This document shows positions 1-64,000 of a stretch of 64,000 nucleotides of DNA, piece after piece. This DNA comes from Kribbella sp. NBC_01245. GTDB taxonomy: Bacteria; Actinomycetota; Actinomycetes; Propionibacteriales; Kribbellaceae. Under the pieces are notes generated by a model. It was not told where the DNA came from and did no database searches. It saw nothing but the letters and a program-made list of their open reading frames with translations. Every line of letters starts with the position of its first letter. The stretch's first letter is position 1. A program made the translations under genes and the position numbers. The stretch is taken from assembly GCF_036226525.1 (NCBI RefSeq), contig NZ_CP108487.1:992001-1056000 (forward strand), read 5' to 3'.

Positions 1-1083
1 ACCGGATTCTGCAATGGCGCCAACGCGATCGGCGCGGCGGCACAATTCGTCGTCAGCGCTACGGGGGCAGGATCGGTGACGCTGTCGGTCCGGTTCGCCA
101 ACGGTACGACGGCGCGACCGGCCGACGTACTGGTGAACGGAACCAGGGTGCAGTCGACATCGTTCGAGAGCACCGGCGCGTGGGCGACGTGGTCGACAAA
201 GACGATGACGGTGTCGCTGAACTCTGGCAGCAATACCGTGCGGTTCAGTCCGACCACGTCCGGTGGACTTCCGAACATCGACTACCTCGATCTGACGCTG
301 GAGCCCAACCCGACACCGTGTGATCCGCCGACGACCCCGCCAACGACTCCGCCCACGCAGCCCCGGGTCACCATCTGGCTGGCCGGCGACTCCACGATGG
401 CGAACCCTTCGGGCGGAGCAACCTGCCCAGTCGGGTGGGGCCACCAATTCGCCCAGTACTTCAACAGCAATGTGACCGTGAAGAACAGCGCTGTCGGCGG
501 CCGAAGCATCCAGACGTGGCTGTACGACCCCAACGTCAGCAGCAGCAAGAACTCGGCCGGCGAGTGCATCATCAATCCGGTCACCTATTCCGAACGTTGG
601 CGGGCGATGCTCGACTCGGCCAATGGCATGAAGCCCGGCGACTATCTGTTCATCCAGTTCGGAATCAACGACGGTTCCAGCACCTGCCCGCGGCACGTGG
701 GGTCGGCACGCTACCGCGAGCTGCTCGGCATGATGGCAAGCGCAGCCAAGGCACGCGGCGCTCATCCCGTGTTCCTGACTCCGGTCGCCGCGCTGAGGTG
801 TTCGGGCAGCACCGCGGTGGGCAATCGTGGGTTCATCACCGAGACGAACACGGCCGCCGGCACCAGCCAGGTGCCCGTCATCGACCTGCACAGGCTGAGT
901 TACACCCTCTACAACACGCTCCGGTTCTGCCCCTTCAACGGCGATTGGGGTTCCGGTCCGGTGGGCGCCTTCTTCTGCAACGACCACACTCACTTCGATG
1001 TGACCGGAGCCCGGCAGATCGCCGGTGTTGTCAGCAAGGCGGTCCGCGATCAGCGCATCCCGCTTGCCGCCTACCTCAAGTGA
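1..1083 (+). CDS. Rhamnogalacturonan acetylesterase (CE12, SGNH) with N-terminal CBM35-like module, 5' partial
   Basis: The frame is open from base 1, so the gene starts outside the window; about 360 residues are visible. Residues 1-100 form a beta-sandwich carbohydrate-binding module of the CBM6/35 type (NIDYLDL near its end), followed by a Pro/Thr linker with PPTT repeats. The rest is an SGNH esterase: GDST (nucleophile Ser131), AVGGRS oxyanion glycine, GIND asparagine, and the terminal D328-x-x-H331 dyad in NDHTHF. This block order is typical of CE12 enzymes that remove acetyl groups from rhamnogalacturonan I. The protein is presumably secreted; its signal peptide is not in view. A second secreted SGNH protein follows 23 bp downstream, suggesting co-expression on the same acetylated polymer. 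Substrate is inferred from family. Confidence 0.85.
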   Translation, partial: TGFCNGANAIGAAAQFVVSATGAGSVTLSVRFANGTTARPADVLVNGTRVQSTSFESTGAWATWSTKTMTVSLNSGSNTVRFSPTTSGGLPNIDYLDLTLEPNPTPCDPPTTPPTTPPTQPRVTIWLAGDSTMANPSGGATCPVGWGHQFAQYFNSNVTVKNSAVGGRSIQTWLYDPNVSSSKNSAGECIINPVTYSERWRAMLDSANGMKPGDYLFIQFGINDGSSTCPRHVGSARYRELLGMMASAAKARGAHPVFLTPVAALRCSGSTAVGNRGFITETNTAAGTSQVPVIDLHRLSYTLYNTLRFCPFNGDWGSGPVGAFFCNDHTHFDVTGARQIAGVVSKAVRDQRIPLAAYLK

Positions 1084-1106
1084 GCCCGAACCTCGGAGGA
1101 GCTCGA

Positions 1107-2474
1107 ATGTATGTCGATCACCGGCGAACCCGCCGGCCTCACTGGCCTCGGGCCGTGGCGGCGCTGGTCGCGGTGGCCGTCGGTCTCGTCGTACCAACGG
1201 AGGAAGCCGGTGCGGCAGATGGCGTATTCATCGACGAGACGTTCAGCGTGCAAACGATGCCCGCGAATTTCGGGTTCCGTACGGGAGCCGAGGTGAGTAA
1301 CGGTGTTCTGAACGTCACCAAAGGGATGGGCAACTACACCACCTCGGTCAAGCCGTTCGACGCCGACGTGGCGCAGGCGAAGACGCTCGACCTGAGCTTC
1401 GACTGGCGGACGGCGGTCGCCAGCAGCGGCCACAAAACGGGCATCGAGCTCCGCGATGGCCAGGGCAACCTCGTGTTCGCCCTGGCCGGAACGGGCACCC
1501 AACTCCGGTACGGCGTCACCGGTCCGGTGTCCGCCTCGACGTCCGCACCGGACTCCCTCAACCCGGTCTGGACCAAGATCGCCTTCGACCGCGCCAAGTG
1601 GCACACGGTGAACCTGCACCTCGACTTCACCCTGCAGCGAGTGCAGTACCTGATCGCCACCAGGGAGACCTCCGCGACCGTGATGGCATCCGGCACGGCG
1701 AGCATCACCGGCAAGAACCTCGCCAAACTCGTCGCCTGCAACTACTACGGAACCGGCGTACAGTCCATCGACCACTTCCGCCTCACCGAGCCGGCGAACC
1801 CGGTCAACGGACGGTTGAAGAACAAGAGGGTGTACGCCTTCGGCGACAGCATCGTCCAGGGGCACACGTATGCGCGCAGCTTCGTGAACCTCGCGGCCGA
1901 ACGCGAACTCATGAGCCTGACCAAGTACGCGAGGAACGGTGCGACGATCGGCCCGGGCGGCGTCTCGGGCGGCCAGATCGTCACCCAGGTGCGGGGCGCT
2001 ACCGCGCTGGCGCCCGACCAGGTGGTGTTCAACGGCGGCACCAACGACGCCGAGCAGATCTACAACAAGCAGTACCGGGTCGGCACGATGGCTCCCGGCT
2101 TCGACCCCGCCACCTTCGACAACTCCACCTACGCCGGCTCGCTCGAGACCATGCTCTCGACCATGCGCACCAAGTGGCCGACCACGCGGATCGTCTACGT
2201 CGCCGTACACAAACTCGGATCGCGCGACTGGAACACCCAACTCGCCATCCGCTCAGTGACCCTGCAGATCTGCGGCAAGTGGGGCGTCAAGGTCGTCGAC
2301 GTCTTCAACGGCACCTCCCTCGACACCCGCATCGACAGCCACCGCGTCGCCTACACCTTCAACACCCTGGTCAACGGCTATCCCGGCACCAACGGCACCG
2401 GCACCCACCCCAACCTCGCCGCAATCACAACCTTCTACCTCCCAGCCCTCAGCACCGCCTTAACCCAACCCTGA
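1107..2474 (+). CDS. Secreted SGNH/GDSL esterase with N-terminal concanavalin-like domain
   Basis: 455 residues. The ATG follows a good ribosome site (GGAGGAG, 7-8 bases before) and opens a signal peptide that ends near AGAADG. Residues about 35-235 are a beta-rich region resembling a concanavalin-type sugar-binding fold. The C-terminal half is an SGNH hydrolase: AFGDS (Ser248), a glycine block near GPGGVSGG, GGTND asparagine, and a final TGTHPN histidine. The usual Asp three residues before the histidine is Thr here, so it probably works with a Ser-His pair. It follows the CE12 gene closely and likely acts with it on acetylated plant polysaccharide; the exact substrate is not evident from sequence. 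Confidence 0.75.
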   Translation: MYVDHRRTRRPHWPRAVAALVAVAVGLVVPTEEAGAADGVFIDETFSVQTMPANFGFRTGAEVSNGVLNVTKGMGNYTTSVKPFDADVAQAKTLDLSFDWRTAVASSGHKTGIELRDGQGNLVFALAGTGTQLRYGVTGPVSASTSAPDSLNPVWTKIAFDRAKWHTVNLHLDFTLQRVQYLIATRETSATVMASGTASITGKNLAKLVACNYYGTGVQSIDHFRLTEPANPVNGRLKNKRVYAFGDSIVQGHTYARSFVNLAAERELMSLTKYARNGATIGPGGVSGGQIVTQVRGATALAPDQVVFNGGTNDAEQIYNKQYRVGTMAPGFDPATFDNSTYAGSLETMLSTMRTKWPTTRIVYVAVHKLGSRDWNTQLAIRSVTLQICGKWGVKVVDVFNGTSLDTRIDSHRVAYTFNTLVNGYPGTNGTGTHPNLAAITTFYLPALSTALTQP

Positions 2475-2649
2475 CCCCTCGGAAACCGTGCGGTCCGAGA
2501 CCAGAACGCCACGCACGTGATGCCGTCATCATGGCGGTGGCGGGGAGTTCTCGCTCGGACGGCCCTGCTCGACTTTGAGCTGGGAACAGACCGCCGAATC
2601 GGCTGTCCTGCTTTGGTGGGTGGCCGGTTTGTCCGTCGGCCGACGGGTC

Positions 2650-3252
2650 CTACCGTGGCGGTCTGGGGCGCTTGGCTTGGACCAGACCGTCGGCAAGGGC
2701 GAGAGCGTGTAGGCGGCCGGGGCAGGCGTGTGGGCCGGCGCCGAATGGTGAGTCGGCTAGGTCGATCTCGACTGTCGTGCCGTCGGGGGCGATCCGTCGG
2801 GTCTTGGGCACTGGCGGGTCGGTGCGGCCCGCGACGATGTTCGTCACGAGGGCAGTTGTTGCGTCACATGCCTGGACGAGCAGGGCGATCCGGTTGGCGG
2901 TGCGCTCGTCGGCGGTGCCGATGATCTGTACGAGGCGGTCGACGGCGTGATCGGCCGCCGGAGTGATCGTGGTGTGTGGTTGGTAGGACTTCGCGATCAC
3001 GGCGATGTCGTCGGCGACAGTGGCGGGTAGCCCGAGGGCTTCGGCCAGTACTTCGACCGGGCCGGTGCCGCGTCGCAGTGCCAGTGCTCGCAGGGTCTCC
3101 GGGTCGATGGCTGCCAGCTCGGCCTCGGCCAGTGCACGTCGTCGTTCATGAGTGGCACCGTTGCTGAAGCGTGCGACGGAAGCCCGCAACCAGGCGACGC
3201 CGCCGGGGGAGTAGGGCGGGGACGGTACGAGGTAGTTCGGATCAGTCAGCAC
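2650..3252 (-). CDS. Short cytochrome P450-like protein
   Basis: 200 residues from a GTG start. The C-terminus carries [10 protein letters not shown], which matches the P450 haem-thiolate loop FGxGxHxCxG, and the N-terminal region (WLRASVARF...HERRR) resembles the P450 segment between helices B and C. The protein is only half the size of a normal P450 (about 400 residues): the long I helix with its A-G-x-x-T motif is not recognisable and only about 20 residues follow the cysteine. It may be a haem protein derived from a P450 rather than a monooxygenase. No redox partner is adjacent. Orientation and clean ends argue for an intact gene rather than debris. Confidence 0.6.
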
Positions 3253-3318
3253 GCGACGAGAGTAAAGCGCGATCGCTTCGTCGCCGGCCGAAGCGATCAG
3301 GAGTCGATCGCGTTCGTC

Positions 3319-3588
3319 TTGGGACTGCTGGGTGTGCTGGTTGCGTCAGTTGCCGCTGGCGCCTATCTCGCACGGGCAAGGTCCTTGGGTTGGCGCGTGG
3401 TGGCCGGCGTCGCCGCCGTACTGATCGTCGGTCTGGTCATCTGGTTGGGGCAGACCGCGCTGACGGCGCTGCCTGGTGACAGCTGGGTGCAGGAGGAGGC
3501 GATCTTTGGTGTGGTCGGACTCCTTGCCGTAGTCGCGGCGATTGCAACCCTTCGCCGGCCCGCAGGCGCTGGAGCGGCTGCCGGCTAG
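3319..3588 (+). CDS. Small membrane protein, three predicted membrane helices
   Basis: The frame closes at 3588 and encodes about 90 residues with three hydrophobic helices (around [31 protein letters not shown] and [16 protein letters not shown]) and a short basic/Ala-Gly tail. I recognise no family. The start is uncertain: an ATG at 3148 would give 146 residues but would overlap the divergent P450-like gene by 105 bases and add residues that look like its antisense; TTG 3319 removes the overlap. An AGGAG at 3299-3303 lies 16 bases ahead, longer than ideal. Confidence 0.45.
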
Positions 3589-3713
3589 CCCGCAGGCAGT
3601 GGACCCGCCGCCCCGCCAGCTGCGTGGCCGGCCGCTTTAAGGCTGTCTGAAGGACTCCGCGCAGGCTGCGAAGAGGCCGGACAACGGGCCTGGCCTGATC
3701 AGGGGAGGAAACC

Positions 3714-4427
3714 ATGAACAAGTACCGGCTGGCCGGAATGGTCGCGGCGCTCGGCGTGCTCGGCGCGGGCGGAGTCGCCTACGCGGCGATCCCGGATCCG
3801 CAGGGAGTGATCAACGCCTGCTACAAGAAGAGCGGCCTGCTGCAAGAGCCCGGAGCACTGAGAGTCTCGGACACCGGCTGCCGCACCACGGAAATCCCAC
3901 TCGCCTGGTCACAGCGCGGTCCAGCCGGTCCACAGGGAGTGCCGGGCGCGCAAGGCGTACCTGGCCCGCAAGGCATTCCCGGCCAGCAAGGACTGCCTGG
4001 CCAGCAAGGGCTGCCCGGTGAGAAAGGCGAGAAAGGCGAAACCGGGCCTCAAGGTGTGCCGGGCTTCTCGGACGCCTACATCGGCAAGGAGGGCAACACC
4101 CGCCTCCTCAATCGACAGTGGACCACCGTGATGTCGGTCGATCTGCCCGCCGGCTACTACGTCGTACTCGGCAAGGCCGGCCTCTTCTCCCACCACAGCG
4201 CCAAGGACGACGCGAGGTGTGCACTGCAGAAGACCTACCGTGACGACAACACCCACGTCACCCTCGGCGCCAACTCCACCTCGGCCGACTCCCTCGAGGT
4301 CAGCCTGCAAGGCGTCGCGATCCTCGGCGCACCCACCACGGTGACCATGATCTGCCTTGCCCAGAACGGCTTCGCCTCACCCCAACTCACCGCACTCAAG
4401 GTCGGCGAGCTTCATCTGCCGAACTAG
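3714..4427 (+). CDS. Secreted collagen-like repeat protein
   Basis: 237 residues, preceded by AGGGGAGGAAA. A signal peptide ends near VAYAA (residues 1-25). Residues 28-66 contain two cysteines and a conserved-looking segment (INACYKKSG...) common in actinomycete exported collagen-like proteins. Residues 69-116 are 16 uninterrupted Gly-X-Y triplets rich in PQ, QQ and EK pairs (for example GEKGEKGET), the pattern of a short triple helix without hydroxyproline. A C-terminal beta-rich domain of about 120 residues follows and may drive trimerisation. The protein is probably extracellular or surface-exposed; its function is unknown and no neighbour explains it. Confidence 0.8.
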
Positions 4428-4521
4428 CCGCGCCCGAAACTGCTCGGTAGTTGGCTATTGACGTCACTTCCGCGCATCCAACAGAGTATCCGGACGGCCA
4501 GCCAACCCTGAGGAGTCCACC

Positions 4522-6921
4522 GTGCCGTCCAGCCTGCGTCGTCGTACCCTGCTGCAACTCGGACTGGCCGCGGCGGCCGTCGCCGCCACTGACTTGAGGC
4601 ACACGCCGGGTGCGCTGGCGGCCGACGAGTTCGATGCGCTCCGGTTGCGGTGGCTGGCGCTCAGCACCGGCGGAGCGATCGACCCGGCGGACCCGATGTA
4701 TGCGGCCGGTCTCGCGCGGCTTGGCGCTGACGCGGTCACCTACCGGGACACCATGCTCACGTCGGCGGACCGGTCTGCGCTTTGGCCGGATCTGCCGTTG
4801 AGTTCGGCCTCGGGGAACTTCTCGATCAGCTATACCCGGCTGCGGACGATGGCGCTGGCCCGGGCGACCCGGGGTACAGCGGTCACCGACGATCAGGGTG
4901 TGGGGGAGCAGATCGTCGGCGCGCTGGATTTCCTGTACGCCAAGGCCTACAACGAGACCAAGCCGGAGACCGGCAACTGGTGGTTCTGGGAGATCGGGGC
5001 ACCGCGGGCTCTCACGGAGACCTGTGTCTTCGCGTACGACGCACTCGACGCGACCCGGATCTCGACGTACCTGAAGGCCGTCGACCGGTTCGTCCCGGAC
5101 CCCAATCGACGTACCAACTCGCCGAACCTGCGGGAGACCGGGGCGAACCGGGTGGACAAGGCGGTCATCGTCGCGTTGCGCGGCATCCTCGGGCGTACGG
5201 CGGCCAAGGTGGCCGCGGGGCGGGACGCGTTGAGCGACGTCGCCGAGGCCGGCCGGAACAGCGTCTTCAAGTACGTCGAGTCGGGCGACGGCTTCTATCG
5301 CGACGGCTCGTTCATCCAGCACGGGAACCTCGCCTATGTCGGTACCTACGGCAACGTCGCGCTGAGTGGAGTGGCGAACCTCTTCTACCTGCTTGGTGGT
5401 TCGTCCTGGGAGATCACCGATCCGAATCGGGTGGTGATCCTGGACGCGGTCGAGGCGAGCTTCGCGCCGTTCATGTCGAACGGGCTGATGATGGACTGCG
5501 TCTCCGGCCGTGCGATCTCTCGCGAGCGCGCCGGCGACCACCGGCATGGCCACGGCACGACCTCGAGCGTGCTGCTGCTCGCCGGCGGTGTCGACGAGCC
5601 TTTCGCGTCGCGGTTCCGCCGCCTCGCCAAGGACTGGATCACCAGCGACCGGCTGGACGACTATCTCGCGGAGGCGTCCATTCCGGAGATCGCCCGGGCC
5701 AAGGCGGTGCTGGCGGATCCCGAGGTCCGGCCGTTGCCCGAAGCGCTCCGGCACGACCAGTTCTACAACCAGGACCGGGTGGTGCATCGTCGCCCTGGCT
5801 GGACGTTCGCGATCGCGATGTCGTCGCGGCGGATGGCGCGGTACGAGTGGGGCAACGGCGAGAATCTGCGCGGCTGGCATGTCGGAGACGGCATGACCTA
5901 TCTGTACAACGACGATCATGGCCAGTTCAATGACGCCTTCTGGCCCACGGTTGATGCGATGAGGCTGCCTGGTACGACGGTCAGCACTCGGCAGCGCGTA
6001 CCGCACGGCAGTACGGGCGGCACGGGGACGACGTCTGCCTATGCGGATTGGGTGGGCGGAGCGTCGTACCGCGATGTCGCCGGCGCGGTCGGCATGCATC
6101 TGATCAACCACGACAAGAGCGTGCAGGCCAGGAAGTCCTGGTTCTGCCTGTCCGACGCGGTCGTCGCCCTGGGTGCCGGCATCAGCGGCACTGACGGTCA
6201 CCCGGTCGCCACGATCGTCGAGAACCGCAATCTGCACACCGACGGCGTGGACGCACTCGTAATCGACGGCGTGGCTCAGCCCCCGGTCCAGGGTTGGACG
6301 GCGGAGTGCAGCGGGGCGACTTGGGCGCACCTGGCAGGCACCGGGGGATACCTCTTTCCCCTTGGTGGCGACCTGCACGGGCGGCGGGAGGAACGGACCG
6401 GTTCCTGGCGCGAGATCAACACCGGCAACGACACCGGCGGTTCTACGACGCCGCACACCCGGCGTTACCTGTCGCTGTGGCTGGACCACGGCATCAACCC
6501 GACGGCGGCCGGTTACGCCTACGTTCTGTTGCCTGGAGCAACGATCGAGCGGACCGCGGAACTCGCGTCGGACTCCGGCTTCGAGATTCTGGCGAACTCG
6601 GCCATCGTCCAGGCGATCAGGGCAGTTCGGGACCGGCTGACGCTCGCGAACTTCTGGGCTGCGGCCACGGCCGGTGGAATCGTGACGACCGGCCCGGCCT
6701 CGGTGGTCGTGGGTCTGGATCACGGCACCGTGCATGTCGCGGTGGCGGATCCGGGGCGCACGCAGCAGACGGTCCGAGTGACGATCGACGAACCAGCGCG
6801 CATCGCCATCGCTTCCGACCCGGCCGTGACCGTGGTCGCCACCGGCAGGCGCCTCGTGCTCGACGTGGCGGTGGGCGGGACCCGCGGCGCCACGCACACC
6901 GCGAGCTTCAGTCGTGCCTGA
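4522..6921 (+). CDS. Polysaccharide lyase family 8 (hyaluronate/chondroitin/xanthan lyase type)
   Basis: 799 residues from GTG after TGAGGAG. The start carries a twin-arginine signal (RRRTLLQLGLAAAA), so the enzyme is exported folded. Residues about 40-390 are the alpha/alpha toroid with the PL8 catalytic set: Asn209 in TGANRVD, His267 in FIQHGN, Tyr276 nine residues later, and Arg330-336 (GRAISRER). The aromatic patch NWWFWEIG is at 152-159. The remainder is the beta-sandwich supersandwich (ARYEWGNGEN..., then LDHG segments). PL8 enzymes cleave uronate-containing glycans by beta-elimination; whether this one takes hyaluronate, chondroitin or xanthan cannot be told. It stands alone apart from the two-component pair convergent with it. 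Confidence 0.9.
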   Translation: MPSSLRRRTLLQLGLAAAAVAATDLRHTPGALAADEFDALRLRWLALSTGGAIDPADPMYAAGLARLGADAVTYRDTMLTSADRSALWPDLPLSSASGNFSISYTRLRTMALARATRGTAVTDDQGVGEQIVGALDFLYAKAYNETKPETGNWWFWEIGAPRALTETCVFAYDALDATRISTYLKAVDRFVPDPNRRTNSPNLRETGANRVDKAVIVALRGILGRTAAKVAAGRDALSDVAEAGRNSVFKYVESGDGFYRDGSFIQHGNLAYVGTYGNVALSGVANLFYLLGGSSWEITDPNRVVILDAVEASFAPFMSNGLMMDCVSGRAISRERAGDHRHGHGTTSSVLLLAGGVDEPFASRFRRLAKDWITSDRLDDYLAEASIPEIARAKAVLADPEVRPLPEALRHDQFYNQDRVVHRRPGWTFAIAMSSRRMARYEWGNGENLRGWHVGDGMTYLYNDDHGQFNDAFWPTVDAMRLPGTTVSTRQRVPHGSTGGTGTTSAYADWVGGASYRDVAGAVGMHLINHDKSVQARKSWFCLSDAVVALGAGISGTDGHPVATIVENRNLHTDGVDALVIDGVAQPPVQGWTAECSGATWAHLAGTGGYLFPLGGDLHGRREERTGSWREINTGNDTGGSTTPHTRRYLSLWLDHGINPTAAGYAYVLLPGATIERTAELASDSGFEILANSAIVQAIRAVRDRLTLANFWAAATAGGIVTTGPASVVVGLDHGTVHVAVADPGRTQQTVRVTIDEPARIAIASDPAVTVVATGRRLVLDVAVGGTRGATHTASFSRA

Positions 6922-6923
6922 GC

Positions 6924-7568
6924 TCAGGGGCCGGCGTTGCTGGCGGGTGGGCGGATGATGTGTTGTTCGATGGCGCGGGCGACGGCGGCGGCGCGGGTGT
7001 CGACCTCGAGTTTGGTGTAGATGTGGGACAGGTGCGACTTGACCGTCGCCTCGCTGACGAACAGGCGTTTGGCCAGTTCGCGGTTCGACTGGCCGGTGGC
7101 GAGTAGGCCGAGGATCTCCACTTCGCGTTCGGTCAGGACCGGTCCCGGGGAGCCGGCCCGCTTCACCAGGCGGGCCGCGACCGCCGGGGCCAGGACCACT
7201 TCGCCGCGGGCGGTGCCGCGGATCGCGCGGAACAGGTCCTCGGGCGGCGCGTCCTTCAGCAGGTAGCCCGAGGCGCCGGCGTCGATCGCGCTCAGGATGT
7301 CCGCTTCGGTGTCGTACGTCGTGAGCACGAGCACCCGAGGCGGTTCCGGCAGCGCGCGCAGTCGTACGGTGACCTCGACGCCACCGGGACCGCGGCCGAG
7401 GTTGAGATCCATCAGTACGACGTCCGGCCGCACCGCCGCGACGAGTTGCTCGGCGCTGTGCGCGTCGGACGCCTCGCCGACCACGGTCAGGTCGTCCTGC
7501 CCGTCGACCAGTGCGCGCATCCCGGCACGGACCACTGGATGGTCGTCGACCAGCGCCACCCGGATCAC
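6924..7568 (-). CDS. NarL/LuxR-family response regulator
   Basis: 214 residues. The receiver domain is at 1-120 with acidic pair DD (8-9), phosphoacceptor Asp54 in VLMDLN and a Lys in LLKDAPP. The C-terminal LuxR helix-turn-helix is at about 145-210 (LTEREVEILGLLATGQSNREL...). Its ATG overlaps the stop of the upstream histidine kinase by four bases, so the two form a translationally coupled pair. The gene ends 2 bases from the convergent lyase gene. Targets are not evident. Confidence 0.92.
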   Translation of the reverse strand: MIRVALVDDHPVVRAGMRALVDGQDDLTVVGEASDAHSAEQLVAAVRPDVVLMDLNLGRGPGGVEVTVRLRALPEPPRVLVLTTYDTEADILSAIDAGASGYLLKDAPPEDLFRAIRGTARGEVVLAPAVAARLVKRAGSPGPVLTEREVEILGLLATGQSNRELAKRLFVSEATVKSHLSHIYTKLEVDTRAAAVARAIEQHIIRPPASNAGP

Positions 7569-8764
7569 GGGCGTTCCAAGGGGACCGAGGCAGCCAGCGC
7601 CGTACCTTCGCCCGGCTCGCTCTCGAGAACCAGCGTGCCGCCGAGCTCCTGGAGGCGATCGCGGATACCGGCCAGTCCCCGGCCGCGGTCCGGGGCGGTC
7701 GGTCGTGGGTCCTCGGGCAGGCCGCGGCCGTCGTCGCGTACGTCGAGCGCGACAGCGTCCGGCTGATAGGTGAGCGTGACCACGGCTGTGCTCGCGGCGG
7801 CGTGCTCGAGCACGTTCGCCAGGGCACCGCGCGCGGTACGCAGCAGTGCTGTCTCGATCTCCGGGCCGAGGCGTACCGGTGTTCCGTGGACCTGCACGCG
7901 GACCTCCACTTCGCTGTGCGCGGCGAGCCGTTCGCAGGTCTGCCGGAGTGCGTCGGCCAACGCGGGATCACCCGGTTCCGTCGCGAGCTCGGCGGGAGCC
8001 AGGTCGCGGACCACCCGACGTACCTCGTCCAGGCCGTCGCGGGCGGTCGCCGCTGCCTGGGTCGCGTGCTCGCGGGCCGCCGCCGGCCGGTTCTCCCACT
8101 CGCTGTCGGCAGCCTGCAGCAGCAGGTTGATGCTGGACAGGCCCTGGGCGACGCTGTCGTGGATCTCCCGCGACAGCCGTGCCCGCTCCGCCAGTACGCC
8201 GGCCCGGTGCTGCGCGTCGGCCAGGTCACCCTGCGCCGCGCGCAGCTCGTCCAGCAGCGACTGCCGGGCGAGCGCGTCCCGTTCCAGCACCCGGTACGCG
8301 CCGACCGCGAGCACCGCGACGCAGACCGGGCCGAGCAGGATCGTCGGGTCCAGGCGGTCCGACATCCGCGTCCACGTGACCACGGTCGTCACCACCATGG
8401 CGGCGACCACCGCACACGCCGGCCGGAACGGCAGCACGCGGAGCGCGACGAAGGACAGTGGTACGGCGCACCACGCGAACGAGGGGGCCAGCAGCACCAG
8501 GCCGAACCAGCCGGCGACGAGCAGGGCGAGCCAGAGCCAGCCGGGGAGCACCCGGTGCGCGGCGTACGTCGCCAGCAGGATCGCCGCCCCGGTGAGCACC
8601 CAGGGGGCCCGGTCGCCGAACCCGTGCCCGGACAGGTACCGCACCGCGGACGCCGCCACGAGAACGACGAACGTCGCGTGCAGCGCGGTCACCAGCCCGT
8701 CGGCACGGCCGAGGATCCCGGCGGCCCAAGCGGGGGTGGTCGGACGCGAACTCGAGGTGGTCAT
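7565..8764 (-). CDS. Sensor histidine kinase, NarL-partner (HisKA_3) type
   Basis: 399 residues from the ATG at 8764 (MTTSSSRP). A longer reading from 8911 is possible but would overlap the divergent secreted-protein gene and adds non-conserved residues. The N-terminal half has about six hydrophobic helices with almost no extracellular loops, suggesting sensing within the membrane. The dimerisation/phosphorylation helix has REIHDSVAQG with His202, and the ATPase end has DDGRGLPED and GRGLAGIRDRL. The gene precedes and overlaps its response regulator. Confidence 0.9.
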   Translation of the reverse strand: MTTSSSRPTTPAWAAGILGRADGLVTALHATFVVLVAASAVRYLSGHGFGDRAPWVLTGAAILLATYAAHRVLPGWLWLALLVAGWFGLVLLAPSFAWCAVPLSFVALRVLPFRPACAVVAAMVVTTVVTWTRMSDRLDPTILLGPVCVAVLAVGAYRVLERDALARQSLLDELRAAQGDLADAQHRAGVLAERARLSREIHDSVAQGLSSINLLLQAADSEWENRPAAAREHATQAAATARDGLDEVRRVVRDLAPAELATEPGDPALADALRQTCERLAAHSEVEVRVQVHGTPVRLGPEIETALLRTARGALANVLEHAAASTAVVTLTYQPDAVALDVRDDGRGLPEDPRPTAPDRGRGLAGIRDRLQELGGTLVLESEPGEGTALAASVPLERP

Positions 8765-8909
8765 CTCGAGCCGATGGTAAGCCCGCCGGATCGCGGACCG
8801 AATCATCCGATCGGCTACTTCATGGTGGCCGAACGCCTGTCGTGCGCGGGTCGTCCGCCGACCAGGCTTGACCGTGTCGACCATCCAGCACCCTTGATGC
8901 GAGGTACTC

Positions 8910-9878
8910 ATGTCTGTTCGTTCCGTGTCCGCGACCCTGGCGTTGTCCGCCGTACTGCTCGGCGCCGGGATGCCGGCGGCGTCCGCCCGGCCCGCCGCCT
9001 ACGAACTGCCCGGCGACCCGGTGGTGAACGGTGCCGGCGGGTCGAAGTACGAGGGGATCGGGTACGACGCGCGGACGGAGCGGTTCTACGTGTCGGAAAC
9101 CACCGGCGGCGAGATCCACCGCGGGTCGCTACGCTTCACCGCCGCCACCGAATGGCTGGCCGGTGACGGTACCGACGGCCGGTGGACCGCGCGCGGCGTC
9201 ACCGTCGACGGACAGGGGCGGGTGTACGTCGCGGGCGGGCCGAACGGCATCGACCACCCGGGCGCGCCCGACATGTGGGTGTACGACGGGTCCGGCCGGC
9301 TGCTGGCCGCGCTGCGCACCGGCGTACCGAACGCATTCCTGAACGACGTCGTCATCGGCCCGGACGGCGCGGCGTACTTCACCAACTCGAACGCGCCGCA
9401 GGTGTTCCGCGTCGCCGAGCGGGACGGCTGCTGGACCGTTCGCACCTGGGCCGACGCGACCGGGACGATCCAGACGCAGACCGGGTTCAACCTCGGCGGC
9501 ATCGTGGTCTCCGCGGACCGCCGCGCGGTGGTCGTTGCCCAGGGCAACGTCGGCAAGCTGTGGCGGTTCGACCTGCGCAGCGGCGCGGTCTCGCCGGTCG
9601 GGACCGGTGGCGCCGACTTGGTGAACGCCGACGGCCTGGTGCGAAGTGGTGAGTTGCTGTGGGTGGTGCGGAACTTCTCTCGGGTCCTGACCACGCTGCG
9701 GCTGTCCGACGATGGCAGCACGGCCACGCTGGTCGCGGCGACGCCCACCGACCCGAGCCGCGTGTTCACCACCGCGAAGCTGGCGCAGGGGCGCTTGCTG
9801 CTCGTCGACAGCAAGTTCGACGAGCCGGTGGGGCTCCCGCCGTACCAGGTGGTCGCACTCACCCCGCCGCGCCAATGA
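8910..9878 (+). CDS. Secreted SMP-30/gluconolactonase-like beta-propeller protein
   Basis: 322 residues; GAGGT lies 8 bases before the ATG. A clear signal peptide ends after PAASA (about residue 26). The mature part has repeated blade-like segments (RGVTVDGQGRVYVAGG, NDVVIGPDGAAYFTNS, NLGGIVVSADRRAVVVAQ, NADGLV) like SMP-30/strictosidine-synthase propellers. Such folds include lactonases, but the metal ligands cannot be assigned by eye, so a catalytic role is not certain. It is divergent from the histidine kinase gene with 145 bp between. Confidence 0.7.
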   Translation: MSVRSVSATLALSAVLLGAGMPAASARPAAYELPGDPVVNGAGGSKYEGIGYDARTERFYVSETTGGEIHRGSLRFTAATEWLAGDGTDGRWTARGVTVDGQGRVYVAGGPNGIDHPGAPDMWVYDGSGRLLAALRTGVPNAFLNDVVIGPDGAAYFTNSNAPQVFRVAERDGCWTVRTWADATGTIQTQTGFNLGGIVVSADRRAVVVAQGNVGKLWRFDLRSGAVSPVGTGGADLVNADGLVRSGELLWVVRNFSRVLTTLRLSDDGSTATLVAATPTDPSRVFTTAKLAQGRLLLVDSKFDEPVGLPPYQVVALTPPRQ

Positions 9879-9883
9879 GGGGG

Positions 9884-9921
9884 TTAACACGCTGTTCACA
9901 ATCGGGCAACAGGTCCGTAAT
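9884..9921 (+). promoter_or_regulatory. Candidate GlnR box upstream of glnII
   Basis: Four five-base half-sites recur every 11 bases: TTAAC (9884), TTCAC (9895), GCAAC (9906) and GTAAT (9917). The actinomycete GlnR operator is four half-sites of the GTnAC/GAAAC type at the same period. Each half-site here has three or four of the expected bases. A TTGACA lies just downstream at 9928-9933. The glutamine synthetase start is 73 bases after the last half-site. Confidence 0.4.
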
Positions 9922-9994
9922 GGCCGATTGACAATGTCGACATCGGCCGGTTCAGGAACGCCTGAGGGGACGGCCACGATGAAGGGACAGACGG

Positions 9995-11014
9995 TTGACC
10001 TACAAGGCCGAGTACATCTGGATCGACGGTACCGAGCCGAGCGCGCGACTTCGCTCGAAGACGAAGATCCTCGCCGACGGCGCCGAGCTGCCGGAGTGGG
10101 GCTTCGACGGTTCGAGCACCAACCAGGCACCCGGTGACAACTCGGACTGCGTACTCAAGCCGGTCTTCTCGTGTCCCGACCCGATCCGCGGCGGCGACCA
10201 CAAGCTGGTGCTGTGCGAGGTCTACCTCGTCGACGGCACCCCGCACCCGACCAACAACCGGGCCAAGCTGCTCCCGATCGCCGAACAGTACGCCGAGCAG
10301 GATTCCTGGTTCGGCATCGAGCAGGAGTACACCTTCTTCCAGGAGGGACGCCCGCTCGGCTTCCCGGCCGTCGGCTTCCCCGCCCCGCAGGGCCCGTACT
10401 ACTGCGGCGTCGGCGCCGACGAGGTCTTCGGCCGCGAGATCGTCGAGAAGCATCTGGACGCCTGTATCGAGGCGGGTCTGACGATCTCCGGCATCAACGC
10501 CGAGGTCATGCCCGGCCAGTGGGAGTTCCAGATCGGCCCGGTGGGTCCGGTCGACGTCGCCGACCACCTGTGGGTGGCCCGGTGGCTGCTCTACCGCATC
10601 GCCGAGGAGTACGACGTCGCCGCGACCCTGGACGCCAAGCCGGCCAAGGGTGACTGGAACGGCGCCGGTGCGCACACCAACTTCTCCACCCGGGCCATGC
10701 GCGAGGGCTACGACGCGATCGTCACCGCTTGCGAGTCCCTCGGCGCCCCAGGCAAGGTCGAGGAGCACATCGCGGGCTACGGCCACGGCATCGAAGAGCG
10801 CCTGACCGGCGCCCACGAGACCGCCCCGCACGACGTCTACAGCTACGGCGTCTCCGACCGCGGCGCTTCGGTCCGCATCCCGTGGCAGGTAGAGGTGGAC
10901 AAGAAGGGCTACATCGAGGACCGCCGCCCCAACGCCAACATCGACCCCTACAACGTCACCCGCCTGCTGGTGAACACCTGCTGCGCCGCGCTGGAAAAGG
11001 CCGGCCAGGTCTGA
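9995..11014 (+). CDS. glnII: Glutamine synthetase, type II (GlnII)
   Basis: 339 residues from a TTG start preceded by AAGGGA; the ATG at 9979 is out of frame. The length and motifs are those of the short eukaryotic-like GSII class: WGFDGSST near the start, EQEYTFF, GQWEFQIGP, the ATP-site NGAGAHTNFST and the C-terminal YNVTRLLVNTCC. It forms glutamine from glutamate, ammonia and ATP in the cytosol. GSII forms lack the adenylylation loop of GSI, so control is mainly transcriptional; a candidate GlnR site lies upstream. The gene stands alone between the propeller gene and the convergent GH36. Confidence 0.95.
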   Translation: MTYKAEYIWIDGTEPSARLRSKTKILADGAELPEWGFDGSSTNQAPGDNSDCVLKPVFSCPDPIRGGDHKLVLCEVYLVDGTPHPTNNRAKLLPIAEQYAEQDSWFGIEQEYTFFQEGRPLGFPAVGFPAPQGPYYCGVGADEVFGREIVEKHLDACIEAGLTISGINAEVMPGQWEFQIGPVGPVDVADHLWVARWLLYRIAEEYDVAATLDAKPAKGDWNGAGAHTNFSTRAMREGYDAIVTACESLGAPGKVEEHIAGYGHGIEERLTGAHETAPHDVYSYGVSDRGASVRIPWQVEVDKKGYIEDRRPNANIDPYNVTRLLVNTCCAALEKAGQV

Positions 11015-11030
11015 GCACAGCGGCTCCGAC

Positions 11031-11090
11031 GTCAGTCGGCCATGGCGGGCGTCAGTCGGCCCTGGCCGGCGTCAGGCGGAGGACGCGGGC
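11031..11090. repeat. 20-bp tandem repeat at convergent gene ends
   Basis: GTCAGTCGGCC followed by TGGC-GGC occurs at 11031-11050 and 11051-11070 with two mismatches, and a third, weaker copy begins at 11071. The unit covers the 3' end and stop codon of the minus-strand GH36 gene. It fills the 37-base gap to glutamine synthetase. Confidence 0.7.
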
Positions 11091-13103
11091 GGAGGGTTCG
11101 GAGGTGTTCGTGGTGATGGTGAGCGCGTCGTCCGTCCAGCTGTAGGTCCAGTCGGCGAGGTCAGCGGGGAAGTGGGGTTCGATCCTTGCCCGGCGCAGGG
11201 GCAGCGTGATGGTGGACGGGCCAGCGGCGCGGTGCCAGAGGGTCAGGTAAGAGGCGTCGGGACCGTTGAGGGCAAGGGCGATCCACTCATCGGTCCACGC
11301 CGGCAGGCCCATCGGCCAGGCAGGCACGAGCGATTCGAGGTCATCGAGGATCGCGCGATGGGCGGACAGCGCCGAACGGATCAAGTCGAGCTCGGCCGGC
11401 GTCATTCGGTTGAGGTGGCCCGAGAGGTAAAGGCGGCCGGGAATACCGTTGACGAGCGCGAAGATGAACTCCTCGCGAGTGGTTCCGCTGATCGGGTAGG
11501 CCCAGTGGCCGGCTTGCTCGGGGAGTACGGCGGCCGGGGCGGCCGCGGTGATCGTTGCGTAGAGCAACGGATGTTCCTGGTCCGAGGTCGACTGCAGATG
11601 GAGCCGGGACAGCATGGCGTAGTCCGTTCGCATCGCACCCGAGGCGCAGTTCTCGATCAGCAGGTCGGGGTGACGTGTCTGCAGATCGTCGAGCCAGCCG
11701 AGCAGCGCGCGCTGGTGTTCCAGCAGCCCGTGACCCAGCGACGTACCAGCCTTGTCGGTGCCGGGGCCGGTCATCGTGTTGTTGTCGAACTTGAAGAAGC
11801 CGACGCCGAACTCGCGGATCAGCCGGTCGACGGTGTCGTCGAGGTGTGCGCGGGCGGCCGCGCTGCGCAGGTCGAGCAGGTACCGGCCGGACTCGGCGAC
11901 CCGACGGCCACGGCGGCTCAGGAACGCTTCGTCGGGTAGGTCGTTCGCCATCGGCGAGCGCGTGCCGATCACCTCGGGTTCAAGCCAGAGGCCAGGCACC
12001 ATGCCGCGTAAGTGGATCCGGTCGATCACCTCGGCGAGGCCGTTCGGGAAGCGGGTCGTCGACGGTTGCCACGCTCCGACCGTGTTCCACCAGTCGCCTT
12101 CGGCATACCAGCCGGCATCGATGCAGAAGTAGTCGGCTCCGGCCTCGGCGGCTGCGTCGATCAGCGGCAGCAGCTTCTCCGTGGTCGGATCGCCCAGCAG
12201 CGTGTTCATGTAGTCGTTGAAGACCACCGGCATCCGGTCGTCGATCGGACGGCGATGACGTATCGCGCGCCGTTGACGCGTGAGCGCGGCGAACACACTG
12301 TCGCGGTCTGCACCGGCGACGAGGGACACCGGCACTGTCGTGAATGGCTTGTCGGCCGTGACCTCGACACTCCACTGATGTTCCTGGTCGGTCGGACCGC
12401 TGAGCAGCAGGTAGCCGCCGTGGCGGGTCTCGCCGAGCTCGTAGTGCCACGGTCCGTTGTGCTCGATCTGCCAGCCGAGGGCGTACGGCGCACTCCGGTC
12501 GACCAGGACACCGACAGGCAGCCACTCCCCGCTGGACCACGAATTCGAGCTGGTCACCGCGTGCCGGCTCCTGGCGACATGGCGGTGCGAGTCGCGGACG
12601 ATGTCCGCCAGCGCCGCACTCCGCAATGGCCGAGTCGACCAGCGGCTTTCCGCCATCCAGCTGTTGGCGGCGGAAAGCAGGTCGGCGTCGATCGACGCGA
12701 GGCCGACCACGAGCGACGACAGGAACGTGAGCTCCAGCGATCCCGTGCCGATCATCGAGGCTTCGCTCCAGGCCCGTACGCCGGCTCGCGCTTCGAACCC
12801 ACTCGTGACGCACAGACCGGTGGCGGGGTCCTCCTGGGTGATGCGCAACGTCGTCTCGGTTTCCTTGTGACGGACGTAGCGCAACTGTTGCCCGAGACTG
12901 GTGTCGACGTGCCGGTTGGTGCTCGGCGATAGTCCGTGTCCGACGGCGGAGACCTCGACCAGTGGCTGGCTGGGATCCGCCGTACTGCTGTCTGCTGGTG
13001 CGGCTTTCTGTGAGGCTTCGCGTACGGCGATCAGCCGCACCGGGCCGTCGTCGAGGGCGAACGTCAGCGTCAGGTCAGGCGTACTCCAGTGCAGCAGGTC
13101 CAT
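11052..13103 (-). CDS. Alpha-galactosidase, GH36
   Basis: 683 residues, no signal peptide, so cytosolic. An N-terminal beta-supersandwich (1-290) precedes the TIM barrel. The barrel has VVFNDYMNT, YFCIDAGWY, the nucleophile Asp440 in FFKFDNN, the NCASG loop (485-489) and the acid/base Asp508 in STSDQE, all in the GH36 pattern. The enzyme removes terminal alpha-galactose from oligosaccharides. It is the last gene of a minus-strand operon: fuconate dehydratase, FadR-type regulator (9 bp upstream), GH36. That context points to galactose-containing fucosylated oligosaccharides. Confidence 0.88.
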   Translation of the reverse strand: MDLLHWSTPDLTLTFALDDGPVRLIAVREASQKAAPADSSTADPSQPLVEVSAVGHGLSPSTNRHVDTSLGQQLRYVRHKETETTLRITQEDPATGLCVTSGFEARAGVRAWSEASMIGTGSLELTFLSSLVVGLASIDADLLSAANSWMAESRWSTRPLRSAALADIVRDSHRHVARSRHAVTSSNSWSSGEWLPVGVLVDRSAPYALGWQIEHNGPWHYELGETRHGGYLLLSGPTDQEHQWSVEVTADKPFTTVPVSLVAGADRDSVFAALTRQRRAIRHRRPIDDRMPVVFNDYMNTLLGDPTTEKLLPLIDAAAEAGADYFCIDAGWYAEGDWWNTVGAWQPSTTRFPNGLAEVIDRIHLRGMVPGLWLEPEVIGTRSPMANDLPDEAFLSRRGRRVAESGRYLLDLRSAAARAHLDDTVDRLIREFGVGFFKFDNNTMTGPGTDKAGTSLGHGLLEHQRALLGWLDDLQTRHPDLLIENCASGAMRTDYAMLSRLHLQSTSDQEHPLLYATITAAAPAAVLPEQAGHWAYPISGTTREEFIFALVNGIPGRLYLSGHLNRMTPAELDLIRSALSAHRAILDDLESLVPAWPMGLPAWTDEWIALALNGPDASYLTLWHRAAGPSTITLPLRRARIEPHFPADLADWTYSWTDDALTITTNTSEPSARVLRLTPARAD

Positions 13104-13112
13104 CGGCGCGTC

Positions 13113-13862
13113 TCATTCCGTGGTCGGGCTCACCACGCCTCGTTCGAGGAGGTAGTCCTCGACGGTGAACAGGTGGGCGGCCATGCGGGTGCGTGCTCGG
13201 TCGGGGTCGTGGGTGGTCAGGGCGGCGAGGATCGAGAGGTGTTCGGAGTGGGCGGTCTCGTCCGCGCCGGGCTGCGAGATGGATCGGCGCAGCCGGTCGC
13301 GCATCGTGCGTCCACCCAGCGCGTCGATGAGTGCGGTCAGCACCGGGTTGCCGGCCGCCTCCGCGATGATGCGGTGGAAGGCGATGTCGTTCTCGATCAC
13401 CGTCTCGTGGTTCGGCTCCTCGAGCGTCAGTTCGGCCCCGTTGTGACGCAAGAGCTCGGCAGCGGCGTCGAGCTCCGCCGAGGCGATCCGCAGCGCTGCT
13501 GAGGCGGCGGCCTCGGTCTCGAGGATCCGGCGTACCGCGTGCAGATGATGTGTTCCGCTGCCCTCCTGCAGGTCGACAACGAAGCCGAGCGGAGCCAGCA
13601 GCATGGACGGATCCAGCTTGGTGACGTAGGTACCGTCACCTTGCCGCGTCTCGAGAACTCCCATCATCGACAGTGCGCGGACCCCCTCGCGCAGGGGATT
13701 CCTCGACACGCCGAGTGCCGCGGCGAGGTCTTTCTCGACGGGAAGCCGGTCGCCCGGCCGGAGCCGGCCGTCGATGAGCATGTGCCGGATGCTCTCGACC
13801 ACGATGTCGGTCTGTGAAACGCCTGGGGTGCGAGACGGCTCAGCCACCTTGCCGGTGGTCAT
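13113..13862 (-). CDS. FadR-type GntR-family transcriptional regulator
   Basis: 249 residues from the ATG at 13862, which overlaps the fuconate dehydratase stop by four bases. The winged helix is at about 18-80 (LRPGDRLPVEKDLAAALGVSR) and the all-helical FCD domain follows, with metal-ligand type histidines in DIAFHRIIAEAAG and later SEHLSILAAL. FCD regulators usually sense sugar acids or other carboxylates; fuconate or its dehydration product would fit the neighbours. The operator was not located with confidence in the 141-bp divergent region at 15179-15319. Confidence 0.88.
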   Translation of the reverse strand: MTTGKVAEPSRTPGVSQTDIVVESIRHMLIDGRLRPGDRLPVEKDLAAALGVSRNPLREGVRALSMMGVLETRQGDGTYVTKLDPSMLLAPLGFVVDLQEGSGTHHLHAVRRILETEAAASAALRIASAELDAAAELLRHNGAELTLEEPNHETVIENDIAFHRIIAEAAGNPVLTALIDALGGRTMRDRLRRSISQPGADETAHSEHLSILAALTTHDPDRARTRMAAHLFTVEDYLLERGVVSPTTE

Positions 13863-15178
13863 GGCAGCGGGTCTCGTTCCGCGCGTGATGCCCAGTAGGT
13901 ACCGTCCGGGAATTGGTAGGTCTTGAGTGACGTCCTGTGCATCTCGGCACTGTAACCGGGCGCGGCCGGAAGCACGTACGCGCCGTTCCTTACCACGCAG
14001 GGATCGACGAAGTGTTCGTGCAGGTGGTCGACGTACTCGGTGACGCGGCCGTCGAGGCTGCCTGACACGGCGACGTAGTCGAAGACCGCGAGATGCTGAA
14101 CGAGTTCGCACAGACCGACGCCACCCGCATGTGGGCAGACCGGCACGTCGAACCAGGCAGCGAGAAGGTAGACCGCGAGTACCTCGTTGACGCTGCCGAG
14201 CCGGGCCGCGTCGAGCTGGCAGTAGTCGATGGCGCCGGCCTGGAACAGCTGCTTGAACAGAACCCGGTTCATGCCGTGCTCGCCGGTGGCGACGCCGATG
14301 GGTGCCACGGCTTTGCGGATCGCGGCGTGACCCAGGATGTCGTCGGGACTGGTCGGTTCCTCGATCCACAGCGGGTCGAACTCGGCCAGCGACTTGATCC
14401 ATTCGATCGCCTGCGGGACCTCCCACACCTGGTTCGCGTCGATCATCAGATGACCGTCCGGCCCGAGGACCTCGCGGGCGATGCCACAGCGCCGGATGTC
14501 GTCGGCCAGATCGGCGCCGACCTTGAGTTTCACATGTTTGTAGCCTGCGGCAACGGCTTCCTCGCAGAGCCTGCGCAGTTTGGTGTCGGAGTACCCGAGC
14601 CATCCGGCGGAGGTCGTGTAACACGGGTAGCCGGATGCCTCGAGCTGCTCGATTCGTTGCTTGCGGCCACCTACCTGCCGCTCCAGCAGGGTGATGGCTT
14701 GCTTCGGCGTCAGGACGTCGGCGAGATACCGCAGATCGGCGGCCGCGACGAGTTGTTCGGGTGACATGTCGGACAGCAGTCGCCACAGCGGTACGCCGGC
14801 CCGTCGGGCGGCGAGATCCCACACCGCGTTCATGACCGCGGCCAGGGCCAGATGGATGACTCCCTTGTCCGGGCCGAGCCATCGCAGTTGGCTGTCCGAC
14901 TGCAGTTCCCGGTAGATCCCGCCGGGGTCATCGCACAGCTCGTCGACGTCTCGGCCCACCAGTGGTACGGCGCGCTGAGCGGCGGCGGCGACGCACAGGT
15001 CGTTGCCGCGCCCGATGGTGAAGGTGAAGCCGTGCCCGGCGAGATCCGGGTCGTCTGTGTGCAGCACGACGTACGCCGCGGAGTGGTCGCCGTCCTTGTT
15101 CATCGCGTCGGATCCGTCGCTGGTCAGCGACGTCGGGAAGCGGACGTCGACGACCTCCACCGACGTGATGCGTGGCAT
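13859..15178 (-). CDS. L-fuconate dehydratase (enolase superfamily)
   Basis: 439 residues from the ATG at 15178, after GAGAGGGG; an earlier start at 15247 adds unlikely residues. It has the mandelate-racemase-type barrel: KLKVG base lysines, the metal ligands Asp in MIDANQVW, Glu in WIEEPTSPDD and Glu in ATGEHG, and His in VCPHAGGVGLCE. The last motif with EYVDHLHEHF is characteristic of fuconate dehydratase rather than other subgroups. It converts L-fuconate to 2-keto-3-deoxy-L-fuconate in the non-phosphorylated fucose pathway. First gene of the minus-strand operon, facing the GH95 gene. Confidence 0.88.
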   Translation of the reverse strand: MPRITSVEVVDVRFPTSLTSDGSDAMNKDGDHSAAYVVLHTDDPDLAGHGFTFTIGRGNDLCVAAAAQRAVPLVGRDVDELCDDPGGIYRELQSDSQLRWLGPDKGVIHLALAAVMNAVWDLAARRAGVPLWRLLSDMSPEQLVAAADLRYLADVLTPKQAITLLERQVGGRKQRIEQLEASGYPCYTTSAGWLGYSDTKLRRLCEEAVAAGYKHVKLKVGADLADDIRRCGIAREVLGPDGHLMIDANQVWEVPQAIEWIKSLAEFDPLWIEEPTSPDDILGHAAIRKAVAPIGVATGEHGMNRVLFKQLFQAGAIDYCQLDAARLGSVNEVLAVYLLAAWFDVPVCPHAGGVGLCELVQHLAVFDYVAVSGSLDGRVTEYVDHLHEHFVDPCVVRNGAYVLPAAPGYSAEMHRTSLKTYQFPDGTYWASRAERDPLP

Positions 15179-15319
15179 GGCGGGCCCCTCTCGATCAGCA
15201 ATAGATGGGATCTTTCTACGCCCTTGATGTCGTTCAGTATGGACCAAGCTCCGTCACGGCGCTACGATCCCGGAAATTCATGGGATTAATACCTCGCCGT
15301 CTCGAGGGAGGACCGTGGT

Positions 15320-17695
15320 ATGGGCAACCTGGTGAGCTCGGACCGCTCCGGTATGCAGCGGCTGTTCTACGACCGGCCCGCCGAAACGTGGCTGGAGGCG
15401 CTGCCGCTCGGCAACGGCCGGATCGGCGCGATGTGCTTCGGTGGTGTCGGCCAGGATCGGATAGGGCTGAACGACGAGACTTTGTGGTCTGGCAGTCCGG
15501 AGACCGCTCGGTCTTTGTCCACTCCGCTCGGTGCGACCGGTGCCGACGCCGTACAGGCGCTGCGCGACGCTCTCGCGGCGGGTGACACTCGCCGGGCGCA
15601 TGAGTTGGCTTGTGGTTTTCACTCCGGCTACTCGCAGGCGTACCTGCCGCTGGGCGATCTCCTGCTCGAGGTTCGCGTCGATGGCGCAACGCCTGCTGCC
15701 GGAGATGTCACGCAGTATCGTCGCGAGCTCGATCTCGACGCCGCGATGGCCACGGCAGAGTTCGCGATCGGGGGAGTAGCGGTTCGGCAGGAGGTCTTCG
15801 TCAGCGCGCCGGACGGCGTACTGGTCCACCGAATGACCGCGTCCGAGCCGGTCCTGGCGCTGACTTGCCGGTTGACCTCGCAATTGCGATCGCGCCCACA
15901 CGCAGTCGAGGACGGGCTCGGACTGCTCCTGCAGGCACCAGCCGATGTCGCTCCTCCACATCGCGACGTGCCACAGCCGATCCGGTACTCCGACGGTTCG
16001 GATCGCGGCATGGCAGCCGCTATCGCGTTGCGTACCTCGACCGATGGCGAGATCGGGGCGAGTGCCTCGGAGCTCGGCATCGAGGGCGCCACGGAGATCA
16101 CCTTGGTTCTCTCGACCGCCACGGGCTACGACGGTCCGTTCACGGCGCCGACCCGGACGGCGCAGGAGTGCTGGTTCGCCGCGGATCAGACCGTGCGCGC
16201 GGCTCTCGATCGCGAGTACGGGCAGCTCAAGTCCGATCATCAGCGGGATCACCGGCGACTGTTTCGTCGTACGGCGCTCGAGCTGGCCGGGTCGGCGGAG
16301 CAGGCGGAGCTGCCGACCGACGTGCGGGTTGCCCGGGCGGTCGAGGTCGAGGACCCTGCCCTGGCTGCGCTGATCTTCAACTACGGCCGCTACCTGATGA
16401 TCGCGAGTTCGCGACCAGGTGGTCTGCCGACCAACCTGCAGGGGATCTGGAACGACATCCTGCGGCCGCCGTGGAGCTCGAACTTCACGGTCAACATCAA
16501 CACCGAGATGAACTACTGGCCGGCGGAGACGACGAACTTGCCGGAGTGCCACGAACCGTTGCTTCGATACATCGGTCAGCTTGCCCAGGCGGGGCGTCGT
16601 ACGGCTAGCGATCGGTACGGTTGCGGTGGCTGGACTGCGCACCACAATGCCGACGCGTGGTGCTGGACGCTGCCGGTCGAGGGCGATCCGCGGTGGTCGA
16701 ACTGGCCGATGGCCGGTGCGTGGCTGGCCCGGCATCTGTGGGATCACTACGAGTTCACCGGGGATCTCGAGTTCCTCGGCGAGTCCTGGCGCGTCTTGCG
16801 GGGTGCAGCGGAGTTCTGCCTCGACTGGCTGGTGGAGATGCCGGATGGCAGTCTCGGTACGGCGCCGTCGACGTCGCCGGAGAACGACTACATCGCCCAC
16901 GACGGGCAGCCGGCATCCGTGACCGAGTCGTCGACCATGGACCTGGCGCTCATCTCAGAGCTGTTCCAGCGGGTTGAGCAGGCGGCCGAGTTGCTCGATG
17001 TCGTGGACCCGATCGTCGGCGAGATGTCCACGGCCCGGAAGCGACTGCCCGAGCCATCGATTGGCGCACAAGGCCAACTGCAGGAGTGGGCAGCCGACCT
17101 ACCGGAGGAAGACCCGCACCACCGCCACATGTCGCATCTGATCGGCGTACATCCTGGCAACGCGATCACGCCGGACAGCACGCCCAGCCTCGCCGCCGCG
17201 GCCACGCGGACGCTCGACCTGCGCGGCGACGAGGCGACGGGATGGTCGCTGGCGTGGAAGATCTGCCTGCGGGCGCGCCTCCGCGACGCGGCGGCCGCTC
17301 ATCGCCTGGTGCGAGCGTTCCTGCGGCCGGCGGACGACACGGCGACGGGGTATTCCGGCAGCGGGGCGGGTATCTACCCGAACCTGTTCTGCGCCCATCC
17401 GCCGTTCCAGATCGACGGCAACTTCGGTGCGACGGCAGGAGTCGCGGAGATGCTCCTGCAGAGTCACACCGGCGAGATCGAACTCCTGCCCGCCCTGCCT
17501 GCTTCATGGGCCAGTGGACGAGTGACCGGCCTCCGGGCCCGTGGGGGTGTGGTCGTCGACATCGCGTGGACGCCGTACGGCATCGAGTCGGTGCTGACCG
17601 CTGACCGGGACCAGGAGCGGGTCGTACGCCGTGGTGGCGAGCGGGTGCCGGTCCGGTTGACGGCCGGCGTCGGTCACCGCGTGAGCTCGAGTTGA
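15320..17695 (+). CDS. Alpha-L-fucosidase, GH95 (1,2-alpha-L-fucosidase type)
   Basis: 791 residues after GGGAGG, with no signal peptide. The N-terminal block RPAETWLEALPLGNGRIGAM and GLNDETLWSG are diagnostic of GH95. The alpha/alpha barrel carries NINTEMNYWP, holding the paired asparagines that activate water in this family, and the C-terminal DGNFGATAG holds the Asp-containing segment. GH95 enzymes invert the linkage and favour Fuc-alpha-1,2-Gal. It opens the plus-strand operon followed by the ABC transporter and GH29, which implies action on imported oligosaccharide. Confidence 0.92.
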   Translation: MGNLVSSDRSGMQRLFYDRPAETWLEALPLGNGRIGAMCFGGVGQDRIGLNDETLWSGSPETARSLSTPLGATGADAVQALRDALAAGDTRRAHELACGFHSGYSQAYLPLGDLLLEVRVDGATPAAGDVTQYRRELDLDAAMATAEFAIGGVAVRQEVFVSAPDGVLVHRMTASEPVLALTCRLTSQLRSRPHAVEDGLGLLLQAPADVAPPHRDVPQPIRYSDGSDRGMAAAIALRTSTDGEIGASASELGIEGATEITLVLSTATGYDGPFTAPTRTAQECWFAADQTVRAALDREYGQLKSDHQRDHRRLFRRTALELAGSAEQAELPTDVRVARAVEVEDPALAALIFNYGRYLMIASSRPGGLPTNLQGIWNDILRPPWSSNFTVNINTEMNYWPAETTNLPECHEPLLRYIGQLAQAGRRTASDRYGCGGWTAHHNADAWCWTLPVEGDPRWSNWPMAGAWLARHLWDHYEFTGDLEFLGESWRVLRGAAEFCLDWLVEMPDGSLGTAPSTSPENDYIAHDGQPASVTESSTMDLALISELFQRVEQAAELLDVVDPIVGEMSTARKRLPEPSIGAQGQLQEWAADLPEEDPHHRHMSHLIGVHPGNAITPDSTPSLAAAATRTLDLRGDEATGWSLAWKICLRARLRDAAAAHRLVRAFLRPADDTATGYSGSGAGIYPNLFCAHPPFQIDGNFGATAGVAEMLLQSHTGEIELLPALPASWASGRVTGLRARGGVVVDIAWTPYGIESVLTADRDQERVVRRGGERVPVRLTAGVGHRVSSS

Positions 17696-17720
17696 TCGAC
17701 GGCTTGGACGAGGAGGTCCC

Positions 17721-18713
17721 ATGGCAACCCTGACAACCATCCGTCCACCGGCCGGTGAACAAGCGACCCGGCCCAAGCGACGACGGCGGCGTGAACGTAC
17801 CACCCTGACCGGTCTGTGGCGGAGTCTGGTCCGGCACTGGACCCTCTATCTGCTGATGGTCGTGCCGCTGATCTGGTTCGTGGTGTTCAAGTACATCCCG
17901 ATGTCGAATGCCGTGCTGGCGTTCAAGAACTACAACGTGGTGGCCGGTATCTGGGGCAGCCCGTGGCTCGGTTGGCGCAACTTCGAGATGTTCTTCTCGA
18001 ACCCGGTGTTCTGGACGCTGCTCAAGAACACGTTCCTGCTGTCCGTCTACACCGTTGCCGCCAGCTTCCCGCTCGCGATCATCCTCGCGCTCGCGCTGAA
18101 CGAGGTGCGGACCGGGTTGTTCAAGAAGACGGTCCAGCTAGTGACGTACGCGCCGTACTTCATCTCCACCGTGGTGGTCGTCTCGATGACGATCCTGATG
18201 CTGTCGCCGCGACTGGGCATCGTCAACGAAGGGCTGGGATTCTTCGGCGTACCGGAGGTGGACTTCCTCGGCAATCCGGACTACTTCCGGCATATCTACG
18301 TCTGGTCCGATGTCTGGCAAACGACCGGGTACTCGGCCGTGATCTACCTGGCGGCGCTGGCCGGGATCGACCCGGCTCTGCACGAGGCCGCCAAGGTGGA
18401 CGGCGCCGGCCGGCTTCGGCGGATCATGCACGTCGACCTGCCCGGCATCATGCCGACGGCGGTGATCATCCTGGTCCTTGCCGTCGGCAACATCATGGCG
18501 ATCGGGTTCGAAAAGGCGTACCTGTTGCAGAACCCGCTGAATCTCAGTGAGTCCGAGATCATCGCCACCTACGTCTACAAGACCGGTCTGCTGAACGCCG
18601 ACTTCAGCCTGGCGACCGCGGTCGGTCTGTTCAACTCCGTCATCAACCTGGTCCTGCTGCTGGTGGTCAACATGATCGCCAAGCGCATCACCGGAAACGG
18701 ACTGTGGTCATGA
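17721..18713 (+). CDS. Carbohydrate ABC transporter permease, LplB-like
   Basis: 330 residues after GAGGAGG. Six membrane helices begin near residue 38 after a basic cytosolic tail. The EAA-type coupling loop reads DPALHEAAKVDGAGRLRRI, as in the LplB/YtcP family that moves oligosaccharides. Its stop overlaps the start of the second permease. No ATPase gene is in the cluster; actinomycete sugar importers commonly share an MsiK-type ATPase encoded elsewhere. Confidence 0.93.
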   Translation: MATLTTIRPPAGEQATRPKRRRRRERTTLTGLWRSLVRHWTLYLLMVVPLIWFVVFKYIPMSNAVLAFKNYNVVAGIWGSPWLGWRNFEMFFSNPVFWTLLKNTFLLSVYTVAASFPLAIILALALNEVRTGLFKKTVQLVTYAPYFISTVVVVSMTILMLSPRLGIVNEGLGFFGVPEVDFLGNPDYFRHIYVWSDVWQTTGYSAVIYLAALAGIDPALHEAAKVDGAGRLRRIMHVDLPGIMPTAVIILVLAVGNIMAIGFEKAYLLQNPLNLSESEIIATYVYKTGLLNADFSLATAVGLFNSVINLVLLLVVNMIAKRITGNGLWS

Positions 18714-19660
18714 CCGCCGGGAGCGAAACCGCGACGCGTTTGAGCCTGCGGACCGAGCGCCGGGCGGCGCGGGCACGGCGGATCCGGGAATCCCGCACGG
18801 ACCGGATTTTCATGTTCTGTGTGTACCTGCTGCTGACGGTGTTCCTGGCGATTGTGCTGCTGCCGTTGCTGTACATCGTGGCGAGTTCGTTCAGCAGCCC
18901 AGAGGCGGTGTCAGCCGGCCGGGTGCTGTTCTGGCCAGTGGAGTTCTCGCTGCGTGGATACCAAGCGGTGTTCGAGAACCCGCAGATCCTGCAGGGCTAC
19001 GCGAACTCGTTGTTCTACACGGTGGTCGGCACGATCGTCAGTGTCGTGATGACGATCGCGATCGCGTATCCGATGTCGCGTCGCACGCTGGTCGGCCGGA
19101 ATCTGGTGATGAGCCTGATCCTGTTCACGATGCTGTTCACCGGCGGGCTGATCCCGACGTACCTGGTGGTCCAGCAGGTCGGATTGCTGGACACCCGGTG
19201 GGCGCTCATCGTGCCGCAGGCCATCGGGGTCTGGCAGGTGATCATCGCGCGAACGTACTTCCGCACCGCGATCCCGGACGAACTGGCCGAGGCCGCGCAG
19301 CTCGACGGTTGCGGCGACCTGCGGTTCCTGTGGTCGGTGGTGATTCCGCTGGCCAAACCGATGATCGCCGTGGTCGCGCTGATGTACGCGATCATGCAGT
19401 GGAACTCGTACTTCGACGCGCTGATCTACCTCAAGAGCCCGGACCTCTTCCCGCTCCAGCTGGTGCTGCGCAACATCCTGATTCTCAACACCTACAGCGG
19501 CGGCGCGATCGACGCTTCCGTCGTCCTGCAGCGGCAGCAACTGGCGGATCTGCTCAAGTACTCGCTGATCGTCGTGGCGAGTGTGCCGGTCCTGCTCATC
19601 TACCCCTTCGTCGCGCGCTACTTCACCAAGGGAATCCTGATCGGCGCCGTCAAGGGCTGA
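18710..19660 (+). CDS. Carbohydrate ABC transporter permease, YtcP/LplC-like
   Basis: 316 residues from the ATG at 18710, in an ATGA overlap with the previous stop; a GTG two codons earlier is also possible. Basic N-terminus, six helices, and the coupling loop DELAEAAQLDGCGDLRFLW. The C-terminus FTKGILIGAVKG is typical of this permease class. It pairs with the LplB-like subunit to form the membrane channel for the lipoprotein encoded next. Confidence 0.93.
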   Translation: MTAGSETATRLSLRTERRAARARRIRESRTDRIFMFCVYLLLTVFLAIVLLPLLYIVASSFSSPEAVSAGRVLFWPVEFSLRGYQAVFENPQILQGYANSLFYTVVGTIVSVVMTIAIAYPMSRRTLVGRNLVMSLILFTMLFTGGLIPTYLVVQQVGLLDTRWALIVPQAIGVWQVIIARTYFRTAIPDELAEAAQLDGCGDLRFLWSVVIPLAKPMIAVVALMYAIMQWNSYFDALIYLKSPDLFPLQLVLRNILILNTYSGGAIDASVVLQRQQLADLLKYSLIVVASVPVLLIYPFVARYFTKGILIGAVKG

Positions 19661-19695
19661 TCCTTCGCACCACCTCTACCCCTGTGAGGGACAAC

Positions 19696-21384
19696 ATGAC
19701 AACTCAGCTCAGGAGAACCAAGTCCGCGGTGGTCGCCGGCGTCAGCGCGCTGGCGCTCGGCCTGGCCGCCTGCAGCGGATCCGGTACGACGGCGGAGAGC
19801 AAACCGTTGCCCACCGTGACCGGCAATCCGGCCGTGACACTCGACGTCTTCGCGCCACAGGGCGCCGAGACCAACCTGGCCACGAACGAGTTCACCCAGA
19901 AGATGAACAAGAAGTTCAACCTCACCTTCAAGTGGCAGACCAGCACGTTCGACGGCGGCCCGGCCAAGGAGAAGCGGCAGATCTCCCTGGCCAGTGGCGA
20001 CTACCCGGACCTGTACCTGCTGATCCCGTGGGTCGACCAGTTCACCCCGGCCGAGCTGATGAAGCTGGGCAGCCAGGGTGTCGTCGTACCGCTGAACCAG
20101 CTGATCGACCAGTACGCGCCGAACATCAAGAAGGCGCTGGACTCCACGCCCGAGTGGAAGGCGATGGCGACCGCGCCGGACGGCAAGATCTACGGGATGC
20201 CGCAGTGGGTCGACTGCTTCCACTGTTCGTACCCGGACAAGCTGTGGATGAACTCGGCGTGGCTGAAGAAGCTGGGCCTCGAGCAGCCGAAGACCACCGA
20301 GGACATGCGGAAGGTGCTCCAGGCGTTCAAGACCCAGGACCCGAACGGCAACGGCAAGGCCGACGAGATCGCGCTCAGCGCGAACGTCCGCGACAGCCTC
20401 ATCCCGTACTTCATGAACGCCTTCATCTACGACCCGCAAGGGCAAAACAACAGCGGCGGCAACAACGCCACACTGGTTCTCAACAACGGCAAGGTCGACG
20501 TCCAGGCGAACAAGGACGGCTGGCGCGAAGGCCTGCGGTACATCAACTCGCTCTACAAAGAAGGCCTGATCGACAAAGGCGCCTTCACGCAGAACCCGGA
20601 CGCGATGCAGCAGCAGGGCAACCACGGCGGCTCGGTCATCGTCGGCGCGGGCACCGTCATGCACTCCGGCATCTTCGTCAACATCGGTTCGGCGGACGGG
20701 CGGGACAAGCAGTACGACGCGGTACCGCCGCTGACCGGTCCGAGTGGCGCGAACTACGCCGGCTACGTCTTCCCGAGCTTGCCCGGCGCAACGTTCGTAC
20801 TGACGTCGAAGGCCACACCGGAGAAGCAGATCCAGGCGATCAAGATGCTCGACTACATCTTCACCGATGAGGGACAGAACAATGGACAGTTCGGCACGGA
20901 GGGCAAGGCCTGGACCAAGCCCGGTCCCGGCGATGTGGCGCTCGACAAGTCGCTGAAGCCGAGCTTCAAGCAGATTCCCCTGAAGCCCGGGTCGAAACCG
21001 CGGAACAGCGGCTGGGGTCCGCTGGCGCAGTACAACAACACCGCGAAGTACCGCAACTCCGAGGTCATCGACACCGACATCCACTCGCAGGCGGGGTACG
21101 AACGCAAGCTGTTCGAGGCCACCAAGCTGTACGCCGGCCACGAAGACAAGGCCCAGATCTACCCGTTCTGGAAGGTGTGGATCGACCCGACCCTCGGCAA
21201 CGAGGTCGCGACGCTGCAGACCAACATCGAGAACTACATTCAACAGAACGCGCTCCAGTTCGTGACCGGTTCGAAGAACATCGACACCGACTGGGACAGC
21301 TACGTCAAGGGTCTCGACGGCCTCGGTCTCAAGCGCTACCTGGAGATCCAGCAGACCGCCTACGACAAGATGCCCAACAAGTAG
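19696..21384 (+). CDS. ABC transporter substrate-binding lipoprotein, LipO/family 1 type
   Basis: 562 residues from the ATG at 19696 (GTGAGGGA upstream). Lipobox LGLAAC makes Cys26 the lipid-anchored residue. The large size and segments such as YPDLYLLIPWVDQF, and DPNGNGKADEIALS, resembling a calcium loop, fit the big LipO-like proteins that partner LplB/LplC permeases. It should bind an oligosaccharide outside the membrane; the neighbours suggest a fucosylated one. A strong hairpin follows the gene. Confidence 0.92.
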   Translation: MTTQLRRTKSAVVAGVSALALGLAACSGSGTTAESKPLPTVTGNPAVTLDVFAPQGAETNLATNEFTQKMNKKFNLTFKWQTSTFDGGPAKEKRQISLASGDYPDLYLLIPWVDQFTPAELMKLGSQGVVVPLNQLIDQYAPNIKKALDSTPEWKAMATAPDGKIYGMPQWVDCFHCSYPDKLWMNSAWLKKLGLEQPKTTEDMRKVLQAFKTQDPNGNGKADEIALSANVRDSLIPYFMNAFIYDPQGQNNSGGNNATLVLNNGKVDVQANKDGWREGLRYINSLYKEGLIDKGAFTQNPDAMQQQGNHGGSVIVGAGTVMHSGIFVNIGSADGRDKQYDAVPPLTGPSGANYAGYVFPSLPGATFVLTSKATPEKQIQAIKMLDYIFTDEGQNNGQFGTEGKAWTKPGPGDVALDKSLKPSFKQIPLKPGSKPRNSGWGPLAQYNNTAKYRNSEVIDTDIHSQAGYERKLFEATKLYAGHEDKAQIYPFWKVWIDPTLGNEVATLQTNIENYIQQNALQFVTGSKNIDTDWDSYVKGLDGLGLKRYLEIQQTAYDKMPNK

Positions 21385-21392
21385 GTCGACCC

Positions 21393-21422
21393 TGGACCGG
21401 CCGGCGCACGCCGGCCGGTCCA
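21393..21422 (+). terminator. Strong intra-operon hairpin after the binding-protein gene
   Basis: A perfect 14-bp inverted repeat (TGGACCGGCCGGCG and its complement) is separated by only two bases and lies 9 bases after the stop. No T-run follows, so full termination is doubtful. The position between an abundant binding protein and a downstream enzyme suggests partial attenuation or mRNA protection. Confidence 0.6.
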
Positions 21423-21450
21423 CACTCCCAACAACCACGAGGAGCGATCA

Positions 21451-22896
21451 GTGCCGTTCGACGCAACCTTCGAATCCCTGGCCACGTTCGAATGCCCTGA
21501 CTGGTTCCGGGACGCGAAGCTCGGTATCTGGTCGCACTGGGGACCGCAGTCAGTGCCACGGTACGGCGACTGGTACGCACGCAACATGTATCGGGAGGGC
21601 AGCGATCAGTATCGCTACCACCTCCGGACGTACGGGCACCCCTCGGAGTTCGGCTACAAGGACGTCGTACAGCAGTGGAAGGCCGAACGGTTCGACCCCC
21701 ACGAGCTGATGGATCGTTTCGTGGCGGCCGGTGCTCGGTACTTCGTGGCGCAGGCCGTGCACCACGACAACTTCTTCAATTACGAGTCGGCCATCCACCG
21801 CTGGAACTCGGTGAAGGTGGGTCCGGGCAAGGACATTCTTGCGCTCTGGAAGGCTGCCGCGGACGAGCGCGGGCTGCCGTTCGGAATCACCGAGCATCTC
21901 GGCGCCGCGCTCGGATGGATGGCGGTCAACAAGGGCAGCGACAAGGACGGGCCCTTCGCCGGTGTGCCGTACGACGGCAGCGATCCGGCCCACCGGGACT
22001 TCTACCTCGACAACAGCCGATACCTGCCAACGCGTGACGTGGACGTGCCGGACCCTTGGTACTGCGACGATCCCGAGTGGCATCGTCACTGGCTCGAGGC
22101 GGTGACCGAGATGATCGACCGGTACCAGCCCGATCTCCTCTACTCCGACGGCCCGTTGCCCTTCGGCGACGTCGACTACACACCGGGCCTTGGTGCGGTT
22201 GCTCATCTCTACAACATCAGCGCGCGGATCCACGGGACCAACCGTGCCGTTTACCAGCAGAAGGATCGTCGACCCGAAGTGAGCGGGGTCGGCGTGATGG
22301 ACGTCGAACGAAGCCAGATGCCTGACATTCACCCGGCTCCCTGGCAGACGGACACCTCGGTGGGGGACTGGTTCTACAACGTTCGCGACGTCTACAAGAC
22401 TTCCGGCCACGTGATCGAGCTGCTGGTCGACATCGTGTCGAAGAACGGCAACCTGCTGCTCAACGTGCCGCAGTTGCCGGACGGGACGCTCGACGCCGAA
22501 TGCACGCGGCTTCTCGATGACCTCGGCACGTGGATGCGGGTGTGCGGTGACGGCATCTACGGCACGAGACCGTTCCGGGTGTTCGGAGAGGGGGCGTCGA
22601 GCGTGATCATCGACGGGTTCACCGAAGACCGCGTGAGGTGGACCCCGTCCGACTTTCGCTTCACCCGCCGGGACAACACGGTCTACGCGTTCCAGCTGGC
22701 TTGGCCGAGCGACGGGCGGGCAGTGATTCGCAGCCTCGCGGACCATGAGGCAGTGACCGGCGTCAGGCTGCTCGGCCACGGCCCGGTTCCGTTCGAGCAA
22801 GCTCACGGCATCTTGGTCGTCCGGCTCCCCGAGGTCCGCCCGGTTGACGTCGCGAACTGCCTCGCACTCGACCTCCGCGACCTCCGCGAAGGATGA
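21451..22896 (+). CDS. Alpha-L-fucosidase, GH29
   Basis: 481 residues from a GTG after GAGGAG; no signal peptide. GH29 hallmarks are KLGIWSHWGPQSVP near the start, FVAQAVHHDNF, and the nucleophile Asp233 in LLYSDGPLPFG. The C-terminal 100 residues form the usual beta domain. GH29 enzymes retain stereochemistry and have broader linkage range than GH95, so the two together could remove alpha-1,2 and other fucosyl groups. It is the last intact gene of the plus-strand fucose operon. Confidence 0.92.
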   Translation: MPFDATFESLATFECPDWFRDAKLGIWSHWGPQSVPRYGDWYARNMYREGSDQYRYHLRTYGHPSEFGYKDVVQQWKAERFDPHELMDRFVAAGARYFVAQAVHHDNFFNYESAIHRWNSVKVGPGKDILALWKAAADERGLPFGITEHLGAALGWMAVNKGSDKDGPFAGVPYDGSDPAHRDFYLDNSRYLPTRDVDVPDPWYCDDPEWHRHWLEAVTEMIDRYQPDLLYSDGPLPFGDVDYTPGLGAVAHLYNISARIHGTNRAVYQQKDRRPEVSGVGVMDVERSQMPDIHPAPWQTDTSVGDWFYNVRDVYKTSGHVIELLVDIVSKNGNLLLNVPQLPDGTLDAECTRLLDDLGTWMRVCGDGIYGTRPFRVFGEGASSVIIDGFTEDRVRWTPSDFRFTRRDNTVYAFQLAWPSDGRAVIRSLADHEAVTGVRLLGHGPVPFEQAHGILVVRLPEVRPVDVANCLALDLRDLREG

Positions 22897-22903
22897 CTGT
22901 CGG

Positions 22904-23219
22904 ATGAAGTGTATCGGGGACGACAGCCGCTCGATCATGGTCTGGGAGTCGACGGATCTGGTGAACTGGGGGGAGGGCCGGCTCGTGAAGGTCGCACCGC
23001 CCGAGGCGGGCAACACCAGGGCACCGGAAGCGGTCTGGGACCCCGAGCAGGAGGTCCACCTCGTTCACTCGCCGTTATGTCCCCTTCGAGACGACCGACC
23101 TCGCCGCCGGCGAGTGGATCCCGTCCATGGGGCCACCGCCTGCCCGAAGACCCTGCCACGGCGTCGTACTGCCGGTAACCGCCAAAGAGTACGAGGGGCT
23201 CACCAACGCCTGGACCTGA
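22904..23219 (+). pseudogene. Decayed GH43-like glycosidase remnant
   Basis: The frame at 22904-23060 encodes SRSIMVWESTDLVNW followed by GNTRAPEAVWDPEQ, which resembles the blade around the WAPE motif of GH43 enzymes. Coding resemblance then stops and resumes in another frame at about 23070-23219 with FETTDLAAGEWIP and HGVVLPVTAKEYEGL, like the C-terminal part of the same kind of protein, ending at TGA 23217-23219. An intact enzyme would be over 300 residues, so both an internal deletion and a frameshift are present. It lies directly after GH29 and was probably part of the fucose operon. It accounts for most of the 430 bases without a gene here. Confidence 0.6.
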
Positions 23220-23265
23220 GGCCCGACCGTAGACGAACCAGGTGGCGCCTTCGCCGACTTGCCGA

Positions 23266-23323
23266 CCGACCATACGCTTGCAGAAGTTTCTTTGCATAGA
23301 TTCTTCTGCAAGCGTATGGTCGG
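23266..23323. promoter_or_regulatory. 21-bp inverted repeat with three TGCA boxes, likely operator of the ArsR-family gene
   Basis: Arms 23266-23286 and 23303-23323 are perfect reverse complements around a 16-base AT-rich centre. TGCA occurs at 23279, 23293 and 23307, exactly 14 bases apart, so two overlapping TGCA-N10-TGCA sites share the central box. The repeat ends 3 bases before the ATG of the regulator, leaving no ribosome site, so the transcript may be leaderless. Confidence 0.7.
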
Positions 23324-23326
23324 CTC

Positions 23327-23899
23327 ATGAGTCAGGGTGACAAGGTGGTGCGCGAGGGGGAGGAGCTCAAGGCCCTCACCCATCCGCTGCGATTGCGGAT
23401 GCTGGGCGCGTTGCGGGAGCACGGGCCGGCGACGGCGACCGAACTGGCTCGGCGGTTCGAGACCGACACCGGCGCGACGAGCTACCACCTGCGGAAGCTC
23501 GCGCAGTACGGATTCGTCGAGGAGGTCGCTTCGAGCGGTCATCCGAGGGCGCGGCGCTGGCGAGCGGTGCACGTGACGACAAGCTGGAACAACTCCGAGA
23601 TGGCTGCGACCAGTGCAGGCCGTACGGCGGCCGGTTGGTTGCGCAGGCAGCAGGCGGAGATCCTGGTGTCCAACGTCGACTCGTTCGAGCAGAACCAAAC
23701 CACGTTGCCCGCGGAGTGGGTGGATGCGGCAGGGATTGGTGACCTGCTGGTCGATCTGACGCCGGCCTCCGTTGAAGAGCTGTGGCAGCGGTTCTACTCA
23801 CATGTCGACGAGTTGAAGGCCAGAGACGCCGGGAACGCCGACGCGGCCAAGGTCTCCATCGTGGTCAGCGCCTTCCCACAAGCCGGTGAGCGATCGTGA
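23327..23899 (+). CDS. ArsR-type winged-helix transcriptional regulator
   Basis: 190 residues. The winged helix at about 10-75 reads LTHPLRLRMLGALREHGPATATELARR, then TSYHLRKLAQYGFVEEV, the HTH_20/ArsR form without obvious metal-binding cysteines. A C-terminal helical region follows. The gene overlaps the MFS transporter start (GTGA), so the regulator most likely controls that transporter together with itself through the large palindrome immediately upstream. Confidence 0.88.
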   Translation: MSQGDKVVREGEELKALTHPLRLRMLGALREHGPATATELARRFETDTGATSYHLRKLAQYGFVEEVASSGHPRARRWRAVHVTTSWNNSEMAATSAGRTAAGWLRRQQAEILVSNVDSFEQNQTTLPAEWVDAAGIGDLLVDLTPASVEELWQRFYSHVDELKARDAGNADAAKVSIVVSAFPQAGERS

Positions 23900-25146
23900 C
23901 CCCTTCGGGGGCAGCTCGACGCTTTGCGCTGATCAGCTTCCTGAGTTGGCTCCCGACCGGCCTCTTCATTCCAGTGCTGGTTCTCCTGCTGCTGGACAAG
24001 GGGGTGAGCCTGACCGCCGTCGCGGCGCTGGGCGTGGTGTACTCCGTCGCCATCATGGTGCTCGAGTTGCCCACCGGCGGGCTCGCCGATGTCGTTGGCC
24101 GTCGTCCCATGATCGTCGCGTCGGCGGCGGCAAGTCTGGTCGCTCTGCTCTTGCTCGGCCTGGCCGAATCCATCCTGCTACTCGTTGCCTCGAGCATCCT
24201 CCGGGGGATCGGGCGGGCGTTGGGAAGCGGTCCGATCGAGGCCTGGTTCGTGGACACCGTGCAAGCGCGATCCGAGGTGTCCGAAGCTGAGCTGAGCCGT
24301 GGATTGTCGTTCGGACTGATGGCTTCGTCAGTGGCGCTGGCGGTCGGAACGTTGGCCGGCGCGCTGATCCCGTTCGCCTTGCACACCAGCCTTGCGGTGC
24401 CGGTTCTGATCGCCGCCGCGTGTGATGCGGTGCGGCTCGTCGTGACGATCTTCGCGATGCCCGAGCCGAAGTACGCGCCCACAAGTTTGCGTTCTGTGCT
24501 GAGAGGGGTTCCTGCTGCGATCGCGATCGGACTGAGACTCGGTGTACGCAACGCGTTGCTGATCCGGATCCTGGTGACCGGGGCCGGGATGATGGCTGCG
24601 CTGGCCGTCATCGAGCTGCTGACCCCGGCTTGGATGGGTGAGTCGGCGGGCTCACCTGATCGGGGAGTGCTTGCCTACGGCATCGTTGCCGCAGTCGGGT
24701 TCTCGGCCGACGCAGCGGGTAGCGGACTGAGTATGAGGCTGACGCGCAGACTCGCTTCGGCCAGAGCGGTTTGCCTGGTGGGGCTCTCGGTGAGCGTGTT
24801 CTCGCTGGTGTGTCTGGCCGGGGCGACGGCCGTGAGCGGCCTCGGCGGAATCTTCGCGGCGGGCGGAGCGTACCTGCTGATGTTCGTCGGTCTCGGAATC
24901 GTCGGCGGCCCGATGGGGCAACTGCTGCACAGCCAGGTGGCCGCCGCCGAGCGGGCGACCGTCCTATCCGTCCAGTCGCTGATCGGGTACCTCGCCGGAG
25001 CGGTGGGTGCGGTCGCGGTGGGGCAACTCGCGGTCGTGACCACCATGGCGGTTGCGTTCGGAGTCGCGGCCGTCCTTCTGGCCGTGCCCGGCTGGCTGCT
25101 GGTCACCGCACCCACCCGACCCGAGTACCTCCCGGTCGAGGTCTGA
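23896..25146 (+). CDS. Major facilitator superfamily transporter
   Basis: 416 residues from a GTG overlapping the regulator stop. Twelve hydrophobic helices; the loop between helices 2 and 3 reads GGLADVVGRRPMIV, the MFS A motif. The pairing with an ArsR-type repressor is typical of drug or metabolite exporters, but the substrate is not evident. Confidence 0.88.
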   Translation: MTPSGAARRFALISFLSWLPTGLFIPVLVLLLLDKGVSLTAVAALGVVYSVAIMVLELPTGGLADVVGRRPMIVASAAASLVALLLLGLAESILLLVASSILRGIGRALGSGPIEAWFVDTVQARSEVSEAELSRGLSFGLMASSVALAVGTLAGALIPFALHTSLAVPVLIAAACDAVRLVVTIFAMPEPKYAPTSLRSVLRGVPAAIAIGLRLGVRNALLIRILVTGAGMMAALAVIELLTPAWMGESAGSPDRGVLAYGIVAAVGFSADAAGSGLSMRLTRRLASARAVCLVGLSVSVFSLVCLAGATAVSGLGGIFAAGGAYLLMFVGLGIVGGPMGQLLHSQVAAAERATVLSVQSLIGYLAGAVGAVAVGQLAVVTTMAVAFGVAAVLLAVPGWLLVTAPTRPEYLPVEV

Positions 25147-25177
25147 CGACCAGGCCGTGACGGCCTACCGTGGCGAG

Positions 25178-26593
25178 ATGGAACGTGCCCGGGTATTGCT
25201 TGGCTTGCTCGCACTGACCGTCGCGACGGCGGCCTGTACGACGGCGGATCCGGCCGCGGCCCCGACCACCAGCCCGAGCGCGGGTCCGACGACGGCACCG
25301 AGCGCGAGCCCGACGGCGGCGCCGAGCGCGAGCCGGACTGGCGGCACCCCGGCGACGCCTCCGGCCGTCGGGCGAGAACCGCTGGTGATCGCCGTCCACG
25401 CGAGCCGGGTCCCACCCGCGCTCGACCTCGCCGCTGCCCGGGCCCTGGTCGCCGTACGTCGGACGGCTGACCCCGCGCGGGCCATCCGGACGGTTGAAGC
25501 CGATCCGCGCGCGATCGCCGTCGTACCGGCCTCGGCGGTCGGACCGACGGTGCGGGTGGCCACGGTCGCCGGGGTCCACCCGCTACGGGAGCCGGGCCGC
25601 TATCCGCTGACCACTCCGGCGACGACCCGCGCGGCTCCACCCGGGCCGGTGCTGACGGTGACGATCGGCGGCGACGTCATGCTCGGCCGCCGGGTCGGGG
25701 CCGCCGCCGCGCGTACCGGCGACCCGGTCGCGCCGCTGCGTGCGCTAGGCCCTCGGCTGGCCGCCGCCGACCTCACCGTACTGAACCTGGAGAGCACGAT
25801 GTCACGCGCCGGAGCTCCCCGGCAGGGGAACGACTCTTTCGCGGCCCCATCCGCGGTCGCCGCCGGGCTGCGGTCACTCGGCGTCGACGTCGTGTCGCTG
25901 GCGAACAACCACACCGGCGACTTCGGCACCCGCGCCCTGCTCGACACGGTGACCGGCGCCCGTCGCGCCGGCCTCGCCACCGTGGGTGCCGGCAGCAACT
26001 CGACCGAGGCCTGGCGGCCGGTGATCGTCACCCGGGGCGGCGTCCGGTTCGGCTTCATCGCGTTCAACGCGATCGGCGAGACCCCGCGCGCGACCGCCAC
26101 CGCGCCCGGTTCGGCCGAGGTGCGGATGCCGCCGCGGACCGGGCCGCTGAACAGGGCCGACGTCGCCGCCCTGAGCACCGCCGTCCGGAACCTGCGCCGT
26201 GCCGCGGATGTTGTCGTCGTACTGCCGCACTGGGGAGCGCAGTACACCCACCGGCCGCACCCGGCCCAACGCACCGTCGCCAGGGCCGCGCTGGCCGCGG
26301 GTGCCGACCTGGTCGCCGGCGGCCACCCGCATTGGGTCCAGGGTATCGATGCCATCGGCAACAAACTGGTCGTGCACTCGCTCGGCAACCTGGTGTTCGA
26401 CATGGACTTCGCCGTCCAGACTCAGCGCGGCATGCTGCTGGAGCTGACCTACTGGGGGTCGGTGCTGAAGGCGGCCGAGCTGGTGCCCTACCGGATCGGC
26501 CCGGACTTCGCGCCGCGGGTGGTCACCGGCACGACCGCGACGGCGATCCTGGCGCCGGTCTGGGCGAACAGCACCGGCGCGTTCAGCCCCTGA
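25178..26593 (+). CDS. CapA-family (PgsA-like) lipoprotein, metallophosphatase fold
   Basis: 471 residues from the ATG at 25178; a GTG seven codons earlier is also possible. Lipobox TAAC gives Cys20, followed by a low-complexity Ala/Pro/Ser/Thr linker with SPSA/APSASPT repeats. The domain from about 165 has GGDVMLGR, NLESTMS, SLANNHTGDFG, LPHWGAQYTH and AGGHPHWVQG, the CapA order of metal ligands. CapA proteins are linked to capsule or poly-gamma-glutamate, but the enzymatic role of solitary actinomycete forms is unknown. It converges on the M28 peptidase gene. Confidence 0.87.
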   Translation: MERARVLLGLLALTVATAACTTADPAAAPTTSPSAGPTTAPSASPTAAPSASRTGGTPATPPAVGREPLVIAVHASRVPPALDLAAARALVAVRRTADPARAIRTVEADPRAIAVVPASAVGPTVRVATVAGVHPLREPGRYPLTTPATTRAAPPGPVLTVTIGGDVMLGRRVGAAAARTGDPVAPLRALGPRLAAADLTVLNLESTMSRAGAPRQGNDSFAAPSAVAAGLRSLGVDVVSLANNHTGDFGTRALLDTVTGARRAGLATVGAGSNSTEAWRPVIVTRGGVRFGFIAFNAIGETPRATATAPGSAEVRMPPRTGPLNRADVAALSTAVRNLRRAADVVVVLPHWGAQYTHRPHPAQRTVARAALAAGADLVAGGHPHWVQGIDAIGNKLVVHSLGNLVFDMDFAVQTQRGMLLELTYWGSVLKAAELVPYRIGPDFAPRVVTGTTATAILAPVWANSTGAFSP

Positions 26594-26639
26594 TCCAGGC
26601 GGGCCACACCGGCGCGTTCAGGCTCTGATCCAGGCGAGC
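26573..26639. repeat. 35-bp tandem repeat at convergent gene ends
   Basis: ACCGGCGCGTTCAG followed by CTGATCCAGGCG and GC occurs at 26573-26604 and again at 26608-26639 with few mismatches. The first copy holds the stop of the CapA-like gene, the second that of the M28 peptidase gene. Confidence 0.75.
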
Positions 26640-27625
26640 AGCAGCCGGCCGGTGCGGTCGAGCTGTGCCCGGCTCACCACCGGCGGAAGGTCCCGGGCGC
26701 TGTGATATTCGGCGTACGGCGTGCTTCCGAGCCGTACGCCGGACAGCCCGGTGCGGGCGAACGACCAGTGGTCGCTGGATCGGTTCGCACACCGGCGGGT
26801 GCCGGCCCCGGCCCGTGCCGCCGCCGCGACCAGCTCCGCCTGCAAACGCCGGTCGGCGGACCGAGCCGTGCACACCGGTACGACCGACCCGACCCCGACC
26901 CGGTCGAGCGACACCATGCCGCGCAGCGCCGTACGGGCCGCGGCCGGCAGCGAGGCGACGTACGCCCGGGAGCCGTAGTGGTGGCGCGCATCGCCGGCAC
27001 CGCGCGGCTCCTCGGCGCCGAAGGCGACGAGCACCAGCGGCAGCCGCGGCCGGGCGCCACCCGACGGGGCGAAGGCCCGCGCGACCTCAAGCAGGACAGC
27101 GATCCCGGACGCGTTGTCCTCCGCCCCGGGCGCCTGCGGCACGGTGTCCAGGTGCGCGCCCACCAGCAGGTACGGCGCGCCGGCGACCACGCCCGGGGTG
27201 GTGGCGACAACGTTCCAGGTCTGCCCGGCCGGCACCGGGACACCCCAGGACACACCGGCCGGCACCCGCACCGGCTGGCGCCGTACGTCGTATCCGGCCG
27301 CCCGCAGCCGAACCGCGAGCCAGTCAGCCGCCGCCCGGTACCGCGCGCTAGTCGCCTCCCGCGGCCCGATCGTCCCGGCCAACTGGCGCACCGTCGCAAC
27401 CGCCGCGGCGGAGTCGAACCTCGGCGCGGGCGCAGGCGTCGCCGAGCCGGTCGGCCGGGGCGGAGTCGGAGTAGGACGAATCGAACTCGCCGTCGCGCCC
27501 GACGGCACCGCCGACCTGACCGACCGCGATGCCGGCGACTCCTGACCGGCGCCCGTCTCGGCGCCGCCGGTACAGGAACCGGCGGTGCTCAGGGCGATCA
27601 CGGCTGCGGCCAAGGCAATGCGCAC
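26618..27625 (-). CDS. M28-family zinc aminopeptidase, exported
   Basis: 335 residues from the GTG at 27625 (MRIALAAA). The first 18 residues form a secretion signal ending in AGSC, a plausible lipoprotein site. After a Pro/Thr linker the M28 domain shows HLDTVPQ (His, Asp), EDNASG (bridging Asp), FGAEEPRG (catalytic and ligand Glu), SLDRVG (Asp) and YHSARD (His), the full two-zinc set. It probably trims peptides outside the cell. It converges on the CapA-like gene with 24 bp between. Confidence 0.88.
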   Translation of the reverse strand: MRIALAAAVIALSTAGSCTGGAETGAGQESPASRSVRSAVPSGATASSIRPTPTPPRPTGSATPAPAPRFDSAAAVATVRQLAGTIGPREATSARYRAAADWLAVRLRAAGYDVRRQPVRVPAGVSWGVPVPAGQTWNVVATTPGVVAGAPYLLVGAHLDTVPQAPGAEDNASGIAVLLEVARAFAPSGGARPRLPLVLVAFGAEEPRGAGDARHHYGSRAYVASLPAAARTALRGMVSLDRVGVGSVVPVCTARSADRRLQAELVAAAARAGAGTRRCANRSSDHWSFARTGLSGVRLGSTPYAEYHSARDLPPVVSRAQLDRTGRLLLAWIRA

Positions 27626-27676
27626 GACGCCATGATCGCTCGTCTGCGGTTCGGCGACCACGGCCGACGCGATCCA

Positions 27677-27709
27677 AAGCTTTCCCGAAGCTTCTCCGAA
27701 GCCTGCGCT
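27677..27709 (+). promoter_or_regulatory. Three 11-bp direct repeats in a divergent promoter region
   Basis: AAGCTTTCCCG, AAGCTTCTCCG and AAGCCTGCGCT follow one another without gaps between the M28 gene and the small secreted protein gene. An 11-bp period is typical of response-regulator sites. No regulator can be assigned. Confidence 0.35.
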
Positions 27710-27785
27710 GCGAGCATCTCCACTGTTAGGCAAGAGCTTGCGGCGCATACGTCGTCGCGCATTCGTCTTACCCGAAGGAGAGATC

Positions 27786-28262
27786 ATGCTCAGTAGACGA
27801 ATCTGGGCCGGGCTGACCGTGCTGGCCCTGCCCCTTACCCTGCTGGTAGCCCCGGCCGCGAATGCCTCCGTGGCCCGCAGTTTCGACCTTCGGAGCGAAT
27901 GGGGATCGGAGCCGCACAACGGCCAGGCCCATGCCTGGGGAACCTTGACCTGGCACAACACCACCAAGGTCGTCGTCACTGGACGGATCAACGACATCTG
28001 CCCGGGCGACAACTACGGCGCCTACATCGAGTACAGGGCGTACTACATGAATGGCGGCTACGCCACGGAGTTTGGAGCCGCGTACGACGCCGGCGGATGC
28101 AGGGACGAGGGCGGGGACGGGAAAGCTTTCGAACCGATCGAAATCGCCGTCTCGCCGCGGTGGATCAAGTATCTGCATTTATGCGTCGTGGAGTTCGACA
28201 GGCAAACCCAGGACTATGGGAACACCGACTGCGAGAACTACTACAACCCGTACACCTCATAA
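27786..28262 (+). CDS. Small secreted protein of unknown function
   Basis: 158 residues; GAAGGAGA precedes the ATG. A signal peptide ends near ANASVA (about 26). The mature part of about 130 residues is rich in Trp, Tyr and Gly and has four cysteines (ICPGDN, GGCRDEG, LHLCVV, TDCENYY), which could form two disulfides. I recognise no family. It stands alone with its own upstream region. Confidence 0.75.
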   Translation: MLSRRIWAGLTVLALPLTLLVAPAANASVARSFDLRSEWGSEPHNGQAHAWGTLTWHNTTKVVVTGRINDICPGDNYGAYIEYRAYYMNGGYATEFGAAYDAGGCRDEGGDGKAFEPIEIAVSPRWIKYLHLCVVEFDRQTQDYGNTDCENYYNPYTS

Positions 28263-28305
28263 CGGGCAGGTAGTTGTGGGCAAGTCCCGGCAGGAGGAGC
28301 GCCCG

Positions 28306-29133
28306 TCAGGGTGCGGCTAGGAAGTCGGTCACCAGTGGGCTCGCGACGGCCTGGAACTCGTGGAAGTACGCGTGCCGGGCGCCCTGGATCAGCTCCGCGC
28401 GGGCGTCGGGGATGCGGTCGGCCAGCAGTCGAGCGTTCGCCGCCGGGCTGAAGACGTCGTCGGTGCCGTGCAGGACCAGCGTCGGCGCCTTGATCGACGG
28501 CAGCTCCGCCCACGCCTCATGGCTGTTGCTTGCGACCAGGTGCCGGCCCTTCGCGTATGCCGGCATCGCGGTGTCGCCGAGTACCGGGTACGGCCCGGGG
28601 TGCCGCCGTCGCCACTGTGGCGTGTACATCAGGTCAGCCAGTACGTCGTCCCGTGCAGCCTGGTCGGGATTGGCGAGGGCTCGGCGGATCTCCTGGCTGC
28701 GCTCGAAGCCGTGCGCCTTACCCGGCGACGTACAGCCGAGCACGAGCGCGCGGACGCGGTCCGGGTACAGCACGGCAACCCACTGCGCGACCCGGCCGCC
28801 CATCGACGTGCCGTAGACGTCCACCTGGCGAAGTCCAAGGTGGTCCAGGACGGCGACCACGTCCGCGGCGAAGCCGGGCGTCGAGTAGGGCTCGTCCGGC
28901 TTGTCGCTTGCGCCACTGCCGCGGTAGTCGATGGTGATCGTTCGACGAGCGAAGTCGTCACGGACCGGGTCCCACCAATGGTGGCTGTTCGACTGCCCGG
29001 CGAGGAGGAGCAGCGGCGGTTGGTTGCCTTCGGCACCTTCCAGTTGGCAGGCGATCCGCGCCCCATCCGGAGCGGTGGCGAAAGAGTCGGGTGACGATGA
29101 TGGCGCTGGCACGACACCAGTCTGCCCTGCCAT
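28306..29133 (-). CDS. Alpha/beta-fold hydrolase
   Basis: 275 residues. Oxyanion region LLAGQSNSHHWW, then IDYRGSGAS, nucleophile elbow YGTSMGG (Ser110), Asp in HGTDDVF and His254 in GARHAYF form a complete triad. The closest character is of small lactonase/esterase proteins such as 3-oxoadipate enol-lactonase, but the substrate cannot be set. No signal peptide. It lies 12 bp upstream of nothing related: the response regulator gene beyond it on the same strand ends 13 bp before its start. Confidence 0.82.
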   Translation of the reverse strand: MAGQTGVVPAPSSSPDSFATAPDGARIACQLEGAEGNQPPLLLLAGQSNSHHWWDPVRDDFARRTITIDYRGSGASDKPDEPYSTPGFAADVVAVLDHLGLRQVDVYGTSMGGRVAQWVAVLYPDRVRALVLGCTSPGKAHGFERSQEIRRALANPDQAARDDVLADLMYTPQWRRRHPGPYPVLGDTAMPAYAKGRHLVASNSHEAWAELPSIKAPTLVLHGTDDVFSPAANARLLADRIPDARAELIQGARHAYFHEFQAVASPLVTDFLAAP

Positions 29134-29145
29134 CGATCAATCGTT

Positions 29146-29805
29146 TCAGGGGTAGAGACCGGCTAGGAAGGTGAACGAGACAAGTTGTGCTCGATCTCGT
29201 GCGCCTACCTTTGTCATGGCTCGCACGGCATGGGTCTTAACGGTGAACGGTGATACGAACATCTGGGCCGCGATCTCGTCGTTGGCGAGTCCGCTGGCGA
29301 TGAGGACGACGACCTCCCTTTCCCGCGGGGTCAGGGCGCGGAAGCGATGAAGCAGTTCCTGATCGGCGACCGCGGCCGGCCTGTCCGTCATGTGGCCGAT
29401 GAGCGCAGCGGTCGCCGCTGCGGAGAGCGCCCCGCCACCGGTGACCACCTCGGCGATCCCGGCGACGAGTTCACCAGGGCTGACGGTCTTGCTCAGGAAG
29501 CCGTTGGCGCCGGCGCGGAGGGCCGCAAGAACAATCTCGTCCTGGTCGAAAGTGGTCAGCACGATCACCCGTACTTGCTCGGCCGGGTACTCGCTCCGGA
29601 TCCGGCGGGTCGCCTCGACGCCGTCGATACCGGGCATCCTGATGTCCATCAGGACCAGGTCGACCGGGTGCTCGCGCAAGAAGGGGACGACCTGGAGTCC
29701 ATCCGAAAGGTCTGCCACCACGACGAGGCTGGGGTCGAGCAGGAGCATCCCCCGAATGCCGGCCCTCATGTCGTCCTGGTCGTCGACGATCAGTACTCGC
29801 GTCAT
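29146..29805 (-). CDS. NarL/LuxR-family response regulator
   Basis: 219 residues. Receiver domain with Asp54 in VLMDIRMPG and the conserved Lys in FLSKTVSPG; LuxR helix-turn-helix at about 150-210 (LTPREREVVVLIASGLANDEI). Its ATG overlaps the kinase stop by one base (TGATG), so the pair is co-translated. A palindrome upstream of the kinase is a candidate autoregulatory site. Confidence 0.92.
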   Translation of the reverse strand: MTRVLIVDDQDDMRAGIRGMLLLDPSLVVVADLSDGLQVVPFLREHPVDLVLMDIRMPGIDGVEATRRIRSEYPAEQVRVIVLTTFDQDEIVLAALRAGANGFLSKTVSPGELVAGIAEVVTGGGALSAAATAALIGHMTDRPAAVADQELLHRFRALTPREREVVVLIASGLANDEIAAQMFVSPFTVKTHAVRAMTKVGARDRAQLVSFTFLAGLYP

Positions 29806-30986
29806 CAGCCGACGGCTCCCAGAGGGCTGAAGTCCGCACTGACGCGGAAGCGCCCGTCGGCGTTGTCGATCGTCAGCCGCCCACCGGAGGACTCGACGCG
29901 CTCACGCATCCCCACCAGCCCGAGCCGGCTGCCCGAGTTGGAACCGCGCGGCGAATGACCGATGCGGTTCTCCACGGTGACGCAGATCCTGCCCTCGCGC
30001 TCGCGTACCTCCACCGTCGCCGTCCCGTCTCCGTGCCGGTGGGCATTCGTGAGTGCTTCTTGTACGACCCGGTAGACCGTCACGCCGACGCTGGGCTCCA
30101 CGAAATCGGCGGGGACATCGAGCGAGGGTTGCACATCGAGGCCGATACTCCTGAACGAGGCGATCAGTCCTTCCAAGCCGCTGAGAGCCGGCGTGGGCCG
30201 GAGCGCCTCGTCGCCGGAGATGTCGTCTCCGCGGCGGAGGAGCGCGAGGATCCGTTGCGTCTCGACGACCACGGTGCGGGCGCTGGACCTGGCTGAGACG
30301 AGGGCCTGCCGGGACGACTCGGCGCCCTGAGGCAGCCCTATCTCCGCCACACCGAGGTGCACGCTGAGCATCGCGACCTGATGGCCCATGACGTCGTGCA
30401 GGTCACGGGCGATGCGGAGTCGTTCTTCGGTCACTCGTCGGGTGGCCTCGATCTCGCGGGTGGCGATGGCACTTTGAGCCCGTTCCTCCAGGGTCCACCA
30501 GTGGTCTCGGTAGATGCGGAGCGCGGCCCCTGTCGCACCGCCTGCGATGGCCGAGAAGAGGGCGGCGGTTCCGACGATCGCCCCGCCCCGAAATCCTCCC
30601 ACCGTCATGAATGCGCCCAGGAAGGACGCCGCCACGATCGTGGTTCCGGCCAGCGGATGCTTTCCCCGGAAGGTGACCGAGAACAGCACGAGCACCGCCA
30701 TCATCCACAGCGACAGGGGGTCGTCGCCCACCGCCGTGACGACGAAGGCGGTTGCGCTGGTCACGACCAGCCCTGCCCACGGCTTCCACCATGAGAGGGC
30801 GACGCCGCCGCCTGCGAGCAAGACGGAGAAAGCTGTCGGCCAGTCAGACCCGCGCAGTATCACCGCCACGACCTGGCCGGTGAAGACGAGCCCGGCCACT
30901 GCATAGGCCACGAGGTTCACCAGGTCGGGACGGCGGATCCACAGGGGTACGGCGGCCTCGTCGTCCTTGCTCTGCGCCTTGACCAT
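29805..30986 (-). CDS. Sensor histidine kinase (HisKA_3 type)
   Basis: 393 residues from the ATG at 30986; extending to 31103 would nearly meet the divergent gene and adds poor sequence. Four to six hydrophobic helices occupy residues 20-150 with short loops. The phosphoacceptor helix has ARDLHDVMGH with His197, and the ATPase domain begins near VVQEALTNAHRHG. It is the partner of the response regulator that follows. Confidence 0.9.
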   Translation of the reverse strand: MVKAQSKDDEAAVPLWIRRPDLVNLVAYAVAGLVFTGQVVAVILRGSDWPTAFSVLLAGGGVALSWWKPWAGLVVTSATAFVVTAVGDDPLSLWMMAVLVLFSVTFRGKHPLAGTTIVAASFLGAFMTVGGFRGGAIVGTAALFSAIAGGATGAALRIYRDHWWTLEERAQSAIATREIEATRRVTEERLRIARDLHDVMGHQVAMLSVHLGVAEIGLPQGAESSRQALVSARSSARTVVVETQRILALLRRGDDISGDEALRPTPALSGLEGLIASFRSIGLDVQPSLDVPADFVEPSVGVTVYRVVQEALTNAHRHGDGTATVEVREREGRICVTVENRIGHSPRGSNSGSRLGLVGMRERVESSGGRLTIDNADGRFRVSADFSPLGAVG

Positions 30987-31019
30987 GACCTGATTCTCGT
31001 TCACGCGCGTTGCGGCCAA

Positions 31020-31037
31020 GTACTTCGTTCGAAGTAC
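31020..31037. promoter_or_regulatory. Perfect 18-bp palindrome upstream of a two-component operon
   Basis: GTACTTCGTTCGAAGTAC has two 8-bp arms around TT. It lies 33 bases before the kinase start and 79 before the divergent membrane protein gene, a good place for a shared operator of the LuxR-type response regulator. Confidence 0.5.
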
Positions 31038-31116
31038 ACGGTCCTGCTCGAGAACGCCGAGACTCGTCAGCGAGACGAACCGCCTCACACCATCACGATC
31101 CACGCAGGGACACTCG

Positions 31117-31701
31117 ATGACTCAGACCACCGCACCTTCGACCACGACGTCGGCCTCCGAGCTCCGATCCGTCTACCTGATCCGAACCGTCTTCTCCCTG
31201 ATCTGGGTGGCGCTCGTCTTCACGACCTCCACCTCACTCGTGTCGACGGACAAGCCCACGGTGATCGCGGCAGTGCTGCTCACCATCTACCCCCTGTGGG
31301 ACGCCATCGCCACGCTTATCGAGCGAAGGATGGCCGGCGTCGCCGCTACGAACCGCGTCGGTGCAGTCAACGTTGCCCTTGGCCTTGCCGCGGCCGTCGG
31401 GATGCTTGTCGCAGCCTTCTCCACCGTTGGCAAGACACTTCTCGTCTTCGGCGTCTGGGCCCTGTTCTCCGGAGCAATCCAGCTCGTGGTGGCGGTCCGG
31501 CGCCGACACGTCGTCGGCGCCCAGTGGCCCATGATCATCAGCGGCGGACTATCCGTCCTCGCCGGCGTCACCTTCGCCGGGATGTCCACCTCAGCGACGA
31601 GCGGCCTATCCACTGTCGCGGGTTACTCCGCCTTCGGCGCTTTCTGGTTTCTCGTGTCCGCCATCGCACTGACAGTTCGGAGTCGCCGCTCGACACATTG
31701 A
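31117..31701 (+). CDS. DUF308/HdeD-like membrane protein
   Basis: 194 residues. A short Ser/Thr-rich cytosolic start is followed by six hydrophobic helices in three pairs (for example VYLIRTVFSLIWVALVF and VGAVNVALGLAAAVGMLVAAF), the layout of DUF308/HdeD proteins. Function is unknown; HdeD-type proteins are linked to acid stress in other bacteria. It is divergent from the two-component operon and shares its upstream region, so it may be a target of that system (inference). Confidence 0.65.
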   Translation: MTQTTAPSTTTSASELRSVYLIRTVFSLIWVALVFTTSTSLVSTDKPTVIAAVLLTIYPLWDAIATLIERRMAGVAATNRVGAVNVALGLAAAVGMLVAAFSTVGKTLLVFGVWALFSGAIQLVVAVRRRHVVGAQWPMIISGGLSVLAGVTFAGMSTSATSGLSTVAGYSAFGAFWFLVSAIALTVRSRRSTH

Positions 31702-31705
31702 ACTC

Positions 31706-31737
31706 GTCACCACACGGGGCGCGCCCCGTGTGGTGAC
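31706..31737. terminator. Bidirectional terminator hairpin
   Basis: A perfect palindrome with 16-base arms (GTCACCACACGGGGCG and complement) sits in the 44 bases between two convergent genes. It can stop transcription from both sides; no T-run is present. Confidence 0.75.
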
Positions 31738-31745
31738 GTCGGCGA

Positions 31746-32345
31746 TCATTCGCAGGTGTCGCAGATTCCGTTGGCTGGAGTCTGCAGGTTGCACAGGGGG
31801 CACTTGTTGATCGGGCGTTCGGCGATCGCGGCCTTGCGGGCTCGCGCGCGGGCGGCGCCGAGCTTCGGCGGGATCATCGGGCTGCCACCACCCGCGGGCA
31901 GGCCGGCCGCCTCGAAGAGACGGTAGCTGGCGAGGCGCTCGTGGGAGGCGTGTACATCCGGGTCCGGGGGAGTGGTACCGGTTGCGGCACCCACGATCGC
32001 GGCGTACCCGTCGAAGACGCTCTCGTCGGGGTTGACGCAAAGAGCCGACAACATCGGCTCACCCAGCCGCAGGCTCTCCGCAGACACCTCGGCGAGCACG
32101 CCACCGATCCAGTGCCGGGCCGGCTGCTTGGTGCGGATGCCGGTCAGCTCCTGTACGCCGGTGGCGATGGCCTTTTGCTGCACGACAGCCTGGTACTTCC
32201 TGGCCGCGACGAGCAGCATCTCCCGCGCGGCGCCCGCCCACTCGACCCGTGCGGCGGCGACGCCGACATCGGACACATCGCGCCAAGCGCGTTCCTCTAC
32301 GTCCGGCGGGATCTGGTCTGGTGCGGCGACATCGAAAATGGACAC
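31746..32345 (-). CDS. Hypothetical protein with C-terminal zinc ribbon
   Basis: 199 residues from the GTG at 32345 (MSIFDVAAPDQIPP); upstream frame residues are antisense to the neighbouring gene and not credible. The body is helical with no membrane segment. The last 18 residues hold CPLCNLQTPANGICDTC, a two-CxxC zinc ribbon. The family is not recognised. The gene is divergent from an SMI1/KNR4 protein with 75 bp between them. Confidence 0.6.
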   Translation of the reverse strand: MSIFDVAAPDQIPPDVEERAWRDVSDVGVAAARVEWAGAAREMLLVAARKYQAVVQQKAIATGVQELTGIRTKQPARHWIGGVLAEVSAESLRLGEPMLSALCVNPDESVFDGYAAIVGAATGTTPPDPDVHASHERLASYRLFEAAGLPAGGGSPMIPPKLGAARARARKAAIAERPINKCPLCNLQTPANGICDTCE

Positions 32346-32420
32346 CCGGCAGACCCTAACCGGGTCACCTCCAACCACCGAATCCGCCGCCTTCAGGTCG
32401 AGTTTCGCTAGCCTCTGCGC

Positions 32421-33032
32421 ATGGGCGTGGTGACCGAGGCGTGGGCGCGGATCGAGGGCTGGCTTGGGCGGCACGCGCCGGTCAGCGCAGCCGTGCTCGC
32501 GCCACCAGCCGACCCGGGTGAGATCGCCGCTGCGCAGGTCACGCTGGGGCTGACTTTTCCAGCCGAGCTGATCGAATCGCTGCGCCGCCACGACGGCTTG
32601 CTCAAATGGGCGAACGTCCTTCCCGAGAACCCGCCGCTGTCGGTAGCGGGTATCGTCGAACACCGGCAGATGTGTATGGACGTCGCTGAGGGTTTCGACG
32701 GTCTTACCCCAGCCGAACCGGGCGATGAGCCCTGGTGGCACGAGCTGTGGCTGCCATTCGCCGGCGCCGACGGGGACTCGCAGGTGATCGACCTGCGGTC
32801 GGGGCCGGGGTACGAGCGGTTGGGCTGGGCAGTGCACGACGGCACCGGTTCCTTCGACGGCGCCTGGCCTACGTTGGGTGCATACCTGACGGATACCGCT
32901 GAAGCCCTGGACAACGGCGTTGGGGTGAACGGCTGGTACCCGTACCTGACCGCCTTCGGCGAGCTCTGGTGGAGCACCGCGAACCAAACCGACCTCAACG
33001 GCGAGCCACTCCGGCCCGCTCCAACCGCGTAG
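32421..33032 (+). CDS. SMI1/KNR4-family protein
   Basis: 203 residues. The SMI1/KNR4 core is visible: a helix start with a Trp (AWARIEGWL), LPPAD-like APPADPGEIAAAQ, LTFPAELIESLRRHDG, LPFAGADGDSQVIDL and a late YLTAFGELWW. Such proteins serve as immunity partners of polymorphic toxins or as scaffolds. No toxin gene is next to it, so an immunity role here is only possible. Confidence 0.75.
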   Translation: MGVVTEAWARIEGWLGRHAPVSAAVLAPPADPGEIAAAQVTLGLTFPAELIESLRRHDGLLKWANVLPENPPLSVAGIVEHRQMCMDVAEGFDGLTPAEPGDEPWWHELWLPFAGADGDSQVIDLRSGPGYERLGWAVHDGTGSFDGAWPTLGAYLTDTAEALDNGVGVNGWYPYLTAFGELWWSTANQTDLNGEPLRPAPTA

Positions 33033-33042
33033 GCAAGACCCG

Positions 33043-33930
33043 TCACCAGGCGCAGCGGAAGCCCACGTTCCCGGCTGAACTGGATGGTTCGTTGGAGGAG
33101 CGGGCGCCGACGCGATAGCGGTTGCAGTACGACGCGTGGCACAGGTAGGACCCGCCGCGCATGACCCGGTTTTCGCCCGTGTCCCAGTGGTCCGCTGTCC
33201 ACTCCCAGACGTTGCCGGAAACTTCGTACAGTCCGAATCCGTTCGGCGGATAGCTGCGGACCGGCGCCGTACCCCGGTGGCCGTCCTCGGCGGTGTTCTT
33301 GGTGGGGAAGGTTCCCTGCCAGATGTTGCAACGATGTTCGCCGCCCGGGGTGAGCTCGTCGCCCCAGGGGTAGCGCTGCTGCTCCAGTCCGCCACGGGCC
33401 GCGCGCTCCCACTCGGCTTCGGTCGGGAGCCGGCTGCCCGCCCAGCGGCAGAAGTTCAGCGCGTCCGTCCAGGACACGTGGACCACAGGGTGATCGGGCC
33501 GGCCGGCCAGGTCCGATTGCGGGCCCTCCGGCCTCCGCCAGTCGGCACCGGTCACCCCACACCACCACGGAGTCGCCGCCGGCCGTTGGCTCACCTTGCG
33601 GATCTCGGCCGGTAGGAAACCGGCGAAGACGAAGCTCCAGCCGAATCGCTCGGCCTCGGTGACGTACTCCGTGTCCTCGACGAAGGCCGCGAACTGGGCG
33701 TTGGTGACCGCAGTGACCCCGATCGAGTAGTCGTCCAGACTGACCGGCCGCACCGGGCCTTCGCCGTCCGCCGGGAATCCATCCGGGTCGGCCGTTCCCA
33801 TCAGGAAGGTGCCTGCCTCGATCCGGACCTGCGGCAGGTCATCCCCGGCTGAGGCCGATGGAGCGACCTCGGCCTGCGAGCCCGCACTGGACGACGCCCG
33901 CGCCGGAGCACAGCAAGCGTGGTCGGCCAC
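33043..33930 (-). CDS. Formylglycine-generating enzyme (sulfatase activator)
   Basis: 295 residues from a GTG after GGAGAAGG. It has the SUMF1/FGE fold: GTFLMGTADPDGFPADGEGP near the start, RLPTEAEWERAARGG, GLYEVSGNVWEW, and the C-terminal GGSYLCHASYCNRYR. That last motif carries the paired cysteines (Cys264, Cys269) that bind copper in true FGEs, so this is a catalytic enzyme and not a generic SUMF1-domain protein. It oxidises the Cys of CxPxR in sulfatases to formylglycine in the cytosol. It faces the operon that ends in such a sulfatase, a strong functional link. Confidence 0.93.
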   Translation of the reverse strand: MADHACCAPARASSSAGSQAEVAPSASAGDDLPQVRIEAGTFLMGTADPDGFPADGEGPVRPVSLDDYSIGVTAVTNAQFAAFVEDTEYVTEAERFGWSFVFAGFLPAEIRKVSQRPAATPWWCGVTGADWRRPEGPQSDLAGRPDHPVVHVSWTDALNFCRWAGSRLPTEAEWERAARGGLEQQRYPWGDELTPGGEHRCNIWQGTFPTKNTAEDGHRGTAPVRSYPPNGFGLYEVSGNVWEWTADHWDTGENRVMRGGSYLCHASYCNRYRVGARSSNEPSSSAGNVGFRCAW

Positions 33931-34043
33931 CCTTCTCCTCCTCAGGACACCACCGATCGGCTCGCCGAGACCGTTCGGCGCCAGGACGTCGCCGACGTTA
34001 GCACTGGAATCAGGCGGTCTTCACGAGCCTTCCGTAGAGCGTC

Positions 34044-34072
34044 CGCACAAATCGGCAGTTCATTTGTCCGGA
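34044..34072. promoter_or_regulatory. Candidate ROK operator
   Basis: CCGCACAAAT at 34044-34053 and ATTTGTCCGG at 34063-34072 pair at 9 of 10 positions across a 9-base spacer. The site lies 39 bases before the ROK start, in the divergent region shared with the FGE gene, so it could control both transcripts. Confidence 0.6.
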
Positions 34073-34111
34073 CCCTTGTCGGAAAAATTGGCCCGCTCCT
34101 ACAGTGCGGTC

Positions 34112-35359
34112 ATGTCCAGCCCGTACGGCGTCCACGCCCTCGTCCGGCGTACCCATGAAGACCGCGTGCTGCGCGCCCTCCGCGAGGGCGGCGCGATGAG
34201 CAGAGGCGAGATCGCCGAGGTGGTCGGTCTGTCGCGGTCGACGATGTCAGAGATCACCGGCAGCCTGCTGCACCGTGGCGCGATCGTGGTCGTGAGCACC
34301 GACGCGGGGTACCGCGCGGGCAGCGGGCGGCCGGCCGAGCGACTGGCCCTCGACCCGGGCTCCGGTCAGTTCATGGGCGTTGACTTCGGTCATCGGCGGG
34401 TCCACGTCGTGGTGGCTGACGCCTCGCACGAGATCTTGCTGTCGGGCTCGACGCCGTACGAGAACGACACCCCCTGGCCGACCCGGATCGAGCGGGCGTT
34501 CACGTTGATCGATCAGCTGAGTACGGAGGCGCGCGTTCACTTCGGCGCTCTCCAGGGCATCGGGATCGGCGTTCCCGGGCCGTACCCGACTCCTCCGACC
34601 GCCAGGCCGCGCCTCGCCGGCGACGCCGTGGGGCAGCCGTGGGCCGACGGCGTGGACGCCGCCTTCATCCATCGATTCGACGCTCCGGCGATCGTCGACA
34701 ACAACACCAGGCTGGCGGCGCTGGCCGAGGCGATCAGCGGTGACCACTGGGTCGAGGACCTGCTGTACGTGCGCCTCGGTGACGGAGTCGGCGGCGGGCT
34801 GGTCGTGGGTGGCCGGCTGGTCACCGGCTCGAACGGTCTGGCCGGCGAGTTCGGTCACGTGACCGTGAAACCGGACGGCAAGCAGTGCCGCTGCGGCAAG
34901 CTCGGCTGTCTCGAGACTGTTGCCTCCGTTCCGGCCATCCTTGCCACCTGTCAGTCCAGCGGTGTCGCGGTGAGCAGCCTCGACGACCTGCAGGCAGCCG
35001 TTCACCGTTCGCATCCGGTCGTCGATCAAGTACTACGGGACGCGGCCGCCGCCGTCGGTGAAGTGGTGGGACGAGCGGCGATGACGTTGAACCCGGCCAG
35101 AATCGTGATCGGTGGTGAGATCACCAGGATCGCGCCGGTCATCGTGCAGCAGGCCGCCGCCACGGTCGCGTACGAATTGTTCCCCAGTGGCGTCGCGCGG
35201 CCGCCGGTCCGGGCCGCGGAGCTCGGTGAGGACGCCGGCGCTCTCGGCGCACTGGCAGCGCTGTTCCACAACAGCCCATTGCTGGCGGGCTACCCCGAAA
35301 CCGACGCGTCCGACCGCGCCGATACCTCTGAAGGAATGGCTCATGGCCGTGCTCACTAG
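34112..35359 (+). CDS. ROK-family transcriptional regulator
   Basis: 415 residues from the ATG at 34112 ([13 protein letters not shown]). The winged helix at about 15-75 ([19 protein letters not shown]) precedes an ASKHA sugar-kinase-like domain with [34 protein letters not shown] and the zinc site [13 protein letters not shown] repressors usually sense a sugar or sugar phosphate. It is the first gene of the transporter-sulfatase operon and overlaps the permease by 17 bases. The ribosome site is weak. Confidence 0.92.
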
Positions 35360-36185
35360 AAATCGCGCCGCCTCGGCGCCGTCCGCTCTGCCGCAGGACG
35401 GCCCGCCGGCGGCGCCGACCACCATCCGCGGCACGCGGCGGCGCCGGATTCCGCTCGGCGGCTTGAACGTGCTCTCCGTGCTCCTCGGCATCGCTGTCTG
35501 GTGGGCCCTCGCAGTCTCGGGTCTCAAACTGCCGACACCGCCGGAGGTGGTCGGCCGGGCAGTGACCTTGATCGGCAACGGCACCCTCGGCGAGGACGTC
35601 CTCGCCAGTCTGATCAGGGTCGTGACCGGATTCGCCCTGGGCACCGCCGCGGCTGTCCCGATCGGCTTCCTGATGGGGTGGTACCCCGCGGTGCGGGGCC
35701 TGGTCGAACCATGGGTCCAGTTCTTCCGCACGATTCCGCCGCTGGCGATCATTCCGCTCGCCATCGTGCTGATGGGCATCGGCGAGGCGCCCAAGATCTT
35801 CGTGATCTTTCTCGCCGCGTTCCTCGCCTGCGTGATCTCGACCTTCCAGGGGGTCGTGAACGTCGACCGGACGCTGATCAACGCGGCACGGGTGCTCGGC
35901 GCGAACGACCTCACGATTTTCCTGCGCGTGGTGGTGCCCGCCTCGACGCCGTTCATTCTGGTCGGCATGCGGGTCGGACTGGGCTCCGCCTGGGCAACGC
36001 TGGTCGCCGCCGAATTGATCGCGGCGCAGCAGGGCCTGGGGTACCGGATGCAGAACGCCCAGTTGTACTACGACCTGCCGACCATCTTCGTCGGCCTGAT
36101 TTCGATCGGCATCCTCGGGCTTGTGATGGACCGGCTGCTGCTGATGACCGAGCGCAAGCTCACCGGATGGCAGGAGCGCCGATGA
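35343..36185 (+). CDS. ABC transporter permease, SsuC/TauC-like
   Basis: 280 residues from the ATG at 35343 (GAAGGAAT upstream); this start lies inside the end of the ROK gene. About six membrane helices, with the coupling loop [26 protein letters not shown] and [20 protein letters not shown], characteristic of the nitrate/sulfonate/taurine family. This class moves small anions or cofactors rather than oligosaccharides, which is unusual beside a glycoside hydrolase. Confidence 0.92.
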
Positions 36186-36994
36186 CCACCACCGCCAAGA
36201 TCTCGGTTCAGGGCGTGACGAAGACGTTCCCCCTCGGCCAGGAGACGTTCACCGCGCTCGGAAACGTGTCGCTCGACATCGGCGACAACGAGTTCGTCAC
36301 CGTCGTCGGTCCGTCCGGCTGCGGCAAGAGCACGTTGATGAACATCCTCGCGGGCCTGGAGGAGCCGACGCACGGCCGGGCCCTGGTCGACGCCGTACCG
36401 GTGTCCGGTCCGTCACCCGAGCGGGGCGTGATCTTCCAGCAGTACGCGCTGTTTCCCTGGCTGACGGTGCGCCAGAACGTCGAGTTCGGCCTGCGGACCG
36501 CGGGGGTGTCCAGGGCCGAACGGCGAGAGCGAGCGCAGTACTTCATCGACATGGTCGGGTTGCAGCAGTTCGCCGACGCGCTCCCGAAGATGCTGTCCGG
36601 CGGCATGCGGCAGCGCTGTGCGATCGCCCGGGCGTACGCCGTCGACCCGTCGATCCTGCTGATGGATGAGCCGTTCGGCGCGCTCGACGCGCTCACCCGG
36701 GTCAAGCTCCAGGAACAGCTGCTGGACACGTGGAGCAAGGAACGGCGCACCGTCCTGTTCATCACCCACGACGTGGACGAGGCGGTGTTCCTGGCCAACC
36801 GGGTGATCGTGATGGCTGCCCGGCCGGGACGCATCTACGACGTCGTCGAGGTCAACCTGCCCTATCCGAGGTCGGAGGAGTTCCGGCTCAGTCCGGCGTT
36901 CGCCGCGCTGCGCAACCGCGTCTGGCGCTCGGTCTACCACCAGGACGGCCCGACCGCTGCCGTCACCGACGGCCTGATCAAAAAGGACCTATAG
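36182..36994 (+). CDS. ABC transporter ATPase, SsuB/TauB-like
   Basis: 270 residues from an ATG overlapping the permease stop (ATGA). Walker [10 protein letters not shown] at 43-51, Q-loop [12 protein letters not shown], signature LSGGMRQR, Walker [12 protein letters not shown] and the switch His in ITHDVDEA are all intact. It powers the permease and binding protein encoded on either side. Confidence 0.95.
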
Positions 36995-37996
36995 ATGGCT
37001 TTCTCACCGACCCGCCGGCGCTTTTTCGCTGCTGTCGCGGGCATCGTATTGATCACCACGGCCGTCGCGTGTGGCGACGACGGCAGCGCGGCCGGCGGCA
37101 CCGAGGACGTGAACTTCGGTTACATCGGGGACTTCAACGGCACCAGCCTGATCGCCGTCGCCAACGACCAGGAACTGTGGAAGAAGCACGGCCTCAAGGC
37201 GAACGCGAAGGTGTTCACCAACGGCCCGCTGCAGATCCAGGCTCTCGGTACCGGCGACCTCGACTTCGGCTATATCGGGCCAGGTGCCATGTGGCTGCCC
37301 GCGACGGGGCAGGCCAAGGTCGTGGCCGTGAACACCCTCGGCAATGCCGACCGGGTGATCGCCCAGCCGGGCGTCAACTCGATGGAACAGCTGAAGGGCA
37401 AGACCATCGGCGTACCAGAGGGCACCTCCGGCGACATGATCCTCACCCTTGCGCTGCAGAAGGCCGGGATGACGAAGGCCGACGTCAAGGTGGTGCCGAT
37501 GGACGCGTCGACGATCGTGTCGGCGTTCTCGTCGAAGAAGATCGACGCGGCCGGTTTCTGGTACCCGGCGATCGCCACCATCAAGAAGCAGGTGCCGGAG
37601 CTCGCGGAGCTGGCGAAGAACTCCGACTTCGAAGCGCAGGTCTCGTTCCCGACCGCGTTCGTGGCCGGCAACGACGTCGTTGCCAAGGAGCCGGACAAGA
37701 CCAAGAAGGTGCTCGCGGTGCTGCGGGAGGCGATGCAGTTCCGGTCGGCCAACACCGACAAGACCATTGAGCTGACCGCCGAGATGCTCGGCGTCAGTCC
37801 GGACCAGGTCAAGGCCGACGCGGCGAACGTCAAGATTCTCAGCGTCGACGAGCTCGACACGATGACCAAGGACGGCACGATCGTGAAATGGCTGACCGGG
37901 ATGAACGACTACTTCGTCCAGGCCGGGAAGCTGGAGCAGCCGGTGGATCCGAAGACGTACTACACCGGCGACCTGTTCACGGCGGCCGCCCAGTGA
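36995..37996 (+). CDS. ABC substrate-binding lipoprotein, NMT1/SsuA-TauA-like
   Basis: 333 residues; the ATG follows the ATPase stop with no gap. The signal has RRRFF and lipobox TAVAC, so Cys26 is lipidated. The mature protein matches the sulfonate/nitrate-binding type: LWKKHGLKAN, LGTGDLDFGYIGPGA, QLKGKTIGVPEGTSGDM and AAGFWYPAI. The ligand is probably a small anionic compound; in this operon a sulfated sugar or sulfate ester is likely (inference). Confidence 0.92.
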   Translation: MAFSPTRRRFFAAVAGIVLITTAVACGDDGSAAGGTEDVNFGYIGDFNGTSLIAVANDQELWKKHGLKANAKVFTNGPLQIQALGTGDLDFGYIGPGAMWLPATGQAKVVAVNTLGNADRVIAQPGVNSMEQLKGKTIGVPEGTSGDMILTLALQKAGMTKADVKVVPMDASTIVSAFSSKKIDAAGFWYPAIATIKKQVPELAELAKNSDFEAQVSFPTAFVAGNDVVAKEPDKTKKVLAVLREAMQFRSANTDKTIELTAEMLGVSPDQVKADAANVKILSVDELDTMTKDGTIVKWLTGMNDYFVQAGKLEQPVDPKTYYTGDLFTAAAQ

Positions 37997-39498
37997 CGAA
38001 GCCGGCCAACATCCTGTTCCTGATGACCGACCAGCACCGGGCCGACACACTCGGTGCCTATGGCAACAGTCTGGCCGCCACGCCGGTGCTCGACGAACTC
38101 GCCCGCACGGGCACCAGGTTCGATCGCTGGTACACGCCGACCGCGATCTGCACACCGGCCCGGGCCAGCCTGCTGACCGGTCAGGCCCCCTTCCGGCACA
38201 AGCTGCTGGCCAACCACGAACGCAACGTCGGCTACATCGAAGATCTGGCCGACGGCCAATTCACCTTCTCTGCCGCGCTGCGCGAGAAGGGCTACAACTG
38301 TGGGCTGATCGGCAAATGGCACGTCGGGACGCATCGTACGGCCGCCGACTTCGGGTTCGACGGTACGCATCTGCCCGGCTGGCACAATCCAGTCGATCAC
38401 CCGGACTACCTGGCCTACCTGGCCGAGCACGACCTCCCGCCGTACCGGATCAGTGACCACATCCGGGGCACGCTACCGAACGGCGGACCAGGCAACCTGC
38501 TCGCCGCCCGCCTGCATCAACCGGTCGAAGCGACCTTCGAGCACTACCTGGCGACCAGGGCCATCGAGATGCTCGAGCGGTACGCCGCGGACCAGCGCGA
38601 CGACGGCCCGCCGTTCTTCCTCGCACTGCACTTCTTCGGTCCACACCTGCCCTACATCCTTCCCGACGAGTACTTCGACCTGTTCGACCCGGCGGACATC
38701 GAGCTGCCACGTTCGATCGCGGAGACCTTCGAAGGCAAGCCGCCGGTGCAGCGCAACTACAGCGCGCACTGGACGTTCGACACCATGCCGATCGAGGCCA
38801 CCCGCAAGCTGATCGCCGCCTACTGGGGATATGTCGCGCTCATCGACCGGCAGATCGGCCGGGTGATGGACGCGATGGAGCGACTCGGTCTGGTCGACGA
38901 CACGGCAGTGTTCTTCACCTGCGATCACGGCGAGTTCACCGGGGCACATCGGCTGCACGACAAGGGGCCGGCGATGTACGAAGACATCTACCGAACCCCG
39001 GGTCTGCTCCGGGTCCCCGGCGCGCCCGCGGGCGTGGTGCGGTCGGAGTTCGTCAGTTTGCTCGACTGCACCGCGACCATTCTCGAACTGGCCGGTATCG
39101 ACCCCAAGCCCGCGATCGACTCACGCAGCCTGCTCCCACTGGTCAGCGGAGGCGAGGCAGAGTGGGACGACGACATCGTCTGCGAGTTCCACGGACACCA
39201 TTTCCCTTACCCACAACGGATGTTGCGCACCGATCGCTACAAACTGATCGTCAACCCCGACTCCGTCAACGAGCTGTACGACCTGTCGGCCGATCCGGAC
39301 GAACTGCTGAACGTCTACCGGCTCCCCGAGCTGGCCGAGGTCCGCAACCAGCTGATGCGGCGGCTGTACACCGTGCTGCGTGACCGTGGCGACAACTTCT
39401 ACCACTGGATGACCTCGATGTACGACGTCGGCGACGTCGCCTACGACCCCACCTTGAGCGGGCTCGACGAGGCCAGCTACCAGGGCGGCGCGCGATGA
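37993..39498 (+). CDS. Formylglycine-dependent sulfatase (S1 type), cytosolic
   Basis: 501 residues from a GTG in a GTGA overlap with the binding protein. The sulfatase signature is CTPARASLLTG with Cys53, the residue converted to formylglycine. Metal ligands appear as LMTDQHR (Asp13) and later TCDHGEFTGAH; GKWHVG carries the conserved Lys and His. There is no signal peptide, so hydrolysis of the sulfate ester takes place inside the cell, after import. The adjacent FGE gene should mature it. Substrate class is unknown; CxPxR sulfatases act on sulfated sugars and other esters. Confidence 0.93.
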   Translation: MTKPANILFLMTDQHRADTLGAYGNSLAATPVLDELARTGTRFDRWYTPTAICTPARASLLTGQAPFRHKLLANHERNVGYIEDLADGQFTFSAALREKGYNCGLIGKWHVGTHRTAADFGFDGTHLPGWHNPVDHPDYLAYLAEHDLPPYRISDHIRGTLPNGGPGNLLAARLHQPVEATFEHYLATRAIEMLERYAADQRDDGPPFFLALHFFGPHLPYILPDEYFDLFDPADIELPRSIAETFEGKPPVQRNYSAHWTFDTMPIEATRKLIAAYWGYVALIDRQIGRVMDAMERLGLVDDTAVFFTCDHGEFTGAHRLHDKGPAMYEDIYRTPGLLRVPGAPAGVVRSEFVSLLDCTATILELAGIDPKPAIDSRSLLPLVSGGEAEWDDDIVCEFHGHHFPYPQRMLRTDRYKLIVNPDSVNELYDLSADPDELLNVYRLPELAEVRNQLMRRLYTVLRDRGDNFYHWMTSMYDVGDVAYDPTLSGLDEASYQGGAR

Positions 39499-39537
39499 CG
39501 GATGCCTCCATTGTCACGACCCAAGGAGATCTCGCGC

Positions 39538-41955
39538 ATGACCAGTCATGAGAACGGCTTTCCCGTTGGCCGGCGGTCCGTCCTGAGCGGTCTGGCCGGT
39601 TTGGCCGGAGCGGCGATGCTGCCCTCCGGTGCGGCGTCCGGCGCCCCCGCACCTGGACTCGAGTCGGTGGACCCGGCGTGGGGGCGGCGCTACCCAGCAC
39701 CCTGGCCCGAGCTCGCGCCGTACGGCCTGGCTGACACCCGGACCGACCTGTGGCCGCGAGAGGACAACTCCTTCGTGCTGCCGCTCGAGCTCCGCCCCCG
39801 CGATGAGGAACTTGGGCGGGTGTGGATGCGCGACACCTACGTCAACTGCTTCGTCGTCGACGGCCGGCCGCTGTACGTTGCAACGGGTACGACGCGTGTC
39901 CCCGGACTCCCTGCGGCCGGACCGTGGAACGACGGAATCTTCGTTTGGCTCGCGCCATCGCTGCATGGACCGTGGCGGCTCGCCGACACGTCCGGAATCA
40001 GGCCCGACGCGGAGAAGGGCAAAGTCTGGTCGTCCGAGTTCGTCGGCGAGAACCGGGCCGGGCGCACCGTGGTCGCACCGTGGCAGGAGTTCTGGTACGA
40101 CGACCAGTTCGGCAAACGCGGCCAGGTCTGGGCCCCGGAGCTGCACTACTTCCGCGGCACCTGGTACATCGTCGCCTGCATGGGCGACCACTCTCGCAAG
40201 GTCGGCTCCTTCCTCCTCATCAGCGAGGGCGGGGTCGAGGGTCCGTACCGCCTTGCCGAGGGCAACGTCGAGAAGCCGTTCGGGGACTCCTTCATCGGCG
40301 GGCCGAAGTTCATCGAGCCCGGCGCCTACCACCACATCGACGGGAGCCTCTACACCGAAGGCGACGACGCGTGGCTGGTGCTGCACAACGACCTGTACGC
40401 CAGATTCCGCGACGACCTGGAAGACATCGTCCCCACTACCGCCTTGCCCAAGTTCCAGCAGAGCCCGTACTCACCCGAGCCCTATCTTGAGGGGTCGTAC
40501 GTCTTCAAGCACGGTGGCAAGTACTACCTTTTGCACGCTGCGTGGGACCGCGCCTCGACCAACGCCGACGGCACCACGCGGAACGCCTACGACCCGCCCG
40601 GGCCGGGGCGCGTTCAGTACCAGTACGACGCTGTGCTGGCGGTCTCCGATCACTTCGAAGGGCCGTACTCGAAACGGTGGACCGCGGGTGTCGGCGCCGG
40701 CCACAACAACCTCTTCGAGGACGCGAGCGGCCAACTGTGGGCGACGTTCTTCCGCAATCCGGCCTTCGGCTATTGGGCCGACCCGGCACGCATCGGCGAG
40801 GCGGCGGTGCCGGGCGTCGTACGCCTGGAGTGGACCGGGCCGGCGAGCAACCGCATCTACGTCCAACGACGAGGGCGCCGGATGCAACCGTTGCCCGCGC
40901 TCGGTGCGCTCGGGGCCAACTTCAACGAGAATCTGGACCAGCTGAACTATGGCGAGCTGAACTCGGCTCACGCTACCTGGATCCGTGGCTTCTACGCCGT
41001 GAACGAGGCCGACGACGTGCCGCCCGAGCAGAGCGCCGGCCTCCGGGTGATCCGCGAGGCACACGAGCGGGGCTTCCGGACCATCCTGAGCTTGAAGTTT
41101 CCCAAGACCGACGTCGCCTTTCCACGACCGGGCAGCGCGGAGATGACCGCCGAACTCGGGCGCCTGGACCGCATCCTGCCGCTCGTGCTCGGGACGGCCG
41201 ACATCGTGACGATCGGCAACGAACCGTTCATCGAAAGCATGCCGAGCCAACGCGACCAGCGGCTGAACGAGTTCTACGAGACCGTGGCGCGCCACGTGAT
41301 CGCGGCCCGGGCGAACAACAGTCCCGCCCCGTATTCCACCCATCTGTACATGGGAGCGCTGAACCGGCTGGATCTCCCCGAGCAGCGCACTCCCGCCGTC
41401 GAGCGCTACCTCGCGTTCGCCCGCAGAACGCCAGCCATCGAGGGCGTGGACCTCCATCCGCACGTGCGCGACGAGGCCCGGATCCAGGACTTCCTCGACT
41501 ACACGCTGCCGCGCCTTCGGCCCGATCAGACCTTCCTGGTCACCGAGTTCTCCATCGTCTGGCACTGGCAACAGCACCTGACCGATCGGATCCCGGCCGC
41601 CTTCGCACGGCATTACGGCTACTCGCCGGACGTCCAGGTGTGGCAGGTCATCGGCGAGGCGATCAAGCAGCCGTTCCCCGCGCAAAAGTGGAACGATCTC
41701 CTGTCCCAGAGTCCATGGTTCGAGTCCAGGAAGCACTTGCTGCGCGACGAAATGGCGCGGTTCCGCAGTACGGGCAGGCTCGCCGTCGCGACGTACGGCT
41801 TCCGCCAGATCCCATCGATGACGGCCAACTGGAGCGCCACCAAAACACCCTGGCTGCTGAACAGCGTGTTCGCGCCCCTAACAGTGCGACCACGCGCCGA
41901 CGGCACAGCCACGCCGGGCTACGCCTGGATCAACGACTTCCGCTCGCTGCAGTGA
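39538..41955 (+). CDS. Tat-exported two-domain glycoside hydrolase: GH43-like propeller plus clan A-type TIM barrel
   Basis: 805 residues from the ATG at 39538, preceded by AAGGAGAT; the ATG at 39502 lacks such a site. GRRSVLSG is a twin-arginine signal. Residues about 40-450 are a five-bladed GH43-like domain with MRDTYVNCF, VWAPELHYF and the general-acid-like LEGSYVFKHGGKYY. Residues about 455-780 are a second, barrel-like domain with IGNEPF (Asn561-Glu562) and VTEFSIVWHW (Glu670), the spacing of acid/base and nucleophile in clan A hydrolases. I know no named family for the second part. It is the last gene of the sulfatase operon and the only exported enzyme in it. Confidence 0.8.
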   Translation: MTSHENGFPVGRRSVLSGLAGLAGAAMLPSGAASGAPAPGLESVDPAWGRRYPAPWPELAPYGLADTRTDLWPREDNSFVLPLELRPRDEELGRVWMRDTYVNCFVVDGRPLYVATGTTRVPGLPAAGPWNDGIFVWLAPSLHGPWRLADTSGIRPDAEKGKVWSSEFVGENRAGRTVVAPWQEFWYDDQFGKRGQVWAPELHYFRGTWYIVACMGDHSRKVGSFLLISEGGVEGPYRLAEGNVEKPFGDSFIGGPKFIEPGAYHHIDGSLYTEGDDAWLVLHNDLYARFRDDLEDIVPTTALPKFQQSPYSPEPYLEGSYVFKHGGKYYLLHAAWDRASTNADGTTRNAYDPPGPGRVQYQYDAVLAVSDHFEGPYSKRWTAGVGAGHNNLFEDASGQLWATFFRNPAFGYWADPARIGEAAVPGVVRLEWTGPASNRIYVQRRGRRMQPLPALGALGANFNENLDQLNYGELNSAHATWIRGFYAVNEADDVPPEQSAGLRVIREAHERGFRTILSLKFPKTDVAFPRPGSAEMTAELGRLDRILPLVLGTADIVTIGNEPFIESMPSQRDQRLNEFYETVARHVIAARANNSPAPYSTHLYMGALNRLDLPEQRTPAVERYLAFARRTPAIEGVDLHPHVRDEARIQDFLDYTLPRLRPDQTFLVTEFSIVWHWQQHLTDRIPAAFARHYGYSPDVQVWQVIGEAIKQPFPAQKWNDLLSQSPWFESRKHLLRDEMARFRSTGRLAVATYGFRQIPSMTANWSATKTPWLLNSVFAPLTVRPRADGTATPGYAWINDFRSLQ

Positions 41956-42059
41956 CCGTCAGTGCAGGGAATCCCTGAACCTTTGCATTCGCCCTTCCTC
42001 CACTTAAGCGCGCGACTTACGTTGTGACGGCATACCCCTGCGTCGATACGGAGGCTCCG

Positions 42060-43112
42060 ATGGCGCCGAAGACCTGGACCACCACGCTCGCCCTGACCGC
42101 GACCGCGGCCCTGACCCTGGCGCCCGCGCTGACGGCGTCCGTCGCCAGTGCGAAGCCGCCGGCCGGCAACACCACCGCGAAGGCGCTGGTCTTCATTCCG
42201 AACCCGGTGCAGTCCAGTGGTGACCAGTCCCTCACCGACCAAAAGGACTCGGCGACGGCGGTTCCCCGCGGTGAGTACTACGAGGTGACCCTGACCGACT
42301 TGGACGGCTCCGGCTACCTGCGCGGTAGCTGGGCGAACGTTCGGAGCAGCACCGGCACCCCGGCATACAGCACGAACGGCACCTACTTCTACAACCGGCA
42401 CGACGACCAGTTCGAGCAGGTGATGTCGTACTTCTGGGGCACTGAGGCACAGAAGTACCTGCAGTCGCTCGGCTTCGGCAGCGAGCTGCCGCCGGTGAAC
42501 GCCGAGAGCCAGGACTACAAGGTCGACCAGTACGGCCTCGACAACTCGTTCTCCTGGGACAAGCACGACACGATCACCCTCGGCAAGGGCGGCGTGGACG
42601 ACGCCGAGGACGGCGAGGTGATCGTCCACGAGTTGGGGCACGCCGTACATGACGCCCAGGTGGCGGGCTTCGGCGCCTCGCTCGAGGCCGGCGCGATCGG
42701 CGAGGCGTGGGGCGACTACTTCGCGGTGACCGTCGGCGACTGGGTGGCGAAGAAGTACGGCGTCGCGGTGAAAGCGCCGCTGGCCTGTGTGATGGACTGG
42801 GACGCGACGTCGTACACGTCGACGGTTCCGCACTGCCTGCGTCGTCTGGACACCGGCAAGCACTACCCGGAGGACGTCGTAGGCCGGGTACACGCGGACG
42901 GGGAGATCTGGTCGCAGGCGCTGTTCCAGATCCGCACCGCGCTCGGCCCGACGGCGGCCGACCGGATCATCGTCAACGCTCAGTTCGCCTTCGCTCCGGA
43001 CACCACCTTCGCCGCTGCGGCCCGGCAGACGGTTGCTACCGCACAGTCGATGTACGGCGCCAGGCAGGCCGCCGTCGTCCAAAAGGCATTCGCAGACCGC
43101 GGCATCCTCTAA
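42060..43112 (+). CDS. Secreted gluzincin metallopeptidase (M36/M4-like)
   Basis: 350 residues from the ATG at 42060, after GGAGG. A signal peptide ends near SVASA (about 30). Zinc motif HELGH has His190, Glu191 and His194, and GEAWGDYF supplies the third ligand Glu215, as in fungalysin and thermolysin relatives. It lacks a long propeptide, so it is shorter than typical M4 or M36 proteases. Probably an extracellular protease; not obviously tied to the sulfatase operon before it. Confidence 0.82.
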   Translation: MAPKTWTTTLALTATAALTLAPALTASVASAKPPAGNTTAKALVFIPNPVQSSGDQSLTDQKDSATAVPRGEYYEVTLTDLDGSGYLRGSWANVRSSTGTPAYSTNGTYFYNRHDDQFEQVMSYFWGTEAQKYLQSLGFGSELPPVNAESQDYKVDQYGLDNSFSWDKHDTITLGKGGVDDAEDGEVIVHELGHAVHDAQVAGFGASLEAGAIGEAWGDYFAVTVGDWVAKKYGVAVKAPLACVMDWDATSYTSTVPHCLRRLDTGKHYPEDVVGRVHADGEIWSQALFQIRTALGPTAADRIIVNAQFAFAPDTTFAAAARQTVATAQSMYGARQAAVVQKAFADRGIL

Positions 43113-43125
43113 CCCCGCAGCCGTT

Positions 43126-43152
43126 CACCGCGCGAGCACTCCTCGCGCGGTG
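43126..43152. terminator. Hairpin between convergent genes
   Basis: CACCGCGCGAG and its complement form an 11-bp stem with a 5-base loop 13 bases after the metallopeptidase stop and before the end of the convergent LysR gene. There is no T-run. Confidence 0.65.
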
Positions 43153-43169
43153 GTGCGTGGATGGACCAC

Positions 43170-44081
43170 CTACCGGTAGGGATCCTCCGCCGGCAGCCAG
43201 CAGGTCGAGAGGTCCGCGCAGAGGGGTGGGATGTCGTCGGTCAGGGCGTGGATGGTGGACTGGATCGCTGCGCGCGGGTCGGCGCGGCGAGAGATGAGAG
43301 ACCAGGTCCAGTACGGCGCCGGCTCGACCACCGGGCGTTCGGTCAGGTCTGGCGGGGTCTGCGTCGTGGTGCGCTTCGGGTTGTTGAGGACCGGGCGGCG
43401 GAGGCGGCGGATGTGTTCGTGGAAGGCGGGGCCGGTGAGGCCGCCGTCGTCGACGTACTCCAGGCGCGCTCCGGTCGCGCGGGCCCACTCCTCGGCGTAG
43501 TCGTTCCACGAGGACCAGGTCGCGATGTCGGAGTCGACGAGTACGACGACATCCTTCGCACGGACCGGTGAGTCGTCGGGGCCGGGCGATACGGCGTACA
43601 GGCGGTCGGCGCCGATGAAGCGTGCCTCCAGGCCCTGATCGGTGAGCGCGGAGGTCTTGATCCAGGCGATCGCCAGGTCGACACTGCCGTCGGCGACGCG
43701 CGCGGCCTGGGTGTGGGACGGCATGACCCACGCGTCGATACGCAGTTGCGCGATCCCGGCGACGCGGGTGAGCAGGTCCGGTGGGTGCCAGCTGACGTAT
43801 CCAAGGCGGACCGGCTCCGCTTTCGAGAGGCCGGCCGCCGAGCGACGGAGCTCATCGGCTTGTTTCAGCAGGTCGCGGGCGGGCGCGAGGAGCGCCTCGC
43901 CGGACGAGGTGAGCGTGACCGAGCGACGGTCGCGGTTGAACAGGCGAATGCCGAGATCGCGTTCCAGCGCCTTGATCTGCTGCGACAGCGATGGCCCCGC
44001 GATGTGCAAGGTGGCGGCGGCACGGCCGAAGTTGAGTTCATCGGCCACCGCGACGAAGTACCGGATCTGCCGCAGTTCCAT
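43170..44081 (-). CDS. LysR-family transcriptional regulator
   Basis: 303 residues. N-terminal winged helix: MELRQIRYFVAVADELNFGRAA, then SLSQQIKALERDLGIRLF. The effector domain begins near 90 (VRLGYVSWHPP). It is divergent from the SDR gene with 126 bp between them, the usual layout for a LysR protein controlling its neighbour. Confidence 0.92.
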   Translation of the reverse strand: MELRQIRYFVAVADELNFGRAAATLHIAGPSLSQQIKALERDLGIRLFNRDRRSVTLTSSGEALLAPARDLLKQADELRRSAAGLSKAEPVRLGYVSWHPPDLLTRVAGIAQLRIDAWVMPSHTQAARVADGSVDLAIAWIKTSALTDQGLEARFIGADRLYAVSPGPDDSPVRAKDVVVLVDSDIATWSSWNDYAEEWARATGARLEYVDDGGLTGPAFHEHIRRLRRPVLNNPKRTTTQTPPDLTERPVVEPAPYWTWSLISRRADPRAAIQSTIHALTDDIPPLCADLSTCWLPAEDPYR

Positions 44082-44207
44082 CTGCTGATCGTAGGCGCTG
44101 CCTCTCAGCAGGGAGGCAACAAGTCGTGGAAAGCCAGTCGGAGCCGCGCCACCATCGGATCAACGGAGAACGATCGCTCTCCACCGATCACAGAAGAGGG
44201 CCGGACA

Positions 44208-44915
44208 GTGAACACCCAGAAAGTCGCAGTCATCACCGGAGCATCCCAGGGCATCGGCGCCGGGCTGGTGACCGCCTACCGCAAGCTCGGGTACGCCGTC
44301 GTGGCGAACTCGAGATCCATCGAGCCCTCCGACGACCCATTCGTCCTCGCCGTACCCGGTGACATCGCCTCGCCCGGCGTCGGCAACCGGATCATCGAGC
44401 AGGGACTGCGGTCCTTCGGCCGGATCGACACCCTGATAAACAACGCCGGCGTCTTCATGGCCAAGCCGTTCACCGAGTACACAGATGAGGAGTTCGACCT
44501 GGTGGCCGGGGTGAACCTGCGCGGCTTCTTCGAGGTCACCCAGGCCGCGATCAAGGTGATGCTCGACCGGGACGGCGGCCACATCGTCAACGTGTCGACC
44601 AGCCTGGTCGACCACGCCAACACCAACGTTCCGTCCGCCCTCGCCTCGCTGACCAAGGGCGGCCTGAACGCGGTCACCAAGTCGCTGGCGATCGAGTACG
44701 CCGCCCGCGGGATCCGGGTCAACACCGTCGGCCTCGGCATCATCCGTACGCCGATGCACCCGGAGGAGACGCACGCGGCGCTGGCAGGTCTGCACCCGGT
44801 CGGCACCATCGGCGACGTCTCCGATGTCGTTGGAGCCATCACCTATCTCGAGGATGCGCCGTTCGTCACCGGCGAGGTCCTGCATGTCGACGGCGGCCAG
44901 AGCGCCGGCCACTAG
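44208..44915 (+). CDS. SDR-family protein lacking the catalytic tyrosine
   Basis: 235 residues from a GTG after AGAGGG. The cofactor site is complete: TGASQGIG (11-17) and NNAG (78-81), with Asn103 in VNLRGFF and serines at 130-132. The active-site lysine is present (Lys150), but the residue four before it, tyrosine in classical SDRs, is Ala146 in SALASLTKGG. The C-terminus GEVLHVDGGQS is normal. Catalysis may use another acid or the protein may have a non-redox role. It is probably co-transcribed with the SnoaL-like gene and regulated by the divergent LysR gene. Confidence 0.88.
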   Translation: MNTQKVAVITGASQGIGAGLVTAYRKLGYAVVANSRSIEPSDDPFVLAVPGDIASPGVGNRIIEQGLRSFGRIDTLINNAGVFMAKPFTEYTDEEFDLVAGVNLRGFFEVTQAAIKVMLDRDGGHIVNVSTSLVDHANTNVPSALASLTKGGLNAVTKSLAIEYAARGIRVNTVGLGIIRTPMHPEETHAALAGLHPVGTIGDVSDVVGAITYLEDAPFVTGEVLHVDGGQSAGH

Positions 44916-44940
44916 ACCTCTGCTTGAAGGAGCTCGAAAT

Positions 44941-45309
44941 ATGAACACCACCACCAGCATTCTCACCACGGTCCTCGACCGGTGGAAGGTCGGCGTCGAC
45001 GCCCACGACCCGGAAGCCGTTGCCGCGGTCTTCACCGAGGACGCGATCTTCCAGGGCCTGCACCCGTACAGCATCGGCCCGGCGGGCGTAGCGGCGTACT
45101 ACGCCTCGCAGCCGCTCGGCATGAAGGCCGACTACGACCTCCTCGAGACCCGGCAGCTCGCCGACGACCTCGTCCTCGGGTACCTCAAGGTCGCCTTCTC
45201 CTTCGTCGACCGGCCGACCGTCGAGGTCTTCCTCAGCATCGTTGCCCGTGGCAACGATGCGGAAAACTGGCGGATCGGCCACTACCAGGTCTCGAAGCTG
45301 GCCGGCTAG
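44941..45309 (+). CDS. SnoaL/NTF2-like protein (SgcJ/DUF4440 type)
   Basis: 122 residues after GAAGGAGCT. A cone-shaped alpha+beta fold is suggested by LTTVLDRWKVGVDAHDPEAVAAVFTEDAIFQG, then repeated beta strands to GHYQVSKLAG. Families of this fold include cyclases, isomerases and dehydratases, and also stress proteins; no specific active-site set can be assigned. It follows the SDR gene by 25 bp. Confidence 0.8.
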   Translation: MNTTTSILTTVLDRWKVGVDAHDPEAVAAVFTEDAIFQGLHPYSIGPAGVAAYYASQPLGMKADYDLLETRQLADDLVLGYLKVAFSFVDRPTVEVFLSIVARGNDAENWRIGHYQVSKLAG

Positions 45310-45319
45310 TGCCTGGGCT

Positions 45320-45346
45320 GGAGCTCCTGCCTACTGCAGGAGCTCC
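45320..45346. terminator. Hairpin between convergent genes
   Basis: GGAGCTCCTGC and its complement form a perfect 11-bp stem with loop CTACT, between the SnoaL-like gene and the convergent kinase gene. It probably stops transcription from both sides. Confidence 0.7.
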
Positions 45347-45357
45347 TGCTTGGCGCG

Positions 45358-46866
45358 CTAGTTGCCCTGGACGAGCGTGCGGTCGAGTTGGCCGAGCAGG
45401 GCGGTGATCTGCGGCGTGGGGGTCCAGCGGCCGTCCCGTTGCGCCTCGGCGAGCCGCTTGCCGGTATCGCGGTACTTCTCGGCAGCCTTGTCGGTCTCAC
45501 CGGCAGCCAGGTATGCAATGACCTGATCGATGTCCCTGGCTGCTGCTCTTCCGACCTTGCCTTCGCGACCACGGGATTGTTCGCGCAAGAGCTGCGCAAG
45601 GGACGTCAGTGTTGCCCCGGTATTCAGGCGGGCAGCGGTTGGCGTCGTGCTGCCGGCCGACGTGGGCGTTGAACGGGTTGCCGGCGGCGAAGACGGCCGC
45701 GGCGAAGATGGCCGTGGCGCAGCCGTGGCCTTTGTGGTCAGGCCGGGTTGCGGTTGGCCGGCGTCTGTCGACGTCGTGCTGTCGCGCCACACCGCTACTG
45801 CGGCGGCGACGATGAGAGCCGCCGTTGCGATGGCGGCGATCGGCAGAAGCCTGTGACGGCGCCAGGTCGTTGACGCGTCGGGTCGATGAGTTGACTGGTC
45901 GCCGTGCGCGGCTGCCGTCGGAGCAACGGAATCGAGGACCGGCAGCACCTGTGTTTGACCCGAGGGGTCTAGTGCTCGGCTACCGCTCACCCCTGCGCTC
46001 ACCGCTTGGACCGAGGCCGGCCGGCGGGCCGGGTCCTTCGCCAGCAGCGCCATGACCACGGCGGCCAGGTCCCCATTCACGTCGGGTCGGATGGTTTGAA
46101 TCGGGACCGGGGCGGTGTGGATGTGCTGGCCGAGTACTTCCTCGAGCGTGTCGGCGACGAACGGCGGACGACCGGCGAGTAGTTCGTACAGGACGCACCC
46201 CAAGGCGTACCAGTCGCTGGCCGGCGTGGCGGGCTGGCCGCGAACCTGCTCAGGAGACACGTAGGGCGCAGTGCCGAGCAACTCCCGGTCCTGCCCGGAA
46301 CCTGTGGATGCGGGGATGCCTACGGATATGGCTGCGATGCCGAAGTCGGTCACCTTCACCGTGCCGTCCGGCGCCAACAGCAGGTTGCCTGGCTTGATGT
46401 CACAGTGCACTACGCCCGCTGCGTGTGCGGCGTCCAACGCCCGAGCTATCTGTACGGCGATCTCGGCGACCTGCGCGGACGCTGCCTGACCGTTCGCCGT
46501 GGTTCGCAGCACCTCGGCAAGATTCGGGCCGTCGACCAGCTCCATCACCAGGAAGGCGGGACTGTCGTCACCGGCGACCACGTCGTACACCGCGACAACG
46601 TTCGGGTGGACCAAACGTGCGGCCTTACGCGCTTCGGCACGAATCGCATCCGGAGGCGCATCGCCAGTCGTACCGGACTGCCGGAGTAGTTTGACCGCAA
46701 CCGGTCTACCAAGCTCCAGGTCGTCGGCACGCCAGACCTGTCCGGCACCACCGTGACCGAGCAGATGAGCCAACCGGTACCGTCCGGCGAGCAAATCGCC
46801 GCCGACAGGCTGACGACGGCCCCGAAGTCGCCCGGGTTCTGGCAGTTCGCTCCAACCATCCGACAC
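45358..46866 (-). CDS. Receptor-type Ser/Thr protein kinase with HCD active-site variant
   Basis: 502 residues from the GTG at 46866; the frame is open to 46980 but earlier starts lack a ribosome site. The kinase domain (30-290) has the glycine loop LGHGGAGQVW, Lys59, the catalytic loop HCDIKPGN (154-161) and DFG at 174-176. The Arg of the usual HRD is Cys155, so it is a non-RD kinase. A single membrane helix is at about 340-360, then an extracellular Pro/Ser/Thr linker and a helical end domain of about 90 residues. Its ligand is unknown. Confidence 0.88.
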   Translation of the reverse strand: MSDGWSELPEPGRLRGRRQPVGGDLLAGRYRLAHLLGHGGAGQVWRADDLELGRPVAVKLLRQSGTTGDAPPDAIRAEARKAARLVHPNVVAVYDVVAGDDSPAFLVMELVDGPNLAEVLRTTANGQAASAQVAEIAVQIARALDAAHAAGVVHCDIKPGNLLLAPDGTVKVTDFGIAAISVGIPASTGSGQDRELLGTAPYVSPEQVRGQPATPASDWYALGCVLYELLAGRPPFVADTLEEVLGQHIHTAPVPIQTIRPDVNGDLAAVVMALLAKDPARRPASVQAVSAGVSGSRALDPSGQTQVLPVLDSVAPTAAAHGDQSTHRPDASTTWRRHRLLPIAAIATAALIVAAAVAVWRDSTTSTDAGQPQPGLTTKATAAPRPSSPRPSSPPATRSTPTSAGSTTPTAARLNTGATLTSLAQLLREQSRGREGKVGRAAARDIDQVIAYLAAGETDKAAEKYRDTGKRLAEAQRDGRWTPTPQITALLGQLDRTLVQGN

Positions 46867-47003
46867 CGCACCATCCAAACACAGCCGCCCGACCGGGCGG
46901 AGGGCGGCGACAGGCGGTGTCGTACGGCAGGCCCCGATCCGACACCCTTCGTCAGCGGCACCGTAGTGTCCTTGCCGCATCGGCTGGAAGGGGCTGAGTT
47001 TTG

Positions 47004-48245
47004 ATGAACGAGCCGTCGGGTGGCGTGGCCAACCCGCTTGAGCAGCTGACTCCGCAAGAGCTGCGGGAGCGCACCAGCCTGAAGTGGCGGACCCATCCTG
47101 CGGACGTATTGCCGCTGTGGGTCGCGGAGATGGACGCCGTGCTGGCCGAACCGGTCGCCGAAGCGCTGCGGGCGGCCATCGACCGCGGGGACACCGGGTA
47201 CCCGTTCGGGACGGGGTACGCCGAGGCGCTGGCCGCGTTCGCGGAGCGGCGTTGGGGTTGGTCAGGCGTGGAGGTTTCGCGTACGGCGATCGTTCCCGAC
47301 GTGATGCTCGGAATCGTCGAGGTGCTCCGACTCATCACGGATCGCGGCGACACCGTCGTGGTCAGCGCGCCGGTCTACCCGCCGTTCTACGCCTTCGTCA
47401 GCCATGACGGCCGCCGTGTTCTCGAGGCTCCCTTGGCCCCGGACGGACGGGTCGATCTCGCCGTGCTCGACGCTGCGTTCAGCAGGGCCCGGGCGCAGAG
47501 CTCCCGCGTCGCGTACCTGATGAGCAACCCGCACAACCCGACCGGGGTCGTGCACTCCCACGCGGAGCTCGAAGGCATCGCTGCGCTCGCACGGCGTCAC
47601 GGCGTCCGGGTGGTTTCCGACGAGATTCACGGCCCGCTGGTCCTCCCCGGGGCCACGTTCACCCCTTACCTCAGCGTCGACGGTGCCGAGAACGCCTTCG
47701 CGGTCACTTCCGCCTCGAAGGCGTGGAACCTGGCCGGTCTGAAAGCAGCCCTCGCCATTGCGGGACCGGAGTCACGCTCCGACTTGGCTCGCCTGCCGGA
47801 GGAGGTGAGCCACGGACCCAGTCATCTGGGCATCCTGGCCCACACCGCAGCGCTCCGCCACGGCGAGCCATGGCTGGACGCCCTTCTGATCGGGCTCGAC
47901 CAGAACCGCGCGCTGTTGGGCTCGCTGCTCGCCGAGCACCTCCCGGAGGTCCGGTGGACGCCCCCGCAAGGTACCTACCTCGCGTGGCTCGACTGCCGCG
48001 AGCTCAGCCTGTATGACGCCCGTGCTGAAACCGACGGCGTAGGGGAAGGGCCCGGGATCGTCAGCGAGCTCGCCGGACCTGCGCGCTTTTTCCTTGCTGA
48101 GGCCAAGGTCGCGCTCAGCTCCGGGCACGTCTTCGGCGCCGGAGGGGCAGGACATGTCCGGCTGAACTTCGCGACCTCACAAGCCACTTTGACCGAAGCC
48201 GTGACCCGAATGGGCCGCGCCACATCCCGCGCTGCGACCACGTGA
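47004..48245 (+). CDS. MalY/PatB-type PLP aminotransferase or C-S lyase
   Basis: 413 residues from the ATG at 47004, after GGAAGGGG. It has the fold-type I features of the MalY/PatB group: [10 protein letters not shown] near the start, [34 protein letters not shown] and the PLP lysine Lys239 in [12 protein letters not shown]. Members cleave cystathionine or other cysteine thioethers, or act as aminotransferases. It is divergent from the kinase gene and has no pathway neighbours. Confidence 0.88.
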
Positions 48246-48326
48246 CGAACGTCGTCTCGTGCCTGATCGTCCGGATCGCTCGCGGGTGGGATGGTGGCGC
48301 GCTGCTTGTCTACGCTGAGCGTCAGG

Positions 48327-48881
48327 TCAAGACGCTGCGAGGGCGCGCACCGCGCGTTCGATGGTGGGGCGCAGGTCGAGGGTGGGGTCGACGGTGAGGC
48401 GGTGCAGGAGCAGGCCGTCGGCGAGTGCCATCAGGGCGCGGGTTGCCGGCACGGGGTCGGCGATGCCGACGGCGATCACAATCCGCTCGGTCCACCGCTC
48501 GAACTCGCGGCGCTGCCGCCGCAGCGGCTCGCCAAGCTCAGGGTCGCCGGTGAGTTCGAGGAAGAGGGCGTAGCGTGCGCGGGTGCGCGTGGCGAACAGC
48601 CCGGTCTGCAGTTCGGCCATGGCGCACAAACCCTCGATCAGCCCGTCGAGTCCCGTGATCGCAGGCATCGCGGCCGGGTCGAAATCGGCGCGCTCGCGCT
48701 CGGCGATCCAGTCCACCACGCCGGCGAGCAGCGCCCGGCGGGTGCGGAACCAGTTCGAGGTGGACCCGGGCGGGAGGCCTGCCCGTTCGTCGACCCGCGC
48801 ATGGCTCAACGCGCGCACACCCTCCGCGCCGAGCAATTCCACGGCCGCCTCGAGTGCGCGTTCCCGGGTGGCCGCCGGCAT
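48327..48881 (-). CDS. TetR-family transcriptional regulator
   Basis: 184 residues. The helix-turn-helix at about 5-50 reads RERALEAAVELLGAEGVRALSHARVDERAGLPPGSTSNWF (shown with its typical TetR order: acidic helix, recognition helix, aromatic end). The C-terminal helical ligand domain follows. It is divergent from an epoxide hydrolase-like gene and separated from it by 62 bp that carry a palindrome, the standard local-repressor arrangement. Confidence 0.9.
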   Translation of the reverse strand: MPAATRERALEAAVELLGAEGVRALSHARVDERAGLPPGSTSNWFRTRRALLAGVVDWIAERERADFDPAAMPAITGLDGLIEGLCAMAELQTGLFATRTRARYALFLELTGDPELGEPLRRQRREFERWTERIVIAVGIADPVPATRALMALADGLLLHRLTVDPTLDLRPTIERAVRALAAS

Positions 48882-48902
48882 GGACGTCCCCTTCCAAGAG
48901 AT

Positions 48903-48920
48903 CTACTATAAAAATAGTAG
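48903..48920. promoter_or_regulatory. AT-rich palindrome, likely TetR operator
   Basis: CTACTAT and ATAGTAG flank AAAA. This 18-base AT-only-type patch stands out in GC-rich DNA and sits midway in the divergent region, 21 bases from the TetR start and 23 from the hydrolase start. Confidence 0.6.
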
Positions 48921-48943
48921 TCCACCGCACGAAGGAGGCGGCC

Positions 48944-49852
48944 ATGACCACGCCCGATCCCCGCATCAACCGTTCCGTCGACGTCTCGGCCTGGTCGCCG
49001 CCGCTGCCAGAGGCCGCCGGCTTCGAGCATCTCGTCGTCGAAACGCCAGGCCTTCGCACTCATGTCGCCGCGATCGGGGAAGGCCGGCCGGTCGTGCTGC
49101 TGCACGGATTCCCGCAGCACTGGTGGCAGTGGCGCGCCATAGCTCCGGCCATCGCCGCAGGTGGCTACCGCGTCATCTGCCCAGATCTGCGCGGGGCCGG
49201 CTGGACCGTGGCCGCCGATCCGCGGGTCGAACGCGAGACCCGGCTCCGCGACCTGCTCGCCCTGTTCGACGTACTCCACATCGAGCGCGCCGACCTCGTC
49301 TCCCACGACATGGGCGTCATCACCGCGATGCAGCTGAGCTACGAGCATCCCGAGCGGGTACGCACGGCAGTGCAGCTCGCCGTGCCGCCGGGCTTCATGA
49401 CGTTCAGCCCGAAGTTACTCCCGGGCTTCCGGCACCTGCCCGCGTTCATCTGGCACCGCCCGGGCGCCTCACTGCGCGGTACCTTCTCCGAGGCGTACGT
49501 CGCCCGCCCGATGTCGGAGGCCACCGTCGAAGCCCACCTCGCCCCGTTTGCCCGACCCGACATCGACGGCGCGGTGCGTCCGCTCACCCGCGGCATGATC
49601 CTGCCCGAAGCCATGCGCATCATGCGCGGGGTCTACCAGCGCCGGCGGCTCACGGTGCCGACCCTCGTCGTCTTCGGCCGTCGCGACCACCCTTGGACCG
49701 AGAAGAACATGCGGCGGGTCTGCCGCAATCCGGAGCGGTACGCCGATCGCGTCGAGTTCGCCTACGTCGACGACGCAGCGCATTTCATCACCGACGACGC
49801 TCCCGCCGCGGTCGCCGACCTCGCGCTCGACTGGTTCGAACGTGCCGCATGA
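48944..49852 (+). CDS. Epoxide hydrolase/dehalogenase-type alpha/beta hydrolase
   Basis: 302 residues from the ATG at 48944, after GAAGGAGG. Oxyanion HGFPQHWWQW, then PDLRGAG, and the nucleophile elbow SHDMG in which the nucleophile is Asp122 rather than Ser. This marks the epoxide hydrolase/haloalkane dehalogenase group; His appears in DAAHFITDD. The protein is cytosolic. The TetR gene opposite likely represses it until a substrate or related compound is present. Confidence 0.88.
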   Translation: MTTPDPRINRSVDVSAWSPPLPEAAGFEHLVVETPGLRTHVAAIGEGRPVVLLHGFPQHWWQWRAIAPAIAAGGYRVICPDLRGAGWTVAADPRVERETRLRDLLALFDVLHIERADLVSHDMGVITAMQLSYEHPERVRTAVQLAVPPGFMTFSPKLLPGFRHLPAFIWHRPGASLRGTFSEAYVARPMSEATVEAHLAPFARPDIDGAVRPLTRGMILPEAMRIMRGVYQRRRLTVPTLVVFGRRDHPWTEKNMRRVCRNPERYADRVEFAYVDDAAHFITDDAPAAVADLALDWFERAA

Positions 49853-49875
49853 CGGACGGGTAGTTCACCACTAGG

Positions 49876-50163
49876 TCAGACGGCCACGAAGAGGCGGACG
49901 GTGATGGTGTCGCCTTCTTCTATCTGCTCGGCTTTCCGGATGACCGTTTTGAGCGGTACGACGTAGCTGCCGTCCTTGGGCCACAGGGATGTGGTCCACT
50001 CGGTTTCGCCTACACGGGCTGTCACCGGGATCATTCCCCAGCCGTAGCTCACGTAGGTGGAAGTGGCCTGTAGGTCGAGGAACTCCTGATCCGGGACTGT
50101 CACGAAGTACCAGGGCGCAGGCCCCCGCCAGTACCAGACCTCTCCGCTGAACTCGACATGCAT
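49876..50163 (-). CDS. DUF1905-family protein
   Basis: 95 residues from the ATG at 50163; the frame extends further upstream but those residues are antisense to the next gene. MHVEFSGEVWYWRGPAPWYFV and SLWPKDGSYVVPLK are typical of this small beta-barrel family. The function is unknown. It is nearly back to back with the DUF2461 gene. Confidence 0.75.
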   Translation of the reverse strand: MHVEFSGEVWYWRGPAPWYFVTVPDQEFLDLQATSTYVSYGWGMIPVTARVGETEWTTSLWPKDGSYVVPLKTVIRKAEQIEEGDTITVRLFVAV

Positions 50164-50197
50164 GCCCGCCAGCATAGGAGGATCTAGGCTGCCAGTC

Positions 50198-50836
50198 GTG
50201 ACCAGTGATTTCGAGGGGTGGCCGCGGGCCGCTTTCGATGTGCTGCTCCAGCTTGACGGTGATCCTTCCGCCGAGGTCAGGCGGCGATGGAGGCGAGACC
50301 GGGAGGAGTTGGTTCGCCGTCCGATGATTGAGCTGCTCAATGCGGTGGCTGAGGCGGATCCGGCGTACGAGGACTTCTCTGTCTGGGGCTACGGCGAGGT
50401 TCTGGTGGAGGCATGGCAGCGGCAGAGCGCGATCGTTCGGCTGGGCCGGAACGTCGAACTGAGCGTCCGGTTCGATCTCGACGGTCTGGAGGTCGGCGTG
50501 GCGTGGTGGTACGCGCCGGCGGTGCAGATCGAGCGGTATCGGGCCGCGGTCGCGGATTCCGGTTCCGGGCGGCGGCTGACCGGGATCGTGCGGAAGCTCG
50601 AGGGGGAGGGGTTCGTGATCTCGGGTGACCTGCTGAAGCGGCCGTTGCGGGGGTATCCGGCCGACCACCCGCGGGCGCAGCTGCTGAGGCACCGGTCGGT
50701 CATCGCGACCCGGCCGCTCGGCTGTGACGACTGGATTCACACACCCGCCGCGGCCGACCGAGTGATCTCCGCTCTCACCCAGTTGCGCCCGCTGGCCCGG
50801 TGGCTGGTCGAGAACGTGTCCCAGCCCCGCCCCTGA
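50198..50836 (+). CDS. DUF2461-family protein
   Basis: 212 residues from the GTG at 50198 (MTSDFEGWPRAAFDVL); an ATG at 50162 would overlap the divergent gene. The start FEGWPRAAFDVLLQLDGD and central WYAPAVQIERYRAAVAD match the general DUF2461 pattern. The function is not known. An AGGAGG lies about 15 bases upstream, farther than usual. Confidence 0.65.
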   Translation: MTSDFEGWPRAAFDVLLQLDGDPSAEVRRRWRRDREELVRRPMIELLNAVAEADPAYEDFSVWGYGEVLVEAWQRQSAIVRLGRNVELSVRFDLDGLEVGVAWWYAPAVQIERYRAAVADSGSGRRLTGIVRKLEGEGFVISGDLLKRPLRGYPADHPRAQLLRHRSVIATRPLGCDDWIHTPAAADRVISALTQLRPLARWLVENVSQPRP

Positions 50837-50863
50837 CGCCGCCAAAGCACCGCGAGCGTGATG

Positions 50864-50882
50864 TGTGACACGGGATGTCACA
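50864..50882. promoter_or_regulatory. Inverted repeat upstream of the cytochrome b paralogue
   Basis: TGTGACA and TGTCACA are separated by CGGGA. The site lies 72 bases before the cytochrome b start and 27 after the preceding stop. The 9-base gap between TGTGA and TCACA does not fit a CRP site, so the binding protein is unassigned. Confidence 0.4.
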
Positions 50883-50954
50883 GGCGCGATGGCTGCGGGG
50901 TCGTATGGGTGACCGCGTAGTGCGGCCCGGCTGGATGACAGGAGGGGTCGAGCC

Positions 50955-52265
50955 ATGCATCGCCCGTGGAGCAACCTGCGAGCAAGGGTATTCCCCGACC
51001 ACTGGTCGCTGCTGTTCGGCCAGATCGCCTTCTACAGCTTCGTCGTGATCGTGCTCAGCGGCGTGATTCTGACGGTGTACTACGAACCGTCGGTCGATCA
51101 TGTCGTGTACGACGGACCGTACGCACCGCTGCGCGGCGTACCGATGTCACGTGCACTGGAGTCCACCCTGGCGATCACCTTCGAGGTCCGCGGTGGTCTG
51201 CTGATGCGCCAGATCCATCACTGGGCCACGTTGATCATGACGGCGGCTATCACGCTGCACTTGTTGCGGCTGTTCTTCACCGCTGGATTCCGTCGGCCAC
51301 GGCGGGTGAACTGGCTCGTCGTCTTCGGGGTCCTGACCGTCACGCTGGCCGCCGCCCTCACCGGCACCTCACTCCCGGATGACATGGCGTCCGGCACGAG
51401 CCTCGCCGTACTCGATGGTGTCCTGCAAGCGACTCCGGTCGTCGGCCCTGCTCTCTCGGCGGTGCTGTTCGGGGGCCAGTTTCCGGGCGATGTGCTCTCG
51501 TGGTTCTACCCGTTGCACGTCGTCGTCCTGCCCGCCGTACTTGTAGTCCTCTTCGTTGTCGGTGCGGTCCTCGCACTCAGGCACAGGCCCGCGCAGTTCA
51601 CCGGACCCGGGCGAACCGAGGACAACGTGGTGGGACGTCCGGCACGCGTGGCTGCGGTCAAGAGTGTTGGTCTGCTCTGCTTCGTCGACGGCGCGCTCCG
51701 GCTGGCACCAGGCTGGGAATTCGTCGTGCAGGGCAAGACGATCACCCTGGCGGTACTCCTGCCGGTCACGGTCTGCACGCTGTTCCTCGCGCTCGTCGCC
51801 GTCTACCCGTTCATCGAGGAGCGTCTGACCGGCGACCGTAACCATCACCACCTCCTCCAGCGGCCGCGCAACAACCCGACCCGAACGGGCATCGGAGTCG
51901 CCGGCATCACCTTCTATGGTGTGCTCTGGGCCGCAGCCGGGGCGGACACGATGGCCGTGTTGTTCCACCTTTCGGTGAACTCACTCCTGCAGCTCTTCCA
52001 GGTCCTCCTGATCCTGGGCCCACCCGCCGCACTGGTGATCACCCGCCGCATCTGCCTCGGGCTACAAGAACACGATGCACGGATCGCGGAGCTCGGCGTC
52101 GAGACCGGCATCGTCGTCCGGCGGCCGGACGGTGGGTACGTCGAACAACACCGCCCAGTCGACGAATATCGGCGCCAGCAGCTCGTGGGCGCATCCACCG
52201 AAAACCGCGCGGCCGGGGATCCTGGTCCGCCGCGTCGGCGCCTGCTGGGCAGGACGTCCGCCTAA
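50955..52265 (+). CDS. Degenerate QcrB-like cytochrome b paralogue
   Basis: 436 residues after CAGGAGGGG. The N-terminal half follows actinomycete QcrB closely: GGLLMRQIHHWA with His88, His102 14 residues later, SLPDDMASGTSL and FPGDVLSWFYPLH with His188. The second ligand of that helix should be 14-15 residues on, but positions 202-203 are Val-Gly. The stretch from NVVGRPARVAAVKS runs straight into VDGALRLAPGWE, so the segment that holds the PDWY quinol-site motif in QcrB is missing. No QcrA or QcrC gene is near. It is a membrane protein, probably binding one haem fully, of unknown function. Confidence 0.85.
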   Translation: MHRPWSNLRARVFPDHWSLLFGQIAFYSFVVIVLSGVILTVYYEPSVDHVVYDGPYAPLRGVPMSRALESTLAITFEVRGGLLMRQIHHWATLIMTAAITLHLLRLFFTAGFRRPRRVNWLVVFGVLTVTLAAALTGTSLPDDMASGTSLAVLDGVLQATPVVGPALSAVLFGGQFPGDVLSWFYPLHVVVLPAVLVVLFVVGAVLALRHRPAQFTGPGRTEDNVVGRPARVAAVKSVGLLCFVDGALRLAPGWEFVVQGKTITLAVLLPVTVCTLFLALVAVYPFIEERLTGDRNHHHLLQRPRNNPTRTGIGVAGITFYGVLWAAAGADTMAVLFHLSVNSLLQLFQVLLILGPPAALVITRRICLGLQEHDARIAELGVETGIVVRRPDGGYVEQHRPVDEYRRQQLVGASTENRAAGDPGPPRRRLLGRTSA

Positions 52266-52310
52266 CTGAAGTAGCAGGTTGATATGTGGGGTGTCGGGTA
52301 CTGATCTGCG

Positions 52311-53672
52311 GTGCTGGTTGCGAAGCGATACAGACTCGGTCCGTCCATTGCGCGGGGTGGCATGGGAGAGGTGTTCCGTGCCACCGATGAGCAACTGGGC
52401 CGGCTGGTCGCGGTCAAGCTGCTGTTGCCGTCACAGGATCCGGACGCGGGTGAGCGGTTTCATCGCGAGGCACAGGCGGCCGCGAAGCTGAGCGACCCGC
52501 ACGTGGTCTCCGTGTACGACTTCGGCCGGCACGGGGACGGGTTCTTCCTGGTGATGGAGCTGGTCGAAGGCCGGACTGTCGCCGAGGAACTCGCCCAGCG
52601 CGGACCGCTGCCGAAAGATCGCGCGATCGACATCATCGAACAGGCTGCCGCGGGCCTGGCCGCGGCGCATCGGGTGGATGTCGTCCATCGGGACGTGAAG
52701 CCGCGCAACCTGTTACTGACCGCGGACGGCTTGGTCAAGGTCGCGGACTTCGGCATCGCCCACCTGCCGGCAGACGAGGCGACTACGTTGACGGCGACGG
52801 GCCAGATCATCGGCAGCGCCCATTACCTCGCACCTGAGCGAGCAAGCGGCGGCCGCGCGGTCAAAGCCTCGGACGTGTACTCGCTGGGTTGCGTGCTGTA
52901 CCAGTTGGTGACGGGTCAGCCGCCGTTCGTTGCGGATCACCCCACGGCGATTCTCTACCAGCATGTCGACGCTGCTCCGGCACCTCCGAGTCTGCTCCGG
53001 CCCGAACTGGGCGGACCGTTCGAGGACATGCTGCTCCGGATGCTCGCCAAGGATGCCGCCGATCGTCCGTCGGCCGCCGAGATCGCGGCCGGCGCCCTGC
53101 GCGTCGAACCGCTCGGAGACACCTTCAGTGCCGCCCGGATGCCGAGCAACACCCTGCTAGCCGGCCTGGTCGCAGCCCTCGCGACGGTAGCGGCCGTGAT
53201 GGCCGGAGTTCTTCTGTACGGCAGTGAGACGAAACAGCCGCCGACGACCGACATCGACCCTGCACCGGGAATCAGGTCCAGTACGCCGAAGACTGACGCG
53301 CCGGAATCCCAGACCACCACCGGCCGCACCCAGCCCGGCTCTGTTGACCGGCCGACCACATCGACACAGCCATCACAAAGCGCCTCTTCGCAACCAACAC
53401 CGTCTACCGCCTCTCCCAGCAGCACCTCGCCTGGAGCTACGCCTTCTCGTACGCCCACGCAGAGCAGCACGCCCACTCAGCGAACGCCTTCGACGGCACC
53501 TTCGCCCGCCAGCACGCCGCCACCCCAGAGCGCGTCGACGGCCACCCCGTTAACAGCCACTCCTTCGACAGTCACTCCCTCGACTTTCACTTCCTCAACT
53601 CGAACACCGGCGACTGGTACGCCGGCAACACCGGCATCCGACTCGGCCACTGGATTACTGCTGCCGCGCTGA
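52311..53672 (+). CDS. Receptor-type Ser/Thr protein kinase
   Basis: 453 residues from a GTG. Kinase domain 7-270: glycine loop IARGGMGEVF, Lys36, catalytic HRDVKPRN with Asp128, DFG at 146-148, and GSAHYLAPERA. A membrane helix lies at about 281-303. The outer part of 150 residues is almost only Ser, Thr, Pro and Ala, with no folded sensor domain. It follows the cytochrome b gene by 45 bp and may be co-transcribed. Its last 86 bases overlap the convergent EamA gene. Confidence 0.9.
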   Translation: MLVAKRYRLGPSIARGGMGEVFRATDEQLGRLVAVKLLLPSQDPDAGERFHREAQAAAKLSDPHVVSVYDFGRHGDGFFLVMELVEGRTVAEELAQRGPLPKDRAIDIIEQAAAGLAAAHRVDVVHRDVKPRNLLLTADGLVKVADFGIAHLPADEATTLTATGQIIGSAHYLAPERASGGRAVKASDVYSLGCVLYQLVTGQPPFVADHPTAILYQHVDAAPAPPSLLRPELGGPFEDMLLRMLAKDAADRPSAAEIAAGALRVEPLGDTFSAARMPSNTLLAGLVAALATVAAVMAGVLLYGSETKQPPTTDIDPAPGIRSSTPKTDAPESQTTTGRTQPGSVDRPTTSTQPSQSASSQPTPSTASPSSTSPGATPSRTPTQSSTPTQRTPSTAPSPASTPPPQSASTATPLTATPSTVTPSTFTSSTRTPATGTPATPASDSATGLLLPR

Positions 53673-54489
53673 GTACGAGGGCAGCGCCGGCCAGTTGCAC
53701 CGCGCCGAGGGACTCGTTGAACGCTGCTGCCGCAAGGCAGACCGTGACGACAGGTTCAAGCGTCGACAGGATCGACGCGGCTGACGGACCGACCCGTGCC
53801 ATTCCTGCGAAGAAGAGGAGGATCGCGGCGACCGTACTGATCACGGCGATTGCTGTCACCCATCCCCATCCGGTGGCACCGAAGTCGAGCTCAGGCCCAC
53901 CCTGCGCTGCGCTGGCCACGCTGAACGTCCCGGCCGCGCCCGTACAGACGAGCGCGCTCAGCGCCAGCGGCGGGATGCGCGGGCCGATCCGATCGCCGGT
54001 CAGGATGTAGACGCTGTAGGCGAGTGCGGCGCCGAAGCCCATCGCCGTACCAACACCGTCCAGGCTGCCCGATGCTGCGCCGCCGAGGACGAGGGCGGTC
54101 CCGGCCGAGGCGACCAGCAGCGCGACGATCCGGCGTCCGGTGGCCCGCTCGCGGCCGAGGGCGACCGCGCCGACCATCACGAGGGCCGGGTACGCGTAGA
54201 GGATCAGCACAAGCAGGGACGCATCCATCCGCTCGAGCGCGCCGAAGAACAGGCCGGACTGCGTCGCGTAGCCGATCCCGCCCATCGCGAGCCCGGCCAT
54301 GATCGAGCGGCGCGATAGACCACGCAAGGCGCCGGTCGCGTGAGCGACGGCGAGCAGCAGCGCGGCCGCGATCGCGAAGCGCAGGAGCAACAGGTCTCCG
54401 AGCTCGACCCCCTCGTCATACGCGTATTTCCCGAAGATCGCCATGGCGCCGAAACAGGCGGCGGACAACAAGCAGAGGGAGGCACTCAC
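53587..54489 (-). CDS. EamA/DMT-family transporter
   Basis: 300 residues with ten hydrophobic helices in two EamA repeats (for example FGAMAIFGKYAYDEG in the first and ILSTLEPVVTVCLAAAAFNESL in the second, a hallmark). It probably exports a metabolite or amino acid. The gene is divergent from a LysR regulator, a common pairing in which the LysR protein controls the exporter. Confidence 0.88.
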   Translation of the reverse strand: MSASLCLLSAACFGAMAIFGKYAYDEGVELGDLLLLRFAIAAALLLAVAHATGALRGLSRRSIMAGLAMGGIGYATQSGLFFGALERMDASLLVLILYAYPALVMVGAVALGRERATGRRIVALLVASAGTALVLGGAASGSLDGVGTAMGFGAALAYSVYILTGDRIGPRIPPLALSALVCTGAAGTFSVASAAQGGPELDFGATGWGWVTAIAVISTVAAILLFFAGMARVGPSAASILSTLEPVVTVCLAAAAFNESLGAVQLAGAALVLSAAAVIQWPSRMPVLPAYQSPVFELRK

Positions 54490-54491
54490 AG

Positions 54492-54509
54492 GACGATGCT
54501 GGCATCGTC
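54492..54509. promoter_or_regulatory. Inverted repeat between EamA and LysR genes
   Basis: GACGATG and CATCGTC flank CTGG, just before the EamA start. It may be part of the LysR operator or a leader hairpin of the transporter mRNA. Confidence 0.35.
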
Positions 54510-54564
54510 AACTATTCACGTCCATCTCCTCTTTGTGCATGGAACCAAGTAGCATTTCTGAACG

Positions 54565-55473
54565 ATGCTCGATCTCCGCCGCCTCCGACTGCTCCGCGAA
54601 CTCGACGCCCGCGGAACCGTTCACGGCGCCGCGCGGGCGCTTGGCTACACACCGAGCGCCATCTCCCAGCAGCTCGCGGTGCTCGAGCGTGAGGCAGGCG
54701 CAAAGCTGCTCGAACGGGCCGGCCGGAACGTGCGGCTTACCGACGCGGGCCGAGCGCTGGTCCGGCACGCGGCCGCCCTGCTCGATGGGATGGAGGCAGC
54801 CGAGGCCGAGGTGGCCGCGATCGCCGCGGGCCACCCGGCGGGCGTCGTACGGGTGTCTGCTTTTCAATCCGCCTTCCTGCGCATCGTGGCTCCTGCTGTC
54901 GCCGCGCTCGGTCGAAGTCACCCCGACATCCGGGTCGAGGTGACTGAGGCTGAGGTCGAGGAGGCGGTGCCGGCGCTTCGCCTGCGGCAACTCGACGCGG
55001 TGGTCGGCGACGAGTACTCCGGCCAGCCGCGGCCGGTGCATCGCGACCTGGCTCGGGAGTCGCTCGTGCGGGAGCACGTGCGGCTGGTCCTGCCGCTGAC
55101 ACATCCGCTGGCAGCCGAAGACCCGGTCCAGATGACGCAACTCGCCGACGCCCGGTGGGCCGCCTGCCAGCCGGGCACCGGTCATCGTGAGATGCAAATC
55201 CGCGCCTGCCGAGCACTCGGCGGCTTCGAACCCGACCTGCGCTACGCCTCCGATGACTTCCTGATCCTCGTCGAGATGGTCCGCACCACCGGCGCCTGCG
55301 CCCTCCTTCCCGACCTCGTGCTCGGCTACGGCGTTCCCGGCGTCGCGGTCCGCTCCCTCGCCGAGGGCGCCCTCGATCGCGAGGTCTTCCTCCTCACCCG
55401 TGCAACCAGAACCCCTGCGGTCGAAGGTGTCGCCGCCGCCCTCCATGCGGCTGCTCAATCCAGCGCGACGTGA
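54565..55473 (+). CDS. LysR-family transcriptional regulator
   Basis: 302 residues. Winged helix MLDLRRLRLLRELDARGTVHGAARAL, then TPSAISQQLAVLEREAG; effector domain from about 90. It is divergent from the EamA transporter, its likely target, and ends 4 bases from the convergent GH43 gene. No RBS is clear before the ATG. Confidence 0.9.
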   Translation: MLDLRRLRLLRELDARGTVHGAARALGYTPSAISQQLAVLEREAGAKLLERAGRNVRLTDAGRALVRHAAALLDGMEAAEAEVAAIAAGHPAGVVRVSAFQSAFLRIVAPAVAALGRSHPDIRVEVTEAEVEEAVPALRLRQLDAVVGDEYSGQPRPVHRDLARESLVREHVRLVLPLTHPLAAEDPVQMTQLADARWAACQPGTGHREMQIRACRALGGFEPDLRYASDDFLILVEMVRTTGACALLPDLVLGYGVPGVAVRSLAEGALDREVFLLTRATRTPAVEGVAAALHAAAQSSAT

Positions 55474-55477
55474 CGTG

Positions 55478-56914
55478 TCATTCCAGTACGAACGTGGCGT
55501 CCGCGCGGGCCTGCGCGTCGGTCACTGGTTGCAGGTAGAGCAGTCCGTTGCTGTGCCGGATATAGCGGCCGGTGAAGTTCAGGGACTCGAACGACACGGC
55601 CGAGCTGGCGGCGAGTCCGGCGCGCTGAGTGAAGCTGGCGTCGTTGCGGAACAGGGTGCTGCCGTCGTTGCGCTCGACCCACAGTTCGTTGTTGCGGTGC
55701 CGCAGGTGGTAGCCGGGGAAGTTGGTCGACTCGAACGACACAGTGCCGGAACCGGCTAGGCCCGTCACCATCTTGAACTGCGAGTCGGCCAGCGGGGCCA
55801 CGTTGGCTTCGAGCTTCGCGCGGAACTCCCAGTGCCGTACGAAGCGGTCAGCGTTGTACGACTTGAGCCGGACCGGCGTCGGGCCGTCGGCCACCGGGAT
55901 GCCGAAGTCCGGTGTGCCGTCGGCCTTGTAGTAGACCTTCTGTACGCGCGTACGGCGGTTCGGGTCGTTGAGCGGATCGCCGACGATGTCGCGGTAGTTG
56001 CGGTCGTGGTAAACCATGATGTCGCTTTGGCCGTCCTCGGACACCGTGAACGAGTTGTGGCCCGGTCCGTACTGACTGGTCGCGGCGTTGCTGGCGAACA
56101 CGGGGTTGGGGCTCTTGGTCCACGATGCCGCGTTGAGCGGGTCCGACGAGGCGGACGCGGTCAGCATGCCGAGGCAGTAGTTCGCGTCGGTGGCGCTGGC
56201 CGAGTACGTCAGGAAGAGCTTTCCGTTGTGCTGCAGGACTGTCGGCCCCTCGGCGACCTTGTGTCCACGGGTCTCCCAGGTCAGCGTCGGCACTGTCAGC
56301 CGGGTCACCTGGCCGGTGATCGTCCACGGGTTCGCGCCCATGCGGGCGACGTACAGGTTGGAGTTGGTAGCGATACCCGGTTCCTGCTGTGCCCAGGTCA
56401 GGTACCGCACGCCGTTGTTGACGAACGTGGAGGCGTCCAGCGAGAAGGTGTCCCACGGTGTCGTGACGCGGCCGCGTTCGGTCCAGGTTCCGGTCAACGG
56501 GTTGGCACTCGAGCTCTCCAGCACGTACATCCGGATCCGCCAGATGTCGTCACTACGCCCAGCCGCGAAGTAGACGTACCACTTGCCATTGATGAAATGG
56601 ATCTCCGGTGCCCAGATGTGGGCGGCCATCTCACCGCTGGAGTGCTTGCGCCAGATCACCGTCTCCGCCGCCGTGGCCAGGCCTTGGATCGTGGTCGCGC
56701 GGCGCAGGACGATCCGGTCGTACTCCGGGACGGTCGCGGTGAAGTAGTAGAAACCGTCGGTGTGCTTGAAGATGTGCGGATCGGCACGCCGCTCCGCGAT
56801 CGGGTTCGTGTTCCGCACCGCCGGCGTCGCGATCGCCTGCGGCACAGGCAGACCGGCAACGCAGGTGACGGTGATCAGTACCAGCACGAGCAGGCGATGG
56901 AGTGTGGTTTTCAT
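55478..56914 (-). CDS. Secreted GH43 arabinofuranosidase-type enzyme with AbfB (CBM42-like) domain
   Basis: 478 residues. A signal peptide ends near QAIATP. The five-bladed propeller has RRADPHIF (base Asp), HIWAPEIHF and VAEGPTVLQ (acid Glu). From about 345 to the end there is a beta-trefoil of the AbfB type with three repeats: RFVRHWEF, YHLRHRNN and RYIRHSNG. The fold binds arabinofuranose side chains, so an alpha-L-arabinofuranosidase or arabinanase on pectic arabinan or arabinoxylan is likely. It follows its paralogue by 11 bp in one operon. Confidence 0.9.
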   Translation of the reverse strand: MKTTLHRLLVLVLITVTCVAGLPVPQAIATPAVRNTNPIAERRADPHIFKHTDGFYYFTATVPEYDRIVLRRATTIQGLATAAETVIWRKHSSGEMAAHIWAPEIHFINGKWYVYFAAGRSDDIWRIRMYVLESSSANPLTGTWTERGRVTTPWDTFSLDASTFVNNGVRYLTWAQQEPGIATNSNLYVARMGANPWTITGQVTRLTVPTLTWETRGHKVAEGPTVLQHNGKLFLTYSASATDANYCLGMLTASASSDPLNAASWTKSPNPVFASNAATSQYGPGHNSFTVSEDGQSDIMVYHDRNYRDIVGDPLNDPNRRTRVQKVYYKADGTPDFGIPVADGPTPVRLKSYNADRFVRHWEFRAKLEANVAPLADSQFKMVTGLAGSGTVSFESTNFPGYHLRHRNNELWVERNDGSTLFRNDASFTQRAGLAASSAVSFESLNFTGRYIRHSNGLLYLQPVTDAQARADATFVLE

Positions 56915-56925
56915 CGACTGTCCTT

Positions 56926-58296
56926 TCAGGCTAGTGGCGCGGAAAGGGTGAACGACGCGTCACGTGCGAACGCCGCGTCCGAGGTGCGCCAGTCGACGCG
57001 CACCTCGAAGTTGTAGTGGCGCAGGTACCGGCCGGGATGGGCGTAGGACTCGAACGACGTGCTGGTGCCTCCGGCCAGACCGGCACGGCCGCAGAACGTG
57101 GCGTCGCGGGCGAACGTCGAATCACCGGAGTTGGTGTCGAGCCGGACGCGGAAGGCGTAGTGCCGCAGATAGCGGTCCGGGAAGTTCACCGACCGGAACG
57201 AGTAGCAGTTGCCGTTCGCCAGTCCCGGCACGATGGTGAACGTCGCGTCCTGGCGAGCGGTGACGCTGCTGGACGAGCTCACCGGCTCGACGTACGCCAG
57301 ATTGTCGCGGTGCCGGACGTAGCGGTCGGGGTGGCTCACCAAGCGCAGGGACCGGTTGCCCGTCGGTACGGCGGTGGTGTCGCCGGAGTCCTCCCGCAGC
57401 ACCGTGAAATGCCGCGCGACGCCGGACAGCCCGGGCATCTCGACCTTGCCGCCGAAGGAGTTCAGGTTGGAGCTGTCGGCGTAGTAGTACCGGCGCTGGC
57501 CGTACTGGTCGAAGTAGATCCGCCAGCGGCCGTCGGGCAGCCGCACGACCGCGGGCCCCTCCAGCCCGGCACCCCAGCCCGCCCAGTTGCCCGTGCCGAC
57601 GAACGTCCACGGGCCGTTCAGCGAGGTGGCGGTGGCGTGCTCGATGTACTTCGTCGTCTCGTTCTTGAGGAAGTTGTGGTACGTCCCGCCGACCTTGACC
57701 ACGAAGCTGTCGATGAAGTTGGCCGGGATGCCGAGCGCGACCGGGCTGCTCCATGCCGACAGGTCCGAGTTCGTCGCGGTGATCCGGTACGGCCGGAACT
57801 GTCCCGCCGTTCCGGTAGTGGACGCGGAGAAGATCACGTGCACGCTGCCGTCGGAGTCCTTGAACCACTCCGGCGCCCAAGTGCTGCCGGTGGCTCCGTT
57901 GAGGCCGACCCGGACGTTGCGCAGAAACGTCCAGCTGACGTAGTCCGCGCTGCGGGCGAAACCGATCGTGTCGCCGGTCCAGTTCGTCGTGTAGACGATG
58001 TAGTAGTAACCGTCGGTGTGCCTGATCACGCTGGGATCGCGGATGAGGCCCGACGGCGGTGTGTAGGCGTTCGCTCTGACCTGGGTGAAGTTGGTCGCGT
58101 TCGCGGAGTCGTAGACGTACATGTTCGACTCGCTGCTGTTGGTGAACGCCGTCATCAGGTAGTGCGGCGCAGGGCCGGCGGCTGAAGCGACCGATGGGAC
58201 GACGACGATGCTCGCCACGGCGGCGAGTACGGTCGCGACCGCGGTCAGCATGAACCGCCGGACAGAACGCGCATTGCGGGGCGGGGACGAGCGCAT
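56926..58296 (-). CDS. Secreted GH43 enzyme with AbfB (CBM42-like) domain
   Basis: 456 residues from the ATG at 58294-58296, with AAGGATC upstream. Signal peptide to about residue 40 (SVASAAG). GH43 residues: IRDPSVIRHTDG (Asp), STWAPEWFK and GLEGPAVVR (Glu). AbfB trefoil repeats are RYVRHRDN, RYLRHYAF and RYLRHYNF. It is a clear relative of the gene behind it but with a different propeller sequence, so the two probably attack different linkages of an arabinose-bearing polymer. First gene of the operon, with a LacI-type site in its promoter. Confidence 0.9.
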   Translation of the reverse strand: MRSSPPRNARSVRRFMLTAVATVLAAVASIVVVPSVASAAGPAPHYLMTAFTNSSESNMYVYDSANATNFTQVRANAYTPPSGLIRDPSVIRHTDGYYYIVYTTNWTGDTIGFARSADYVSWTFLRNVRVGLNGATGSTWAPEWFKDSDGSVHVIFSASTTGTAGQFRPYRITATNSDLSAWSSPVALGIPANFIDSFVVKVGGTYHNFLKNETTKYIEHATATSLNGPWTFVGTGNWAGWGAGLEGPAVVRLPDGRWRIYFDQYGQRRYYYADSSNLNSFGGKVEMPGLSGVARHFTVLREDSGDTTAVPTGNRSLRLVSHPDRYVRHRDNLAYVEPVSSSSSVTARQDATFTIVPGLANGNCYSFRSVNFPDRYLRHYAFRVRLDTNSGDSTFARDATFCGRAGLAGGTSTSFESYAHPGRYLRHYNFEVRVDWRTSDAAFARDASFTLSAPLA

Positions 58297-58331
58297 TTGA
58301 CCAGATCCTTAGTGTGGGCGGCACCTGGGAA

Positions 58332-58372
58332 GTTAGCGCTAACATAATGTTGCATGCCCACCCGTCTGGCAA
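58332..58372 (-). promoter_or_regulatory. Promoter with LacI-type operator for the GH43-AbfB operon
   Basis: On the minus strand TTGCCA (58372-58367) and CATTAT (58349-58344) are separated by 17 bases. The perfect palindrome GTTAGCGCTAAC (58332-58343) starts right after the -10 box, where a repressor would block initiation. The form, with a central CG, is that of LacI-family operators; no LacI gene is in the window. Confidence 0.6.
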
Positions 58373-58391
58373 TGGGGAGTGCCGGCCGGAG

Positions 58392-59159
58392 TCAGCCGAA
58401 GACTCGGCGCTGGATCTCTCGGCGGTAGTCCTCGAGCGTGTTGTCGAGGTGGAGGGCGGTGGCCTGTGCCGCTGCCTCGGGGTCGCCGTCCCGGATGGCC
58501 TGGAAGATTGCGGCGTGCTCCTCGGTGGCTTCCGCCGCGTGGCCACCGACCGTGCCGTGCAGGCCGATGGTGGTGGACTGGTATTGAAGGCGGCGGGCCT
58601 CGCGCACCGAGGCGATCAGAAAGTTGTTGTGCGAAGCGGTGGCGATGCCGAGGTGGAAGTCGTCGTCGCCGCGATTGAACACCGCGGCCTGCCCGGTCAG
58701 GTGACCATGCCGGCAGGTCTCGGCGGCGGCTTCGATGGCTCGCAGTTCGGCCGGCGTCGCGCGGGTCGCTGCCAGTCGGCTGGCAGCGGTCTCCTGAACC
58801 CGGCGGAACTCGAAGAGCATGTACACGTGATCGAGATCGGTGGGATGGAAGAACCCTCCCCATCGTGACGAGCCCAGCATTCCCTCGTCATCGGAGACGT
58901 AGAGTCCGCGGCCTTTCTGGGCCCGGATTCGGCCGATCGCTGAGAGGATCTTGACCGCTTCCCGCACCACGGTACGACTGGAGCCCAGGCGTGCGGCGAG
59001 TTCGTTCTCGGTGGGCATGCGGTCGCCGGGCCGCAGTTCCAGCTCCGCGATGAGCTGCAGGATCTGCTCGGCCACCAATTCGTAACCGGGCCGGTACGGG
59101 CCGGCCTGCGGCTGATGCGTGGATGCGCCGGTGTCGGCCGGAAGGGACGCGCTGTCCAC
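58392..59159 (-). CDS. FadR-type GntR-family transcriptional regulator
   Basis: 255 residues from a GTG. Winged helix at about 25-95: LRPGDRMPTENELAARLGSSRTVVREAV, then FCD helices with GDDDFHLGIATASHN and EEHAAIFQAI. It sits between the GH43 operon (same strand, downstream) and the divergent beta-helix gene. A large palindrome in the divergent region is its most likely operator; the effector is probably a sugar acid. Confidence 0.9.
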   Translation of the reverse strand: MDSASLPADTGASTHQPQAGPYRPGYELVAEQILQLIAELELRPGDRMPTENELAARLGSSRTVVREAVKILSAIGRIRAQKGRGLYVSDDEGMLGSSRWGGFFHPTDLDHVYMLFEFRRVQETAASRLAATRATPAELRAIEAAAETCRHGHLTGQAAVFNRGDDDFHLGIATASHNNFLIASVREARRLQYQSTTIGLHGTVGGHAAEATEEHAAIFQAIRDGDPEAAAQATALHLDNTLEDYRREIQRRVFG

Positions 59160-59269
59160 CTGCCTGCCCCCTTCGTGTAGGACCGCCAGACTTGCGGACG
59201 CCGGTCCGAGGATACAGCCAGTTGGGTCTGCAAAGGCTCCCAGATCGAAAGATTAGTAAGTCTCATCTC

Positions 59270-59320
59270 TTGACTGAGTGTCATCTGCCGATTGTTATGT
59301 GTTACCTAAACATAACAATC
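59270..59320 (+). promoter_or_regulatory. Promoter and palindromic operator before the beta-helix gene
   Basis: TTGACT at 59270-59275 and TGTTAT at 59293-59298 are 17 bases apart. The -10 box lies in the left arm of a perfect repeat: GATTGTTATG (59290-59299) and CATAACAATC (59311-59320) with an 11-base spacer. The 327 bases between the GntR gene and the beta-helix gene hold no ORF that looks real; this site is the only structure I see in it. Confidence 0.6.
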
Positions 59321-59486
59321 CGCCCTCGTGAGCCATCAAACGTCACATCGTCGCGCACGACGCATTGCCCTGAGGCCTCAGATGAGTCAGACACATTTCA
59401 CGGACTGACTGCCTCGCCCTCGAACTGCCCGCCCGCACTCAACCGACCGGATCAACCAACCCGCCCTCCGGAAAGGTGATACACCC

Positions 59487-61871
59487 ATGCCCCCAGGCAC
59501 CAGCTCGTTGATCGCCGCGACCATCGCGGCGACCGCCCTCACCGGGTCGATGCTCGCCGTCCCTCCCGCACAGGCCGCTGACATCGCGGCCGTGCGGATC
59601 GTGGTCGCCCCGCACGGCAACGACCGCAACTCGGGTTCCACGGAGAGCCCGGTCGCCACCCTCGCCAAGGCCCAGGAAATGGCCCGTGCCCAGTCCGGCG
59701 AGACCGACGTGGTCGTGGAGCTCGCAGGTGGTGTCCACCGGCTGTCCGAACCGCTGAGGTTCACCAGTGCCGACTCAGGACGCAACGGCCACACCGTCAC
59801 GTGGCAGGCCAGCCCAGGCGCGACACCAAGGGTGTCCGGCGGCCAGCCTGTGACCGGCTGGACGCAGCACGACGCGGGCGCGAACATCTGGGTCGCGTCG
59901 GTCCCTCAGGGCGTCGACTCCCGGCAGCTCTACGTGGACGGAACGCTGGCGCCGCGCGCGTCGATCGCCATCTCGCGCAACGATGTGCGGATCACGAACA
60001 GCGGCATGACCATCACGAACTCCGCACTCAACTACCTCGCCACGCTGCCGCAGCAGAACCGGATCGAGTTGGAGAGCCTGAACTCGTTCACCGACCGGTA
60101 CTCGCCCGTACAGAGCATCAGCGGCACCACCATCACGATGCAGCAGCCCGCGTGGAACAACAACAACTGGGGGTACGACACCCTCGCCAGGCCCTTCGCG
60201 GGCGGCGGTCTGACGCTGCACAACTCCTACTCGTTCCTGAGGAACGCCGGACAGTGGTACCTGGACCCCCAGGCCGGACGGCTCTACTACAAGGCAGCCG
60301 CCGGCCAGTCGCCCGTCGGGCGGGACATCGTGCTGCCGCGCCTGACCTCGCTGGTCCAGCTGAGCGGCAGTTACGCCGACCCGATCCGCAACATCACCAT
60401 GCGGGACATGGTCTTCGAGCACACCACCTGGCTGCAGCCGGGAACCTCGATCGGTTATGCGAATCAGCAGAGCGGCGCCTTCATCCCGGCCGCCCACCAG
60501 ATGCCCGGCGACTTCCTGACCTCGTGTCAATCGGGCTGCCGGCAGTTCGAGGGCACGCGCAACGGCTGGGGGCAGGTGCCCGCCGCCGTACAGGTCTCAG
60601 CTGCCACCGGAGTCACCTTCACCAACAACACCTTCCGCCACCTCGGCCAGGTAGGCCTGGGGATTGGCAATGACGCCAACGCGCACCAGTCGGGTATCGG
60701 CCTCGGCGCATCCAGCATCACCGTTACCCAGAACACCTTCACGGACCTTTCCGGTGGCGGGATCCTCATCGGCGGAGTCCGTCCGGACGCGCACCACCCG
60801 GCCAATCCCGCGATGGTCAACAGGGACATCCTGATCAAGAACAACCTGGTGACCGATGTCGCCAAGGACTACAAGGACATGGCAGGCATCCTGTCCACGT
60901 ACGCCACCCGCGCCGTCATCGAGCACAACGAGGTGTCCAACCTCGCGTACGACGGTATCGACGTCGGCTGGGGCTGGGGCGCCAACGATCCCGGCGGTAG
61001 CCAGGACTACCGCAACCGCGGCCTGTACGACTACCAGCCGGTCTATACGACTCCGACGACGTTGCGCGAGACGATCGTCAGGTACAACGTCGTCCACGGC
61101 ACCAAGAAGTCCCTCCACGACGGCGGCAGCCTCTACAACCTGTCCGCCAACCCCGGTGGCTCGATCGACCACAACCTCGTCTATGACAACCGAGGCACGG
61201 TCGGCCTGTATCTGGACGAAGGCTCGCGCTATGTCTCCGTGTCGAACAACGTGGTCATCGACAGCGGGGTCTTCGCCTTCACCAACGCCAGCAACACCAA
61301 CAACACCAACGACAACGTCTTCGCGGACAACTGGTACAACACCGGCGTGACCAACGTGGCCACCGGGCCGCCGCACAACAACGTCGTCCGAGGGAACGTG
61401 CAGGTGAGCGGTTCCTGGCCCGTCGGCGCGCAGCAGGTCATGGCAGCGGCAGGCATCGAACGCGCTCTGCGCCCCAGCACCGGTGAGGTCTTCGCGCTGG
61501 CCGCGGGCAAGTGCCTGGACGTTCCGAACAACAGCACCACCCCAGGGACACAGCTGAACATCTGGGCATGCTCCGGCGGCGCGAACAAGATCTGGACCCG
61601 TACGGCAACGGGCCAGCTGACCGTCTACAGCGGCGGCAACACCCGGTGCGCGACCGCCCTGAACAACCAGACCACCAACGGCACCGAGGTCGTGATCTCG
61701 CAATGCACCGGGGGAGCCAACCAGCAGTGGCAGTTCAACACCAACGGCACCATCACCGGTGTGCAGTCCAGGCTCTGCCTGGACGTCAGCGGCGCCGGCA
61801 CCGCCAACGGCGCCAAGGTCCACCTCTGGACCTGCCACGGCGGCGGCAACCAGCAATGGGCGCTCTCCTGA
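59487..61871 (+). CDS. Secreted right-handed beta-helix enzyme (GH141-like?) with C-terminal ricin-type CBM13
   Basis: 794 residues; GGAAAGG precedes the ATG. A signal peptide ends near AQAAD. Residues about 35-130 have the opening VVAPHGNDRNSGS...SPVATLAKAQE and PRVSGGQPVTGW, which are common in beta-helix hydrolases such as GH141 and related fucosidase/xylanase families. The helix rungs (for example TFTNNTFRHLGQVGLGI, AVIEHNEVSNLAYDGID) run to about 650. The last 130 residues are a ricin trefoil with repeats ending NKIW, NQQWQF and NQQWAL. A pectin or arabinoxylan role fits the neighbours. Catalytic residues cannot be set by eye. Confidence 0.8.
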   Translation: MPPGTSSLIAATIAATALTGSMLAVPPAQAADIAAVRIVVAPHGNDRNSGSTESPVATLAKAQEMARAQSGETDVVVELAGGVHRLSEPLRFTSADSGRNGHTVTWQASPGATPRVSGGQPVTGWTQHDAGANIWVASVPQGVDSRQLYVDGTLAPRASIAISRNDVRITNSGMTITNSALNYLATLPQQNRIELESLNSFTDRYSPVQSISGTTITMQQPAWNNNNWGYDTLARPFAGGGLTLHNSYSFLRNAGQWYLDPQAGRLYYKAAAGQSPVGRDIVLPRLTSLVQLSGSYADPIRNITMRDMVFEHTTWLQPGTSIGYANQQSGAFIPAAHQMPGDFLTSCQSGCRQFEGTRNGWGQVPAAVQVSAATGVTFTNNTFRHLGQVGLGIGNDANAHQSGIGLGASSITVTQNTFTDLSGGGILIGGVRPDAHHPANPAMVNRDILIKNNLVTDVAKDYKDMAGILSTYATRAVIEHNEVSNLAYDGIDVGWGWGANDPGGSQDYRNRGLYDYQPVYTTPTTLRETIVRYNVVHGTKKSLHDGGSLYNLSANPGGSIDHNLVYDNRGTVGLYLDEGSRYVSVSNNVVIDSGVFAFTNASNTNNTNDNVFADNWYNTGVTNVATGPPHNNVVRGNVQVSGSWPVGAQQVMAAAGIERALRPSTGEVFALAAGKCLDVPNNSTTPGTQLNIWACSGGANKIWTRTATGQLTVYSGGNTRCATALNNQTTNGTEVVISQCTGGANQQWQFNTNGTITGVQSRLCLDVSGAGTANGAKVHLWTCHGGGNQQWALS

Positions 61872-61896
61872 TCACAACCTCGGTCTGACGTGTGGG

Positions 61897-61937
61897 CGAA
61901 GGCCCGAATGAGCGAAGGAACTCATTTCGGGCCTTCG
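61897..61937. terminator. Strong bidirectional terminator
   Basis: CGAAGGCCCGAATGAG (61897-61912) pairs with 61921-61937 with one bulged base around an 8-base loop. It lies 25 bases after the beta-helix gene and its right arm overlaps the 3' end of the sigma-fragment frame. Confidence 0.75.
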
Positions 61938-62122
61938 TCCTGCAAGGCGATCCGGAGCGCGTGCAGGCCGTAGTGCAGTCGGGAGCGGACGGTGTCCCGC
62001 GGCACGTTCAGCGCCTCGGCCAGTTCGGCGACCGACTGACCCAGGTAGTAGGCGCGGACCACCACCGTCCGGTGGTCCGGTGTCAGTCGGCTCAGCGCTT
62101 CGGCGACCTGCAACGGTTCCAT
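61922..62122 (-). pseudogene. Sigma-70 region 4 remnant of an ECF sigma factor
   Basis: 66 residues from the ATG at 62122. LSRLTPDHRTVVVRAYYLGQ, SVAELAEALNVPRDTVRSR and LHYGLHALRIAL give the whole sigma region 4 helix-turn-helix, which binds the -35 element. Region 2, needed for -10 binding and core contacts, is absent: the frame runs directly into the end of the enoyl-CoA hydratase gene, 4 bases upstream. It is most likely the surviving tail of a deleted SigK-like gene, but it could be expressed from the operon as a small DNA-binding protein. Confidence 0.7.
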
Positions 62123-62126
62123 TCTG

Positions 62127-62897
62127 TTAGGTGGCGCGTTGGAAGACAGGCGTGCGCTTGGCCAGGAACGCATCCGTCCCCTCGCGCATGTCCGGTGTGG
62201 TGAACGCCTGCCGGAACGCCGCCGCCTCCAGCTCGAGGCCGGTGACGACGTTCGTTCCGCGAGCGCCGTTGATCGCGTCCTTGCACAGGGCCACCGCGAC
62301 AGGCGAGTTCTGCGCGATCTCGCGAAGGGTACGGGCGGCGGCCGCGAGCATGTCCTGCCTGGAATCGAAGACCTCGTTCACGAGTCCGATGCGCTGAGCC
62401 TGCGCGGCGTCGATCTTGCGGCCGGAGTAGATCAGTTCACGGGCCAGGCCGGGACCGACCAGCTGCTGCAAACGCACGCAGCCGCCGAAGCCGGGAATCA
62501 GTCCGAGCAGCACCTCCGGCTGGCCGAACACGGCCTTCGAGGTCGCATAGATGAAGTCCGCGGCCATCGCCAGTTCGCATCCGCCGCCGAGCGCGTACCC
62601 GTCCACGCACGCGATGACCGGTGCGGGCACGCTCTCCAGCAGATTCATCACGGTCTGACCGAGCCGGCCGAACTCGGCACCTTCGGCCGGAGTCATGGCC
62701 GCCATTTCGCGGATGTCCGCGCCGGCGACGAACGCGGGTCCAGGCGCACCGGTCAGGATCATCGGTTTGGACGCGGTACGGAGGAAGTGCTGCAGTTCGG
62801 TCAGCACCCCGGCGGACAACGCGTTGCGGGCGGATGGGCGGGTGATGGTCAGCGTCACGATGTCGCTGTCCTCGACGTGCAGGTTCAGGTAGTCCAT
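62127..62897 (-). CDS. Enoyl-CoA hydratase/isomerase
   Basis: 256 residues. Crotonase motifs are TRPSARNALSAG, FVAGADIREM (oxyanion loop), GYALGGGCELAMAADF with the first catalytic Glu, and GQPEVLLGLIPGFGG with the second. Both glutamates are in place, so it is probably an active hydratase of 2-enoyl-CoA. It follows the membrane reductase-like gene by 9 bp, so they form an operon; a shared metabolic role is not clear. Confidence 0.9.
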   Translation of the reverse strand: MDYLNLHVEDSDIVTLTITRPSARNALSAGVLTELQHFLRTASKPMILTGAPGPAFVAGADIREMAAMTPAEGAEFGRLGQTVMNLLESVPAPVIACVDGYALGGGCELAMAADFIYATSKAVFGQPEVLLGLIPGFGGCVRLQQLVGPGLARELIYSGRKIDAAQAQRIGLVNEVFDSRQDMLAAAARTLREIAQNSPVAVALCKDAINGARGTNVVTGLELEAAAFRQAFTTPDMREGTDAFLAKRTPVFQRAT

Positions 62898-62906
62898 GGT
62901 GTCTCC

Positions 62907-64000
62907 TCACGAGTCCCAGATCGCGCCGAAGGCCGGAATGCCACGCATCTCCAGCTCCTCGACGATCTGCCAGGTGGTCTTTTTGTTGGAGATGCAGATG
63001 ACCGCCTCGGCGCCCGACTGGACGTAGGCCTGATAGGTCAGCGCGAGCAGATCGGGTTTGCCTGCCGCGTCGGTGTCCCAAATGACCGCATCGGGCTGTA
63101 CGGCAAGGATTTCGTCGACCAAGGCGTCGCCGTACGTCTGCCGTGGGTGCCTGGTCGACCAGACCAGCAGCGACGGCGTATCGGCGGCGAGCAGATGCGG
63201 CAGGCACGGGCCGATGCCACTGCCGGTCGCGACCCAGACGACCTTGCGGAACAACTTGTCGATGTTGCCGACCCCCGCGGTCGGGATGCCCTTGACCCAG
63301 ACGTACGCCGGCAGGTCGTCGATGAGCGCGCCCGTCCAGTCCCCGGCGCGCGAGATCGTCAGCCGGAACCCAGCCTGCCCCGGCGTCGGTACGTTGGCGA
63401 AGGAATGCCACTCGAGCAAGGGATTCCGGCTCACCGCGGTGGATGATCCGGCGAACGGCGTCACCCCGTAGTCGAACCACACGAGCGCGACGTGCCGGGA
63501 CGGACGGTCGATCCGGACCGGCACCCGGCGCAACCGCAGCCACGGCAGGGCAACGCTGAACCCCACGACCGAGAGCACCCACAGACTCGTCGTACTGGCG
63601 GTCGCCCCCGCATGCAGTGCGAACAACGCGAGGACGGACCAGCCACCGAATCGATGAGCTCGTTCGAACCAGTCGTGCTGTCGCGCCCGTAGTGCCGGCA
63701 GAGCCAGCACGATCATCGCGATCAGCAGCGCCAGAATCACCCAGGTGAGGGCGAGGGAGGGCGCGGTGAAGGGAAACCAGGCGGTGGCGCAGATCGACGC
63801 GCCGACGTGCAGGCCACCGAAGTGGTACACCTTGCCCATCGTCCACCGGATCCGCAGTGGCCAGTGCGTGGGCACACTGGTCGCCAACCAGAACAGCAGG
63901 TTGATCACGTACTGCTGGCGGATCAGTACGGCGAGGGCGAAGTTGGCGAGCACCATCGACGACGCGTCGACGATCGGGACCAACGCCAGGTTGAGCAGAA
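62907..64000 (-). CDS. Integral membrane flavin-reductase-like protein, 5' partial
   Basis: The frame runs through the right edge, so the N-terminus is missing; about 364 residues are seen. The visible start has four to five membrane helices, with histidines in HFGGLHVG and ALFALHAG that could bind haem. The second half is a ferredoxin-NADP reductase-like module: RLTISRAGDWT, VKGIPTAGVG and the nucleotide site VVWVATGSGIGPC, ending with FGAIWDS. The layout recalls ferric-reductase and fungal TmpA-like membrane flavoproteins (an inference from memory of the family). It probably carries electrons across or along the membrane from NAD(P)H. Upstream of the hydratase in one operon. Confidence 0.65.
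   Translation of the reverse strand, partial: LLNLALVPIVDASSMVLANFALAVLIRQQYVINLLFWLATSVPTHWPLRIRWTMGKVYHFGGLHVGASICATAWFPFTAPSLALTWVILALLIAMIVLALPALRARQHDWFERAHRFGGWSVLALFALHAGATASTTSLWVLSVVGFSVALPWLRLRRVPVRIDRPSRHVALVWFDYGVTPFAGSSTAVSRNPLLEWHSFANVPTPGQAGFRLTISRAGDWTGALIDDLPAYVWVKGIPTAGVGNIDKLFRKVVWVATGSGIGPCLPHLLAADTPSLLVWSTRHPRQTYGDALVDEILAVQPDAVIWDTDAAGKPDLLALTYQAYVQSGAEAVICISNKKTTWQIVEELEMRGIPAFGAIWDS

Follow-up and report, generated by a model that had tools for sequence, protein, structure and literature searches.

The window analysed, a 64,000-nucleotide stretch of the genome of Kribbella sp. NBC_01245, hosts a cluster of seven genes which probably makes up a salvage line, under local regulation, for sulfated monosaccharides of the galactose or arabinose type, as judged from protein families, export signals and gene neighbourhoods. 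Soil actinomycetes of at least six families carry the same set. Within it, an importer of the Ssu/Tau class and a cytosolic sulfatase are encoded side by side, and are accompanied by an exported hydrolase.

Organization of the locus

All seven genes are present, in the order first noted (Table 1). The gene for the formylglycine-generating enzyme (FGE) is divergent, and faces an operon made by the ROK, permease, ATPase, lipoprotein and sulfatase genes, which is followed by the hydrolase gene. Permease and ROK genes overlap by 17 bp, ATPase and permease genes by 4 bp; the binding-protein gene abuts the ATPase gene with zero gap, and is overlapped by 4 bp by the sulfatase gene. For the hydrolase, translation may begin at 39502 or at 39538; its reading frame is open from the ATG at 39502. 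The overlapped operon and the two-domain hydrolase described in the sequence-only reading are confirmed.

Table 1. Features of the Kribbella locus, in window coordinates
Feature	Position	Strand	Evidence
FGE	33043–33930	-	PF03781, 261.5 bits; no export signal; Cys264/Cys269
Conserved 30-bp element over putative ROK promoter	34063–34092	+	Upstream conservation
ROK-family transcriptional regulator, N-terminal winged helix	34112–35359	+	PF00480, 161 bits; HTH_IclR; NagC-like
ABC importer permease, Ssu/Tau class	35343–36185	+	PF00528; TauC 158 bits, SsuC 120 bits (neither reaches the equivalog cut-off)
ABC importer ATPase, Ssu/Tau class	36182–36994	+	PF00005; taurine ATPase 247 bits (under the cut-off)
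Lipoprotein substrate-binding protein, SsuA/TauA family	36995–37996	+	TIGR01728, 221 bits (cut-off 163.5)
Type I (FGly) sulfatase, cytosolic, starting with GTG	37993–39498	+	PF00884, 164 bits; SGSH_C, 83 bits; Cys53 in CTPAR
GHn, N-terminal part of the hydrolase, with Tat-type signal and GH43-like domain	39538–40902	+	PF04616, 64 bits (cut-off 32)
GHc, C-terminal part of the hydrolase, a clan GH-A barrel without family	40903–41955	+	Confident barrel model

The putative exported hydrolase

The hydrolase begins with GRRSVLSGLAGLAGAAM and features a Tat-type signal, the twin arginine of which is found in all 11 aligned GHn homologues; export by the Tat route, as proposed earlier, is accordingly predicted. 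The GHn domain scores 64.4 bits against the GH43 model PF04616 (cut-off 32.2), with the first blade unaligned. Its propeller is poorly modelled, and fold matches of this region were discarded for this reason. Residues Asp99, Asp268 and Glu318, assigned by eye, form a candidate triad invariant in 11 homologues.

GHc has no sequence match in Pfam, NCBIfam or PDB. Its model (pLDDT mostly 80–97) is a (beta/alpha)8 barrel with two candidate catalytic residues, as in clan GH-A, and the best fold matches are GH5, GH1 and GH164 (Z about 20). The two residues, Glu107 (GNEP) and Glu215 (TEFS) in domain numbering, are both invariant in 13 homologues. The hydrolase looks like a GH43-like propeller fused to a clan GH-A barrel that has no classification in the three databases.

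The sulfatase and the FGE

The sulfatase carries Cys53 within CTPAR, and the C-x-P-x-R motif and the PF00884 match (163.8 bits) place it among type I FGly sulfatases. The active-site cysteines 264 and 269 of the FGE reside within SYLCHASYC, as in two-cysteine, oxygen-dependent FGEs. Motifs of this type occur in one of the four PF03781 matches of the genome, the FGE of the locus. Neither protein has an export signal, and the N-terminus of the sulfatase is straight away catalytic domain. On the cysteines of both enzymes and on the absence of export signals the sequence-only reading was correct. Choline sulfate was rejected as substrate, the sulfatase scoring 188 bits against the choline-sulfatase model TIGR03417 (cut-off 433 bits).

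The FGE adjoins the operon in NBC_01245 and in several other genera, but not in 8 other Kribbella. Adjacency, which 8 of the 9 Kribbella loci lack though it is frequent elsewhere, was dropped as a defining trait; the FGE is a frequent, optional neighbour of the operon. Three FGE relatives (76–78% identity) each adjoin a sulfatase gene.

The binding protein

The binding protein belongs to the SsuA/TauA family by score (221.4 bits, cut-off 163.5) and by fold, SsuA/TauA being nearest to its model (Z 28), and the assignment of the importer to the SsuABC/TauABC class stands. The anion-cradle residues Gly77, Gly95, Ser145 and Trp189 are retained, as are the main-chain contacts to sulfonate. In place of the Gln contacting the sulfonate, one alignment or another puts I44 or D46. 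Since TauA Gln30 has no counterpart, the pocket differs from those known. A scan of nine genes of the locus revealed neither a sulfonate monooxygenase/dioxygenase (SsuD/TauD) nor sulfoglycolysis genes. The SsuA protein of X. citri does not bind sulfate esters (PMC3839906).

The regulator and the 30-bp element

The putative ROK promoter, read by eye, features the hexamers TTGTCG (-35, 34076–34081) and TACAGT (-10, 34100–34105), and the transcript is probably leaderless. Scans for sigma-70 promoters and terminators gave nothing exceeding chance. The 30-bp element, modelled on Kribbella ROK sites only, is a single site in the 8.68-Mb genome. Its conservation ahead of the ROK gene extends over 8 Kribbella genomes and to further families, and in other genomes it is found also upstream of separately placed GHn, GHc, GH43 and GH20 genes. 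The regulator has the hallmarks of a ROK repressor, namely an HTH, a ROK domain (PF00480) and a conserved putative site at its own promoter. No copy of the element precedes the hydrolase gene of the window, which agrees with co-transcription. A candidate upstream of the FGE of the window (score 10.4, a value within roughly the best 1% of random stretches) was rejected as too weak after some 30 tests.

Conservation of the set

A search for the same gene order in other actinomycetes, suggested with the sequence-only reading, identified the series ROK-permease-ATPase-binding protein-sulfatase in 8 further genomes of Kribbella, and the set also in other families. This recurrence is more than a coincidence. 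Operons with both GHn and GHc reside also in Jiangella, Microbacterium, Micromonospora, Actinomadura and Streptomyces. Outside the genus, close homologues of the binding protein (at least 47%; a sample of the class) lie in 9 of 9 cases in an operon with this sulfatase; synteny of the transporter with unrelated genes only, which had been named as evidence against the reading, was not found. The importer-sulfatase set is still kept where a GH20 replaces the usual glycosidase. In the Actinomadura madurae operon, sulfatase, FGE and GalT genes follow one another with 4-bp overlaps, and GalT scores above its cut-off.

GHc is lost in three Kribbella loci, and many GHc homologues of Streptomyces and Amycolatopsis have no sulfatase nearby; as most of the latter stand alone, GHc synteny was discarded as a universal marker. 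In small Propionibacteriales, a 53% sulfatase is accompanied by a sugar MFS transporter and, above cut-off, by an anaerobic sulfatase maturase, again a case of maturation without export. Several further sulfatases and GHs were found in related loci.

Two alternative modules

Loci found by GHc alone divide into two mutually exclusive modules, the Ssu-type importer with the exported GH43-like domain, or a CUT1 importer with a signal-less GH51. In this sample, with shared ancestry uncorrected, GHn is found in 8/8 Ssu-type loci and GH51 in 0/8, and CUT1-type loci have GH51 in 13/13 cases and GHn in 1/13. Signal-less glycosidases were not found in Ssu-type loci, whereas GH51 is always present in CUT1 loci. 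The latter, identified in Nonomuraea, Phytoactinopolyspora, Haloactinopolyspora, Microlunatus and some Kribbella, resemble the window in having a related sulfatase (62–86%), GHc in most instances, and a ROK or LacI regulator. They differ in that a sugar-class importer substitutes for the Ssu importer, and the GH51, an arabinofuranosidase relative, for the exported GH43-like domain. In K. turkmenica, a sulfatase 86% identical is paired with GHc, GH51 and the binding protein of a CUT1 importer.

Discussion

Signals and families suggest that the Tat-exported GH43-like/GH-A hydrolase would trim a sulfated glycan outside the cell, releasing a small sulfated sugar, most likely sulfated galactose or arabinose. 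The SsuA-type lipoprotein would hold this sugar through the anion cradle used for sulfonates in TauA and SsuA, and the ABC importer would bring it in. Removal of the sulfate would take place in the cytosol by the signal-less sulfatase, an enzyme clear as to family and predicted as to substrate, in which the signal-less FGE would convert Cys53 to formylglycine. The free sugar would enter central metabolism, and the sulfate could be assimilated. The ROK protein would control the operon through the conserved element over the promoter, and be released by the sugar or a derivative.

Hydrolysis outside, uptake and desulfation inside, as put forward in the sequence-only reading, is in part supported, and is the best-supported reading. 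It is favoured by families and signals, the conservation of the operon, the 9/9 linkage of binding protein and sulfatase, the module swap and the element shared by GH genes, as by the importer-sulfatase set kept with GH20, the A. madurae GalT and the maturation without export in Propionibacteriales. The pocket without Gln, the X. citri SsuA result, the loss of GHc, the non-adjacent FGEs and the stand-alone GHc homologues speak against it.

The claim that no such system has been described was too strong, since there are precedents for Ssu/Tau-class importers paired with cytosolic sulfatases. One is Pseudomonas atsRBC-atsA, a Tau/Ssu-class sulfate-ester importer beside a cytosolic type I arylsulfatase. 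The Kribbella locus likewise has an Ssu/Tau-class ABC importer adjoining a cytosolic FGly sulfatase. The Pseudomonas system is under sulfur-starvation control and handles aryl/alkyl sulfates; the Kribbella locus has instead a ROK regulator, exported glycosidases, a clustered FGE gene and a sulfatase that is only distantly related. Actinomycete clusters of Ssu-type importers and choline-sulfatases (L147, L256, L260) share importer class and adjoining sulfatase. They differ in that the L147 sulfatase scores above the choline-sulfatase cut-off, those of L256 and L260 being 68% identical to it, and in the binding-protein clade (Gln/Ala at positions 119/145). SsuABC/TauABC alkanesulfonate importers share fold and family of the binding protein, the Gly/Gly/Ser anion cradle and the Trp; in the Kribbella locus, in contrast, the conserved Gln is replaced, a monooxygenase is missing and the partner is a sulfatase. 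Marine and gut polysaccharide utilisation loci also combine glycoside hydrolases and FGly sulfatases, but use other importers, and their sulfatases are mostly exported.

Other roles may be envisaged. The importer could take up mixed aryl/alkyl sulfate esters as a sulfur source, as Pseudomonas AtsRBC-AtsA, the hydrolase being an unrelated neighbour. Transporter class, cytosolic type I sulfatase and the existence of actinomycete choline-sulfatase clusters would suit this general scavenging, which is nevertheless unlikely, because the regulator is of the sugar type (ROK) and not a sulfur regulator, the exported glycosidases are conserved partners with the same promoter element, the sulfatase clade resides also in CUT1 sugar loci, and GalT is found within the A. 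madurae operon. More doubtful still is genuine sulfonate import, for instance of sulfoquinovose or of a different sulfonated sugar, with the sulfatase acting on something else in a shared regulon. The SsuA_fam score and the main-chain sulfonate contacts agree with such a role, but SsuD/TauD and sulfoglycolysis genes are lacking among the scanned genes, and importers of this clade are tied to the sulfatase in 9/9 cases, the genes overlapping by 4 bp. Import of a sulfated disaccharide or oligosaccharide, with the hydrolase merely shortening the polymer, would fit the polysaccharide-cutting folds and the additional sulfatases and GHs of related loci; it is the least probable, given that Ssu-type loci, unlike CUT1 loci with their GH51, lack a signal-less glycosidase, and that known Ssu/Tau ligands are small (PMC6906117, PMC3839906).

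Salvage of a sulfated monosaccharide would be a job for the Ssu-type importer family seemingly not described before. A branch of Ssu/Tau ABC importers may well be dedicated by now to sulfated-monosaccharide import, fixed with a cytosolic sulfatase and interchangeable with CUT1 importers, its exported partner including an undescribed clan GH-A family. The customary annotation of Ssu/Tau-type importers, as importers of sulfonates, would be misleading for this branch, whose ligand would be a sulfated sugar. The two glycoside hydrolase groups, GHn and GHc, come with a defined specificity prediction, and the two modules provide a clean case of exchange between import strategies for seemingly the same desulfation step. 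Soil actinomycetes would have a concrete route to both carbon and sulfur from sulfated glycans.

Gene content and conservation of the locus

The sequence-only reading described an operon for ROK, importer and sulfatase, flanked by a formylglycine-generating enzyme (FGE) and a hydrolase. Every gene was confirmed by family profiles, and the set is conserved in other genomes. The host genome measures 8.68 Mb in one contig and carries four PF03781 matches; only the FGE of the window features the two-cysteine motif. A sulfatase gene adjoins each of its three relatives (76–78% identity).

Features of the sulfatase locus in the window
Feature	Position	Remarks
SUKH/SMI1-KNR4 gene	32421-33032	downstream of FGE; not found in syntenic Kribbella loci
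FGE		divergent from operon; no signal
ROK	34112-35359	first gene of tightly packed operon
Permease	35343-36185	same operon as ROK
ATPase	36182-36994	same operon as ROK
Lipoprotein (SBP)	36995-37996	above SsuA_fam cut-off
Sulfatase	37993-39498	GTG start; Cys53 in CTPAR; catalytic domain right at N-terminus
Hydrolase	ends 41955	after sulfatase; twin-arginine signal
M4/M36-like metallopeptidase gene	42024-43112	after hydrolase; not found in syntenic Kribbella loci

The hydrolase is two enzymes in one. The N-terminal half (GHn) is GH43-like (PF04616, 64 bits), and the twin-arginine signal is retained in 11/11 GHn homologues. The C-terminal half (GHc) has zero matches in Pfam, NCBIfam or PDB sequences; its fold is confidently modelled as a clan GH-A barrel, and two glutamates (contexts GNEP and TEFS) are invariant. 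In the window and homologous locus L034 the halves form one continuous reading frame, and in Kribbella loci L033, L037, L040 and L041 they are separate genes; separate Kribbella GHc genes have their own signal sequence in those read. GHc is absent from Kribbella L035, L038 and L039.

The order ROK-permease-ATPase-SBP-sulfatase is conserved in 8 more Kribbella genomes, and GHn adjoins the operon in all 8. Beyond Kribbella, the operon set resides with GHn and GHc in Jiangella aurantiaca, Microbacterium barkeri, Micromonospora yasonensis, Actinomadura madurae and Streptomyces oryzae, the last three having FGE within the cluster. Among 395 genomes of the class, SBP homologues of at least 47% identity outside Kribbella are all (9/9) in an operon with this sulfatase, accompanied by FGE in 5; the sulfated-sugar model, for which transporter synteny had been proposed as a test, is not refuted. 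The Phytoactinopolyspora endophytica sulfatase (L120:13064-14580) matches in two pieces (query 1-81, 83-497), and the gene may be broken or misassembled.

In small Propionibacteriales without a close FGE homologue, a radical-SAM anaerobic sulfatase maturase (L051:12718-13950, above cut-off; L053:12782-14011) lies near a 53% sulfatase and a sugar MFS transporter. GHc homologues were found beside other sulfatases in sphingomonads and relatives (L158, L161, L169, L173, L177, L178, L183); L161, L173 and L183 also contain confirmed GH43 genes. Because these loci pair GHc with sulfatases, the link predates the actinomycete operon or crossed between phyla.

Interchangeable modules

Related sulfatases (62–86%) also occur alongside a CUT1 sugar importer, in loci whose GH51 enzyme lacks an export signal and matches solved alpha-L-arabinofuranosidases (2.5e-87). 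In Kribbella turkmenica, a sulfatase 86% identical to that of the window is found with LacI, a CUT1 binding protein, GHc and GH51. Among loci retrieved through GHc alone, those with Ssu-type importers carry GHn in 8/8 and GH51 in 0/8, those of CUT1 type GH51 in 13/13 and GHn in 1/13 (Fisher tests ignoring shared ancestry, 4e-5 and 5e-6). In the sulfatase tree a single branch of modest support (82/64) separates the transporter types. In the simplest reading, a small-anion importer would be enough for a sugar freed outside the cell, and import of an oligosaccharide would call for a sugar importer plus a glycosidase inside the cell.

Binding protein

SsuA and TauA are the best structural matches of the lipoprotein model (Z 28, against ~25 for the next group). 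In TauA, Gln30 and the backbone NH groups of Gly61, Gly79 and Thr132 hold the sulfonate (PMC6906117). The window SBP retains Gly77, Gly95 and Ser145, and Trp189 matches Trp176, but Ile44 or Asp46 replaces Gln30, and Asp119 replaces Glu106, as throughout the sulfatase-linked clade; the anion cradle thus appears kept, and the remaining pocket different. Sulfate esters are not ligands of X. citri SsuA (PMC3839906). Ssu-type importers of a 39–40% SBP clade (L253:6185-13376, L254:6832-14021), without adjacent sulfatase, are accompanied by two ROK genes and a Gfo/Idh/MocA oxidoreductase, and may constitute another sugar-associated type.

Promoter element

The 30-bp element TTTTGTCGGAnnGTTGACGGAAwAATTCCG overlies the putative ROK promoter in Kribbella and in further families, and occurs once in the window's genome. 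A matrix trained solely on Kribbella ROK sites found it upstream of ROK in new genomes and also in front of GHn (L116, L119, L123, L141), GHc (L148, L155), GH43 (L247) and GH20 (L251, L252) genes placed separately, which ties exported glycosidases to the importer-sulfatase operon beyond adjacency. Most of these matches outscore 99% of random stretches of 300 bp; part of the score may reflect the promoter, since the element contains a -35-like TTGAC.

Known systems and candidate sugars

Pseudomonas atsRBC-atsA likewise pairs a Tau/Ssu-class importer with a cytosolic sulfatase. In actinomycetes, Ssu-type importers also adjoin choline-sulfatase genes; such clusters (L147:13717-19408, with an FGGY sugar kinase; L256:8051-12223; L260:7905-12244) are probably uptake operons for choline-O-sulfate or other sulfate esters. 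For the Bosea acesulfame sulfatase, the importer proposed is an ABC system with a distant relationship to transporters of small anions (PMC10413263). The locus differs from known pairs in combining exported glycosidases, ROK control, FGE and a CUT1 alternative, a combination not described in the literature searched, which reached few subscription journals.

The proposed salvage plan, from hydrolase through importer to sulfatase, is well supported by synteny, modules and element; for the sugar ligand there are candidates. Galactose or arabinose is hinted at by GalT (above cut-off) in the A. madurae operon, which runs on as sulfatase-FGE-GalT with 4-bp overlaps, by GH51 in CUT1 loci, and by a second exported GH43 in Ssu-type loci of several families (arabinanase-like in L116). 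Arabinogalactan proteins occur sulfated and require a sulfatase (PMC8406133). Two loci whose sulfatases are more distant (57–59%) have GH20 as the exported enzyme, which suggests a sulfated N-acetylhexosamine version; these GH20 hexosaminidase genes (L251:15431-17815, L252:4071-6566) carry a ROK-type element and adjoin the same set of importer and sulfatase genes. Overall, a common core of importer and sulfatase would be served by swappable exported glycosidases.

Follow-up and report, generated by a model that had tools for sequence, protein, structure and literature searches.

Cytochrome b is defined by two haems and two quinone sites. The protein described in this work is a stand-alone paralogue (hereafter orphan) of QcrB, the cytochrome b of the bcc-aa3 supercomplex (NCBIfam NF050120; PDB 6adq, 7q21, and 9gy6), with which it shares full-length homology and fold, the bL ligand pair, Asp309/Arg313 (Mycobacterium smegmatis numbering), and most of the P-side loop residues. 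In contrast to QcrB of the supercomplex, it lacks the bH ligand pair, the Qo acid, Tyr159, and a qcrA neighbour, and the copy analyzed here is also devoid of most of helix E and of the ef loop. For M. smegmatis QcrB, the published account (PMC11189923) gives His109 and His211 as the haem bL ligands and describes an ion pair of His110 and Asp302. In the same source, Tyr159 is given a relay function, leading from the semiquinone to Asp302, the Tyr159/Asp302 pair being proposed to pass the second proton, and Asp309 and Arg313 are assigned to the other proton path.

Stand-alone QcrB paralogues are likewise present in Streptomyces coelicolor, i.e., QcrB2 and QcrB3 (SCO7120 and SCO7236), of which QcrB3 may lie outside the clade of the orphan. 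According to PMC7931247, the gene of QcrB3 is located apart from the qcr-cta genes, and the protein co-purifies with Nar1 and with supercomplex subunits, and moves Nar1 into a larger complex. A further comparison is offered by the cytochrome bc1 of Rhodobacter, which, as reported in PMC4330944, still works when haem bH and the Qo site are knocked out on opposite halves of the enzyme, through bL-to-bL electron transfer. The H212N and G158W mutants (PMC4330944) are also examples of a cytochrome b that has bL, is devoid of bH, and has its Qo site disabled; they were, however, made in the laboratory by point mutation of the catalytic subunit, whereas the orphan is a naturally kept paralogue occurring beside an intact QcrB. 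Within the openly available papers, no description of a bH-less QcrB paralogue was found, a scope that makes this a weak indication of novelty.

A stand-alone QcrB paralogue of Kribbella

The window analyzed in this work, i.e., a stretch of 64,000 nucleotides of Kribbella sp. NBC_01245 (NZ_CP108487.1, positions 992,001 to 1,056,000), carries on its forward strand an open reading frame (50955..52265) preceded by AGGAGGGG upstream of its ATG start and encoding a protein of 436 aa. This protein was recognized as a cytochrome b/QcrB homologue by Pfam (PF13631, 5e-41; PF00033, 2e-21), and its top PDB match was an actinobacterial QcrB (E 4e-107), the homology and the fold extending over the full length except for a 40-residue gap at helix E. 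With the NF050120 model it scored 486.9 bits, i.e., below the cut-off of 500, which was passed by six of the nine other orphans tested; the canonical QcrB scored 772.7. As the model is named 'cytochrome bc1 complex cytochrome b subunit', the orphans that pass it are likely to be named as the catalytic subunit, in spite of sequences that predict no working Q cycle.

Two AlphaFold runs were performed, the first with 16 sequences (pLDDT 59, a poor model) and the second with 58 (pLDDT 76.4, a usable one); of the sequence sets compiled, A1 comprised 15 rows and A3 the window copy together with 57 of the 80 loci. In the usable model, residues 230–246 had a pLDDT below 50 and no long helix was found between residues 209 and 265, and the remainder superposed on QcrB of eight actinobacterial entries with Z values of 29.8 to 32.4. 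The best structural matches were all actinobacterial QcrB proteins.

The source genome (8.68 Mb, a single contig) encodes a second, canonical QcrB, localized directly after qcrA at C1:2.61 Mb; the genes ahead of qcrA are, judged by eye, presumably ctaE and qcrC. The sole QcrA of this genome is encoded there (C1:2608687), and none is encoded with the orphan. Of the features of the catalytic QcrB, the window protein thus has the homology and the fold, and it lacks the full set of four His ligands, the acidic Qo motif (PDWY or PDFY), and the qcrA neighbour.

The clade of orphan QcrB proteins

A family of 38 orphans was gathered, comprising 30 copies of Kribbella (the window one included), five of a genus taken as Actinopolymorpha, and single copies of G037 (a sister genus), G131 (another family), and L039 (a Catenulispora MAG). 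In a maximum likelihood tree, all 38 were separated from 13 canonical QcrB proteins with a support of 100/100, and the row closest to the window copy was that of G041; the placement of G131, G037, and Catenulispora within the clade is less certain, their branches being long. The orphan QcrB is an old clade of stand-alone paralogues in Actinomycetes, which spans several families. Within Kribbella, it was found in 30 of the 38 genomes (match at E 1e-78), and its absence from the other eight indicates that its role is dispensable. The reading frames of all 38 copies are open over 423 to 519 aa. The stops seen in five search rows (G006, G011, G013, G037, and G041) were considered as broken frames and rejected as such, since the frames read out at 436 to 463 aa; we take these stops to be natural ends overrun by the matches.

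The window protein was aligned with the 13 canonical QcrB proteins, all of which have the four His ligands. Its haem bL pair consists of His88 in helix B (51216..51218, + strand; M. smegmatis His109), a position occupied by His in all 38 family members and all 13 canonical proteins, and of His188 in helix D (51516..51518, +; M. smegmatis His211), also His in 38 of 38. The former bH ligand of helix B, His102 (51258..51260, +), is present, and its partner is gone: the second bH place in helix D, recognized by the H-x14-H spacing, is occupied by Gly203 (51561..51563, +). These assignments agree with the preliminary description of this DNA, in which the same three His residues were reported as kept and the fourth was placed at Val202/Gly203; a His at the fourth position was not found.

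In the whole family, the bL pair is thus complete in 38 of 38 members. The first bH His occurs in 30 (the others having Y in four cases, Q in two, and L and N in one each) and the second in two only (G in 11, A and L in five each, S in four, M in three, V, K, and I in one each, and a gap in five). Of the two members with the second bH His, G030 carries Tyr in the first bH position; a complete bH pair was found only in the Catenulispora row, and the bH site is broken in 37 of the 38 members. A chance effect or an alignment error at the fourth ligand was rejected, as His is missing from this column in 36 of the 38 family members and present in all 13 canonical proteins. In the loci L020–L023 and in the G049 copy (L176), all of Kribbella, about five helix D residues around the bH ligand place are deleted, which is another route to bH loss.

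The Qo motif reads PAWY in 29 members, PTWY in four, PSWY in two, and PLWY and ALWY in one each, and it is deleted in the window copy; the Qo acid is therefore absent in all 38. Mapping of the M. smegmatis residues showed that the equivalents of His109, His110, His211, Asp309 (Asp245 of the window protein; 51687..51689, +), and Arg313 are present in 38 of 38 members. The equivalent of Asp302 was present in none of them, nor was that of Tyr159 (T 30, S 6, H 1, A 1). In the canonical rows, Tyr159 and Asp302 are present in 13 of 13, and position 309 is Asp or Glu. As Asp302 and Tyr159 are gone and Asp309/Arg313 are kept, the relay to bL was lost as a pair and the Rieske-side path stays. Judging from the sequences, the Kribbella branch has lost the bH ligand pair, Asp302, Tyr159, and most of the N-side loop residues, and such orphans are predicted to be unable to run a Q cycle. 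An orphan QcrB without bH and without the Qo acid is a family-level feature worth attention.

Conservation of the P-side half and selection

Residues identical in at least 12 of the 13 canonical QcrB proteins were regarded as canonical-invariant, and their retention in the Kribbella orphans was compared between both sides of the membrane, helices E, G, H, and the C-terminus being excluded from the count. On the P-side, 61 of 94 such residues are retained, versus 20 of 58 on the N-side (Fisher p 4e-4, with segment limits hand-set from the helix pattern and columns that are not independent); for the loops alone the values are 43 of 60 and 8 of 33, respectively.

The dN/dS ratio between the window copy and its nearest relative, G041, was 0.231 for the N-terminal part and 0.225 for the C-terminal part. 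In 16 other orphan pairs it ranged from 0.10 to 0.36, and for the canonical QcrB of five of the same genomes (10 pairs) from 0.18 to 0.29. Since the values of the orphans are similar to those of the canonical QcrB, the clade is not decaying; the earlier statement that the sequence does not reflect random decay is borne out for the lineage, by these ratios and by the bL ligands kept in all 38 members. Frame decay of the window copy was rejected as well, as there is no stop, dN/dS is not raised, and the protein deviates from the family at no near-invariant position.

It could be argued that the orphan is a roleless QcrB duplicate slowly losing its sites, of which the window copy is the most advanced. 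Such a relic would fit with the various replacements of the bH ligands (G, A, S, L, V, M, K, I, or a gap at one place; Q, Y, L, or N at the other), with the eight Kribbella genomes devoid of the orphan, and with the block deletion of the window copy. We find this improbable, however, in the face of uninterrupted frames (423 to 519 aa) in all 38 copies, dN/dS of 0.10 to 0.36, i.e., like that of the canonical QcrB, retention of the bL pair, His110, Asp309, and Arg313 in 38 of 38 members, and a clade extending over several families.

The reading that we prefer, and to which we give an even chance, is that the orphan may be an accessory QcrB unable to run the Q cycle, which would act via its bL/P-side half and maybe partner the canonical QcrB, the window copy being impaired. 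Intact orphans would then be folded, one-haem (bL) membrane proteins, which would use their P-side face to serve bcc-aa3 as an accessory partner that is electronically a dead end. They could pair with the canonical QcrB or with its QcrA/QcrC, and would tune or organize the supercomplex, having no quinol-to-quinone circuit of their own. A conserved clade with the P-side haem only, maintained by purifying selection beside an intact QcrB, would mean that half of the machine is useful alone.

A private deletion in the window copy

In comparison with G041 and G020, exactly 120 bp (40 residues) are missing, in frame, from the window copy (junction at 51684..51688, +). The breakpoints, localized within 3 bp, lie in an imperfect repeat (left CTTCGTCG, right CTTCCTCG), a pattern expected from slippage or from deletion at short homologies. 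The larger part of helix E is removed together with the ef loop and its P-x-W-Y motif, and the peak hydropathy of the junction region drops from 2.14 to 1.54. The block with the PDWY motif had been noted as absent, with a jump from NVVG to VDGALRL, and the alignment and the comparison with relatives confirmed this. More exactly, AAVKSVGLLCFV is joined directly to DGALRLAPGWE, which leaves the first third of helix E in place; the PGWE and HHHLL segments are retained downstream, as described before. A displaced PDWY-like motif was not found in the window copy, the loss of 120 bp relative to its relatives being clean.

The deletion is confined to the window copy, i.e., one of the 30 Kribbella copies, and the other 29 have the block, reading PAWY. 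Therefore, of the earlier picture of a protein with one complete haem site and no Qo site, the first half stands (bL pair in 38 of 38, bH pair broken), whereas the missing Qo block cannot be regarded as the design of the family. It is an ordinary, recent deletion, and the missing bits of the window copy are the outcome of two separate events, one old and clade-wide, the other recent and private. As one membrane helix is lost, the topology downstream should be disturbed, and the window copy is probably impaired or non-functional, with the remaining reading frame still undecayed.

The 120-bp loss might also be a sequencing or assembly error, the true copy being an ordinary PAWY orphan, as the deletion is unique among the 30 Kribbella copies and flanked by short repeats. 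Nevertheless, the genome is a single contig, the reading frame is intact, the junction is clean, and an assembly would not collapse at repeats as short as these (about 8 bp), which makes such an error extremely improbable.

A sister lineage in Microbacteriaceae

When 394 genomes of the class were searched, second copies of QcrB were found in which Gln replaces the first bH His. Their family was judged to be Microbacteriaceae, based on canonical QcrB proteins sharing 79 to 100% identity with loci of named Microbacteriaceae. A profile (A4) built from three of these orphans was then searched in 199 genomes of the family, which resulted in nine copies of at least 713 bits (in 9 of 199 genomes), with the canonical ones directly below (at most 702 bits). 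All nine retain the bL pair, PDWY, Tyr159, and Asp309, and their bH places are occupied by Gln and Arg in eight cases and by His and Tyr in one; the lower-scoring loci that were read (n = 21) all had the four His ligands. In the Microbacteriaceae loci concerned (L218–L226 and L215–L217), both bH ligands are gone (Gln and Arg in eight of nine), the Arg occupying a former haem ligand position.

A tree with three Microbacteriaceae orphans included 15 of the 38 family rows, and a larger, unrooted one contained 11 of the 38 with nine Microbacteriaceae orphans and 21 canonical rows. In the latter, the Microbacteriaceae orphans joined the Kribbella clade versus the canonical rows with a support of 100/99, and the three orphans of the former tree grouped likewise. 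As the complete set of four His residues is found in Catenulispora, which belongs to the other branch, the simplest scenario is that of at least two losses of the bH site.

The motif retention in both lineages bears on another reading, in which the orphan would be a one-haem quinol/quinone oxidoreductase, whose bL links the quinol of a residual Qo pocket with a carrier outside the membrane. The intact members have the bL ligands, the W-Y of the motif, Asp309, and Arg313, and the Microbacteriaceae orphans even retain the whole PDWY/Tyr159 set. On the other hand, Asp302 and Tyr159, the proposed second-proton residues of M. smegmatis (PMC11189923), are both lost in 38 of 38 family members, and no carrier gene was recognized near the orphan; we regard this oxidoreductase as rather unlikely.

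Returning to the accessory role preferred here, its partner deserves separate consideration. The engineered asymmetric bc1 of Rhodobacter (PMC4330944) makes a natural heterodimer of the orphan and the canonical QcrB thinkable, and by analogy a half-equipped cytochrome b paired with the canonical QcrB might form a natural asymmetric bcc complex in Actinomycetes, which we consider unlikely. As the orphan half has only bL, electrons could exit from it only by bL-to-bL transfer to the canonical bH/Qi site. Were such a complex to exist, the Microbacteriaceae orphans, with their Qo site intact, would feed electrons in, and the Kribbella ones, whose Qo site is dead, would serve as a throttle or a scaffold. 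The orphan clade would also offer a natural test of inter-monomer bL-to-bL electron transfer, which has been studied with engineered enzymes.

Gene surroundings of the orphans

No QcrA homologue was found in the stretches retrieved for the other 37 family loci and for three Microbacteriaceae orphans, whereas 68 of the 119 QcrB loci examined have one. A second Rieske protein was found in none of the 38 Kribbella genomes (at E 1e-20), which encode one QcrA each. Five further stand-alone QcrB loci (L066, L087, L097, L107, and L108) have all four His residues, which indicates that standing alone does not entail the loss of sites. PDWY or PDFY was found in these loci, except for L108, where the pattern of the script missed the motif. 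They represent a separate kind of QcrB duplicate, distributed in Kribbella, Thermocatellispora, Nonomuraea, and Actinopolymorpha.

Downstream of the window orphan, a gene for a PknB-type Ser/Thr kinase (52311-53672) with a long Ser/Thr/Pro-rich tail was identified, in which Pfam found no PASTA domain; its GTG start at 52311 lies 45 bp past the orphan stop codon, as was previously indicated. Its link with the orphan, suggested in the preliminary description, did not hold: the kinase is absent from the 29 other Kribbella orphan loci, with the exception of a weak 35% match in L130, and a shared function was rejected, as the gene pair is not conserved. The same concerns a P-side redox or quinol sensor, which would bind menaquinol or a redox carrier and signal, here via the kinase. 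Although the kinase gene is adjacent and on the same strand, the orphan gene stands alone, and the bL site, Asp309, and Arg313 are retained, no conserved signalling neighbour was seen and the kinase does not adjoin the orphan in those 29 loci (bar the L130 match), so a sensor seems very improbable. The earlier proposal of a sensor or a quinone reductase part likewise found no conserved sensor or reductase neighbour.

No neighbour is conserved across the Kribbella orphans, and the gene order varies between subgroups, so that there is no genomic pointer to function. An upstream DUF2461-like gene is common only to the G041 locus (one of 29 Kribbella loci). A fixed gene order was seen in one Kribbella subgroup, and a different order is common to four of the five Actinopolymorpha copies. 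In L178, L187, and similar Kribbella loci, the orphan faces, as judged by eye, polyprenyl diphosphate synthase-like and NuoN-like genes, and loci of this type are possibly near menaquinone or complex I genes. In Actinopolymorpha (L113–L115 and L174), a sodium:solute symporter-like gene and a gene for a small membrane protein, also recognized by eye, follow the orphan.
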